NCBI GenBank assembly: GCA_034620365.1
Contig: JAQGEQ010000324.1
Coordinates: 434,001 to 498,000 of the forward strand
Source of the DNA: Pegea sp. RAD2-039
Lineage: Eukaryota; Chordata; Thaliacea; Salpida; Salpidae
Direction: 5' to 3'
Length of the DNA stretch: 64,000 nucleotides
Part shown: positions 1 through 64,000 of the stretch, one piece after another
How positions within the stretch are numbered: position 1 is the first letter of the stretch
How the letters are laid out: each line of letters begins with the position of its first letter
Notes under the pieces: generated by a model
Told to the model about the DNA's origin: nothing
The model's input: the letters and a program-made list of their open reading frames with translations, nothing else
Database searches by the model: none
Position numbers and translations under genes: made by a program

Positions 1-1
1 A

Positions 2-70
2 ATGAAAATGAGAGAAGAAAAGAAGAAAGTTGAAGCAATAGCCGCTTGGAATTGCTTTGTTAATACTTGA
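2..70 (+). CDS. possible C-terminal end of a gene cut by the left edge
   Basis: The first 70 bases read as an open frame rich in Lys and Glu, ending in the residues AWNCFVNT and a TGA at 68-70. The stretch is less AT-rich than the DNA that follows, which drops at once into typical AT-rich 3'-flank sequence. This would fit the last codons of a gene lying to the left. I do not recognise the protein, the frame is too short to prove, and the ATG at position 2 need not be a start. Confidence 0.25.
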   Translation: MKMREEKKKVEAIAAWNCFVNT

Positions 71-1496
71 TGTATTTATTAGGCTTCATGTTGATCATAA
101 AACTCAATTCTTTCCTTTTATTTGTTTGTTTATAGTTTCAATTTTGTTTTGCAAAATTTCAGGAAAATTATTTTATTGTTTATTTTTACTTTTGTTTACT
201 TTAGGAAATTTACTTTATCTTTTAGTCTTGGAGGTTTTCAAATGATGTCATAATTACTATTTGATGTAATTAAAGGTCCCCTTGACATTTCATTTAAATA
301 CTTAAATTTCTTGTTCAGCAATTACAATTTAATAAAAATTCTTTAACATATATCAGTTCAAATTAATTCTATCTATTCACAAATTTATGAGCAATTTTTT
401 TATACGCAATTTTTTTGATCAAATCTTTTTTTTGTGAATTTTTTTGTTTATAAATATTTTGTATAAAAATAAATATTTTTATGTAAATATAAAATGCTGA
501 TTTGAAACGGGTAGAGTTTTGAAAATTGTTTTTAATAACTCTCTTCAGTGCCTCTTGTTTAAAACAACAAAAAATATTTTCTGAAATTTTTATTTAATAT
601 CTCAATTTGCAGAAATCTTTTTTTAAAAAACTTTTATTTATATTTTAATTAAAAATTTTTATTAACAATTTCAAGAAAAGTTAAATAAAAAATTTAATCA
701 GTTTATTTTTGACGATCAAATTTTGAGTAATTAATTTTTCAGATATTTGTCAATTTAAACAAATTTCCAACCCTTCTTTCAAGATATAAATAATTAATTT
801 TTTTAAACGTTGCAATAAGAAAAAACTTCAAATGTACAAACATAATTTTGATTTATTATTTTTCAACTTATATCAACCTTGTTAGCTATGAGCAGTTTTG
901 TAAGTAACCAGAAATTTGTTTATTTAAGGATTTCATAATTTCACGCCATTTTTTATAAGCTTTTTGCTTGTTCCGGTCCAGTCTACCAAATTCGACTAGT
1001 CACAAAATGGCCTTTTGTCAATAAGTCCCGGTTAGACAGCTTAACTAAATAAAAGAGAGATTTAGAAGCAAACTTTGAAATAAATTTATAAATTTCCTTT
1101 AATTTGAATTTAGCATAAAAAATTAAAAAGAAAAAAATCCAAACAACCTTTAAATCAGATTGAATCGTTGTGAATATAAGAGTAAAATTGACGAAAGACG
1201 GAATCGTTTTTTTTGCACAAATAGATTGAAGCACAACGGAAAGCAATGAAGCGTAACCGCTTTCAACTCGCTTCGAGTAAACGCTAATCCTTCTTTAGCG
1301 CAAACTCTGTTTTAGAAATAATGAGATTTTTTAATAAATATTATCAGGAAACTTGCTACTTCTCAACTTGCGACTTGTTTACTTTTCAGCCACTTCAAAC
1401 TCATTTTACAAATCCATTTTTGTTGTTGCAATCTTTTAATTAAATTTTAAACTTTTTTTTTGACTCATAATCTAAGAAGATAATCTTTTTTTACAG
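71..1496. other. AT-rich intergenic stretch
   Basis: Homopolymer-rich AT sequence. Two short open frames here (57-245 plus, 983-1246 minus) have low-complexity hydrophobic or Lys/Phe-rich translations and no family resemblance. I see no gene, RNA or mobile element. The right end holds a polypyrimidine tract and AG at 1495-1496, which looks like a splice acceptor for the leader of the next gene. Confidence 0.5.
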
Positions 1497-1533
1497 ATCA
1501 ATAAACTGAATGTTTTCCTCTTCCTAACTCATA

Positions 1534-4073
1534 ATGAACTTTGAATTTAATCTTCTGCTGATCATCTGTTCTTTTACTTTAACATCATCAACTATGGCTT
1601 TGTGTCGAACTAAAAATAAATCCGCATTTTGCCAAGAAAAACATCTTTATGAAATCCCGTACGGAATCCCGGATGACACCACAAAACTCTTCCTTCAGGA
1701 TAACCAAATCAAAAACAGTAAAGAGCTGGAAGACACGCTCTCTCGCTTGGTGTCGCTACAACTTATCAACTTTTGTAACAATAACCTCACAGCAGTCCCT
1801 ATGAACCTCCCAAGAACTTTAACTCGTTTGATGTTGGTTAGTAATCAGGTCAAATACGTCGGCTGGAAACCACTAAGTGGTTTGGTTCGACTTCAACACC
1901 TTCAATTAGACAGCAATCAGTTGACAGACAACAGTTTTGCATCTTCAACATTTCATGACACCAAATCACTTCATGATCTTCTCCTAGTTGACAACAAACT
2001 CAAATCAATTCCAGAGGGACTTCCCCCTTCGTTGAAACTCTTGAAATTGAGTAAAAATCTCATCAACACCATCAGCATCACTTCTTTGGAAAAACTGAGT
2101 AATTTAGAACGTCTCTTCCTGGATGATAATCGAATTGTGAGCCTTGGTATTGAATATGGGGCTTTTGGGCATCTTTCAGCTCTTAATACTCTTGAATTAA
2201 GATCAAATCAACTGACAGAGATTCCACCAAAAGTCCCCTCTAATCTCCAAAATCTTCATCTTTCATTTAATAATATTTCCTACATCTACAAAACCGATAG
2301 TTTGAGTCATGGGGGTCTTGCATCTCTTCCAAACCTTCAGACTCTCGACATTTCATACAATCAACTTCAATCAGTCGCTCCTGATTCTTTCATTCAGCTT
2401 CGCGAAGCGATCGCGCTACAACTCCATGACAACCCCTGGAGATGTGACTGTTACCTTGGTTACTTGAAAAAGTGGTTGAAACAAGCTTCAGTGCCCCTGA
2501 GCCACGAGGAGATGATGACATGTTCAACCCCGCGTGACCTTGATGGCGTCGCGCTCAACAACATCGAACTTCAAGCCCTCAAGTGCCCGACCCGAGCTTC
2601 CATCAGCTCTCATCTCACCGTACTTTCTACTCATCGTGACCAAATCAAGCTCAGATGGTCCTGTGACGTCATCAAGACCGGTTTCGTCACCCGCAGATTG
2701 ATGTATGGTCGCGCGCGTTGCGGCAATTGTTCAGATTTCGATGAAAACGCGAATCGCGCAATTCAAAACCTCATCAGTGACGTTAACTTTGAGGAGCTTC
2801 CTTCGAATCACATCAACGTCACAATCGCGCGACTTCAACCCGCGACCAGCTACGCGATTTGTGTTCTCGACTCCTTACAACTCTCAGAATCCATCCCAAT
2901 CCATCAGTGTCTTCTTGCGCACACCCAGCCTGAATATGACGTCACAAACACGATCGGAAGCGACGTATCGCTGTCAACGACATGGGTTGCGGTGATCGCA
3001 GTTTTAAGCGCGGGACTCCTCATCGTTGGAATTGCTCTCATCTATTATCGCTTGAAAGGGAATCCCCCGAAACAGAGACACAAGGGTCGCTTCTACGCCC
3101 CAACAACGACGATTGAAAACGCGCGAGACATCTGTACACGTCGACAAGCCGCGTCTCTTCCTCCACATCTTTATGAGCGAACTTATGAAACAAATTATAG
3201 CGATGCGACGCGATTAAGCGATCGAACTTATGCAGAATGTGGATCTTACCACAGTTCCCAACACCCTCATCTTCAGCCAGATCCTGCTGTGGATGCGAGG
3301 AAGGAATTCGAATCTTTTATCCTACATCCAAGAGTCCCAAAGACATCCCGTCACATGGTATCGCCATTTCAAGAAAGTCTTACCAGCAGGTTAGTTTCAC
3401 GCCCCGGGAAATCCCCTAAAAGCATATTACGATTCTGACGTCGCGCTTCAATGAACACCAATCGTTCCGCTTCACTGAATATCGCCTTTCAGCGGGCTGT
3501 TTGCGTTTTGTTCAAGTTTTTTTCTTTCATTTTTAAATCGAATTTTCTCGTTCAACTTCCGACAAACTTTTGTCAACTAAATGTTTGCCACTAAAATGGC
3601 TAAGTTTCATTTTGGCTTGAAAATTTGCAAATTACAAATCAGCTGTTTTTGGGCGAATTGTTCAAATCAAACGGAACTTTTCATCAGAATTATTTATGAC
3701 GTCACAAAAGACCCGATCGTTGTTTGTAAAGATGAACACAACAGTGCCACCAGTGGCTATTCCTTTTGTTTCGCTGTTATCGTGGAATTTACGCGATTTT
3801 GTTACAAAACCTTAATTTGTTCATCTTTTTTACAGTGATGGTCCAGATACGATGTCCACTTATCAAACTGGAACAATAGGATCACGTGACACGGTTGATG
3901 ATCTAATACCTAGTACATCTACTGCGATGACGTCACCAACGCCTGCAGCACCCTACGATCACCTCATGCCTCATCATACAGCTGCAATGACGTCATTAAA
4001 CTTAGGGTCGCGACGCGAATATGGAAATCTTTTTCCGTCTAATTTAACAAATTCTAGAGAAATGTATATTTGA
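1534..4073 (+). CDS. LRR and fibronectin-III single-pass membrane protein (FLRT-like)
   Basis: Two coding exons, 1534-3389 and 3836-4073, joined in phase 2 at a GTTAGT donor and a TTTTTTACAG acceptor, give 697 residues. In order: a signal peptide (about 1-20); a short Cys pair (C24, C33); about nine leucine-rich repeats (40-295) that include SLRP-like alternating repeats; an LRR C-terminal cap starting at the NPWRCDC motif (C304, C306) and ending near C351; a fibronectin-III-like domain (about 355-465); one membrane helix (about 485-507); and a tail of about 190 residues ending NSREMYI. This order (LRR, cap, FN3, helix, tail) is that of the FLRT family of cell-adhesion and guidance receptors, so a cell-surface recognition role is likely. 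The first Cys cluster is smaller than in FLRTs, so another LRR-FN3 family is possible. Without splicing the frame would run on to a TGA at 3436-3438 and lose the distal tail. The 3' half of exon 1 is markedly richer in CpG than the 5' half. Confidence 0.85.
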
Positions 4074-4109
4074 TTTTTTTAATTTATAATTTATTTCAAT
4101 TTTTTTAAG

Positions 4110-4115
4110 AATAAA
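4110..4115 (+). terminator. AATAAA poly(A) signal of the LRR-FN3 gene
   Basis: AATAAA hexamer 37 nt after the stop codon, in an AT-rich 3' flank. Confidence 0.6.
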
Positions 4116-6189
4116 ATTTTTTGGTGCCAAAATTTTCAAAATGCAATTTCGTCAATTTTCTCGTCAACTTTTCAAAGTGTCTTTTTCTTCATTTTTCTTA
4201 AAAGTTTCATTTAAACCATTTTTTTCATTTATGCATTTTTATCAAGATTTTTTTGATCTTTTTATTTTGTTGTCTTCTTATCAAAGAAAAAAAATATAAA
4301 ATTTGAAAATTGAAAGTTTTTGAAGTGTTGAAAATTTGAGGAGAAAAAACTTTATCACTTATTTACAACTTACAAAATTGACGATCAGATTTATGTTCAA
4401 ACTCTTTGCTGCTAGCAAGCGACAATAATGACTTTCTACAGAAATTGTCATTTTATAAAAAATTATTTTTAATCAAAATTTTTTTTTCAACTTTTTTGGA
4501 AGCAATTTTCAATTTGATTTCAGTTTGAAAATGAAAACTTTGATGAAAAAAAGAATTTTTAAATCAAATTCAAGTTTAAAAGATATGTTAGCCTGAGGCT
4601 GTGGAATTTTACAGCAATATTGCTTCAGTAATTCTATTTTGTATTTTAAAAGGTCATGTTAAAAGTTTACAAGTTGCTGAAAATGAGAAAAAAAAATGTA
4701 AGAAGTCAATTGAAAATGATATGATTGTTTTTATTTAACTGATATCACCAAACTAGAACCTAACTTAAGATTTATAATCTCTATTCTAGAATATAGATTG
4801 TTTCACCAATTCAAAAAAGTCTAAAATATCTTTAGAACTCCCAAATGTTGAACTTAAATCTCAAATAAAAATTTTTAATTTGAAAAATTAATTGAATTGT
4901 TTACTTTCAAAAAATTTAAAACAATTAGATATTATTTTCTAGTTAAAATATATTTGTATCATAAACTTTACAACTTTTATAGTATTTTCAGAAAGACAAT
5001 TAATAACAAGTTTTAATGGTAACAGAAATATTCAATAAAAGTTCATTTTCTTTTAATGTCCCTGTTCTATAATGAAATTTGAGTTTAAGAAACAGTTTTT
5101 TAAATTATAAACGTTATTTGTTGTAGTTTGAAAACTTTTCTGTCATTCGTGTTTAATAATAAATTTCATTTTTTTTTATTTTGTGACTTTTTCGTTAGAT
5201 AAATAATTTGTTTAAAAAGTTTAGTTAATTTGCTTTAAAAAATGATTTTTTTGAATAAAAATAAACAGATTTTGTGAATACTTTGATGTTATCTCATTTT
5301 AAAAATATTTGTTTTATTTTTAATGAATTCAAAAACTACAAAATTCTAAAATATCATCAGCTCTACAAATATAAAAATGATTATTATCATTTAAACTATT
5401 GATTTTCTTTTTAATAATAACAGATTAAGAACCAAATCAAGAAACAAATAATTTCCGGTTTCAAAACTTAAAACAGAAATTTTGAATTTAAAAAAATGTT
5501 TTGCTTCAATCAATATTTCGTGGCAAACTAAATTAGATTTTTTTCATAAAGGTGACTTGATCAGTGTGAAGATCTCAAGGTTATTAGAGATGATTAGACT
5601 TTGTGTTCCTCGCAAAACGAGACGCTTTCATGTTTTAATATTAGGAGAGCTTGCAGGTTAACGAAAGATTTTCAACTTCAAACCGAAAACTTTAATCACT
5701 TTATTATTAAATCTGAAAACTAAACAATTTATTGTGCAAACCAAATTATTTTTTTTTTCAGTTTGCAAAATATTGTCTGTTTTTATCAGTCAATCTGTTT
5801 TTATCATTTATAAATAAAAACAATAATTTTGCAGTTAAAAATGTTTACATATTTATAAATATTTGACTAAAATAATTCTTTAGAGATAATTATCAATTGA
5901 TAGCATCATTCTATTATTTTTAAACATAATTATTTTTAACGCAAGAATTCTCTTATAGATAAAAAAATAAAAAAAAATTGAAAGTTCTCACTAAAATGAG
6001 ATTTCAAAAATTAATTAAATCTAAAAATATTTTCAAAAATTGATTTAATGTAAAAACCTTTTATTAAAACTAGTCAATTAAAACAAATTAAATAAATCTT
6101 CAAGCTTTTGTAGTTAAAAATACTTTGGAACCAATACAGATTTAATTCTTATTTTTAAAATTAACCACAATTTAGTTGATCTTCAATTC
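4116..6189. other. AT-rich intergenic stretch
   Basis: No open frame with family resemblance, no RNA gene and no repeat recognised in this 2 kb. It separates the LRR-FN3 gene from the LINE remnant to its right. Confidence 0.5.
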
Positions 6190-7240
6190 GATGCTAGTCA
6201 GTGAAACTGGTTTGTTAAAGTCAAGTCCAGTGTTTCTAGGACTCTTTTTTATGAATTGGAGTAAAGACAGCTTTCTTTCAGATCTTTAAAACTCTTCCTC
6301 GCCTCAGAGTAATGTTTAATGGTAGAGATAAAGGTAGTAATAATGAGGAAGTAGTTTTTCCTAAAAATAAAAATAAAGTAGGGATCTGATCAAGGGTGTT
6401 AGAAACTGATGATTTTAAAGAAAAAAGAGCCTTAGCTATCATATCGACCGTTATGTCAAAATCTATCATCTCAGATAGATGTATAAGAATATGGAAGTAG
6501 GGAAGAGTATTCCGATCATCGGTTATAAAAACGCTATTCAATTGATTGTTTAGCAATTCAGCTTTATTCTCTGGTTTCATCACAAGCTGGTTGCTGTTAT
6601 CAAGTAAGGGAGGTATTTGAGATCTCGCCTTAAGCTTGTGATTTATTGAACTAAAAAACATTTTCTCGCTAGGTTCAGACTACACTTTCTTTAAAAATAA
6701 ATTTCTTTACGTGATTATTTGCCACTCCGTTTTTTGAAAAAAAAACCTTTACAGTTCTCAAGGCCCATGGTGGACCTCAAACTTTGTATTTGAAATCAGT
6801 TGATTGTTCCTTCTAATTTCGGTTATACGCCTCTTTTAGAAGACGCTTATTTTCTAAGCAATCATCTTCACACATATCATGTGCTACTCTAATGCGCTCG
6901 AATTTTTGTCAATCCTTTGGAAAGTCCACAAAATCAAGGCTTTGAGAGCACATTTGTTTAAAAAACTTACTGTCATCAGCTTTTATAATCTTATAGACTT
7001 TAAAGATTGTTTTTTCAGTCTTCACGGTCCAAGGTCAATTTTTGTGCGTGTCGGTGACCTTCTTGGCATGAAGCTGCACCATGCTAGCATTTTTGTCGGA
7101 ATCACCGACCATCGAGGCCCATGTGACAGAGGTTTCGTTGTTGAGGCATCCAGTTCATTCATTGATTTAGACGAACTAGTAATCTTTTTGTTGATTTTGG
7201 CAACATCATTGCCAATTTTAGATTTAAATCCTGCTTAGAT

Positions 7241-7434
7241 TGTCCTGCTTAGTGGCGAAGCGGTTACTACACCTACCTTCTATCTAGGAAGTACCGGGTT
7301 CGACCCCAGGTGGAGACATATAAAACTCCTGAGAAAAACCATAAAAAACTCATAAGAATGTGTGTTAGTGAGATGTGCTCTCTTTAGGCACCCTCCTTCG
7401 CATTTATATATATAAATAAATATAAATAAATAAA
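7241..7434 (+). mobile_element. tRNA-derived SINE, copy 1, inside LINE ORF1
   Basis: The head (about 7241-7317) has Pol III promoter boxes of tRNA type: an A box around TAGTGGCGAAGCGG and a B box GGTTCGACCCC. A short body follows, then a 55-nt segment (7352-7406) that also forms the 3' end of the LINE at 60928-60874 (49 of 55 positions), then a simple ATAAAT-type tail. It matches copy 2 at 60526-60713 almost throughout. It interrupts the reading frame of LINE copy A, so it inserted later. I found no clear target-site duplication. Confidence 0.9.
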
Positions 7435-7788
7435 TTTGGCTAATTCAACGGATATAGATTGGCTGATGTCGGACAATAGGTTTGAATAAGAATTAGAGGA
7501 GGTAGTTGTTATTTCTATATTTCTACATTTAATGCAGAACCATCTCAAACACATTTGCTTCATTTGGTTGTTTTCAAAAATGTCATTTATTTTCTTGCTT
7601 ACCTCACTACAGGTGAGATAAAACCAGGAGAGAAATTTAATACATTCTATTGTCGGATTTTTACCTGAGTAAATTTTATAGCAGGATTGGCAGATATCAT
7701 TGCACGCTTCTTTGGATGAAGTCGGTTTGCCAGAATTTTTCTGTATACTAGAACGTAAGGTCTTGCCTCTTTTGTTTTGGTTCACCAT
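7435..7788 (-). pseudogene. LINE ORF1 N-terminal part with PHD-like zinc finger
   Basis: The start codon is at 7788. Residues 33-88 carry a PHD-type pattern (C33-x2-C36, C49, W55, C60, C85-x2-C88), a known feature of CR1-group ORF1 proteins, which bind RNA in the retrotransposition complex. Two expected zinc ligands are changed: Phe sits where the second Cys of the middle pair should be, and Tyr where the His should be. The same two changes occur in copy B (25001-25267), so they were inherited from the source element. The frame runs into the SINE inserted at 7434. The remainder of ORF1 lies beyond the SINE at 7240-6725, with a region resembling the RRM-like C-terminal part of such ORF1s, but broken by frameshifts. 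Confidence 0.75.
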
Positions 7789-7970
7789 AGTTTTTACTTT
7801 TATGAAAGACTTTTAGTGTAACAAAAGCCAAAAAGTTTGAATTGATTTTGATTGATTTAAATAGAATAATTTATCACAAGTAATATACAGATCACTTATT
7901 AATAATAATTTTATCATACTTATAAGAACTACTCAATAAAATATAACCTGAAAACCTTATTTAAATAGAA

Positions 7971-9663
7971 TTATGGCTGTTTATCAAGTTTTTGGTTAAC
8001 TTATGAATGAGATAGCATCAGGACTAGTTAAAAAAATTTTTAAGCATTTAAAAGGATCTAATCCTGAACAACAATACAAAACATTTAAATTGTAAAGATT
8101 AATTTGGTGGTTGAAGTGTTATCTACCTTTAGATTCCTTGTTCTGTTCTTAAAAATATATTTCTTGAATTCCTATAACTAATCTATAGATACTAATAATC
8201 TTTAACAATTGGATTATCAATCATATTAAACCATTCTTTATCATTAAATATGTTATTCATTAAAATATAAATAAAGCTCATTTAATGTTCTTGGTGCAAT
8301 TTATGATTATTTTAAATAAACAATTTGGTAAGAATTAAGATTGTTTAAGAATATTTAATCAGTTAAACAAGTTTGATAATTAAATCATATCAATAAAATT
8401 TTTAACAGACACTTTAATAAAAGTGATATTTCATCAATGATATTTTTTCGAATTTTGTACCACAACTAAAAATGGTTGTTGTTTCAGATTTATAATTAAG
8501 TTCTTTTTATCATCTTTGAAACCATTTAATTTTGAAATCTTTCATGCTTGAAAACTTTTCAATTTGATAAAGCTTAATTTTTTACACTATTAAGAACATT
8601 AATACTCACGAAAGAATAATCATATCTTCATAGCTTTTTATACTTTGTCTCATAAAAAAATATCCGAAGTTTTAGTACACGACGACAAATCTCAAATTAC
8701 AGAAAATACTATAACAATATGATATTTAAAAACGTTAAAAAATTTCCTATTTTATTCTTTCTAAAAAGTTTATTTTGAGGTCCTTTTTTCATTTAATTGT
8801 AAATTTTTATGGAGTAATTTTGGTGCGAATTAAAAAAAAATTACGGAAATGTCAAAAATCAAATTTCTAAAATTCCCTCAAAAATTTCTAGTTTTCAAGT
8901 TTCTACAAATTTCTTACAGAAAATGAGATCGATTTTTATTATTTGGATTTTATTTAGCCTTTAAACTATTTTGTTTGATCGTTTATTATTTTATATTGTA
9001 TCAAAGTTTATAGTTCTATTAAAATAATTTTAAAGTTGTTTTTTTTGTTCTGTGTTAATAGTTTTATATACACAAAAGTTTTGTAGCAATTATTTTACAT
9101 TTTTAATAGGTTTTTAGTAATTCACAAAACTTTTAAATTTATCTAAAATTTGATTTTATGCTTTATACAATTTGTTGTAACTTTTTTTTAAAGAACTTAA
9201 CTTTAAATAACTTTTTAATAATATATCTATCTTTTTTATGCAAATAATTTTCACTCAATATAACTAATAAATTTAATTTATATTTTCCTATTTTTAATTA
9301 TAATTATTTATTAATTATTTATGATTTTTTAAGCTTAAACTGTTTGAATTTACATTAATACATTTTTATTTATAATGTATATTGAAACTTTAAAATATTT
9401 AAAATAAATTATGTATTATGTTTCAAAGTATATAGATAATTTTTATCTAAATATTAAAAAATTAAGTTTTGGTAATTTTGTAATACACTATGAAGTAAAA
9501 ATTGTTTAAAAACATTTTATTTAGTTTTTTGCTAAAAATTTGAATTGTTTGAATTTTTGAAGCATATAATTAATATAGAAGAATTTATTAAAGATAAAAT
9601 TATTCATATAAATTAATTGCATATATATATATTTTCTAACATTCTTCAAATTTATAATCTCAG
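7971..9663. other. AT-rich intergenic stretch
   Basis: About 1.7 kb of very AT-rich sequence with no supported gene or repeat. The right end (9662-9663) is an AG after a T-rich run, 28 nt before the start codon of the next gene, and may be a leader splice acceptor. Confidence 0.5.
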
Positions 9664-9691
9664 ACATTTTCAAATAAATCTTTTATTGAAA

Positions 9692-10333
9692 ATGGAAGCA
9701 GCAATTGCAGAATGGCCAAACCAAAAAATTTTTGATGCCTTGAAAGAAAGAGGAGAAAAAGTTGGGCCAATCCTTCCTTCAACAAAATTCTTATATGCTA
9801 AAAAATTAGCAAAATTGATGGAAAAAGAAGCTACAGTTGATAATCCATCAAAGCAACAACCCCATAAGAAGCCATTACAAGCTCATGTCCAAAAAATTCA
9901 AAATCAAAAAGTAGTTGAAGATCAGGTTGAAAACGGGTCAAGTGGTCTGATTGTGGAATCTCCAAAACTGATTCCACCTAAAATGGTTTCTAAACAAATT
10001 AAAACCCCATCAAAAGTTGCTCCAAAAACTAAAGTGGTTGAAGTGGTAAATGATAAAGGTGAAGCTAAAAAGCAAGCTTACAAACCTCTTTATACTTCAC
10101 AATCATTTGGTAGTCCAACTGAAAACCTGCTTCGAAGCGTTAGAGCTCGTCGCCCTCTTCATACAGCTGAAAAAGTTGAAGCCAAAAGAGCCGAGAGAAA
10201 AATCCAGGCTCCAATTTGTAAAAAGCCGTTTTGGTCTTTCCAAAAAGTTTCACTTTTAATTGGAATTTTTGCATTTTTTCTGGGTATATATCTACTTATG
10301 GAATCTAATCCATCAAATTTAAGTCTTGTTTGA
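9692..10333 (+). CDS. LEM-domain, tail-anchored inner nuclear membrane protein (emerin-like)
   Basis: Single exon, 213 residues from the ATG at 9692. I prefer this to the in-frame ATG at 9617 because the LEM domain begins here and the extra residues would be a low-complexity leader. Residues 7-42 form a LEM domain (an Ile/Leu-rich helix, the turn GPILPSTKFLYAKKL, then a second helix), the module that binds BAF in the nuclear envelope. A basic, Lys- and Pro-rich linker of about 130 residues follows. A hydrophobic helix near the C-terminus (about 184-203) leaves only a few lumenal residues. LEM at one end and one C-terminal helix is the emerin plan. The protein is shorter than human emerin (254 aa), so the exact orthologue within the LEM family is not settled. 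Confidence 0.8.
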   Translation: MEAAIAEWPNQKIFDALKERGEKVGPILPSTKFLYAKKLAKLMEKEATVDNPSKQQPHKKPLQAHVQKIQNQKVVEDQVENGSSGLIVESPKLIPPKMVSKQIKTPSKVAPKTKVVEVVNDKGEAKKQAYKPLYTSQSFGSPTENLLRSVRARRPLHTAEKVEAKRAERKIQAPICKKPFWSFQKVSLLIGIFAFFLGIYLLMESNPSNLSLV

Positions 10334-10370
10334 AATGGTTTTTCAATTTATGAAACAGAAGCATTTTCTC

Positions 10371-10376
10371 AATAAA
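10371..10376 (+). terminator. AATAAA poly(A) signal of the LEM gene
   Basis: AATAAA hexamer 38 nt past the stop codon and about 320 nt before the PEX7 start on the same strand. Confidence 0.6.
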
Positions 10377-10697
10377 CTTTTTGTTTAATTTGAGTTTGTT
10401 ATTTAAATTGTTGGCAAAAATTGTCTATAAATTATTTAGACAAAATCTTGATAAATTTAGAATAAATGTAGTTTGATTTTCGACCATTTTTGTACATTTT
10501 TCAGAAACTGCTGTTTTTGAATAAATAAATATTCTTCAACAAAATTTCTTTTTTCTAATTTTGAAGTGAGCTAAAAATGTATAGAAAGAATTATTTACTA
10601 AGAATATTTTCATCAGTTTATTAAATCCAATAAAATGTTGAGATAGTTAAAAGTTAATTTGATGCAAAATTGTTTTACTTTTAGATTAACTTTTGCT

Positions 10698-12272
10698 ATG
10701 CAAATTACATCAACACCAGGCTTACATGGTTACTCTGTTAAGTTCTCTCCTTTCCATCAAAATAGATTTGCTTTAGTCGCTAATCAAAGATTTGGAATTG
10801 AAGGTTTGAAACTAGACTTTCTAGGATTGAAACATTCCAATGTTTTGTAGGAAATGGGGAACTTCTGGTGTTTGAAGGAAGTTTGTCAACCCCTGTTCAG
10901 TTAGTTAAGAAGTCGGTGTGGCCAGATGGTTTGTTTGATGTTTGTTGGAGTGAATTAAATGAAAATATTTGTGTTTCTGCCAGTGGTGATGGATGTATTC
11001 AAGTTTGGAACCTTTTATCTCAAGTTGGTTTCATTTTGTAGATTTCAGAAGAAAATATTTGATTTCAATTAATATAAAAATTAGGTTTTTTGATTAATTC
11101 TGTTTTTAATTAGTTTAAAAAATTAAAAATAGATCATAAAAAGTTGAAATCTGAATCTCTGAGCAAATCACCTGAATACCACCTGAAAATAAATTTGTTG
11201 TCTTCTTGTGCATCTATAATATTATATAAAGTGAAAAAGTAGAAGAAAGAAGATTTTATTGAAATTTCTTTATAGGAACCATTAGTAGTTATCAAAGAAC
11301 ACCAAAAAGAAGTTTATTCGATCGACTGGTGCCATAAAAACCAGAAAAATCTTCTCGTGTCTGGTTCCTGGGATTTTAATTGCAAAATATTTGACTCAAA
11401 CGACAATTTTCGGTGCTTATCAACATTTTCTCATCACCAGCAAGTTGTTTATAGCACTGTATGGGCACCTCAGCTGATTGAGACTTTCTGTAGTGCTTCA
11501 GGTCTTATATAAACTGTCAGACTTTAATTTTTAATCTTATATTTCGTAGGAGATGGAACTATTTGTGTTTGGGATATTCGAACCCCACACCCACAAACAA
11601 TTATCTCTGCTCATGATGCAGAGGTGCTAACATGTGATTGGAACAAATACGATTCTTATATGATAGTTTCTGGTTCAGTAGATTGCTCTATCAGGTATTT
11701 TAATCAATCAGTAATAAGTATTAAAATGAATTGATTAGAACATGGGATATCCGCAACCCACGTGTTTGTTTGTCGCAATTGTTAGGTCATAACTACGCTG
11801 TCCGTCGCGTTAAGACGTCACCATTTCATCGCGGCCTTCTGTTGTCTTCTTCTTATGATTTCACAGTAAGGTAAGTTTTGTGTTTTTATGACTATAATCT
11901 TAAATTTAGGTTTTTTGTTCGAAATCTTTTTATCTGATCTTATATTAGTTTATATAATTTATAATAATTTCATTTATTTATATTTAATAATAACAACTAT
12001 AATTTTTAATTTATTTTTACAAAATTAGATGAAAAAAAACTTTAGTTTCAAGAAAATATTTTTTTTTCAAGACTCTTTTATTTTTTAGACACTGGGATCT
12101 TCTCAAGCCTCAACCTTTTAGTCCACTTCTTGAAACCTTTTCTCATCATTCTGAATTTGTTTATGGACTTGATTTAAGTACTATGGTCCCGGGTCTAATC
12201 ATCGACTGCTCTTGGGACGAGTCTGTCCGGATGTTTGCTTCCCAATTGATGTCTCTAGCTCCTCTATCCTAA
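10698..12272 (+). CDS. PEX7: Peroxin-7, WD40 receptor for PTS2 cargo
   Basis: Six coding exons: 10698-10803, 10851-11023, 11276-11501, 11550-11694, 11739-11870, 12089-12272. All junctions are GT-AG and phase-matched, giving 321 residues (human PEX7 is 323). The start [19 protein letters not shown] and the WD40 repeats (for example [18 protein letters not shown] and [11 protein letters not shown]) are those of PEX7. This beta-propeller carries proteins with an N-terminal PTS2 signal from the cytosol to the peroxisome with PEX5 or PEX14. Four of the five introns are short or very short (44-48 nt for three of them). An AG at 10683-10684 after a T-rich run lies 13 nt before the ATG. It lies 365 nt downstream of the LEM gene on the same strand and converges with ZCCHC9. 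Confidence 0.93.
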
Positions 12273-12319
12273 TTCTTTAATTTAATTTTTCTTAATCGAA
12301 ATTTAATTATGATTCGTTG

Positions 12320-12325
12320 AATAAA
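12320..12325 (+). terminator. AATAAA poly(A) signal of PEX7
   Basis: AATAAA hexamer 47 nt after the PEX7 stop; the converging ZCCHC9 signal lies 260 nt further on. Confidence 0.55.
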
Positions 12326-12584
12326 AACTAAAATTTTTATAGAAGAAAATATTAGAAAGTTGTTCACTGAGAAGATCAACTTCCAGACTTTTTAAAGATC
12401 AAGTCATTGACAGAGTTTATCAAATAAATAGAAATTAATCTGTGTTTAAAAATTTTTACAAGTTTTATCTTCTACAATTATTTCAAAAAAAATTGATAAA
12501 AACTATTTGCTCAATAAGAATTTGATTTTATTTTAAATATTTTTCATTTACAGCAAAAATTTGAAAAGAATTCATTTTCCTAAA

Positions 12585-12590
12585 TTTATT
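12585..12590 (-). terminator. AATAAA poly(A) signal of ZCCHC9
   Basis: TTTATT on the plus strand (AATAAA on the minus), about 60 nt past the ZCCHC9 stop. Confidence 0.5.
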
Positions 12591-12650
12591 TCACAAAACT
12601 CAAAACTTTTCCAAATTGTCTAAAAGCTGAGAATTGAAGCAAAAGAGCAG

Positions 12651-13601
12651 CTAGAAAAACACAACGTTTCTCTTCTTCGGTTTTTCCAGCTTCTTTCTTT
12701 CCACAGCTTCATCCATGTCTTCATAAAGAGATAATTCTTCATCTAAACTTACATGAACATGTTGAACTCTTTCATAAACTGCAACTTCATCTTTTACATC
12801 TCTTTCAGGACAATCACGTTTGTAGTGTTCAACAGAAGCACATAAAGGACAACAACCACCATTAGGGTATAAACCTCTTGGATTATCAGGACAAGTAGAT
12901 GAGAGATGACCTTTTTGTCCACAAACAAAACATTTGGCAAAAAGCAATTTTCCTGAAAATAAATTTTTATTCAAATATTTTGTGAAATAATCAAAATTTG
13001 TTTATAAGACAAGTAATTATTGACTTGATGTTGTTCGAAATGGTTTTTAATATAACTTTTTTTTAGCTATGTGAGATTTTAACTGAATAATAAATAAGGC
13101 TAATAAAAATATGACTGAAAAATACCTTTTGGGACTTTAGCAGTACAAACTCTAGCTAAATGTTCAGAAGAACCACATTTGAAGCAAATATTTGTGCTTT
13201 GTTCCATATCATCTTTTAAAATTGGGCAATCAGCCATTCCATGCCCAGGCATTCGGCAATGAAAGCAAGTCTGTTGAAAAATATTTCAAACTAAAAGATA
13301 AAAACAAAACTAAAGAAATTACTTTCGAATTTTCTCGTTTTCTTTCTCTTTTGATTCTTCTGTGTTCTCTTCTTTTATCTTTCTTAGCTGCAAGCTCTCT
13401 AGCTATTAAGATTGGGTCATCTTTACCTTCAATTTCTTTAACTTTTTCATCTAGAAATTTATAAATTAGTTTTTCATTTTTATTTTATTGAATCTGACTT
13501 TTATTAAAATCTTTTTTCGTGATCCTTTTTGTTAGTTCTTTCCATGTGGAAGCTTGATGAGGTAAATTTTGTTTGTTACCAGGCCTTGCCCACCTGGTCA
13601 T
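12651..13601 (-). CDS. ZCCHC9: Zinc-finger CCHC domain protein 9
   Basis: Four coding exons on the minus strand: 13601-13499, 13450-13323, 13270-13126, 12952-12651, giving 225 residues. The start MTRWAR matches the conserved N-terminus of ZCCHC9 proteins. A basic region (KKDKRREHRRIKRERKRE) is followed by four zinc knuckles: CFHCRMPGHGMADC, CFKCGSSEHLARVC, CFVCGQKGHLSSTC and CPLCASVEHYKRDC. The family is a nuclear or nucleolar RNA-binding protein; human ZCCHC9 is 271 residues, so this one is shorter, mainly before the knuckles. The first two introns are tiny (48 and 52 nt). An AG-bounded pyrimidine tract ends 29 nt upstream of the ATG. Confidence 0.92.
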
Positions 13602-13630
13602 TCTGATTTTATGTTTATTTAGAACTAAAT

Positions 13631-15753
13631 CTTGAAAAAAAATAAAAAATGTTTAGATATTCAAAATTAAGCTTGATTCAATTTAATCAAGTTTCTTCAA
13701 ACATTTCTATTAGATATTTTGTTAAATTTTTAAACATTAAATTGAAAACCAATAAATTTAATAATAAATAATATAAAAACACTAATTTTCAGAAACATGT
13801 CTATTATAAGTTTCAAATTAAAAACAGATCATACAAATAATAATTATACAATGATGGTATTTAATCAATTATAAAAGAATATTTAAATATAATTATACTT
13901 ATAAAACAATTAAGCAAAGATAAAAAATATTTAAACTATAAAAAATAAATGAAGCTAAACATAAATAAAAAACTTAAAAATAATATATAAGAAACTAAAT
14001 GGAAAATTTTGATAATTATCTAACAATTTTATTTTCATTTAATGTTCTACTCATACTTCTGACCAAAAATTTAATTAGGATAAAAAACATCGAATAATTG
14101 TCAGCTTTAAATCATTAAGCCAAAAAAGTCCTTTATTTTAGAAAAGCTTTTATTTTAACTTTAATTAATTGACGATATTTTATGAATTTAATGTAAAAAG
14201 TAACTACGTCAAAGATACATCAATTAACTTTTTCTTTGAAAATAACGAGTTCTTTAAAGATAAGAATGAAATAAAAATTTTTGGGTTGTTTAACTGAGTG
14301 TTATTACAGTTATTGAACGGTTAATTTTGAATGACGAATATTTGAAAATGTATGAAAAATTATGATCTTTAATGAATTTATTGAAATAATGATTCAAAAA
14401 CCTTTAGTAATTTTAGATACAAGATCATAAGAAAGCGTTGATATTGCAAGTATTCAATAATAAGCTTTTAGAGAGCTTTATGTGAGTAAAAAAGTATGCC
14501 ACGTGTAAAGAAAGCTTTCTAAGTAAACAATCTTTAAAATGACGTAAATCTTATAATTTCTTTTTAACTGTAAGGATTCTATGAATAAGAATAAAAATTT
14601 AACTTTGAACGAAAATATATCTAGTAAAGTTTTAAAAGTGTCAACATTATCCTGGTTTTGCATAAATTTAATATCAATTTCTGAAATTTTTAATGACTAA
14701 AAGATGACGATAATATACCCCAGCTATTAAAAAATATTTTCCATCTTTTACCTTGTTTGGTTATTAGTGACTGTTCTGCGTTTTTTATCACTGTATCACT
14801 GTAAGCTTGCGATCCTGAGTTACCTGATTGAAGACAAGTAACATGTTCTAGTTTTTTTTAATCAAATAAACCGGCTTATAATATTAACAGGTCTTATAAA
14901 CTCAGTATTTTTTCTTTTAATCTTATAAGCACATTATAAAAGTTATATAAAAATTAATTCTTTATTTAATTACGTACAAAATGTATTAATTTTTATACCT
15001 TAGTTAGTTTTTAAACTTTCGCTAGATGTCTCGGTAAGTAACAGATATCACATACATAAACATCAGAAAAAATATCAAATAGTTAAAAATGTTTTTCGAT
15101 ATTTACCTTTTAAGTGTTTTTGTTTTATTTAAATTAAGTTATTGATGTTTTATTCGTTTTTGATGCTATCTTTAAATCTATTTTAGTTTATTTTTAAAAA
15201 TAATATTTTCAAATATTTAGAAACTATCTTAAGATAAAATTTGAATAAAATATAAAAAGGTTAAATAAGTATAATTTGTTAATTTAGTTGGTAAAGTTTC
15301 TTTTATTTGATAACTTATTAAAACTTTTCAAACTTTAAATGAGTTTTTTATTTTCTAAACTTTTTATATTTTAAAAGTTTTTTGAAAGTTTTTATATCAT
15401 CAAAATTTTGGCTAAATTTCTTCATATTGAAAATTAATCAGTTATTAAATTATTTAAATATCAATCTTATATAATGTTTTGTAAATAACTAATTTTTTAG
15501 AATATTTCTTGTAACATTTTTTAAGAATTTTAATTTAAGGTCATTTTATAAATCAAAGTTTGATTTTAATTTTCTTTAAGTGAAAAAAAAACTTTCTATT
15601 ATATATCTAAAATATTATTTTCATGATTTTTCAGTTTAATAAGAAAATTTTATCTAAATTATAAAAATTTTAGTTTATAAACAGTTTTTTTTTCAGGTAA
15701 ATTTTAATAAATTTTTTTAAGCTAATTTGTTGCATAAAATATCTTAATTTTTA
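13631..15753. other. Divergent intergenic region between ZCCHC9 and SEC14L1
   Basis: About 2.1 kb of AT-rich sequence between two divergent genes, so it must hold both promoters. I see no canonical TATA box placed for either gene and no other gene. Short open frames such as 14478-14663 minus look random. Confidence 0.5.
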
Positions 15754-15765
15754 GAAGAAGCCAAA

Positions 15766-20106
<4,341 letters not shown>

Positions 20107-20265
20107 CGACCAATCAGAGAACAGCATTTATATTCTTCTAATTATCTTCAATTATGGTCTTCCCCATCATTTGCATATCGGGTTTCCAATTTGATATTTG
20201 TAAATTCAACGAAATGATCAGCTGGTGTGACTAAAGTGAACAATTTTTAATCCAGAAAGTAAAGA

Positions 20266-20271
20266 AATAAA
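20266..20271 (+). terminator. AATAAA poly(A) signal of SEC14L1
   Basis: AATAAA hexamer 159 nt after the stop, followed closely by a second overlapping candidate. Confidence 0.55.
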
Positions 20272-20737
20272 TTAATAAAAGAATTTTAAAATTTTATGTT
20301 TGGAATCTTTCAAAGATTAGTTTAAGAAACTCCGAATTTAAAACCTAAAAGATAAAAATTGATGTAAAAATTTTGAATTAAATAAAATTTCTGATTCTAT
20401 ATAATAATATAAATAAAATTCCAATTTTTCGTTGAAATCATTTCAAAGATTTAAAATTGAATTATCAAAATAAAAAGACATTATTTTCAATTTTTGTAAT
20501 TTTAGTGGATTTTTGAAATAAGATTTGAAAAGAATTTTGAATATTTATAATTATTATTAAAATTTTATTTAAGTTTTTTATTCAAAACTGTTTCAAGATT
20601 TTTTTAACAAAAAGTGATTTTTTGTTAAGTTAATAAGATATTAAATTAAATAATAAAATAAACTATTTGTTGAAAAGCAACTCATAAAAAAGATATTTGA
20701 AGCTGAAATTATTGAAAAAAAAAACTCAATCAGTTAT

Positions 20738-21560
20738 TTGCGGAGTAGAGAGCAACATTCGGAGCAATCCACAGGCATTTTTAAATCGATTCCTGTAATT
20801 GATGTTAAGCGATTTCATATCACGTTTACAAGTATCTTTACAACGAACACAAGGATGGCTGATGTTGCGTTTGCCCTTTCCCCTTTCAACAAATCTTTTG
20901 GGATCCGTACCTCATCCATCGGATAGATGTGTTCAAGCCAGCGGATTCTTTGCTTGCTTAGCCCGCTGTGCATTGTTGTCAGACCAGTGCGCTTCACGAC
21001 CTCCTCATTTGAGATCTTTTTCTGCCACGTTAGACGTAATATACGATGAAGACAAGATACATAAAATTTGTTGAGTTTATTTTCGACAGCGTTCGACAAA
21101 GTCTAGGTTTCACTGGCTTACAATATCGTACTGCAGACAAATTCTCTATAGATGACAGCCTCGATTTTATAAATAGTTTTGGATTATCTCAGATCCTAGA
21201 GGTGAACCGTGTAAAGGTGCCAGATGCTTTACTGATGCAGATGTTGATCTTGACTTTGATCGATGCTGATGATGTTATTTTTAAGCAAGGCAGACGAAAT
21301 TATCTACAAACTCAACTTCACAGCCATCGATGTTGATTGGTTGTGGAACGTTAACACCTTAGTTGAGAATGTTTGTCTTTTTTAGACTGATTTTTATTCT
21401 GAAATCTTTGTTGACTACTGAGAATCAGTCCATCAGCATCTGTAGGTCTTTTGCTGAATGTGCAACAATTGATGCGTCATCAGTAAAAAGCAGATCACGC
21501 TTGGTGATCTTGTATACCTTGTTCTTCGTTTTTAGACGTGAAAAGACTTCCGTTAGATCT
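20738..21560 (-). mobile_element. Second LINE lineage: reverse transcriptase fragment, decayed
   Basis: On the minus strand, a decayed translation shows a DDASIVAHSAKDLQ-like active-site region (near 21490-21430), an INIDGCEVEFVDNF segment (near 21330), and then an open frame 21099-20815. That frame ends with the pattern RIRWLEHIYPMDEVRIPKDLL, typical of the C-terminal thumb of many animal non-LTR elements (RTE/Jockey-type relatives). The sequence differs from the CR1-like family elsewhere in the window. Frameshifts and stops show it is dead. The clade is not settled. Confidence 0.65.
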
Positions 21561-21639
21561 TGAATAAAAGTAGACTTCTTCGGTAAACGCCTGAAACGCT
21601 TGTTTTAGTAACAATATACCTAAAATATGAAACTGTTCA

Positions 21640-22205
21640 CTAAAATACATTATAATTGTATATTTTATTTTATTTATGAGTTTCCTAAACCCAAAACTTT
21701 TAAATATCCTTATATTAATATTTTTCTTAAATTTTCTAATCAACAAACCATTAATTTAACAAAGTTTTCTCTATTTTCAACAAAAGCTTTCTTAGGTGTA
21801 GCTAAATCCTTCGTACAAAGACCCTCTAGATAGATTTAATATTAAATCCTTTCAATATCGACGCCTTTTCTCTGATCAAGGCTTGGAACTTCCTTCCGAT
21901 TCCATCATAACATGAAAATATATCGCATCTTTTAGGTTATTGTTAAAACAAAAGATTTGAATATTTTCCTCTTCAAATGATATATAACACCAACAGTTTC
22001 CTCATTTTATTCTTATACTATGTCATATCAAACTTTTGATTCATAATTTACGTTTACTAATGCTTCTATAGTGTTTCTATTTTTCTGAATTAATCGTGAA
22101 TTGTGATACCAACAGAACTTCCGATTACCTCTTTGCCTAATATTTAGTATTTATTTTTGTCCTCTATAAGAGCTGTTGAATTTACGCGTTGAATAAATGA
22201 ATAGA
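21640..22205 (+). mobile_element. 3' end of an old plus-strand LINE (remnant)
   Basis: In a frame broken by stops, 21840-21960 reads like the common LINE C-terminus (an AWNxLP-type phrase followed by a Lys-rich tail). The last 190 bases (about 22010-22205) are matched, at roughly three positions in four, by 25446-25640, and both copies end in TGAATAAA-type sequence. Together this looks like the C-terminus and 3' UTR of a different, older element. Confidence 0.4.
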
Positions 22206-22842
22206 TAAATTGTGATTAAAAAATTTAGATGTTTTAATGGTTACTACCGGAGATTTTGTTGATTAAATCATATTTTCATTAATAAGACTATAAAATCGTC
22301 GAGTTGTTCGAGCTTGAACAACACGAGTGATTCTGACATGAAAATGTCTGATAGTAGCTGGTTCCAAGTACTAGTTATGCGGTATGAGAAAAAAATTTAA
22401 TCTGATTAACGTACTAGGTGATATGGGCTTATTAAGATATAATGTTTTAATGGTGCCTGAACAGACTCGATTTTTTGATATCACTGACTTGATAAGGCAT
22501 CCATGCAGTGATATTGTATTCAAGAATTGGACGTACGTACAATTTGAAAAGATTGATAAAAAAGTATGGATCCTTAGAATTAAAGGTCTTTATAATAAGG
22601 AAGACAAGGTTGACTGATTTTCCAAAAATTTTGGAAACATAATTGTGCCATTTAACGTCAGATGACAGAATAATGCCAAGGTCTAGGACCGAAGATGTTT
22701 GTTGAATATAAATCCTTTAAAAATCTATTAATGGAATATTAGTCCAAGGAATTTATAGCTGGTTTACGAGAAAGAGTTATAGTTTCAGACTTTGTTAGCT
22801 GGATTCTGAGCTGCCAATTCGTAGACCAGTTTTCTACAGTGT

Positions 22843-24629
22843 TTAGTGCTTTGAAGGATTACAAGATAATAGCTTGATATCATCTGCATACACAAACACT
22901 CTGACATCATCTGCTGCTACTAATCTTCTGATGAGGTCTTCGATGAAAATTAAAAAGAGAAGGGGACCCTGAACAGAATCCTGAGGAACACCACTGGTGA
23001 TCTGACTAGGAATAGATAAAGATCTTTCTACACGAGTTTGTTGGGTTCTACCTGATAAGTAATCCACTTTAACATAAAGCTGTTGTTTATTAAATATTGT
23101 TGTAGAATAATGAGCTTATTGTGTGGGACAGAATTAAACACTAGCAAAATCGAGGTAGATGATGCCATAAGGACTTTTATAATGGGCTGTAAGCTCCTTG
23201 AAAAAAGTTGAGCAAGGGAAGATCCCCCTTTCACAAAGCCATGCTAGACATTACATATTAGATGGTGCTCCATCAAATGACTGGTCATATGATTGTGAAT
23301 GATGTGTTCTTCAGTTTTACAGATAACTGAAGTCAGTGAAACTGGTTTGTTAAAGTCAAGTCCAGTGTTTTTAGGACTCTTTTTTATGAATTGGAGTAAA
23401 GACAGCTTTCTTTCAGATCTTTACATTTTCTTGATAGGTCCAGACTACACTTTCTTTAGAAATATATTTCTTGTAAACTTTACAAAGATCTTTGTACTGA
23501 GATTTGATGAAAGGGTCTGTTTTAGTTTGTTTGTAAGAGAGGATTTTTTAAATTTTGTAAATTCCTTAAATATTTGGCCAAATGTGTTAACTTGAGTAGG
23601 TAGTATTGATGTCTTCGGAAGAGTTGAAAACAGAAATCCAGTCAGCTGATAAAAATTTGTTAATACCATTATAATTTCCACGGTAAAAATTTCTTTTGCT
23701 TGGAGCTTTATCGTTCATAAAAAAAGTTTGATGGAGCTTGAATTCAATCATATTGTGATCGCATGTTGGAGCAAAATGCTCTTTTTGATCAACGTAGAGA
23801 ATGTTCTGAGGTTTTGATGTGATTAGAAGATCCAAAGTATTATCACTAACTTGGGTCGGAAAAGTAGCCATCTGAGATAAATTATTGGCATTGAGGAAGC
23901 TTACAAAGGCATGACTTAAAATGGCTGAATTAGTATTATCACTATCCAAGTTAATCGATTTCCCCCATAAATGCTGAGTTCGGGTTATTTCAACCAATTT
24001 TATTGATATTAAAATCCCTCAAAATTTATAACTCAGGACACACAACACTCTTCAGAACCTTCAATAAGACCTTAACAGTAACCTCATCATTAATTTTAGA
24101 TGGTGGTAGGTAGGTACATTTAAAACGAGAAAATTTGGACCTTGAGTAATGAAAATCAAAAGCGATAACCTCAAATCCTGAACAATTAATGGGATCGATA
24201 TGAATTCTAGGGATCTTGGGTGCAAGTGATGTTTTGTAAGTTACGCAAACACTGCCGCCTCTATCATACAATCTGTCATTATGTCATAACGCAAGATTAC
24301 AAAAATTAATTATTAATTATTAATGATTAACAAAAAAGATTACCGTCAACCGGAAAGGAATCAGGATAAAACGGTTTCAACCAAGTTTCATTAATAAAAA
24401 CAAATGTGAAATCTTGAGAATGCAAAAAAGCTTTCAATTGGAAAATTTTGTTAATAATCGACTGCGTGTTGAAGAACATTCCTAATGTGATAGAAGAATT
24501 GTCTTTTTGACACTTGTGAGATTTGATGATGGGCTTCTGTGAATTGGTATCTTGGTATGGAAGGATGGTATTCACAATTGTGTACGGAAAGAGTTTTTTG
24601 AAAAAACCTTGACAGTTCTTGAGGGCCAT
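22843..24629 (-). pseudogene. LINE ORF2 (endonuclease and reverse transcriptase), broken
   Basis: Separate open pieces (24629-24327, 24271-24026, 23997-23587, 23234-23028, 23067-22843) correspond in order to consecutive parts of the intact ORF2. They cover the endonuclease N-terminus (FNTQSI), the ETWL motif, the TLDLLIT and CDHN motifs, the VPHNKL region and the YADD box. The first piece starts MALKNCQGFF, which probably shows how ORF2 of this family begins. An insertion near 24300 and many frameshifts break it. Confidence 0.8.
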
Positions 24630-24639
24630 GGTGGAGGAA

Positions 24640-25267
24640 AAAGAAGATATGATACCAGCGGTTATTCGCCACTTCCGTTAAAAAAACTTTGACAATTCCC
24701 AAGGCCCATGGTGGACCTCGAACCTTTGGTTGTTCCAGTTAATAGTTGGTTGCTCCTTCTGATTTCGGTTATGCACCTCTTTTAGAAGACGCTACTCTAA
24801 TGCTCTTGAATTTTTTGTCAAGCCTTAGCTTATACAGCTGGGCAAGAAACTCGCGCTTGTCCCGATTTTCCTAAAAGGACACTTTCAACGGTCTTTGATG
24901 ATCTGAGCTTTTTGCTCCAAGTCTGGCCATTGATATCTTTGGAACGTCCACAAGACCAAGGCTTTGAGAGCACATTTGATTAGGAAACTTACTGTCATAT
25001 TTAACATTTAATGCAGAACCATCTCAAACCCATTTGCTTCATTTGGTTGTTTTCAAAAATGTCATTTATTTTCTTGCTTACCTCACTACAGGTGAGATAA
25101 AACCAGGAGAGAAATTTAATACATTCTATTGTCGGATTTTCACCTGAGTAAATTTTATAGCAGGATTGGCAGATATCATTGCACGCTTCTCTGGATGAAG
25201 TCGGTTTGCCAGAATTTTTCTGTATACTAGAACGTAAGGTCTTGCCTCTTTTGTTTTGGTTCACCAT
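24640..25267 (-). pseudogene. LINE ORF1 copy B with PHD-like finger
   Basis: The open frame 25267-25001 carries the same N-terminus and altered PHD-like finger as copy A. After 25000 the copy A middle part is missing, and sequence resumes in the RRM-like C-terminal region (24990-24660) with stops and frameshifts. Confidence 0.75.
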
Positions 25268-25445
25268 AGTTTTTACTTTTATGAAAGACTTTTAGCATTT
25301 TTACAAAACCAAAAAAGTTTGAATCGATTTCTTACCTAGATAGAATAATTTATCACAAGTAATATACAGATCATTTACTAAAGATAATTTTATTATACTT
25401 ATAAGCACTATTCAATAAAATATAAACTATAACCTTATTCAAATA

Positions 25446-25640
25446 ATATTTTCTACTTTTGATTCATAACTTATGTTTGCTTAGACTTTTACAGTGTTCC
25501 TATTTTCTCTACTATAATTATATCAAATTGTGATACTTAAAACCTTTTTATTATTTCTCTTTTCATATTATTTTGTGTCTGCTATAAGAGCTATAGAAAT
25601 TGTCAGTTGTAGCCATGCATTGAATAAAATAGATTAAACA
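25446..25640 (+). repeat. Diverged copy of the LINE 3' end at 22010-22205
   Basis: It shares the run CTTTTGATTCATAA, a central AATTGTGATAC block, a CTATAAGAGCT block and a TTGAATAAA end with 22010-22205, in the same orientation. The pair flanks LINE copy B on both sides. Confidence 0.65.
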
Positions 25641-28600
25641 AAAAAATTTAAAAATTGGATTTTTTTACTTTTATGGTAGAAAATGTTTATTTCAAAAAAA
25701 TAATTTTTTATTTGAAATCTATAAAAACCAAACAAAGCAGATATTTCGGAAAAATAAAACTTTTAGGTTTATAAAAGGGTTTAAAACTGATTTAAAACTT
25801 ACTATTAGAACTGGCCTCTTCAAAACAATAAAAAAATTTTTTTTTATAAAATGTTAGGTTATAGAAACCTCCAAAGAAATACAAGATGAAAACTTTCTAA
25901 TCTAAAAAAGATTAAATCAAAAAATTGAAAATGAAATCTTACAAAGTTGTAACGTTCTAAATTGAATTTAACAATTTTCCTGAAAAGTATTTACATTTTT
26001 TTCAGGTTTAGAGTTTTAAGAAAAATATACTACTTGTGTTAGAAAAGTTTTATCTGTAACTTTATTTATTTATTTGTAATATTCAGCCACCAAGCACAAG
26101 ATTTGTTTGAAGACAAGTTACTATTGACTTTATGTTTTGGGTCGAGGAGGTTTGACAAGTCAAGGTGCTAGAAGCAGGTAAGTCTTCAGGACGACAATTT
26201 AATTGTTGAAATCGGGTAGATGTTTTGCTTTTAGCTTAAATCAAAGTTTTTCACTTATTATTATTATTCACTTATTATTAATAAAAATTATTGAGAAAAT
26301 TAAAATTCTGTGAGTTGGCTGAAAATGTTTCAAAAATCAGAAATTTCTAAGCATTTCCAGGTTTCTTGGAATTATTTCGAGAAAAAATATTTATTTTGCA
26401 AAAAACTTGAGAATTAATAATCAAATAATAGAGAGTTTATTGAATAAATAAAATTGACAAAATGGTTTATTTCTGGTTTATAATAAAAATATTCTTTCAA
26501 ATTTTACAATAACAAGTAAAAAAATAATCTTTTAAAAATATTTTACAATTAGATGACATTAAAAGGAAAATTTATTTTTAAAAAACTATTTTCTTGTTTA
26601 AATTGAAACTGTATTTAAATTATGGAATTATTGCTCAAGCTAAATACTAAAACGTTTTTTTAGATCTTATTGATTTACAGAAAGTTTAAGCTACAAACAA
26701 AATCATTTAATTTGAATTATAAAGATTTACTGAGCATAAAATAATCTTGAATAAAAGCAGAAGACATCAGAAAAAAAATTTGTTAAAATTACATGATGTT
26801 TTTTTCATTGAGTAAAAATTTAACATTTCTATCTTTTAATCTACTTTTTTGTCTTGATCCAAAATCTTTATAATTTCAATCGATTTTAAATATTTGATTC
26901 TTTATAAACTTGTTTAGTCCTGACAAAATTTTTCGTTGTTCAGATTAAAAAATAGTTTTTTGAAATCTTTGAAAAATTTTCATTTAAAGAAGAGCTTAAG
27001 AAATAAACATATGTATTAATGAAAACAATTTTCTTTTCCCGTTTGTTTATTGCAAAGGATTTTGCTTTAGCTTGAATCCGTATGATTGATAATCCAGTTT
27101 TTTGACTTTCTCGTTCGTGAATTAGACGTTTATCAATAATCTTTGTTGAAGATTTTTCTTTTTTACTTTAAGAATTTTTGGAAGCTTATTTAGAGTATAA
27201 ATTTTGCTAAAAAACTTTCAGTAAAAACTTCTTTTTTTGGACGACATTTTTTTTGCAATTTTATTTATTTGCTTTTTTATTACTGTTTAAAAAGACTTTG
27301 TAATTAACTACAAAGTTCACTATTTACATATTTAATTTATTCATAATTGAAATTTTGTTTTGCATTTATAAATTATAATTTCAGTTATCCTAAATAACTG
27401 TTTGTTACTTTGCTTTATGGAAATTTATTTTATTTTAATTTAAAGTGTTTAAAAATCATTTTCAATTATTAAACAGTAAAATTTAAGATATTCTATCAAT
27501 CAAATAAATTACTTAATCCGATTAAGTTCTTTTAACTCTTTTTAAAATAACTCTAAATGAAAAGATTAATTTGTTTTAATTACAAATTTCAACTATTAAC
27601 TATTTGTTGAAACATCCCAAAAAAGTCAAAATAATTGCTTGAAACAAATACTGCATCTTAATATTAAAAACAAAATATTTATGAGTTTACTAGCCTCATA
27701 AAATAGAACCTTTGAACATTCACTTTTGAAAACTGTTTACAACTTTCGACAAATTCAAATAAATAATTTCAACTTCTTACTAAAAGGTGGTTTTTGAAAA
27801 AATGATTTTAATTGCTTAATTATTTCAAAATACCGTAAAGTTGAAATTAATCTTAGTTAATTGATAAAGTAGTAATGATATAAATAACAAAAAAGCATCT
27901 TACAAAATTATAAAAAGAAAATAAGTTAAATTTGAAATAAACAGTTTAAACCAAATTGTTATAAGTTAATTTAATAATTGGCCAAATTGTTTATTTTATT
28001 ACAATTGTTTGTTTATAACAATTTAAAGTCAGTGAAGACATTTTCCAAAATAAATTTCTAAAAATAAATCCAGAAATACCTAAATTGTTTAGTTGTTCTA
28101 CTTTTAAAATTGTTACTTTTTGTAAATTTATTAAGCTATCTTTTTAAGGTAAAATAAAAAGTTACAAATTCTACGAATTGTTTGATTTTTTTTGTTTAAC
28201 TATTTAACAAAAATAGTTTTTATACATTTTTTTATACCAAATAGTTTTAACTACTTGTTTTTAAAACTTGTTGATAAGCTTTCTTAAAAACTTTATGAGT
28301 AAGTAATCAATAAACTTAAAAGTTTTTCTTGTCAACTAAACTTTCTTATTTTTGTTTTTCTTCAACAGTTTTACTTTCTGCCAGTTCTCTTTTTATCTAA
28401 TTTGTTTCTAATTTTCTTTTCTGTATTTTTTGTTCCTTTATCTAAACAGACACTATAAATCAGAAAGTAAATCGAATATAAGGTTGCTTTAGTTAAATGT
28501 AAAAATATTTTTTGTATTTTGTTAAAATTAGATAAAAAAAGTTAATAAAACATCAATCAATTTATTGAACATAATTTACAATTTTATATTTACTTTTTAT

Positions 28601-29832
28601 AAATGTTATAAAAGATTAAAAAGTTAAAGTTAGAAAAGCTTTTTTGGTGAACTTTTAAATATATAAATTCCAACTTGAAATTTCTCATTTATTTAGTTTG
28701 AAACTGATAACTTTTTTGTATTTTCAAAGATATCTTTTTGAAATTTAAATTTTTATATTTTAATCTAAGTTTAAATAATAAAAAATGAAATTAAATATAA
28801 TTTTATCTAACTGAAAATGAAACCAGTTTTTAATTTCTGCCCAGACCTCAGTTTTAACTTTAAAAGATTAATTAAAAGTTTAAACAAAAAGGATTTCTAA
28901 GCTTTCTGGTTTTAATTCTAAAATTGAAACTCAACAAAAAAACAAATTTGAAATTTTCATGATTTATTTTAAAATTTGAAATTTAAACACAGTTTATAAA
29001 CTGCAATAACAACAAATAGATGACATCATCAGTGACGTCATTTACATCTTGACCAAATACACAAATTGAAAAAAAATGAAATTTTAAGGAAACATTCAAC
29101 AACAAAAAAATTAAATTTTGGAGAAAAAAAAACAGATTTGAAGCAAGAAAGCGAAATAAGAAAGTTCCGACGAACAAATACCAACAATTGATCAACAAAC
29201 ATGCTAATATATAAATAAGAAAAAAAATCATTCCATTTGTCAAATGAAAGCTCTAAAGACTAATTTGAAATTGAAAACATTTCTAAATATTTAAGTGATT
29301 TTGTTAGAGAAATTCAAAACGTTCTGTTTTGAAAATAAATCTTCAAAGTCTTTGAATTGAGTCTTTTCTACAAAAGTTTTGAAGAACAGAAACAAAAGAA
29401 TTCAGTATTTTGTCAACAGATCGTCTTTTGTGTCTAAAAAATTGTTAAAACAAACTTAAAAAAATTTGAAATGTAAAAAGAATTGAATTAATTATCGATA
29501 AGAAAATTTTCAATGAAATTTTATTAAAATAAAATTTTAATGATTGATTGAAAAAAAGAACTTTCTTTTAATAAATACAAATTTGTTAGAATTAAAAAAA
29601 AATTGAAAAAGCAAAAATATTTATACAACAAATGTGAAAAAAGTGTTTCCAAGCCAGTAAATAAAATATCAAAGTTTTGTACATCAAAAAAATTGTTTAT
29701 TTTCAACCGATTTTTTGTTTATTGAAATTGTCAAAAAACACTTTTCAGGGTTTCCCGTGCAAAAAACAAAAACTTTTGTGAATAAAATAAACAGAATATG
29801 AGTTGAAGGCAGTTATCATCAAAGTGCAAAAG
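25641..29832. other. AT-rich intergenic stretch downstream of teashirt
   Basis: About 4.2 kb of homopolymer-rich sequence with no gene that I can support. It contains one short repeat (26060-26178) and, at 29033-29040, one TGACGTCA palindrome. The right part will include the 3' UTR of the minus-strand tsh gene. Confidence 0.5.
26060..26178 (-). repeat. Short dispersed repeat, probable retroelement 3' end
   Basis: Read on the minus strand, its 85 core bases align with 50358-50446 on the plus strand, including the shared run CAAACAAATCTTG and the flanking CTTGGTG. On the minus strand it ends with ATTACAAATAAATAAATAAA, which resembles the simple-repeat tail of the LINE at 60.85 kb. Read on the plus strand it mimics an exon (acceptor at 26085-26086, donor at 26176-26177), but the frames are short. 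Confidence 0.5.
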
Positions 29833-29920
29833 ATGATGACGTCATCATTGAACTATGAAATCATCATTTAATTATGACGTCATCATCTAAATCTGACGTC
29901 ATATCTAATTATGACGTCAC
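29833..29920. promoter_or_regulatory. Cluster of four TGACGTCA palindromes 3' of teashirt
   Basis: TGACGTCA occurs at 29837, 29875, 29894 and 29912, with another at 30007 inside the last tsh exon. TGACGTCA is the full-site CRE bound by CREB/ATF bZIP factors in animals. Four copies in 83 bases is the densest group in the window. Whether they regulate tsh, act in its mRNA, or are part of a repeat cannot be told from sequence. Confidence 0.45.
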
Positions 29921-29956
29921 TACTGCTAGTTGAAACTTTGAAGATTATTTTAAGGT

Positions 29957-32900
29957 TCAACTAATCACTTGGATGGCGTCATCACCGCCCATATCTTCCG
30001 GACAGATGACGTCACACTTGAGTGCTTCCGAAGAAGCGATCTTGGACTTGATTGAAAATTCTTCTTTTGAAGATTTGCAGCTAAAAGATGAAAAATTTTT
30101 TAATTTGTTGAAAAGCTCGGAAAAATTTTTTCGGAAAATTTCTGTTTTTTGAAGATTGATTATTACATGAAACTTGACGCCCGAAAAATTCATCTTTTTC
30201 AACTTATTTGTTTCAAATGCGACAAAATCTTTTTCAAGAAACAAATTTTTGATAAATTTGTAGAAAGTTTTGAAATTGATAAATTTGAAAAAAACTTTTT
30301 TACAAATTGTCATTTTGCTGATTTATTAAAATCTTTTTTTTTGTAAATTAATTATTTTGGAATCAGTTTTTCAGGAGGAAATGAAAATAAATAAAAATAT
30401 TTTGATAAATTGTTCTAAACTTATTTATTTTGACAAACTTTTTTCTACTTTTGATAAAGTCTTGAGATCTTTGCAGCTTTAAAGAGGTCAGGTTCTTTTG
30501 TAAGTCAAAAAAAGTTTTTTTTTTGTAAAAATATTCCAAAAATGAAATTTTCAAAATGTTTTTTTTTTGTCTTCAACAGAAGTGAAATTAATATTTAATT
30601 TTTTTTAAATTTGAACATAAAAAAAACGTCAAAAGTTAGTCACTAGATGTCAGTAAGGAGCGCACCAAAAATTACATCTTTGTTGAGATCAAATAATCAG
30701 AGATTTTTATTCAAAAATTTTATGAAAGAAATCAAATAAAGATGACAAACCTTTGAAGATCTTTACCAACATCTTCATCATCTACATCTTCATCAAAAAA
30801 CTTTTTTTTCTTTCTTTCATTTTCTAAATTTGATATTTGAAAATCGTAATTGAAATTTGGTGATTTTTTCTTACCATTCACATGATGTTTAACTCCGTGT
30901 TTAAAAAAGTCTTCAGATGAAGTAAAACATTTCTGACAAGAACTACAATAGAACTGAAAGTTTTTTTGATCTTCTTTTTTTAGATCTTTCATAAATGGAA
31001 GATTTAATCCCGAATTATAAGATTCAATCATCTTCTGAATGTGATTCTATAGACAAAAAAACTCGGAATGTTTTTAATGAGTTTATATTTGACAAAAGTT
31101 TAATAATTCACAAGAAGTTACTGAAAAGAAAAATATTTAATCAACATTAAATTGACAAAATAAAATTTCTGTTATTAACCACTGTAAAAAGAACTCTGGA
31201 ATAAATGATAATAAAGAGGAAAAAATTAAATGATTTAAAATAATGTTTAGAAATTCTACATGAAGTTAATCTTATATCTGAAAGCGTAAAAACTAACACA
31301 GAAATATTTTCGAAGATGTATTTTCAAGATCGATTTTTTTCGAATGTTTTCAAAATCTTGTAAATTTTGTGAGCTACTTTTTATCAGCTGAGATTTTTGG
31401 TAATTGAAGGAAATTTTTGACATAAAAAAATGGAAAAGAAATTTGTAGATAGATAAGTTCAAAGTTGTTTTCGCTTTTGACTAAAATCAAAGAAAAAAAA
31501 AGCAAATTGTACAAAACAAGGAAAGTGTTGAGAAGCGTTACAAGAAGCATTACCTTGAAATAAATTTTATATTTTTTTAAAATCTTAAAATAAAAATTTA
31601 TTTTTTACAAAGATCAGAAAAAGATGAACTTGAAGATCAATTAATAAAGATCAGTTGATGAGGATCAATTAATGAAGATCAGTTGATGAGGATCAATTGA
31701 TGAAGATCGGCTGATTATTTATTTCACTTATTTCAGACGAATTAGAAATTTTGGAAATTTTTTGAATCTTTTTTTAAAATGAATTTTTTCAACTTTTGAA
31801 AATTTTTTCAAATCGTGAAACAGAAGCTTCGATTTGATGATTTGAAATCTTAGTTGAAAAGCGTGAAGAGCCTTCAAATCATCACGATGACATCACAAAC
31901 GCGCGCGACCCACCTTAACTTGAAGCTTTTCAACTTTGATCATTTCACAAATTTCGATGACGTCATCATCATTTACATCATCATCGATACGATCAGGTCG
32001 TTGATTAGAAAAATTGCGTCGCGCGACAAAAGCATCGATGACAAGGCATTGATCGGTCGTCATGACAACGTCATCTAGATGACAACACGTCAAAACCATT
32101 TTCTCATGCATCAACGATTACACACCCTTCTTCTTGATGACGTCATTATGTTGATGGTTGTCATGATGTGACGCGAGTTGTTGACCTCTAGTGGCAGCTA
32201 ATTTTTCATCTACCATTTGTTGAAGATCATGAATAGGATTAAAAGCATCTGGAACCTCTGGAGCGATCACAAGATCATCGAAGATGCGGATCTTCTCTTG
32301 ATTGTGGACACTAGAGGGCCTCTTAGTCACATGGTTGCTGGTTGGGAGGTTACTATGACAGCTGAAAGCTGTTTTGGTGAACTTGTCAGTATCGTTGACA
32401 ATTCGAAGCATTTCTCGAAGCGGGTTTGCGACTGATGACGTCATTGATGACGTAGTAAGTTTTTGTTTGTCTGTGGGTTTTCCCGGAGTGGCAGTAGCAG
32501 TCTCAAACATTTCTTTGATGCTTTGAAGTGGATCCTTTGGGGGTAAATGACCCGTATAAGCCGCGAATTCGCGTTTCAAACCGCTTTTTATCGTCGTTTG
32601 TTTGTTAAAAGGTGATTTCGTGGGTTTAGGGATTATTTGGGAGGATTTTTGGGGCGTAGAAGGACTGGAACCCCTTTTAAGAGTAAGATCAAGTGGAGAA
32701 TTACAAATCTGCGTTAAAGATCGGCCACTAGATGGCGATGTGTTATTGTATTTAGTCACATGATCATCTGAAGTATCTGCAAGTTTTTTAGATGATTTCT
32801 TCTCAAAATTTGGAAAGTTTGTCGACGTCTGAGAGGTTTGAACTTTACTGAGGGCACTATGGACAGTTCCTTCTAGCATATTGATAAAATCCTGAGTTGA

Positions 32901-35900
32901 CGACAAACTAGTTGATGGTCCAGGAGATGTATTAGTTGAGGACAATGTTGGGGTGGTTGAAGATGATTTGTGGGTCTCTTGATGGCTTCGATGGTTTATT
33001 GGGTTCTTAAAAAGAAGTTTCGAATATTTAACAGCATTGATGGGATCTATATTCGAGTCCTTGTTGGTTTCTGATGCTACTGACGTCATCAGATGACGTA
33101 GATGACACGCAGCTGTATACTGAAGGACTCTTTCATCTAATCCCTGGAAGATTGAAGATGTTGGAAAAAGTCCAGATGTAGTTTGCTGAGGTAGAAATGG
33201 AATTGAAGGAAATTGAAGCAACGAATTTTGCATGGAAGCAGCCAACCATGGATAAAAATACATCAAAGTGCTGTAATATGCTGAAGGGTCTGTAAAAAGA
33301 TTTACCGATGATTAGGTGTTCCAGGAAGACACAAAAGATGAGATCTAGAATTGTTAGGGCAATTCATGGTAGAAACAACAATCTCTACTAAAGAAGAATG
33401 TTGGACAAACGCAAGTCACTTGCTCTGTAAGTGTTGGAGGATAATATTCAGAGCTACATCTAGAGAGATCTTAATAAAGCATGGAGTCAAAATTCTGTGG
33501 CTCAGCCATCAGAGAATGTCACCAAGGAGAAAGAAAATAAGAGGTGATGTGGACCCACGCCCTGAGACAACCATCACCAATCACTGTATTTTCTTTGGGT
33601 ACCAGGACAAGAGGCGATGTGGACCGACGTCCTGGGACAACCATCACCAATCACTGTATTTTCTTTGGGTACCAGGACAAGAGGCGATGTGGACCGACGT
33701 CTTGGGACAACCATCACCAATCACTGTATTTTCTTTGGGTACCAGGACAAGAGGCGATGTGGACCGACGTCTTGGGACAACCATCACCAATCACTGTATT
33801 TTCTTTGGGTACCAGGACAAGAGGCGATGTGGACCGACGTCCTGGGACAACCATCACCAATCACTGTATTTTCTTTGGATACCAGGACAAGAGGCGATGC
33901 GAGGTTAACAACAAAATAATTATTTTGGGGGTAGGGTTCCTTTCAGGATATTTGGAAATTTCTGGCAGCTATAATTTTGTTGTTGAGTAGAAAAGATCTT
34001 TGTAAATAAATAAATCAAAAAAAGTTGAAATTTGATAAAGAATAAGCAGATGACTTTGTAGAAGAGTTTGTCAAATCATATCAGTATCTGTAGAAGCAGG
34101 TTTTTATGCTTGAATACTTTGTCATTGTAACATGAGATGAAATGTCAGTCGACTATATGATGGCTTTTATGAATAACTTTTCAACTGGAAGATTTTATTT
34201 CAAAGTATTTGTCACTTTTCAATTTTATTTCTGTCATTTTTTTTATTTCTTTTTTTTTGCAGATATTTTTAAAGATTTTTTCACTTCAAAGATACAATCT
34301 GTTTTTTTGCTGTTTTTTATACTTTGTCACATTATCTGAAGATTTGATTGAAAAGGTGAAGATAGAATAAATATTTGACAGAAAACATCAGCGGAGAACT
34401 ACTTGGTGGTCACAGATAAAATTGTTTGATAAAATACTAATAATTGATGTTTAAAGAAAAGAGTTGAACAAAAAAGAATTTTTAAATGTTAAAAATTAAT
34501 TTGTTAAAAAATTATTTAAAGAAATAAATTAAAAGAAGAGGAAGACACAAAAAAGATTCGAAAATCTCTGATTAACTTTTGATTCGATTTTCAGCTGTAA
34601 ATTCTAATCAATCATTATTCAGCAAATCTGTTGGTAAAAAAATTGACTAGTTAATCTAAAAGTGGCTTCACATGCAGGTGGTGTTAGCTTTGATCAGTAA
34701 CTAGAACGAAATTGTGATTCGTACAGCTGCTCGCTTTGTGTGGTCCTCTTGCTATTATAACATTAATAACTATAATGACTCGATCAGGCAGAGGTCACAA
34801 AAAAAGTAAATTTAGGAAAAGAATGTTTTGAACAAGATGTAATTGATGTTAAGATGGAAAAAAGTTCAACTGAAAAATTTCAGTTTTTTTATTTAGAAAT
34901 AAAATAAATCATTTTAAGATGACTCAAAAATTTCTATTTTTCACCTGATAATTTGCAAAAAAAAAAATTGAAAAATTTGTTGAATATTTGAAAGACTCAC
35001 TTGTCAACATAGAATTGAAAACTGAAATATTTAATTGGTTATAATTTGAAGATGTCAAATTATTGTTGTTGATTTTCATCAAATGGTTTTGGTGGATTTG
35101 TTTGTCATTTGTAATCAATTTTTTACGGTTTTGTGAAGCAGTAGCTGATGAAGTGATTGTCGAAGTTGGGATAGAGCTTGTTGCTTCATTATCAGAAGTG
35201 AAAGTTGGTTGATGTTGCGGCCAAGCTCTTATAGAAGGAACATTTTCATAATGTCGAGTCTTCATCATATGAACGCTCAAATCCTGAGTCGAAGATTTGA
35301 TCGGAAATTTCGAAATTTAAAAACTTTCAGACAAAATAATTGATAGCAACAAACAAACACACAAACAAGCGAAACCTGAAGTGAATCGAAGCTGTGCTTG
35401 CATTCCATGCAAGTGAGAACGTTTTCAGAAGCTCTATCTTCATTTTCACTCAATTTGCGTTTCTTGTTGTTACTAACTCCTGCTGCAAGAAACAAATAAA
35501 TAATTTCATTCAATTTATTTGTAATTTGATTCAAGTCAAATCTAAAAAGTTTTCAAATTGAAGAAAATTAAATTCGAAAAGAAAAAAATTTACAAAATGA
35601 GCAACTTTGAAAAAAGTAGAGTTGAAAAAAAGAAAATTGAAATGAATAAATTAGTGAAAGCCTCATGTCACAAAAGATAAATTGTTTAATCTTCATAAAG
35701 TAAGTTAAAAAAAGAAAAAAAATAAACTTGGTAAATGACATTTGTAATATATAATCATGTCATTTTGTGTTTGCTTCTAAAACAGAAGTTTAGCTTCATT
35801 ATCATCGTGCATATGTTGAAATAGAGGTAGTATCTCTAAACATAATGATTTATCAGTTGAGAGTTGTATCATTTAATTGCTACAAAAAGATTTAATTTCA

Positions 35901-38900
35901 GAAATTTTTCGTTTTTTTTTGTTGTGATAAAATTTTCGTAAACAAAAAATTTAATTTCTAAAAAGTTACTTTTGAAACTAATTAATAAAAATGTAATTTT
36001 TTAGTTAATTATCTAAATCTCAATAAATGATATCCGCGCACCTATCGCGCACAAAAAACACCTGTTAGGTTGATTTGATTGATTGAGTTGTAAGTTTTGT
36101 AAAAGAGTTGGAGAAATTGTTGATTGGGAAGCAATTTGTGAAGTTTATATTTAACTTGTAACTTGTAACATTTAACTTGTATATTTAACTGTTCTACCAA
36201 AGATTTAAAAAGAAATAAGTTCTGATAATTAATTTATAACCCTTTAAAAAGTAGATCCTAACCATATTACTCCGCGCTCTAATTCGCGCGTATTTCTCGT
36301 TTTATGATTTATATGATGAAGGTAATATTGATGTTATAAGTCTCCAATTTTGTTAATTAAAAGCAGAAAGCTCTTGAAAGATTTTTGTTATTAAAATACC
36401 AACAAAAACAAAAAGATGAAAATGGAAACAACATTAACAGATTTTACTTTTAATATTTTGTTCTTGAATTAAACAAAAAAAGCTTTTATTAACTTTTATG
36501 TCATTAATTTTCTGCTTAAATGAACAAAAAATAAAATATCAGAAAAAGATAAACTTTTTGGAGACGAAAAATTTTCTTTTTATTTTCACTTCGTGAATTA
36601 AGTTGAAAAATACCGGAGATATTAATTTGGAGATTAATATTTGATAGAAAAGAACAAAATATTTGTTAAGATTTTTTACAAATGTGACAAAAAGGATAAT
36701 TGAAGAAAATTAAATAAACAATTTAGAAAAACTTTTTATAAAATGAAATTTTAAACGAGATCTGGAAATAAAGAAGTTGAAATTACCTAAAGTAGTATTT
36801 GGTTGGCTTTTTTCATTTGTCACTTCATTAAAATCTCTAAAATGTCCCGTTTTGCTCATATGAACAGTAAGATCAACTAAAGTATCAAATGATAATCCAC
36901 AATCACGACAAGAGAATTGACTTGCTCCCGAAAAAACGGAGCTGAAAAGTTTTTCCTGCAAATATCAATTTGTATCAAAACAAAATTTTCAATTTAAAGT
37001 TCAAAATATTTTTTCTGTTGGTTTGAAATGAAAAAAAATTAAAGAAATCAAATTGATAAAAATCTAATTTTAAAATTAAATAAAAAAATCGACTAACTGG
37101 CATCGGCGTGACGTCACAACCAGCTAAGTTGGCCGAGCGTTTTAAGCTGGTCACGTGTGTTGAATTATGGTGTTTCTGGCTGTTGCTGGTTGTTTTATGG
37201 TTACAGTTAGAACCATTATTTGGTGTAGGAACACACCATCTGTATCTTTCAGCTTTGCTCTTACTTAAACAATTATTATCAGATCGTTGTTGCTGGAAAA
37301 TTGAATAAAAAAATTTGAAGTTTTGAAATTTGGTTGAAAATTTTTTGGTGATTTGCCAAAATATTGTGGACAGTTTTGAATATTGATAATTAATTATTTC
37401 AAAGAACTTATCGCGTAGAAGAAATCAATTTTGACCGAAAATTTTGACCAATTTAAATAGCAGAAAATTTTTTTTAAGAAATTTGAAATATTAAAAAAAA
37501 ACTTTCGGAAACACTCAAAAAATATTTAGAAAACTGCAAAAAAGTTGCTTCAATAATGTAATAATAATTAAGTTGAAAAAATTCAATTTTTTTAACTTTG
37601 AAATTCTTCTTTTTGACCAATTTTTACATCAAACCTTTTTTATTTAATATAAATTTTAGTTTGATATTTAAATATATATATATAAAATGAATTATTCGTA
37701 CCTGTGCATACATCCAGTTACTTTGGCATTGTTCATATAATTGTTGTCTTAACATACTTTCAAACAGAAGTCGCTCTTTTGGTGAAATCTCATCTGCAAG
37801 TAGAGATTACAATTTTCTATGTCAGTTAAAAAACTAATTGAGAAAATTTGAATAATTATAAAAAATTTTTGCAGATTTTAAAGTTTTTAATGAGGCAACA
37901 ATTCATTTAGATGAAGATAAGAAATTTGCGAGTTTTTAAAACTCTTTAATTTTATTAAAAAATTTGAATAAATTTTCAATTAACAATTTCTAAATATAGA
38001 ATTTAAAATACAACAAAATAATTTCTTATTTTCATCAATATAAATTGTTTGTTAAAATTTTTATTTCTTTATGTATCGAATTAGTTAAAAATCTTTACAA
38101 TGAAGAAATATAAAAATAATCTGATTGAAAAGTAACTACAATATACAAACAATTAAACAAGTAATAGAAGACTAACAATACATCAAAGCTTCTCTCTTTG
38201 ATGAATTTGTACTAGTGTAAGTGACAGATGTTGTAGATGTAATTGTGTTTATGTCTTAGTGATATATATTTAGTTTCTACTTCCATCAGATGATAATTGA
38301 AATATTGATCATAAGACTGTCACAATTTACAGATAATTTCAAAATAAACTGTCTTTACTTTGGAGACTTTATGAAGCGTTAATGTAAGTCTCATCTGGAA
38401 CATATGTTAAATCTATTAACTTCATTTAATTTGCATATCTATAGGGACAGAATTTGATAGGCTGAAAAATAAAATATCAACTTCAATAAAACTCTAATTA
38501 CTCTAGCAGCAAAACTCGAAGCTTTCTATAGACCTGGTCTAAGACGAGCTCTTCTACAAATGACAACTAGGAGATAGCTCTCTACAAAGCTTCAAGAAGT
38601 TAACAAAAAAAGAAGATTTCTCTTCAATTCAATGCGCACGCGTACAGCACATACACGCAGCACATACACCCTGCAGCTGAAATTTGAGTTGGTGAACAAC
38701 GTAATGATGTATCGCTTGTAGATTGTTACTAGCTGTATCGTGATTAATGTTCACCTAAAACTCTTAATCTTCTGCTTTTATTTGATAGTACGTGGCAGAA
38801 GAACCACAAAACAAGAAACTGTCGAAAATGGAGGAGCTGAAGACGTTCTACAGCTGAAGTAATCCCTGATTGAAAGATGAAAAGTTTTCGAAGTGATATC

Positions 38901-41900
38901 GATTGAAGACATTAATTTTTTTTACTAAATTATGTATGAATATATTTGATTAAGTAAAATTTGCTCGAATCATTTCAATGTTTAGATGTTAAATAATGTA
39001 TCTGAGAAAGAGCTTCCAAACTGTTTTTAATAACTTGTTTTCGATAATCTTATTTAGAAACACGCCTGAAAAAAACTTCTGTTTCATTTTCTACTGATTA
39101 AATTACTTGGAAAAAAATGTAGAAATTATGAAATATAAAAAGCGCTAGAAAGTTTAACATGAAATTAATATTTAATTAAAATTTTATTCTTGGAATATAT
39201 TAGAAGATATTTCTGTTATCTCTCTCTTTTCTAGCAACGAATGAAAATTTTCAAATATTTAAAAACAAATAAATTTTGTTGAACAAAAAAGTTTTTAGAA
39301 ATTAAATAAGTTTTCTTTTTCACTTTCTTTTTTTTTAACTTTCTGACAGATTTATATATTTGATCATTTTATAATCAAATTAAGAAATGGTCCAAAAAAT
39401 AATGATCAAAAACTACTGCTGGTAATATAGCAAGAAAATTAATCTTTTTTTTGTTATTGCTTCCTTGAAAATCTTGATTTGAAATAAAAAGAAAATAATC
39501 AGTTAGTATGACCTCAAACAAACCTCGATTTACTAAAAACTATTTTTCATCAACAAAATATTCCTCAAATGGATTATAATTCTGACAAATAAAAAAAAAC
39601 TGTTAAAAAGATTTGGTAAAAATAGAAGTGAAAATTTAGAAGTTAATTTCAACAAATGATTTCACATCTGGATGTTAATTACTTCAGAAAATTTAAGTAG
39701 TTCTTCTTCAAAGCCGGAAATTAAATTCGAAGTTTGATGATTTTAAGATGAAAGATTTAATTAAACAAAAATTTCTTCATCAAATTATCCTCTTATAAAA
39801 ATAATTAAATATCTAAAATAATATTTTAATAAATTAATAAAAAAAAGTATATTTGAAATTAAAAAAAAGTTGTCTTCAAATTGATTAAAATGAAGAAATA
39901 TTTTTACTGGAAACTTACCTGGAAACACTGATTTACAAAGTTACAAAAACTAAATTATTTGACATAAAAATCGAAAATTCGAACTTTTGTTTGTGTTTAC
40001 AATTTTCTGATCTTCAGCTGGAAAGGACGAAGAAGATGTTGCTTGAGAGGTCTTCCTCAACTTCCGGATGGGTCCTTCTGTAGATTGTTTGCTGAAAATA
40101 TTTGTTGAAATTTTAATTGAAAAATAATTTTAATTATTCATTGAAATAAAACTTTAATAAAAAGAAGAAATAGTTGAAATATTCAAAGAAGAAACGTAGA
40201 AAGCCAAATTAGTCATAAGACATTAAACAAAACGTCAATTTGCAAAGTAATAATTTGCAGATGGTTTTGAAGTAACATAAGACATTGATAAGTGTAATAT
40301 GAAAACAAATAGTTTGTCGGAGGCATTTCTTATAAATTAAAAATGATGCTGCTACAGAAAAAGAAGAAAAGATGTTTGTTTTGAAAAATGATCATTACAA
40401 TCAGATATCTGATCTAAAAAGCTCCAAATGATTTGGTCAAGAAGAGAAAAGCAACAAGATAGAAATTAGGAAGATTGAAAAGACCTTTTTCTCTCAGTGT
40501 CTTGATTACTTTCATTAATAAAAGTCCGTCTTCTTTTATTTGCTCCAACAGCCGCTCTTTCAGCAGAAGAAATCTTCTGATTTGAATAATCGTAAAGTTT
40601 TTGTTCGTTTTTCTCTATTGGTGACGGTTCATCTCTCTGTTGCTTGATTACAGGACCCAACAGAGGGTTTGAACTCACTTCTAAGCAACCGTTAGCCGAA
40701 GGTAATTGACACGTATCTTTCAAAGATTCAAGATTAAATGCTAGTTGGTTATCTGAGCTTATATTAGCCTGTGTGGATATCTTGAAGACGCTGTCTGCTT
40801 TTAGAACTAAAAAAGAAAAAAAATTGGATAAAATTTTGAAGTTATTATTAGGAAAAGCGACATCAAAATTGAATAAAATTACAGAAATTCACAATGTTCA
40901 AAGATTTACTGAAATTAGAAGAAAATATTTCAAATGTTGAAGATAATAGGCTGAAAAAGTGAACAGTTCTTCCCAATTTTAACTTTTGTTGTTTCGAAAA
41001 TTAAAATCTGTTTCGGATTTTCAGGTTTTTAGGATTTAATTTGAAGTTGAAAAAAAGTCTTGAATTAAAAACTAATTTGCTTGAAAGAAATTTATAGAAA
41101 TTCAAAAAAAATATTAATCACAATTTCAACCACCTTTAAATTTCTTTTACAAAAATAACCAAATATTAGAAGGATTTTTTAGAGAGAAAACATTTCAGAG
41201 CATTTTCTTTGAAATTGAAGCTTCAGTTAATTCACTAAAAAATTTTTATGCCAAATTGTCGATCTATTTGCAACAAGTAAATGTCGAGACGAAGTAATTA
41301 GTCATATGTAGGTCTCGATCTATGCCAATAAGCCTCAAATGTCGCTCAAATAAGACCTACATATTGTCCAAAATCACCTTCAAGTAAATTACTTAATTAA
41401 AACCTTCTTGTTCAGTTTTTTTTAACGATGGATATATCGGTTAATAAAATAGTAGAAATTTGTTGGCAGGCCAATTCACAAGAAGCTTTATTGGCGGCTT
41501 TGTAGCCGAAATTCCGTTTTTTCAACTTTCGATAATTTTGAGAAAACATAAAAATATTTTCTAACTTTAAAAGTATCAAATAAAAAGAATAATTTTGAAT
41601 AAAATTATTTGAATTACTTTTAATTGAAATAATTGTTTCTAGACTTTTACATTTGGAAGTAAACCTTTAATTTGTTTATATCACAACGACTTAAAGCTGA
41701 GAAAACAAATAAGATTAAATCCTATTGAAGCAGATTAAAGGCATCTATAGATGGAATAAAACATATATATGAGAATAATTAAAGAAATAGAAGCGAGTAA
41801 TACGATCACCTCTGGTTCTTTTAACTTATCAATTATTCATTAAAAGTGTTTATAATTGTTTAAGCTAGGTTATTAATGTATACTTAACTGAGGAACAACA

Positions 41901-44900
41901 AGTATAAAAGATAGAACTTTACTTGTAAGTAACCTTCTTAAAAAGCTGCGGAATTTGTCTACAAAATCAAGTCAGAATAAAAAGTTTTGAAATTTGTTTA
42001 ATAGTTCTTTTATAAAATGAAAATTAGAAATAATTTTGCTACTTGATAAAAATGAGTTTTTTAAACAATTTCATCAAATAATTCTTTATTAAATTAACAA
42101 AATATAAAATTACAATTATCTAAAGAGTAAATAATAAGTAGAAAAATATCAAAAAGTTGAAACCCAAAAATCTACAAATTTGTAACAAATGAAATGCAAA
42201 AGTTAATAAAATCCTAAAATAAAAAGATAAAAACCGCCGGCAAGTTGTTGGTTTGTAGATCAAAAAGTTAATTAAGATCTCAAATACACCAGAGAAATAA
42301 ACCCCTGTATGAAAAAAATTATAAAAAACGATGGAAAATCATAGATTGTAGCGTTGGATATGACACTAATGTTGAAAAAGGTCTTATCTGCGACAACATG
42401 ACATCAATGACATAAATTTCTACAAACTACAAACATGAAATCAGATTGTTTCAAGTAGAAGAGAATATTTGTCATTTCTAGCAATTTGCTGCGAAAATAT
42501 GTTAAATAGAACGCTTCAGTAGTCAATTAAATTTGTCGTCCTCAAGATTTCGAAACTACTTCATATGAAAAAGTCAACTAGAGGTGTCATTTCAGCAAGA
42601 AAGTAAAAAGTTCATCGGAATTTGTTTTAAGATGGATGCTAGAATTGTTGAAGATAGTTTTACTTGAAATTGACAAAAAACTTTAAAAGCCTTTTTATTT
42701 GAAATTGTTTTTAAAGTTGGTTTCAATCAAGCTAAAAGAATTTCGAATTTTCTGTCGATGAAAGATCTTTCAAAATTTCAAGTAATTTTCTGTTGATTGA
42801 GTTGAAAATGATTTTTTTGATTCTTTAATAAATTGTTGTAAATAACTGAAAAGTATTCAAAAAAGTTGAAAAATAAATGAAAAAGTTTTTTGGTGATGGT
42901 TCGAGATATCTTCAAAGCATTTGATGAAATTAATAAACTTTGAGACTGATTTATCATCTTTTGTAACTAACAGATGTTCACATAATATTTTGAACATTAG
43001 AAAAATTGAAAACAGAAGATATAAGGTAGCTGGTGTGGAGAAATAGTTGCTGCCTAGTGATTTATTTCTATAATAAATTGATGTAGATACCAGCGACTCC
43101 ATCTTCATCATTTACGATTTGATTGAAGCGTAATGAATACAACCTTCAATCATCCTGTAACTACTTGTAAAGAAGATGTTAACTGAACTATCTACGACCC
43201 AAGACTTGAAGAGGTTGTAACTATGAAAAAGTGGTGATGATCAGGTTTTTGGGTGGTTTTTGTCACGTCTCAATCGAGCAGTTTTGTTGATAAAACTTGT
43301 CTCAGATTGGAATTGTTGTGTGTGTGGTGAGAACTTGTTCGAATTCAGCTTCTTACACTTGAACAAAGGTGAACGCAGTTTCGATATTTCATTAAATATT
43401 TGTAACTTTTATTTCAATTACTTTCAAATGCAATAAATTATTTTTTTTTTGGAAAGTGAAAATTGAAATTCGCTTAACAAGCTTTTAGATCTGAATTCTC
43501 ATCAAGTGTTGATTTGAAAATCTTTCGGTTTTTAGAAATAATTGAAAAATGTTGAAAACAGGTTTTGCTGTCAACTATTCGTCAAATTGCTTCACACAAA
43601 AGCTTGTTTGAGTTTGTCACGTGACTTCATTTGGTGAATGAGAAGTTTTGTGAAGTATAAAACAGATATTTTAGTTCAGTTTTAAAAGCATTTGAGCGTT
43701 TGACAGTGAGATGGATTGATAAGTAAGAAGAAGCTTACAAAAAGTTATTACAAATAAACAAACCGATCATTTGATGTTGAAATTCTTTAAAGATATCTCA
43801 ATTAAAAGTTGTTCATCGAAATTTGTTGAAAAATTATCAATTTTCTTCGAGTTAATTTTGAAAACTTTTCAAATAATGAAATAATTTTTTTTAATTTGAT
43901 GAAAATGGAATCTGAATTAGCTCTCTGCTGCTGTCTGATTCCAACTAAATCAAAGATGTATCTAATTGAAGATAGATTTTGTAAATGTCATAAAGTGTTT
44001 ACATAAACCTTAAAATGATTTAATCGACTCAACAAACTCAAACACACATCAAATTTCAATTTAATAAATTATCGTTTTTAAGAGAAGCAATTTCTGTTGT
44101 GATCAGGAGAAAGGAAATTGTTTCAAATCAAATATCAGAAATCCTTTAAAGTTGAAAAAAGGAAAATAAGGTTAGGGAAAAAAGTGTTTAACAAAAGAAA
44201 CCTATTTTCTAGAAGATTTAGTTTCATTAAAAACTTTCTTTTAATGAAAGACAACTTTTTATCAAAAGTTTCAAAACATCAAAAAGTTTTTACTTTACGC
44301 TTCAAAGACAGAACAATTTTCTTTCGAGCTCTTTAACAAACTGCTATTAGCTAAGCAACAAGCCGAACAAATAGATTTGTAAAATTTGCTTCTTCAAAAC
44401 TGCATTTTTAAATTATGGGGTTTCAATTAAAAGAATAAAATTATTTCTTCGATAACTTAAAAGATTGATTTAAATTATTAAAAATTAAAAGAATATTTCG
44501 AATATTAAACAAGCAAAAAATAGGTTTTTACATCTTTTAGGTTTTTAAACAGGAATATAAATACAAGTTTAAATCAAAAGAAAAAAGTTAAATTTATTTT
44601 GATAATTATCTCAAATTAAAGAAAACTATTCTTAAATAATAAAGATTTCAAAAGAATTAAAAATCGTCAAAATTTCTTTCAAATCAAAAAAAGTTTTCAA
44701 CAAAGATGTTTAAGATTGAATTGGAAGTCTTTAAAAGTTTCAATGAGTTTTTGAGTACTTTGAAAATAATGAGTCTCAAAATTAAGAAGTTTTTTAAGGG
44801 CAGAAAAACTTTTCTAAAGTTTAATTCAAATTAAAAGTTTCAAAATTCTTCTGAAAGCTTTTTATAATTAGTAAAAGATTAAAAATTTTGTTACTGTTAA

Positions 44901-47315
44901 TAAATGAAGTAAAAAAAAATGAAAATAAATTAGTAGGAGAGTTTCGTTGGCTACATTTTCACTAAAAGCCACTCGAGGGACAAACCTTTAACTAATATCT
45001 TTAACTGTCTTTGGTAAGTGTTTTATGAAAAAAAAATGTTTAGATATAAAAAAAACTTTAGTTTAAAATGAAAAGTTTCTAAAGTTGTTATGAAAGTTGT
45101 TAAAAACCCAAAAGTCTTTTCAAAAATAAATTATTTACTGAAGTTTAGAATATTAAATCGCCAAAAAGATTTTGGCGTCAGTCAATTTGAATTTGATAAA
45201 ATACTTTTTTGCAAAACAGGTTTGGAGTTGAGAAGCAAATGTGAGCCAATTAATTAGCCTGCAGAGTTAGAAGAGAGATGTCTTCAACAGCATCACAAAG
45301 ACTTGCTCCCTTTCAACTAATTTTCAACATTGATGAACTTCAAAATTATTTCATTAAATTTTCAATGAATAAAATTTCAGAATTTTCTAAATTGAAATCA
45401 AAGTTTGATTTGTAAAATGTAAGAGCAGAAGCACTTGCTACAAAAAAATCAATTTTCAACTCCTTAAATCAATCTTACATTAAAAGAAGATACAAAAAAA
45501 AGTTTTGTAAAATTGAAAATGTATTTCCTTTTTTTAGTTAATTCGTCTCAACGATTTACAAATGAAATAAAAGGCCAACAGAAGGTTTTAAAAAAACTCA
45601 GATCAATTTGAAAGTGTTGAAAGTGAGTCGAGAGAAGGTGACAGAAAAATAATTAATTTAAAATCAAAGAATTTGTTTAGAAGAACAAAACGTCGCTAAA
45701 ATTGTTGAAAGATAAGAAAATTGTTGACAAGCTGGGGTTTTTACAAATATACTTTAATAAGTTGTCGTATGTTGATATTTTATTTAACTGGAATAAATAT
45801 TTGACGATTTTTGAAGCGTTTAATCGCATAAAATTTCATTTAATTAAATATTTTAAAACTAAAAAAAAACGAATTTTTATTGGAAAATTTTGAAGTTTTA
45901 AAAAAGGTTTTTATTTGGTGAGAAAAATTTCTGTAAAAAAATCGGTTTGAAGCCATTTAAAAACATTTATTTTGATTTATTCATTTTTGACGTCTATAAG
46001 CACCAACTTTTTGATTGTGGTTTTTAAAAAGCACAATGAAAAAGCTTTCGGTTTATAAGTGATTATGAATTAAACAAAATAGTTTTTTGAGCATGTCAAA
46101 GAAATAAGTCTACCTTCTTCTATTTGTTTGTTTTTAAAGGTCAATAATTTGATAAGGAGTCTTGTTGAGAATTGTCAGTTAAAAATTGTGTTTTTGAAAA
46201 GTCAGCTTTTTAGTTATTGATGTCTCAATCATGATGTTATCAATCTAACTGAGATTTGAAAATCAAATATGACAAAATACAACTGACAGTAGAAAACAAC
46301 AATCTTAACTTGTGTAGATAAAGCAAAGTTTTATTTGAGATCAAAATATGTCTTCAATCTGTTCTAACTTTCAATTACTTAAATGGTAAAAAAGAAATGA
46401 AAAAACAGAAGGTCTTGATAACAGCAAATGATTTTTGAGCTTAATTAAACTATCTTATTAGCTGCAAAATTTGCATAATTATTTCTAAAGCAATTAAATT
46501 TACAATGAAAACAAAGAAATGATAACAAAAAAAAATTGCCAATCGTTTTTACACCAGAATTTTACAATAAAATGAAAAATATTTACCATTTGATGGGTCT
46601 TCTGATTTCACTTTTTCACCATTCAAAGTTTTATTGTTCAAATCCGAAATATTATCGTCATAGATGTCTACAAATAAATTTCAAATAATTAAAATCAATA
46701 ATTTTTTGAACAAAATAAAAAACCTAAAATTCAAATTTAGAATAAAAACTTTTTTAAAAGCTGCTGGTTAAAATTTGCTAAAACAAATTAGAGTAATTAA
46801 AAAAATTGTAGCTCTTAAAATAATTTATGGAAAGCAATAAATATATTGAGTACAATGATATTTACTAACTAAACTCAAATTGTTTGCAAAGTAGAATAAA
46901 ACAAACAGAGCTATTCCTTCAAAAAATAAGACAGTGACTTGATAGTATATAAAGTGAACAATTTGATTAAATCAATCATTTATTCAGTTTAAACAGTAAA
47001 ACTTAATCTTTTTCAAAAAAAAAGAAAGAAACAGAATTAAAAAAATTCTTTTAAATATTTATTGCTAACAAGTTAAAACTAGTTAAATTAAAATTTATCA
47101 AATTTTTCATGATAATGATGACAAAATATAAGGATGAAAGTTTAAGACTTTTATTTTTTAGCTTTTCATAAATAATAAAATGAACTAAAAATTAAATTTT
47201 GATTTTAATCATTGAAAACATCTTTTGCCGGAAATAAATTTATCTTTGAGAGAAATTTATGATTTTTTTTATACAAACCATTAAATCTTTGAGGAGCTCC
47301 TTTTTTTCGAGTCAT
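29957..47315 (-). CDS. tsh: Teashirt-family zinc-finger transcriptional regulator
   Basis: Twelve coding exons on the minus strand: 47315-47279, 46667-46587, 40806-40485, 40091-39985, 37793-37702, 37292-37098, 36955-36787, 35482-35376, 35283-35001, 33289-32124, 31046-30751, 30080-29957. They join in frame to 992 residues. The start MTRKKGAPQRFN resembles the MPRRKQQAPRR start of vertebrate TSHZ proteins. Two fingers have the teashirt spacing C-x2-C-x12-H-x5-H (294-316 and 359-381, the second split by an intron after DSLQ). A third, classical C2H2 finger lies at about 887-908. PLDLTL (about 663) fits the CtBP-binding PxDLS-type motif, and DPLQSIKEM/NPLREML phrases recall the NPL-A-L motifs of the family. 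I see no homeodomain, which is the arthropod-like rather than the vertebrate form. Teashirt proteins pattern trunk and appendage tissue and interact with Wnt signalling. The exon 4 donor (39985 or 40001) is the weakest boundary. Confidence 0.85.
31633..31713 (-). repeat. 14-bp GATC-containing tandem repeat in tsh intron 10
   Basis: Alternating units GATCAGTTGATGAG and GATCAATTAATGAA, about five in all. Read on the minus strand the motif TGATCCTCATC is the same core as in the SEC14L1 intron minisatellites, though the period here is 14 rather than 17. Confidence 0.7.
33541..33900. repeat. 70-bp minisatellite in tsh intron 9
   Basis: Five units of exactly 70 bp begin at 33541, 33611, 33681, 33751 and 33821, with a partial sixth at 33891. 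Units 2 to 5 are nearly identical (CCTGGG/CTTGGG and one GGGTACC to GGATACC change); unit 1 is more diverged. The unit is far richer in G and C than its surroundings. Because 70 is one more than a multiple of three and the unit has no stop, all three plus-strand frames stay open, producing illusory proteins. Confidence 0.95.
40807..46586. other. Large tsh intron 2
   Basis: A 5.8-kb AT-rich intron on the minus-strand gene. No nested gene is supported; open frames such as 42857-43111 minus and 44118-44336 plus are low-complexity. One inverted repeat (41304-41364) stands out. Large early introns of developmental regulators often hold enhancers, but none can be pointed to here. Confidence 0.6.
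41304..41364. repeat. 12-bp perfect inverted repeat (hairpin) in tsh intron 2
   Basis: ATATGTAGGTCT at 41304-41315 is the exact reverse complement of AGACCTACATAT at 41353-41364, leaving a 37-nt loop. Pairing does not clearly extend outward, so it is shorter than a normal microRNA precursor stem. It may be the end of a small element. Confidence 0.6.
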
Positions 47316-50082
47316 TTTTCAGTAATTTTTTGTTATTTCTTTTAAATGTTGATAAACTTTCAGAAATTTTTTACAAACGAACAAATGTTTTTTATATATT
47401 TTCAAATTAAATTTATTTTTTATTATATCTGTAAAAAATCAAATAATTATTATAGATTTTTCTTATTTGATTGAAAATTGGATTCGAAAGATTTTATCAC
47501 TAAAATTCTGGTTACATCAAAAAGATTTTTGTTTTTCTATCATAAAAAATCAAATATTTAAAATAATTTGTTCTATAAATAAAATAAAATAAAACATAAA
47601 CTATACATCTCTAAAGTTTTATCTTGTATTTATAGTTACCTATAAGCAAATTACTACCAAATAGTTTAACCAATTACATTGATTTATTAGAAATTTTTAT
47701 ACTTCAAAAAGCTATAAGAATGAAGGCATTTAAAAAAAGGAGCTTTAAATTAATCAAACTTAATTCATAAGTTAGAAAATTTTGAATCTTAATATTATTT
47801 CAATTGAATTTTAATATAAATATTAACTTATTTAAAAGAATTAACTTTCCATTATTTCTGAAAATGTTAAAACTTAAAGTATTAAATTAAAATTATAATT
47901 TTGTAAAGGAAAAATAAAACATTTTATTTTTCTACAGGGAAGCTAAAAAAACTAACAAAAATAAAGTTGATTTTCACAATATGATAAAATAAAAACAAAA
48001 ATGAAAGAAAACAACAAAATATGACAAAAAAATATAGAAAAAATACATATAAACTGAATAATAAGCTGAAAATAAAAGTAAACATTATCAACATTAAAAT
48101 AAGAAGTTCATAAAAAGAATAAAACTACAACTTACATATATTTTAAGTTAAAAAAATTAGAAAAGTTTAAATATGATGAATTAAAAATGAAATAATTCAA
48201 AATAGTTTAGGTACAAAATAAGAAAAAAGTTGAATTTAAATCTTAAAGTTAGAAAAAAAGAAGATAAAATATAGAGGGTCATGTCTAAAACGTGATCTGG
48301 ATTTTTAACAAATATAAATTCAGAAATAGATTTTTTCATTTTTGCAAGGCTAATTTTACATAACAAAAAAATAGTTTAAAATTTAAACAATTTCTAAAAG
48401 TAAATCTTAAGAAAGAAACATTTTGATTAGATAAAAATCCAATTTTGTATATTTTAAAATCAAAGTTAAAGTCTGAATTTTCATTTTGATTTATTAAGTG
48501 ATAATAAATAACTAAAAAAATCTCTCAACACAATATCATAACAGAACTAACTTTAACTCGTTGTAAAAATTCACTTAGCAAAAAATCTTTAAAAAAATGC
48601 CCCAAGCTGAAATTGTTGTTAAATGTTTAAAAGGTTTTCGAAATTTTACTTGAATATGTTTCGTTTGCTAGCCAATATAGACCAAATATATCACATAATC
48701 AAATTTAAAATATTTGTTCATTAATTATAATGTTAATTAATGTCTGCGTAAGAAGCACTAATTATTCTATAAATGCATTAGATAGATTTTTCAATTTTAT
48801 ATGAAAAAAAAAACATACAAAACTATATATTGTCAAATTGTTTAATGCATAATTTTTTAACAATTTCAATTAATATTGTTACAAAATGGATACTTTTAAA
48901 GTTAAATAAAAAATTAATATAATAGTGTTTAGTTTATGAAATAAGATCTTTTTTATATTTAATGCTTAAAGTAAAAAATAAATAAATTTTGAAATACTAG
49001 AATAAAAATAACACAAAATTGATAAAAAAGTTTTTTTTAGTTATTTTAATTGAAAAAATATTCAGAATGATCTACTATGAAATCAAATAAATCTTGTAGA
49101 AAATTATTTAGTTCATGTAAGAGAACTATCAATAAAATTTTCAAGTTTTGATTGAAAAATTTAATTTTTGAATAAACATTTGACCTCAAAATCTGTTTAT
49201 CAATAAAACAGAAATTTTTTTTTAATATAAAACTTATATTCACTATAATAATGTCTTAAGCAAAAATAGACAAATAAATCATCTCAAATTCAATTTTGCA
49301 ACCTCAACAACAACTAAAATCTACTGAAGTTTCAATTTTTCTGAAAGAGTTAACCTAAAAAATTTTTTTTTTCTCTAAAATTAGAGAATTTTTTGCTAAA
49401 AGAGTAAACTTTTTGAGATTTAGACAAGACTTTATTAACAACTAAACTTTGTTGATAAATTTCATAAATTAATGATATTACTAATATCAAATACAAAATA
49501 GTTTTACATCGATCAAAAATTTCCTAGTTTACGACTTTGCAGTTTTTTTTAACAGCAGCTCGTTAAATAGATTTTTTTCTTTGGATAATTAGAAAATAAT
49601 TTATGATAAACAAATTTTGTTCTAAAGTTTTTTTTATCTCACTTTTGTAGTCAAAACAATACTAAAAATTTAATTTGAAATGTAAAGTTTTTTCTTTTAG
49701 AGCAGATTGAAAATAATAAATATTATATTTTGCTTCATAATAAACAATTAAGCTTATTTGTTATTAAAGCTTGATTTTATTATTTATCAGATTTTGTATC
49801 ATAAAACATCTGTTAATCGAATGCAAATTTCGACATTTGAAAATTTTATATAGTATGAAAATGGTTTCAGTGAAACTGAAAATTTTTAATAAGTTTATCT
49901 GTTTAAATTAGTTGATGGCTAATTAACTTTAAGACTATCAAATAGACTCCATGGCACCATAGTTTATTTAAGATCATTTTCAAGACAATTTTTCCTCATT
50001 CGTTATTAGTGGCTGAGAATTTTTTCACATAAACTAAAGTGCAATGTTATAATTTAGATACATTAAAATCTGCCCTGAATGT
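47316..50082. other. AT-rich region upstream of teashirt
   Basis: About 2.8 kb between the tsh start codon and the tRNA gene. It must contain the tsh promoter and any untranslated exons, but I see no TATA box in a convincing place, no gene and no repeat. Confidence 0.5.
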
Positions 50083-50154
50083 GGCCCGTTGGTCTAGGGG
50101 TATGATTTCCGCTTAGGGTGCGGGAGGTCCCGGGTTCAAATCCCGGACGGGCCC
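50083..50154 (+). tRNA. tRNA-Pro (anticodon AGG)
   Basis: A 72-nt cloverleaf: acceptor arms GGCCCGT and ACGGGCC with discriminator C, A box TGGTCTAGGGG, anticodon loop TTAGGGT with AGG at 50115-50117, and T arm CCGGGTTCAAATCCCGG containing the B box. There is no intron. A TTTT Pol III terminator follows at 50160-50163. The sequence is nearly the animal tRNA-Pro(AGG) consensus, so the gene looks functional. Confidence 0.97.
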
Positions 50155-50357
50155 TGAACTTTTGTTTAATTTTACTTATCTAAACTTTTAAATTTATCAG
50201 AAGTTCTTTATTCAAAAAGTTTGCTAGTTGATTAATTTTTTAAACTTCTGTTTATTACAAAAAAAAAAGTTATACTTTCAACATCAGCGATCTAAGCGAT
50301 GTGTTTGATTATAACTTTGATTTGAGCCAACTCAGTTTAATAAAAAAAAGTTTAGCG

Positions 50358-50446
50358 CTTGAACTGACAACAACTCTTCGACCATCAGTACCAAGTCAGT
50401 AATAACTTGTCTTACAAACAAATCTTGAGCTTGGTGATTGAAGGTA
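50358..50446 (+). repeat. Short dispersed repeat, second copy
   Basis: It aligns over about 85 bases with the reverse complement of 26060-26178, including AACTTGTCTT, CAAACAAATCTTG and GCTTGGTG. It lies between the tRNA gene and a LINE fragment. No coding potential is convincing. Confidence 0.5.
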
Positions 50447-50589
50447 CTGAGGGCTCACTTGCTTCTAGCATTTTGGCTTAAAGCAGATATAGCAATGCAC
50501 TATTCAGTGATTAATGTTTATATGAACGTAGATAAGACCTTTAAATTTATCTAATTAAATAACTAGTAAATAACTAAATAATAGTGTCT

Positions 50590-50765
50590 ATCAATTGGAA
50601 AATTTTGTTAATAATTGACCATGCGTTGAAGAACATATTTAATGTGATAGAAGAATTGTCTTTTTGACGCTTGTGAGATTTGATGATGGGTTTTCTGTAG
50701 ATTGATACCTTTGGTATTCACACTTATGTGCGGAAAGAGTTTAAAAAAAGAAGATGTGAGTTCAG
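50590..50765 (-). mobile_element. CR1-like LINE fragment, copy C (start of ORF2)
   Basis: It matches the first 170 or so bases of ORF2 in copies B (about 24435-24600) and D (about 63825-63990), including TGTCTTTTTGAC and the TTGTTAATAATTGACC region. Short and frameshifted, so only a relic. Confidence 0.75.
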
Positions 50766-50903
50766 TGATTAATTGCCAGTTCTGTTTGTTTAATAATACC
50801 TTCCTTATAATTCTTTGTCTTATTTAGACCCAAATTTGTTAATTTGAAAGCAAAATTCAATTTTATAATTTTACAAAACAAGTAATTCTTTTTTGTTCAA
50901 ATA

Positions 50904-50913
50904 TTTATTTATT
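50904..50913 (-). terminator. Overlapping AATAAA poly(A) signals of NUDCD3
   Basis: Two overlapping AATAAA hexamers on the minus strand, 20-30 nt beyond the NUDCD3 stop. Confidence 0.55.
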
Positions 50914-50932
50914 TCAATTAATGAGAAAGAGA

Positions 50933-52854
50933 TTATTGACTTATATTAAACATTCTTGGGTCAAATTTTTGCCCTTTAAAAGGGGAACCTTCATTATTCC
51001 ATCCTTTCTTTAACATCTCATGAACATTCTGAAGAAAAAAGAAGAGTTTCTAAAACTATAAGTTTAAATATTCACAAAACTAACCAATTCGTGGCTTTGT
51101 GGTTTTCCGAGTCGTTTCTGGTTTGCATCAAATTTCAATTTATTTAAAACTGCGTTCTCTTCTTCGGTTAAATCTGCAGCGCTCCTTTCAGCAGAGATAT
51201 TCTCAATATCAATGTTTTCCTCATCAACTATTAACTTCTTCCACCAGATAGGCTTCAGTTTAGTTAAAGTAATCTTTAAGACAATCCAAATGTAAATGAA
51301 TCTTGAGTATCTAAACTTAATCTTACTTGTATATCTTTACTTTTCTCTAAGCTCCACATACTTTCATCTAGTTTCACTTCTTCATCTAATTCACCATCTA
51401 TTAGACTTATGGAGGTTTTATCATCTTCATTTCGTTCAATATTCACTTTTAAATGTTTCTTTCTGATATGTACGTGAACCTAAACATTAAAAATAAAATT
51501 TCAACCCAAAAAAGCTTCTACAAAACCTGTTTAGCCTTTTGTATGTGAGTAGGAATCTTTATCTTAACATCCACATCATCATAACTTTGAGACCAGCTGT
51601 AATTATTACGTACAGCTCCATTAAAACTATCTGGGTTTGCTTGAAATTGCTTTTGACTGAAATCAATTAAATCGAATTATTCATTTATTTTACTCAATAC
51701 ATGGCTGATGACAAAGTATAGAGATCTTTACGAAATTGTTCAATGCAAAAGTTAAGACAGAGGTTAATGTTAAACTTTCTGGGAGTTTTTGCTAATATGA
51801 GATGTGAAACTGAGTCAAAGGCTTTGTGGTTGTCTTTATAGATGATATTGGTTGTTAAATTATTTGCTTAGAAATATAGCTACTGGTGGAGACAAAACAA
51901 CAGCTGATCACTGGAGGATCAAAATTGATAATCATAAAATTAGTTATTGTGGACAAGATAAGTCAGATTTTTTTGGATATAATCAATGGCAGTTAGATTG
52001 CAAAACTAAACAAACGTTAAAGGTTTAGATGGTTGTTTTGTCTCAACAGTTTTTTGTTTGATCTTTTCATGATATTTTTTAGGTTTATCTTCTTTCATTG
52101 AAGGCTTCTTTTCTATAAAACAAAAGTAATTAAAGTTGAAAGTTTTAGAAAAATCTTAATATAAAAAACCTTTCATCAGTTTTTGCAAAGCAACATTCTT
52201 CTGAGCAATTTCTCGGTGATTCTTGAAAAACTAGAAAAAAAAATAGAAATAAAAACTATAAAACTTAACTTTTTAAAATTAAGTTAAGTTAAACCCTTTA
52301 ACACTTTTTATGAATTTAATTAAACTTTTATAACAAATCAAATAAAAGTATTTAAAAAATGAAAATAAATTATTGTTAAAAGATAATTTAATGGAAAGTT
52401 CAACATAAAAAAGATTTTTGTTCAAATAATAAAAATATTTTTGAAATATTAAAATCATTAAAAACACTTAGAAAACTGAACATTCTGAATATTGTATAAA
52501 ATATATATTTATATATTATCTAATAATTTTTCACATGTTTATATTTAAGTTTAAAAATACCCTAAAAATCATTTTATTATAACTTTAACAAAAGATAAAA
52601 ACAAACTATTTGATTTAATTCATAAAATAGAAGATAAAAGCTGAAAGATTTTGATTCACATTAAGTAATAACTTTTCAGCCATGCCTTCAGGAAATCCAA
52701 CATTTGGTGATTCTTCTGTCAATATCCAAAAAAAATCTGTTTTTTCCCTTAAAAAACTAAAAATGATATCCATAAAACTTTCTAAGTTTCCTTCTTGTTG
52801 CAATATTCCCATCAAAGCAGTAAAATAAGATTCTTTTTTGTTATAGTTTGACAT
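50933..52854 (-). CDS. NUDCD3: NudC domain-containing protein 3
   Basis: Seven coding exons on the minus strand: 52854-52660, 52230-52170, 52112-52016, 51656-51527, 51479-51327, 51273-51085, 51028-50933. All phases agree, giving 306 residues. The N-terminal region has the REKTDFF-type NUDCD3 start. A Lys-rich linker follows. The CS/p23-like domain opens with FQANPDSFNGAVRNNYSWSQ and includes a MWSLEKSK segment. The C-terminus has GKPQSHEL, VHEMLKKGWNNEGSPF and FDPRMFNIS, all characteristic of NUDCD3. The family is an HSP90-linked co-chaperone that supports dynein intermediate chain stability and Kelch-protein folding. Intron 3 has a decayed LINE fragment inside it. The exon 1 donor (GTGAAT) is supported by homology and phase. 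Confidence 0.93.
51700..51960 (-). mobile_element. Third LINE lineage: reverse transcriptase fragment in NUDCD3 intron 3
   Basis: On the minus strand one frame reads TNIIYKDNHKAFDSVSHLIL, the palm motif of a non-LTR reverse transcriptase (the first catalytic Asp region). A neighbouring block, AGCTACTGGNGGAGAC with GCTGATCACTGGA, is shared with 54363-54400. It is a short, dead insertion of a family different from the CR1-like LINE. Confidence 0.65.
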
Positions 52855-54229
52855 TTTTTTAAATTTTAAACTAAATTCTATAATCAAATAGAATAATGAT
52901 TAAAAATAAATTCTCAACAGAAATATTTTTTATTCAATTTTTAAAAATTAAAACATTATTAATTGGGATAAATAATTCATCAAAAGAAATAAGACAAACA
53001 TAAAATAAATTTTTAAGATTTAATTTAGGTCAATAATAACAATAACATTTATTTCTTATTCTCCAAAATAAAATTCAATTTCATTTATATTTTATCAGAG
53101 CAAATATAATTGAATCACATCAAAATATTTTCAATTTATAATAATATTAACCAAAGAAGCAAAATTGAATACTAGATAAAATCATTTCAGAACAATTTTA
53201 AAAATAATAAAATAATTTAGAATAATCTGGTTTAGACTAAAACTTATGCATTTTACCACTTTTAGTTCAAATATTTTTTAATGCTAAAAAAAATATTTTT
53301 GATAAAATTTTTTAACAGTAAAACCATGACAAAATAAAAAATACAAAAAACAACATGAAACAATAAACTAAAGGAAGCAAAAATAATATAAACAAATACA
53401 TGATTAAATGTATAAATCAAATTTCTCATAAACTTTATTAACCTTGAAATATTCTAACATTCAGTTTACTTTTTACAAAAATTGATAAAAATATAAAAAC
53501 AAATAAAAGAAATCCCATGAAAAACTTGCTTGTTGTTTATCTAAAAATTCAATTATTTAGAAATCCATTTTAAGAAAACTGAAAAAGCGACTTGACAGTT
53601 TTGTTAACCCCAAAAGTAATAAATTATCATTTATATTATTTATGTAGAAGGTTTCTTTATATTTTTAGATGATTGAACTCTTTTTATTCAACTAAAATAA
53701 ATTTTCAAAATGTTAAAATAAATTTTCCTCCATTAAATTCATTCAACTTTTTATTTGTTACTAAGGTTACAAACAAGAACTTTATTCAAAATATCTTCGG
53801 TATATTGCAAAATTTGATACATAAAAGAAAATTAAGTACCTTAAAAGGATGCGTAAAAATTTCTGCTTAGAACAAGGTTGACGAAAAAATTAAATTTTGC
53901 TTTCATACCAATATGTTATAGAACTTGGATATATATTTTAACGAAAGCTTGTAATCTTTTTCGTCCTGGTAGCGGACTCAAACGTACACAAGATTAGCCT
54001 CCATCAATTTAATCTTACACTATCATCATAAACTACAGAATCTTGAGTGAATATTTTGTTGTTGATGTACATGATAAAGGCCCAACACTTAACGCCTTTG
54101 ACAGACACTTTCCCAATCATTAGTTTATAGCTTTCTCGAGTTCAACACACAGCTTACTGTCCTTTCATACACTATTGGAATGCACCTCTTTACCTGGTCT
54201 TACCAAATTGAAAAACATGCTTTTTAATG
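52855..54229. other. AT-rich intergenic stretch upstream of NUDCD3
   Basis: No supported gene. 53900-54229 is less AT-rich and may be more of the decayed LINE at 54230-54430, but the translation is too damaged to assign. Confidence 0.4.
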
Positions 54230-54430
54230 GTTGTTAAAAAGGAGGGTAAACGTTAAATTTTCTGAAAGAAAAGTAAAAAGAATAATCAAAATTCGATGTC
54301 AAATTGAATTAAAAGCTTTGCGTATATCTGTATAAAAGATATTAGCTGCTACAACATTTAATCAGAAACATAGCTACTGGGGGAGACAGCTGATCACTGG
54401 AAGATCTTTCAGGAAGAAACCAAAATTGAT
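54230..54430 (-). mobile_element. Third LINE lineage: second reverse transcriptase fragment
   Basis: The minus-strand frame reads NVVAANIFYTDIRKAFNSI, the same palm motif as the fragment at 51700-51960, next to the shared AGCTACTGG/GCTGATCACTGGA block. A heavily decayed relic. Confidence 0.6.
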
Positions 54431-56832
54431 ATTCAGAAAGTGTATCTTTATGAAAAAGAATTTTGAGAGCTAAACCAGAGTCAGCACAGAAGAAAAGATT
54501 AAGAAATTTAAAGGTTCAACTTTCAACCAAGAACCTCAATAACTTGAAAAAAAATTGCGGCATAATATGCGTTGGCATATTATACAAATTAATCAAACAC
54601 ATCCATACTAAAAGACCAATAATGTTTCTATCTTCATACTTTCTATAGACCTTTCTTGTTGTATGATTTTCTTCTTAGCAAGAATGTACATTTAAACTTC
54701 ACGGCTAGCACATTTATATGTTTATAGTTTATACATAATTGTAGTTCATTAAGGATAATTTAACTTGTTATACTGTTAAGTTTAAATGATGCAACGCGCA
54801 ACCGATTGTATATTTTAAAGGAATTGTCAAAAGACAAGGCAACGACGAAACGTGTTTTCATTACATTCGAAGGCTGCTATCGTAGATAGTTCATCTGTTA
54901 TTGTTAATGATACTATGAGACCAGCTTCCACACTTAGGAAAAGTTCTAGAAGGACAATTCCATTGACTAGATTCACCAATATCAAAAACCAGTTTCATAC
55001 CTAAGAAATACAATGAATATTTTAACGACTTTTTTTGAACAAATGTTGGATAATAATTCTTGTAAAATTACGCGTGGCGATGGTAGTATTGAAAACCTTG
55101 AAATGTATGTAAATCTAAAAACTTTTAGTGGCGAGCAGTTTTTGTTTTGCTTTAAAAAGTATTATTTTAGGAATTGAGATTTTTTGATCGTATTGCATTT
55201 ATCTACAGATAATTTTGACTAAATAGAAACTCTAAAATATTTCAAAAAGTAACTTTAAAAAGCTCAATGTTACATTTATGTACTGATTATTAGTAAAAGT
55301 TAGTTTTATTTTTGAGTAGAAAATAAAGTTTTGTTTTGAATTCTTTTTGTATGTGAGCTAATAATATGAAATAAGTAATAATATCACAATTTATCAAGAA
55401 ATTTTAATGAAAATTATGAGCTTTTAGATAACTTAAATTTTTGCAAATAGATCTTAAAACAGAAAACCGTTTTTTGACTGTTGAAATTCCGCATAATAAT
55501 TATTAGTTCTTTTATTCAAACATTGTTTTATTTTGTGTCTTCTTTTCAATAAAGATTTAAAAATGTAGAAAATTTTTACCCCTTAAGAATCCAAAAAATC
55601 AGTTTTAACTTGATTAAGTAGCTTTAGGACAAGTTCGATCATTAAATCGACGCATCCATTAAAAAGGAAATGATGACAGATTTGGGGTATGCTTATGGAA
55701 AAGGTTTGTATAGCAACGGATACCCAGCTTTTAAAACAAGTTTTTTATTGCAAAAAATAATCGAAAGTCAAACATTTAGGTTTAGTTTAGCTAATAATGT
55801 TTCTAGATATCTTTCAAAATTTACAATAACTATTTTTTATTTTAATGCTAGGACTGAACAAATGATAATAGTAGGGGTGTGTATACTTAAGGTAGGGACG
55901 ACCGATGTTACATTTACCTTTCTAAAGCTCTCCATACGACACATCACACTCTTTCAACTGAAATTTTAAACAAAGTTTTAAGCTCTTGACTAAGTTTAAA
56001 AATTAAATTTAAGACTTAAAAGAAAATCAAAAACTATCTTTTTTACCAAAGACATTTTAAAAAATACTTTTTATGATATTATTCGACAAATATTATTTAA
56101 ATAACTTTTAAAAGTTTATTTTTTATCTAAACTGGTCACTACAGTTCCTTACTAGTTGCTTATTAGACATACCTTTCAAATTTTATTTTTAAGTTAAACA
56201 TTCATTATAACTCTGAATTTTATTATATTCAAATTTTTGTTGTCTGAAAAAAAATAAATTGATAACAAATTGATGTAAACAGAGAAATCTATTTCAGAAT
56301 CTTTATTCTGGAGACAAAAAAAAGATTTTTGCACAATTTTGCTTAGAATAAAAATAAGTTCATTTCAGTAATCATTATTTACTTTTAATCTTTTTTATCT
56401 TAGTAAGTTATAATAGTTATTCAAAAAAGTTTATTTATAAATAATAAACCATTTTTCAATAAATTATGTGATTATATTTTTTACTTTAGTAATTTTCTGT
56501 AAATTTCCACTTAAAAATGCTTGACTAACTTTGGTTATAGAAATTTATTCAAATAAGATACTTTGTACTGTGAAAATAAATTAAAATCAGAAAATAGTTT
56601 AACAACTAATTCAGAGTTTAATATGAGTTAGTTAACTAAAATAGAAGAAATTAAGAAAAAAAACTATTCATTAGGCTCATAAGTAGCTTTCAGAGGAATT
56701 GTTTATAATTTACCAAAAAGTTTAATATGCTTATTTTTAGAATTACTAAACTTTTTTTTCTATTTATGCTACAAAATTTTTCATTCGTTGTTTTACTATT
56801 TAAATATTCATAAAAATAGAACTTTCATTTAG
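54431..56832. other. Gene-poor stretch before the metalloproteinase gene
   Basis: The part 54431-55130 is less AT-rich and has a phrase GACGAAACGTGTTTTC like sequence at the ends of some animal retroelements, so it may be mobile-element debris. The frame 55670-55969 plus (99 codons) has no family resemblance. The rest is AT-rich without recognisable features. Confidence 0.4.
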
Positions 56833-56840
56833 TATAAAAG
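56833..56840 (+). promoter_or_regulatory. TATA box of the metalloproteinase gene
   Basis: TATAAAAG, the canonical TATA element, lies 63 nt before the ATG at 56904. A start site about 30 nt downstream would leave a leader of roughly 40 nt. It is the only gene in the window with a clear TATA box. Confidence 0.6.
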
Positions 56841-56903
56841 GCAATGAATTTAGAAAAGTAAATCATAATCTGCTACAAAGTAACTCGGCAGTTTAACTTA
56901 GCT

Positions 56904-59873
56904 ATGAAACGATTTATTCTAATCATTGCCCTGTGCGCTGTTGTCAATTCAATTTCATTAAAAAATGTAAGGTTTTACATTAACGTCACTGAGTTAGCTT
57001 AGCAAACAGTCGCGTTAATAATTTGTAGAAAAGAAGTATTTAAAATAATGATAACAAATTTTAGAAAAATCTTATTACTCATTAGTTTAAAATAATTAAT
57101 TTTTAACGATTTTGAAGGATAATGTTCAATCTCATAAGAACAAGAAAAAGGACAATTTGGTGGTGAAGTATCATGACCAACTGAATATATCGTCTGCTGA
57201 GAGTAAAGGTTTAGAAGCTACAGAAAAAGATTTATTTAACAAAACAACAGCATCAAAAAACGTCGAATCATTTTGTGGTTTTGAAAATGAGGTTCAAAAA
57301 ACTTTGATAAAATTACTTTTATAAACAAGTAACCGAAAAATAGTTTTTAAAAGTGGAAGTTTTTAAATGTTGCTCATTATTTCATTTCTTAAATTAATTG
57401 AAGGTTACGAAGAGTAATAACGTTCCTGTTGCTCTTCGAGTAGTATGGCGTAAAAAGGTCCTTACTTATAGGTTAGTAATTTGTGATTAGAATGTCTAAT
57501 TATATGTAATATTTGTGGAGTTACATTAACTTTTTAATCATTTTTTAAAGTTTTATAAATTTTTCATCGAAAATTTATTGGAACAAGCAACGCGAGTTGA
57601 TGAAAAAAGCTTTTGATATATGGAGCGAACACATTCAGTTAACTTTCGTGGAAACTTGGAGAGACTATAATGCAGATATTAAAATCTCATTTCAAAGATG
57701 GCATCATCTTGATTGTCATAAATATCCTTTTGATGGACCTTCTGGAGTTCTTGCACATGCATATTATCCTGTAAATGGTGATATTCATTTTGATGAAGAT
57801 GAAAATTGGTCAGATGATACTAAAGGAAAATCAGGTTAGAAATATTTTTCTGTGTTAAAAAGAAAATTTTTATAAAATTTTTATAAAATTTTTTGATTTG
57901 ATAAAACTGTTATAAATTATCTTTTATAAATTTATCAAAATTTGCTCAAATGTGATAAAAATTTATTATTTATAATATTTATGAAACATTTATCAGAATG
58001 AAATCATTTTCAATTAAAACAAAGTGTTAAAAAGTTCTTGTATCTAAAGAATTTTTTTTTTAATTTCTCATTAAATAGAATTGATCGACTTTTTCCTTGT
58101 GGCTGTCCATGAAATTGGTCACTCAATAGGCTTGCAGCACAGTAACGATAAAGAATCTATCATGTTTAGAAAATACAAAGAACGCAAGACTGCTGGGTTT
58201 AGATTACCACAACCCGATGTTAACGAGGTTGTTCAGTTGTATGGTGAGTAACTTTAAATAGAAAATAGCCAAAAACTAGATGTTCAAATATAGGTAGAAG
58301 AAGTGGATCCTCAAAAACTATTACTTCATCGTTACCAAGAAATACTAAAGAAGGGACTAAAACAACTACAACTAAACCCACCATAACAACTTCTACAGCT
58401 GAATCAATTCCAAAACTTTGTAATCTTGATTCGTATGATTCTGTTTCTTACTTTTTGGGAGATTTCTTTATTTTCAAGTAAGTAAAATTCAGTTTAAATT
58501 ACAACAGAGTTTTGTTTGTTAGTCGAAGACACTTATAAAGATATATAGAGAAATAACAATTTGTATTTGATGGAAACAGGGGAATGTATTATTGGAGGAA
58601 AATACGAGATACAAGTTATTTCAGAGGACCAACGAGGATTACGAGGTTTTTTAGAAGTTTTACTGGAAAAGTTACAGCTGCTTTTGAAAACCCAACTAAA
58701 AATCGTATCAAACTATTTAATGGTAAAATTACAAATCTTCTATTTCCTTGAGTAATTTAGCCTAACGTTTCAGCAAAGCACTTGTATGTTGAACATTTCT
58801 CAAAGTTTGTAAATAAGTTGGTTAAGTTGACTTGTCACCTAAAACCACTCTAAACTCAAGCGTTAAATAAATAAGAACCAGTCTTATAGATAACTTTAGT
58901 ACATACAGACCTTGTGATTGGTAACTAAAATATTAGCAGGTAGTAGATAAGATGACTTGTTTTTTAAATTAATCATCTTTGAAGAAAGTAATTTAGAGAA
59001 CTTTTAATTACAAGTTATTGTTTATTTAGTATTTAAAACTTGATGTAAAACTTTTATAATATACTAAAGTGGGTTTACTAACAATTTGCTAAATGACTTC
59101 AGTCTACAATGAGCAAAAACATTTGTTATTTTATTCAATCAAAAACCATTGATATCAATAAGATTGTTTTTATACTGATTTAAATCCGTGTTTGAATAAA
59201 ATTATCATTAAGGTGATACTGTATCAGAGTTTCGTTTCACAAGACTGATTAAGGGGCCAACTAAAGTCAGCAATTTTGGATTAAATAGTAAAGTTGAAGC
59301 AGCCGCATATATAGAAGAAACGGATGAAACTATTGTTTACGATGGTAAGTAAATAAGGTATCATAATCAAATTTTAAGGATATTTTTATGAAATTGATTC
59401 AAAAACATAATTTTGTAACCATTTATTTTTTATAGCTACATTTTTTCTTAATTTTCAACAGATAAATAAGATATTTGAATTTGTCAAAATACTTTATTAA
59501 CTTCACTGAAGAAACTTAGACATTTAAAATTACTGAGACTTTGAAGAAATAAGTTGCTAACTGAAATCTTTGCAGGAAAATTATTCTGGAAAACTAAAGG
59601 TCGAGACCGCTACTTTGCTAAAACATTTTATGATGCACCACAGAAATTAGACAGTATGTTTACAAAACGTTCGGAAGGTAATGATAATGCAAACAAAAAC
59701 TCGTCAAAGTTTAAATGAATTGAACTGTCATGAAATAATATTAACGTAATTTTCTCACAGGTTTTGATAAACTGTATTTTGTTTTCAACACGGAGTATTA
59801 TGTTCATGACTTGAAAAAAGAAACTACATTTGGACCATATTCATTCGCCAAAGATTTTCTTGGATGTGACTGA
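56904..59873 (+). CDS. Matrix metalloproteinase with hemopexin domain
   Basis: Ten coding exons: 56904-56966, 57118-57291, 57404-57471, 57551-57834, 58079-58243, 58294-58477, 58580-58722, 59213-59344, 59576-59677, 59761-59873, giving 475 residues in consistent phase. A signal peptide (about 1-17) is followed by a short pro-region with Cys74 in SFCGFENE, which may be a changed cysteine switch (usual form PRCGxPD). The catalytic domain has LTYSFINF, DGPSGVLAHAYYP and HFDEDENW, then the zinc site HEIGHSIGLQH (207-217) with Met225 as the Met-turn. A Thr/Ser-rich hinge precedes a four-bladed hemopexin domain closed by Cys294 and Cys474. The protein should be a secreted or pericellular zinc endopeptidase acting on extracellular matrix. 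There is no transmembrane helix. Exon 7 must start at 58580; the earlier AG leads to a stop or breaks the hemopexin frame. Confidence 0.92.
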
Positions 59874-59990
59874 GTTATTTATGCTCAATGTCTAAATAAT
59901 TTGTAAACTTTCGAATATTTGATGATCTGACTTTAGTTCAACAAATATCAAGTCTTATATATTTTATCGATTCTTTTATTATATGCAGAA

Positions 59991-59996
59991 AATAAA
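59991..59996 (+). terminator. AATAAA poly(A) signal of the metalloproteinase gene
   Basis: AATAAA hexamer 118 nt after the stop codon. Confidence 0.55.
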
Positions 59997-60525
59997 TTGA
60001 AAAATGTATCTAATGGTTATTTGAAGTTCTATAGAAAGTAATGAAAATATTTTGTTTTTTTATTCACTTTTAGATTCAAGAGGTTCTTACAAATAATCTT
60101 TCAGCAAATAAAGACTTCAATCTTAGTTTTCAGAAATACACTTTATCTACTAATAAGATTTATCATTTTACAGATTATAGTTATTTCCTTTCAATCAATC
60201 TACTAAACAATTTATTTCTAAATTTACTCAATCAAAAGAATTTAAGATCAAAATTCTTTAACCTAATAGTTTGTCAATCTTTTGAGTTTACTTTAAAAGC
60301 AAAATTAAGTTGTTTACAACTTTATTATAATTGTAAGAAGATTAGAAGTTTTATTAATATTTATATTATGGTAAAGGGTATTTTTACATTTTCAACCTAA
60401 TGACCAAATCAATCAAAATTTGCCACTTAAGTTGGATTCACAAATGTTTATAACTATATTGAAATAAAAAGTTCAAACAACAACATAGTTTAAACATAAT
60501 CCAAAAGTAAGTTGCAGTATTATAA
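59997..60525. other. AT-rich gap between the metalloproteinase gene and the SINE
   Basis: No gene, RNA or repeat recognised. Confidence 0.5.
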
Positions 60526-60713
60526 TGTCCTGCTTAGTGGCGAAGCGGTTACTACACCTACCTTCTAGCTCGGAAGTACCGGGTTCGACCCCAGGTGGAG
60601 ACATATAAGACTCCTGAGAAAAACCATAGAAAACTCGTGAGAATGTGTGTTAGAGAGATGTGCTCTCTTTAGGCACCCTCCTTCGCATTTATATATATAA
60701 ATAAAAATAAATA
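60526..60713 (+). mobile_element. tRNA-derived SINE, copy 2
   Basis: It starts TGTCCTGCTTAGTGGCGAAG like copy 1, with the A box, the B box (GGTTCGACCCC, in a T-arm that still folds as CCGGG-loop-CCAGG), a body, and the 55-nt LINE-like tail segment at 60637-60691 before an ATAAA-type simple repeat. Within the tail, AGAGAG (60652-60657) pairs with CTCTCT (60663-60668) around a 5-nt loop. Its 3' end points towards the LINE end at 60841, on the opposite strand. Confidence 0.92.
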
Positions 60714-60873
60714 ATACTCTGCCGTGATTACACTAATTAAAATTACATCAGGCGTATAAATAAAATTTGAACAACATTCATCTTTAAGATGCCATCTTTA
60801 TTACTTTACTAGTAAAGAATTTTGCAAATTTACATATACGTTTTTTATTTATTTATTTATTTATTTATTACAA

Positions 60874-60928
60874 TAAATGTGAAGGAGGGTGCCTAAAAAG
60901 AGCACCTCTCGCTAACACACATTCTCAC
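60874..60928 (-). repeat. LINE 3' terminal segment shared with the SINE tail
   Basis: These 55 nt agree with SINE copy 2 (60637-60691) at 51 positions and with SINE copy 1 (7352-7406) at 49, in the same sense relative to each element's 3' end. In stringent LINE groups such a segment is what the reverse transcriptase recognises to prime at the RNA 3' end. Confidence 0.93.
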
Positions 60929-61013
60929 AAATTAGATCTATTTGACGTGTAAACGAAAAAGCATATGACAATGAAGAACTGCACAGAATCATAGTATTGT
61001 AAAAGAGAAAAAT

Positions 61014-64000
61014 TCACAGTTTAGAAATGGCAATGTTGGCGATATTATAACAATTCAGCTTTTTCTTGAACAGCATAAGTGATTTTGACATGACAATCTC
61101 TGATGGCAGATTGTTCCATGTACTGATTATGCGGTATGAGAAAAAACTTAATCTGGTTAACGTAGCTGGTGGAGTGGGCTTATTAAGATGTAATTTATTT
61201 CTTCTAAGTTGATATAACTTGAGGGAGGGACTAATGGAGAAAAAGTCATCAAACTGAAGATCAATTAGGTTGTGAATAATTTTAAAAATCAGAATAAGGT
61301 CGTATTTGATTCTTCGGATTTCCAAAGAATCTAGATTGAAGAAGCTGAGACGATGGTTATAACTCCCGTATTTGATATTAAGTTTCCTGCAAACCAATCT
61401 CGTAAATGTTGCCTGAACAGATTCGATTTTTCTGATATCACCAACTTGATATGGCATCCATGCACTGATATTGTATTCAAGAATAGGGCGTATGTACAGT
61501 TTGAAAAGGTTGACGAAAAACCATGGATCTTTAGAATTAAAAGTCTTTATGATGAGGTGGACAAGCTTGATAGATTTTCCAAAGATTCTGGAAACATAAC
61601 TGTGCCATTTGAAGTCAGATGTCAGAGTAATGCCGAGGTCTATGACTGAGGATACTCGTTCAAGAATGGATCCATTGATGTAGTATTGGTTGCTGAAGTT
61701 GGCCGCTGGCTTACGGGAGAATGTTATAACTTCAGACTTTGTTGGCTGGATTTTAAGTTGCCAATTCGCAGACCAGTTTTCTACAATGTTTAGTGCAGTT
61801 TGGAGTTTTGAGTGAGAACCAGATAATAGCTTGATGTCATCTGCATACACAAACACACTGACATTGTCTACTGTTATTAGTCTTCTGATGAGGTCTTCAA
61901 TGAAAATCAAAAAGAGAAGTGGACCCAGGACGGAACCTTGAGGAACGCCGCTGGTGACTTTACTAGGAGTAGATAAAGATCTTTCTACACGGGTTCGTTG
62001 GGTTCTACCTGATAAGAAATCTTCAATCCATTTTAAGATAGAGTTGCTGATTTTTATGTTTTTCAATACAGTAATGAGCTTGTTGTGTGGAACAGAATCA
62101 AACGCTTTAGCAAAATCAAGGTATATGATGTCACATGGAGTATTACTTTCGTAATGAGCTGTAAGCTCATTGAAAAAAGTGAGATGTTGAGTCAAAGAAG
62201 ATCTTTGCTTAACAAAGCCATGCTGGGCATCAGATATTAGATGATGCTCCGTCAAATGGCTAGTTATATGGTTGTGAATGATATGTTCTTGAGTTCTGCA
62301 GATAACCGAAGTCAGCGAAACTGGTCTGTAGTTAAGTGCAGTGTTTCTGGGACCTTTCTTATAAATTGGAGTAATAATAGCATTCTTCCAAATTTGTGGA
62401 AGTCTTCCCCGCTTAAGAGTCATGTTAAAGAGTAGCGATAAGGGTAGCGCTAAAGAAGAAGTACTTTTTCTTAAAAACAAAGCTGGGATTTGATCTGGGG
62501 TGTTGGAAACTGTTGATTTTAGAGAAGAAATAGCCTTAGATACTATATCAACTGTTATGTCTAGATCTACCATCTCAGAGATATTTGAAAGGATATTGGA
62601 GTAGGAAATAGTAGGAGTATTGCCATCATCGGTTATAAAAACCTTTTCAAATTGTTTGTTTAGCAATTCAGCTTTATTCTTTGGTTCCATCACCAGCTGA
62701 TTGGCGTTATCAAGCAAGGGAGGTAGATGAGATCTCGCCTTAAGCTTGTGATTAATGAAGCCAAAAAACGTTTTCTTGCTAGGTGAAGATAAGATTGCAC
62801 TTTCTTTTCCTAAATAGAGGCTATAAACTGATTTCTTGTAGACTAGACAAAGATCTTTGTATAGAGGTTTGATGGAAGGATCTGCTTTAGTTTGTTTGTA
62901 TAAGAGGTTTTTCAAATGCTGTAAATTCCTTAAATATCTTGGCAAGTGTGGTTTTTTGTTGACTCTATATAAAGGTATGAACTTTTTAATTGACTCATTA
63001 ACAATGTTAGTAAACCTTGAGTAGATATCATTGATGTCTTCGGTAGAGTTGAAAACAGAAATCCAGTCAACACCTGATAAAAACTTGTTTATACTGTTAT
63101 AATTTCCACGATAAAAGTTCCGTATGCTTGGAGTTTTAACGTTCGTAGAAAAAGTTTGTTGGAGCTTGAATTCAATCATGTTGTGATCGCATGTCAGAGC
63201 AAAAGGTTCATTTTGATCAACGTAGATAACGTTATCAGGTTTTGACGTGATGAGAAGATCCAAAGTATTACCACTAACTTGGGTTGGAAAAGTAACCATC
63301 TGAGATAGATTATTGGCATCAAGGAAGTTTACAAAGACATGACTCAGATTGGCTAAATTAGTTTTGTCTCCATTCAAATTAAACATTTTTCCATTGAATG
63401 CTAAATTTGGGTTATTCCAATCAATTCTACTAAAATTAAAATCCCCGAGAATATACATCTCAGGACAAACAAGGCTTTTCAGAACCTTCAATAAGGCCTT
63501 AATAGTAACCTCATCGTTAACTTTAGACGGTGGTAGGTAGGTACATATAAAGCGGGAAAACTTAGACTTTGAGTAATGAAAATTGAAAGCAATAATCTCA
63601 AATCCTGGGCAATCAATGGTATCTATCTTAATTCTTGAAATCATGGGTGCCAGTGATGTTTTATAGATTACACAAACACCGCCGCCTCTATCAAACAGTC
63701 TATCACAGCGCAAAGCACGAAAAAGATCACTGTCATCCAGAAAGGAGTCAGGATAAAAGGGTTTCAACCAAGTTTCGGTAATGAAAACAAATGTAAAATC
63801 TTGAGAAAGCAAAAGAGCTTTCAATTCGAAAATTTTGTTGACAATTGACCGTGCGTTGAAAAGCATACCTAATATAAAAGAAAAATTGTCTTTTTGACAC
63901 TTGTAAGATTTGGTGGTAGTCTTCTGTGTACTGTTATCTTGGGCTGGAAGCATAGTATTAATAATTTTGTGCGAAGAGAGGTTGAATAAGGGTGATGTGG
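61014..64000 (-). CDS. LINE ORF2: APE-type endonuclease and reverse transcriptase, partial
   Basis: One uninterrupted frame of 979 codons from the ATG at 63953, which stays open for another 15 codons to the edge. The true start is therefore probably outside; copy B suggests an MALKNCQG-type start. Residues counted from 63953: the endonuclease has N33, E60 (TETW), D171/N173 (GDFNFSRIDW), TLDLLIT (230-236) and D256/H257 (CDHN). The reverse transcriptase has Asp613 (YLDFAKAFD), GVPQGSVLGPLL (669-680) and YADD (703-706). The C-terminus has the usual WNNLPSEIV phrase. It nicks target DNA and copies the element RNA there (target-primed reverse transcription). With no stop or frameshift and all catalytic residues present, this looks like a recent, possibly active copy. 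The usual SDH box reads CDH. Confidence 0.95.
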   Translation of the reverse strand, partial: TSPLFNLSSHKIINTMLPAQDNSTQKTTTKSYKCQKDNFSFILGMLFNARSIVNKIFELKALLLSQDFTFVFITETWLKPFYPDSFLDDSDLFRALRCDRLFDRGGGVCVIYKTSLAPMISRIKIDTIDCPGFEIIAFNFHYSKSKFSRFICTYLPPSKVNDEVTIKALLKVLKSLVCPEMYILGDFNFSRIDWNNPNLAFNGKMFNLNGDKTNLANLSHVFVNFLDANNLSQMVTFPTQVSGNTLDLLITSKPDNVIYVDQNEPFALTCDHNMIEFKLQQTFSTNVKTPSIRNFYRGNYNSINKFLSGVDWISVFNSTEDINDIYSRFTNIVNESIKKFIPLYRVNKKPHLPRYLRNLQHLKNLLYKQTKADPSIKPLYKDLCLVYKKSVYSLYLGKESAILSSPSKKTFFGFINHKLKARSHLPPLLDNANQLVMEPKNKAELLNKQFEKVFITDDGNTPTISYSNILSNISEMVDLDITVDIVSKAISSLKSTVSNTPDQIPALFLRKSTSSLALPLSLLFNMTLKRGRLPQIWKNAIITPIYKKGPRNTALNYRPVSLTSVICRTQEHIIHNHITSHLTEHHLISDAQHGFVKQRSSLTQHLTFFNELTAHYESNTPCDIIYLDFAKAFDSVPHNKLITVLKNIKISNSILKWIEDFLSGRTQRTRVERSLSTPSKVTSGVPQGSVLGPLLFLIFIEDLIRRLITVDNVSVFVYADDIKLLSGSHSKLQTALNIVENWSANWQLKIQPTKSEVITFSRKPAANFSNQYYINGSILERVSSVIDLGITLTSDFKWHSYVSRIFGKSIKLVHLIIKTFNSKDPWFFVNLFKLYIRPILEYNISAWMPYQVGDIRKIESVQATFTRLVCRKLNIKYGSYNHRLSFFNLDSLEIRRIKYDLILIFKIIHNLIDLQFDDFFSISPSLKLYQLRRNKLHLNKPTPPATLTRLSFFSYRIISTWNNLPSEIVMSKSLMLFKKKLNCYNIANIAISKL

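Follow-up and report, generated by a model that had tools for sequence, protein, structure and literature searches.

A tRNA-related SINE and a CR1/L2-like LINE with a common 3′ tail in a salp genome: a probable stringent-type pair

The SINE and LINE copies of the locus

The window analysed here, the whole 64,000-nt stretch of DNA from Pegea sp. RAD2-039, contains two copies of a tRNA-related SINE on the plus strand and, on the minus strand beside the second copy, the 3′ part of a LINE of the subfamily designated LINE-a. Each feature is listed with the basis of its assignment.

60527..60603, plus strand: tRNA-related head of SINE copy 2 (sequence; relaxed ARAGORN fold)
60538-60548, plus strand: A-box-like motif of SINE copy 2 (named by eye)
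60582-60592, plus strand: B-box of SINE copy 2, GGTTCGACCCC (named by eye)
60604..60638, plus strand: short linker of SINE copy 2, from head to tail (alignment of SINE copies)
60639..60692, plus strand: 54-nt tail of SINE copy 2 in common with the LINE, predicted hairpin region (alignment and fold prediction)
60693..60713, plus strand: terminal AT-rich simple repeat of SINE copy 2 (sequence)
7241..7434, plus strand: SINE copy 1, nested in an older relic of a related LINE (sequence comparison)
7354..7407, plus strand: shared 54-nt tail of SINE copy 1 (alignment)
60856..64000, minus strand: LINE-a copy, 3′ part (empty sites in the inverted and tandem duplicates)
61014..63998, minus strand: LINE ORF2, endonuclease and reverse transcriptase (Pfam, solved structures)
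60873..60926, minus strand: LINE 3′ tail, 54 nt, predicted 17-bp bulged hairpin (consensus and fold prediction)
60856..60872, minus strand: LINE terminal (TAAA)n, with an ambiguous border to the TAAATAAA-like target (copies and empty sites)

The two box labels in the head of SINE copy 2 were given by eye, by likeness to the general consensus of the Pol III A and B boxes. The first-pass annotation had reported a 55-nt segment common to the 3′ ends of the SINE and the LINE, followed in both by a simple ATAAA-type tail, and the sequence bears out both statements. The LINE end (60928-60874, minus strand) is identical, without gaps, to SINE copy 2 at 51/55 positions (60637-60691) and to SINE copy 1 at 49/55 (7352-7406), the best ungapped match of the LINE 55-mer elsewhere in the window, with the two SINEs and the LINE end excluded, is 29/55, and AT-rich repeats of the ATAAA type terminate both elements. 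The span proposed there for SINE copy 2 was approximately right, but not its first base: the body begins at G60527, because GTCCTGC opens the aligned SINE copies, and T60526 belongs to the flank.

The SINE is about 190 bp long and tRNA-related, and, as in tRNA-derived SINEs, it is short and dispersed, ends in a 3′ simple repeat and has recent copies. The consensus of the head subtype A gave a tRNA-Arg(TCT)-like fold in relaxed ARAGORN and nothing at default settings, and the head had no Rfam match at E≤1, nor at E≤10 on six related loci. Its predicted minimum fold is one long hairpin and not a cloverleaf, with z scores of -2.8 for head A, -4.0 for head B and -1.3 for the head of window copy 1. 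The region of the anticodon arm varies by insertions, for example in L050, L071, L072 and L124, and one head insert, GCTACAAGGTAC, occurs reverse-complemented in other SINE copies, as if the tip of a hairpin had been flipped. Another SINE variant, TAGGTGGAGACATATTTATAAAAC, recurs on many contigs (C174 to C383, among the matches listed), several of them short, and may sit within a unit that is duplicated or satellite-like; one copy of it, L126, was fetched.

The LINE-a copy measures about 4,352 bp as a whole and extends about 1.2 kb beyond the window. Its ORF1 encodes 331 aa, with a PHD-like stretch at E=0.014, below the curated cut-off, and its ORF2 encodes 979 aa with RVT_1 (E=5.7e-39) and Exo_endo_phos_2 (E=2.3e-11) domains. 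RVT_1 and two endonuclease families are the only Pfam matches of ORF2 at E≤0.001, which is the arrangement of the CR1/L2 group, namely an APE-type endonuclease and a reverse transcriptase with no RNase H, and its 14 solved matches include the R2 and L1 reverse transcriptases. LINEs of the CR1/L2 group have an ORF1 with a PHD-type zinc finger, 3′ short tandem repeats, strong 5′ truncation and short or no target duplications. Correspondingly, the LINE ends in (TAAA)n, is frequently 5′-truncated (24 of 46 LINE-a copies with context are truncated inside that context) and has short candidate target duplications; the (ATTCTRTG)n terminus of amniote CR1 was not found, the LINE ends observed being TAAA repeats. 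By these features the LINE would fit into the CR1/L2 group. Long (AAAT)n ends were seen in L037, where the run covers 616 nt (1739-2354), and in L101, where it continues for at least 100 nt, up to the point at which the retrieved sequence stops.

Both the SINE and the LINE have been copied recently. The last 231 bp of the window LINE are identical at 231/231 positions in 27 of 40 scored matches, the window's own included, and therefore the LINE-a family is young; the SINE bodies of L004 and L005 are identical over 175 aligned bases, although they lie on different contigs (unlinked sites). Candidate target duplications of 31 SINEs, which are those of 35 with a clear 5′ end, averaged 6.1 as against 5.0 with the flanks shuffled between copies, a value above all 500 shuffles, and those of 24 LINEs averaged 5.2 as against 4.4, which 3/500 shuffles reached; single long candidates measured 19 and 14 bp. 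The mostly short target duplications of both elements accord with one shared machinery, without proving it.

Two duplicates of the SINE copy 2 neighbourhood lie within about 20 kb, an inverted one of 99.9% identity and a tandem one of about 97-99%; the stretches concerned are L001 (C59:511884-515071), window positions 59026-60855 and L109 (5461-6267). Both duplicates carry the SINE with its tail and lack the LINE, therefore the LINE was inserted after the duplications and its pre-insertion site can be read directly. The target is TAAATAAA-like, and any target duplication there is short and obscured by the terminal repeats. SINE copy 1 lies inside a diverged, mostly minus-strand LINE relic (window 6145-7730, pieces 74-86% identical), and older relics of the same LINE group are found at 22313-25209 and 50588-50714 (about 71-84% identical). 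A 3′ end was looked for beside the relic at 22313-25209 and not found, hence this relic supplies no extra tail.

Distribution and descent of the tail

The assembly searched comprises 105.7 Mb in 387 contigs. As a 17-mer with ≤2 mismatches, the tail core occurs at 2,293 genome sites, compared with 6 for the reversed pattern; the SINE head occurs at 351 sites and the LINE coding end at 1,540, each against 0 in the control. The SINE copies were picked by their heads, to prevent selection by the tail, and the tail is present in 43/43 exact heads listed on contigs C1-C15. On C1-C8, 22 of 29 listed heads are accompanied by the exact tail core at matching listed coordinates and the other seven, when fetched, carry one mismatch; on C11-C15, the tail core with ≤2 mismatches follows 13 of 14 listed heads, which were fetched, and was also seen in the fourteenth, L005. 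Older SINEs, recognized by an older linker motif, have the tail in 20/20 cases, 19 of them with ≤3 mismatches and one (L119) with an internal deletion, so that all 63 head-selected SINEs examined retain it. The genome-wide count thus rules out that the match is restricted to the copies of the window, and SINEs without the tail, the other circumstance that would have spoken against the first-pass annotation, were absent from the 43 listed and the 20 older copies. On the LINE side, 20 coding ends were fetched, 12 for which no exact tail was listed at the expected distance and 8 beyond the tail-listed contigs. A recognisable tail core (≤5 mismatches) is present in 17, the remaining three (L091, L097 and L102) being truncated or deleted at the tail, and L100, among the 12, has the exact tail farther away than expected. 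Viral contigs, scanned for the tail and for the SINE head, gave no match.

A second LINE subfamily, LINE-b, carries almost the same tail. The consensus tails of LINE-a (21 distinct copies) and LINE-b (14 copies, 10 of them picked by the coding end with no tail required) are identical in 54/56 columns, whereas the adjacent upstream part of the 3′ UTR agrees in 61/87 columns and has a further 41 gap columns. The ORF2 ends of LINE-b match those of LINE-a at 64.9% of 57 aa (L060) and 69.2% of 65 aa (L010); the two L060 records overlap and hold the same ORF2 piece, hence two LINE-b copies are counted here and not three. L068 is a third, intermediate element, whose ORF2 matches LINE-a in pieces of 74-87%; the search with the tail core led to L060 and L068, but not to the L010 copy. 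From these alignments the tail appears constrained beyond the neighbouring UTR, as would be expected of an enzyme-recognition site, and LINE-b is the older-looking subfamily.

Individual tail positions were counted with six indel rows left out (3 LINE-b, 1 truncated and 2 SINE) and with window copy 2 and its tandem duplicate included; from the earlier tail set, 108 of 116 had been retained after removal of identical flanks, L001-L003 representing one insertion in duplicated DNA and L007 and L008 another single one. T21 is found in 51/53 SINEs, the other two having A, and in 0/66 LINEs. LINE-a tails have A47 in 51/54 and T29 in 32/54 copies, in a sample enriched for window-like copies, since about 30 of its rows come from the search with the window's own LINE end, and LINE-b tails have C32 in 10/12; among the 53 SINE tails, C29 occurs in 52, T32 in 52 and G47 in 41. 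The SINE L084 has a LINE-like TTG end, and the more diverged SINE copies tend to LINE states (C16, and the TTG-type end of L084). SINE tails do not track LINE subfamilies, a point that the first-pass annotation had proposed to check: most of them retain C29, T32 and G47, and T21 is theirs alone. On the simplest reading, one old tail would have been captured from an early member of the LINE family and then inherited within the SINE.

Two head-A copies (L087 and L129) and one head-B copy (L088) carry the same rare tail changes, T30C and C36A. The presence of the same rare changes under different heads suggests template switching or conversion between SINE subtypes.

Predicted fold and covariation of the tail

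The 54-nt tail is predicted to fold into one long hairpin, built of GAAUGUG/CRCAUUU, AG/CU, GAG/CUC and GGUGC/GCACC, with bulged C16 and A20 and the loop UCUYUUYAG. Its pairs are standard at 17/17 positions in four LINE consensus tails and at 16/17 in three SINE tails, the G21-C39 pair being missing in nearly all SINEs, and its energy is -16.9 kcal/mol in two LINE-a forms, -16.5 and -14.1 kcal/mol in two LINE-b forms and -11.4 kcal/mol in the SINE. Six of the seven consensus tails have this hairpin, or a form one or two pairs different from it, as their minimum-energy fold; the exception is the subtype to which window copy 2 belongs, whose minimum (-14.2) contains the AGAGAG/CTCTCT stem. Compared with shuffled sequences, the tail has z scores of -2.9 in LINE-a, -2.6 in LINE-b and -1.3 in the SINE, and the rest of the UTR +1.1; the SINE hairpin is only mildly stable, at -1.1 to -2.2 with flanks. 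When flanks are included, the LINEs, with the foot in another register, and SINE-B mainly adopt the long form, whereas the two folds compete in SINE-A and in the old form of the SINE, at about 0.3 vs 0.6. From 62 distinct retained tails, 61 were aligned (L119 was left out), and the RNAalifold consensus of this alignment is a weak variant whose foot is shifted into a different register, at -2.5 kcal/mol. We regard the long bulged hairpin as the likely structure of the tail.

The short AGAGAG/CTCTCT hairpin put forward in the first-pass annotation does exist in copy 2 and is favoured there, with a pair probability of 0.63-0.68 for GAGA/UCUC, but as a recognition structure it is weak and probably not the one, the long hairpin being lower in energy in 6/7 consensus tails. 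Taken alone (7 pairs, TAG.GAGA/TCTC.TTA), it reaches -1.1 and -3.1 kcal/mol in two LINE-a tails, +0.7 in LINE-b and -2.7 to -2.9 kcal/mol in SINE tails. GGUGC/GCACC was also considered alone as the tail structure, and the long hairpin was preferred on energy. That the two short stems might jointly form an H-type pseudoknot is an idea only.

The covariation for the long hairpin is suggestive, not decisive. Compensatory change, which the first-pass annotation had proposed to look for in its short hairpin, is suggested in the long one by a double change from G-C to A-U at pair 24-36; for the AGAGAG/CTCTCT stem alone, the covariation score was reached by 461/500 shuffles. Covariation does not decide between the two folds. 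Among 100 listed LINE-b tails, pair 24-36 is G-C in 58, G.U in 23, A-U in 8, A.C in 7 and G.A in 4. Tails with A24 have U36 in 43/89 and C36 in 43/89 (C32-bearing tails among the first 100 of 155 sites), and tails with G24 have U36 in 23/85 and C36 in 58/85 (G24-bearing tails among the first 100 of 846 sites), an association with a Fisher p of 0.005, or 0.019 on distinct sequences. The association is strong where position 29 is C (p=1.4e-5) and disappears where it is T (p=0.74). Moreover, site 24 is correlated with site 29 in the loop, C29 being present in 73/89 of the A24 tails vs 41/85 of the G24 tails; therefore, shared descent explains part of the signal. The score of the long hairpin was reached by 28/500 shuffles and its percentage paired by 48/500. 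A blind mutual-information scan of the 100 LINE-b tails ranked pair 17-29 first, a pair of the AGAGAG/CTCTCT stem, and pair 24-36 stood outside the best 14 of 171 pairs.

Partnership of the SINE with the LINE

Based on the tail found genome-wide and on the SINE copies selected by head, the reading of the two elements as a parasite and its donor is supported, and we are highly confident that they constitute a LINE/SINE pair of the stringent type. Since the SINE carries the end-piece of the LINE RNA, it very probably hitch-hikes on the copying enzyme of the LINE. By analogy with known pairs, ORF2 would recognize the long hairpin and copy the SINE RNA in trans. In the mechanism that we propose, ORF2 could bind the tail hairpin just upstream of the simple-repeat end and nick an A/T-rich target, to which the terminal TAAA repeats could anneal, and target-primed reverse transcription would start at the annealed TAAA; the SINE RNA, which Pol III presumably transcribes from the head, would bear a copy of the hairpin and be copied by the same enzyme. 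The SINE tail may have been captured once from this LINE family, before LINE-a and LINE-b separated or when they were beginning to do so, and would have evolved independently since then, acquiring T21 and the TATATA end.

Several other explanations of the common tail were weighed. An exchange of sequence between the adjoining SINE and LINE end, by recombination or duplication at this very locus, could be imagined because about 160 bp separate the two tails, which are inverted relative to each other and belong to a segmentally duplicated stretch; however, head-selected SINEs carry the tail across many contigs, and the duplicates without the LINE have the SINE complete with its tail, so that the SINE predates this LINE copy, and the explanation, already refuted, has practically no probability left. 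A borrowing in the other direction, with the SINE as the source of the LINE tail, is also extremely improbable. A LINE could in principle gain a SINE tail by template switching, and the SINE tail is about equally near to LINE-a and LINE-b, but the more diverged SINEs tend to the LINE states (C16 and the TTG-type end of L084), T21 is private to the SINE, and the tails of two LINE lineages whose ORF2 ends are 65-69% similar agree with each other and lack T21.

A relic of an old capture deserves more attention, although we hold it to be quite unlikely: the SINE would now be moved by some other machinery, for example one needing an A-rich end, and the hairpin would be irrelevant to it. The SINE tails are without the G21-C39 pair, the SINEs finish with TATATA or with stretches rich in A (in L055, a run of A), and their tails have not followed the changes of LINE-a at 29 and 47, all of which such a relic would accommodate; on the other hand, 63/63 head-selected SINEs keep the tail (one with an internal deletion), the SINE consensus tails hold 16/17 pairs, and LINE-a is young and abundant. 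In the pair as a whole, the youngest LINE-a tails have changed C29 to U in the loop and G47 to A, with a predicted stronger stem base, and the SINE, which keeps an older tail, has not followed them; its private U21 disrupts one pair of the stem in almost all copies. An arms race, with the LINE evolving away from its SINE parasite via the recognition structure, is a speculative and rather doubtful account of this divergence; if it were true, the natural tail variants would be a ready-made series for measuring recognition.

The UnaL2 tail hairpin has a GGAUA loop. The hairpin predicted here differs from it in its 17 pairs with bulges, in the loop UCUYUUYAG, where GGAUA is not found, and in the terminal repeat TAAA, while the pair resembles UnaL2/UnaSINE, ZfL2-1 and ZfL2-2 in that a SINE and a LINE have a common 3′ tail with a stem-loop, predicted in the present case. 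In the stringent LINEs of the L2 clade (eel UnaL2/UnaSINE; zebrafish ZfL2-1 and ZfL2-2), ORF2 binds the tail stem-loop through a region between the endonuclease and the reverse transcriptase, and a bulged nucleotide of the stem matters (PMC4176376). The passerine TguSINE1/PittSINE, partnered with CR1-X1_Pass, have tRNA heads, a CR1-type tail with a hairpin and a terminal microsatellite, and diagnostic nucleotides of their tails show descent from one captured tail (PMC5729268). A single captured tail inherited within the SINE would be the likeness to our pair. The hosts differ, the amniote CR1 end is an 8-bp AUUCURUG repeat whereas this LINE ends in TAAA, and the passerine heads were replaced by another tRNA whereas the heads seen here vary by insertions within one type.

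By 2013, a table had been compiled of 58 SINEs that have their tail in common with a partner LINE, with the CR1 and RTE clades dominating; in the part of that table covered here our pair was not recognised, though it is exactly of the kind collected there (PMC3747384). The literature, among the matches listed, describes many such pairs and none that is this one, which does not establish the pair as unpublished. Tail-sharing pairs explain the spread of SINEs and the choice of RNA by stringent LINEs, and the present pair leaves this general picture unchanged; to the tails already described it contributes a predicted hairpin that is long and has no GGAUA loop. Because the pair is young and offers numerous almost identical copies, two or more subfamilies of the LINE, several subtypes of the SINE and a LINE pre-insertion site that can be read cleanly, the recognition hairpin and the divergence of the SINE from it are directly testable. 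Elsewhere in the window, on the plus strand at 33351-33908, there is an ORF of near-identical internal repeats, probably a coding-open tandem repeat.
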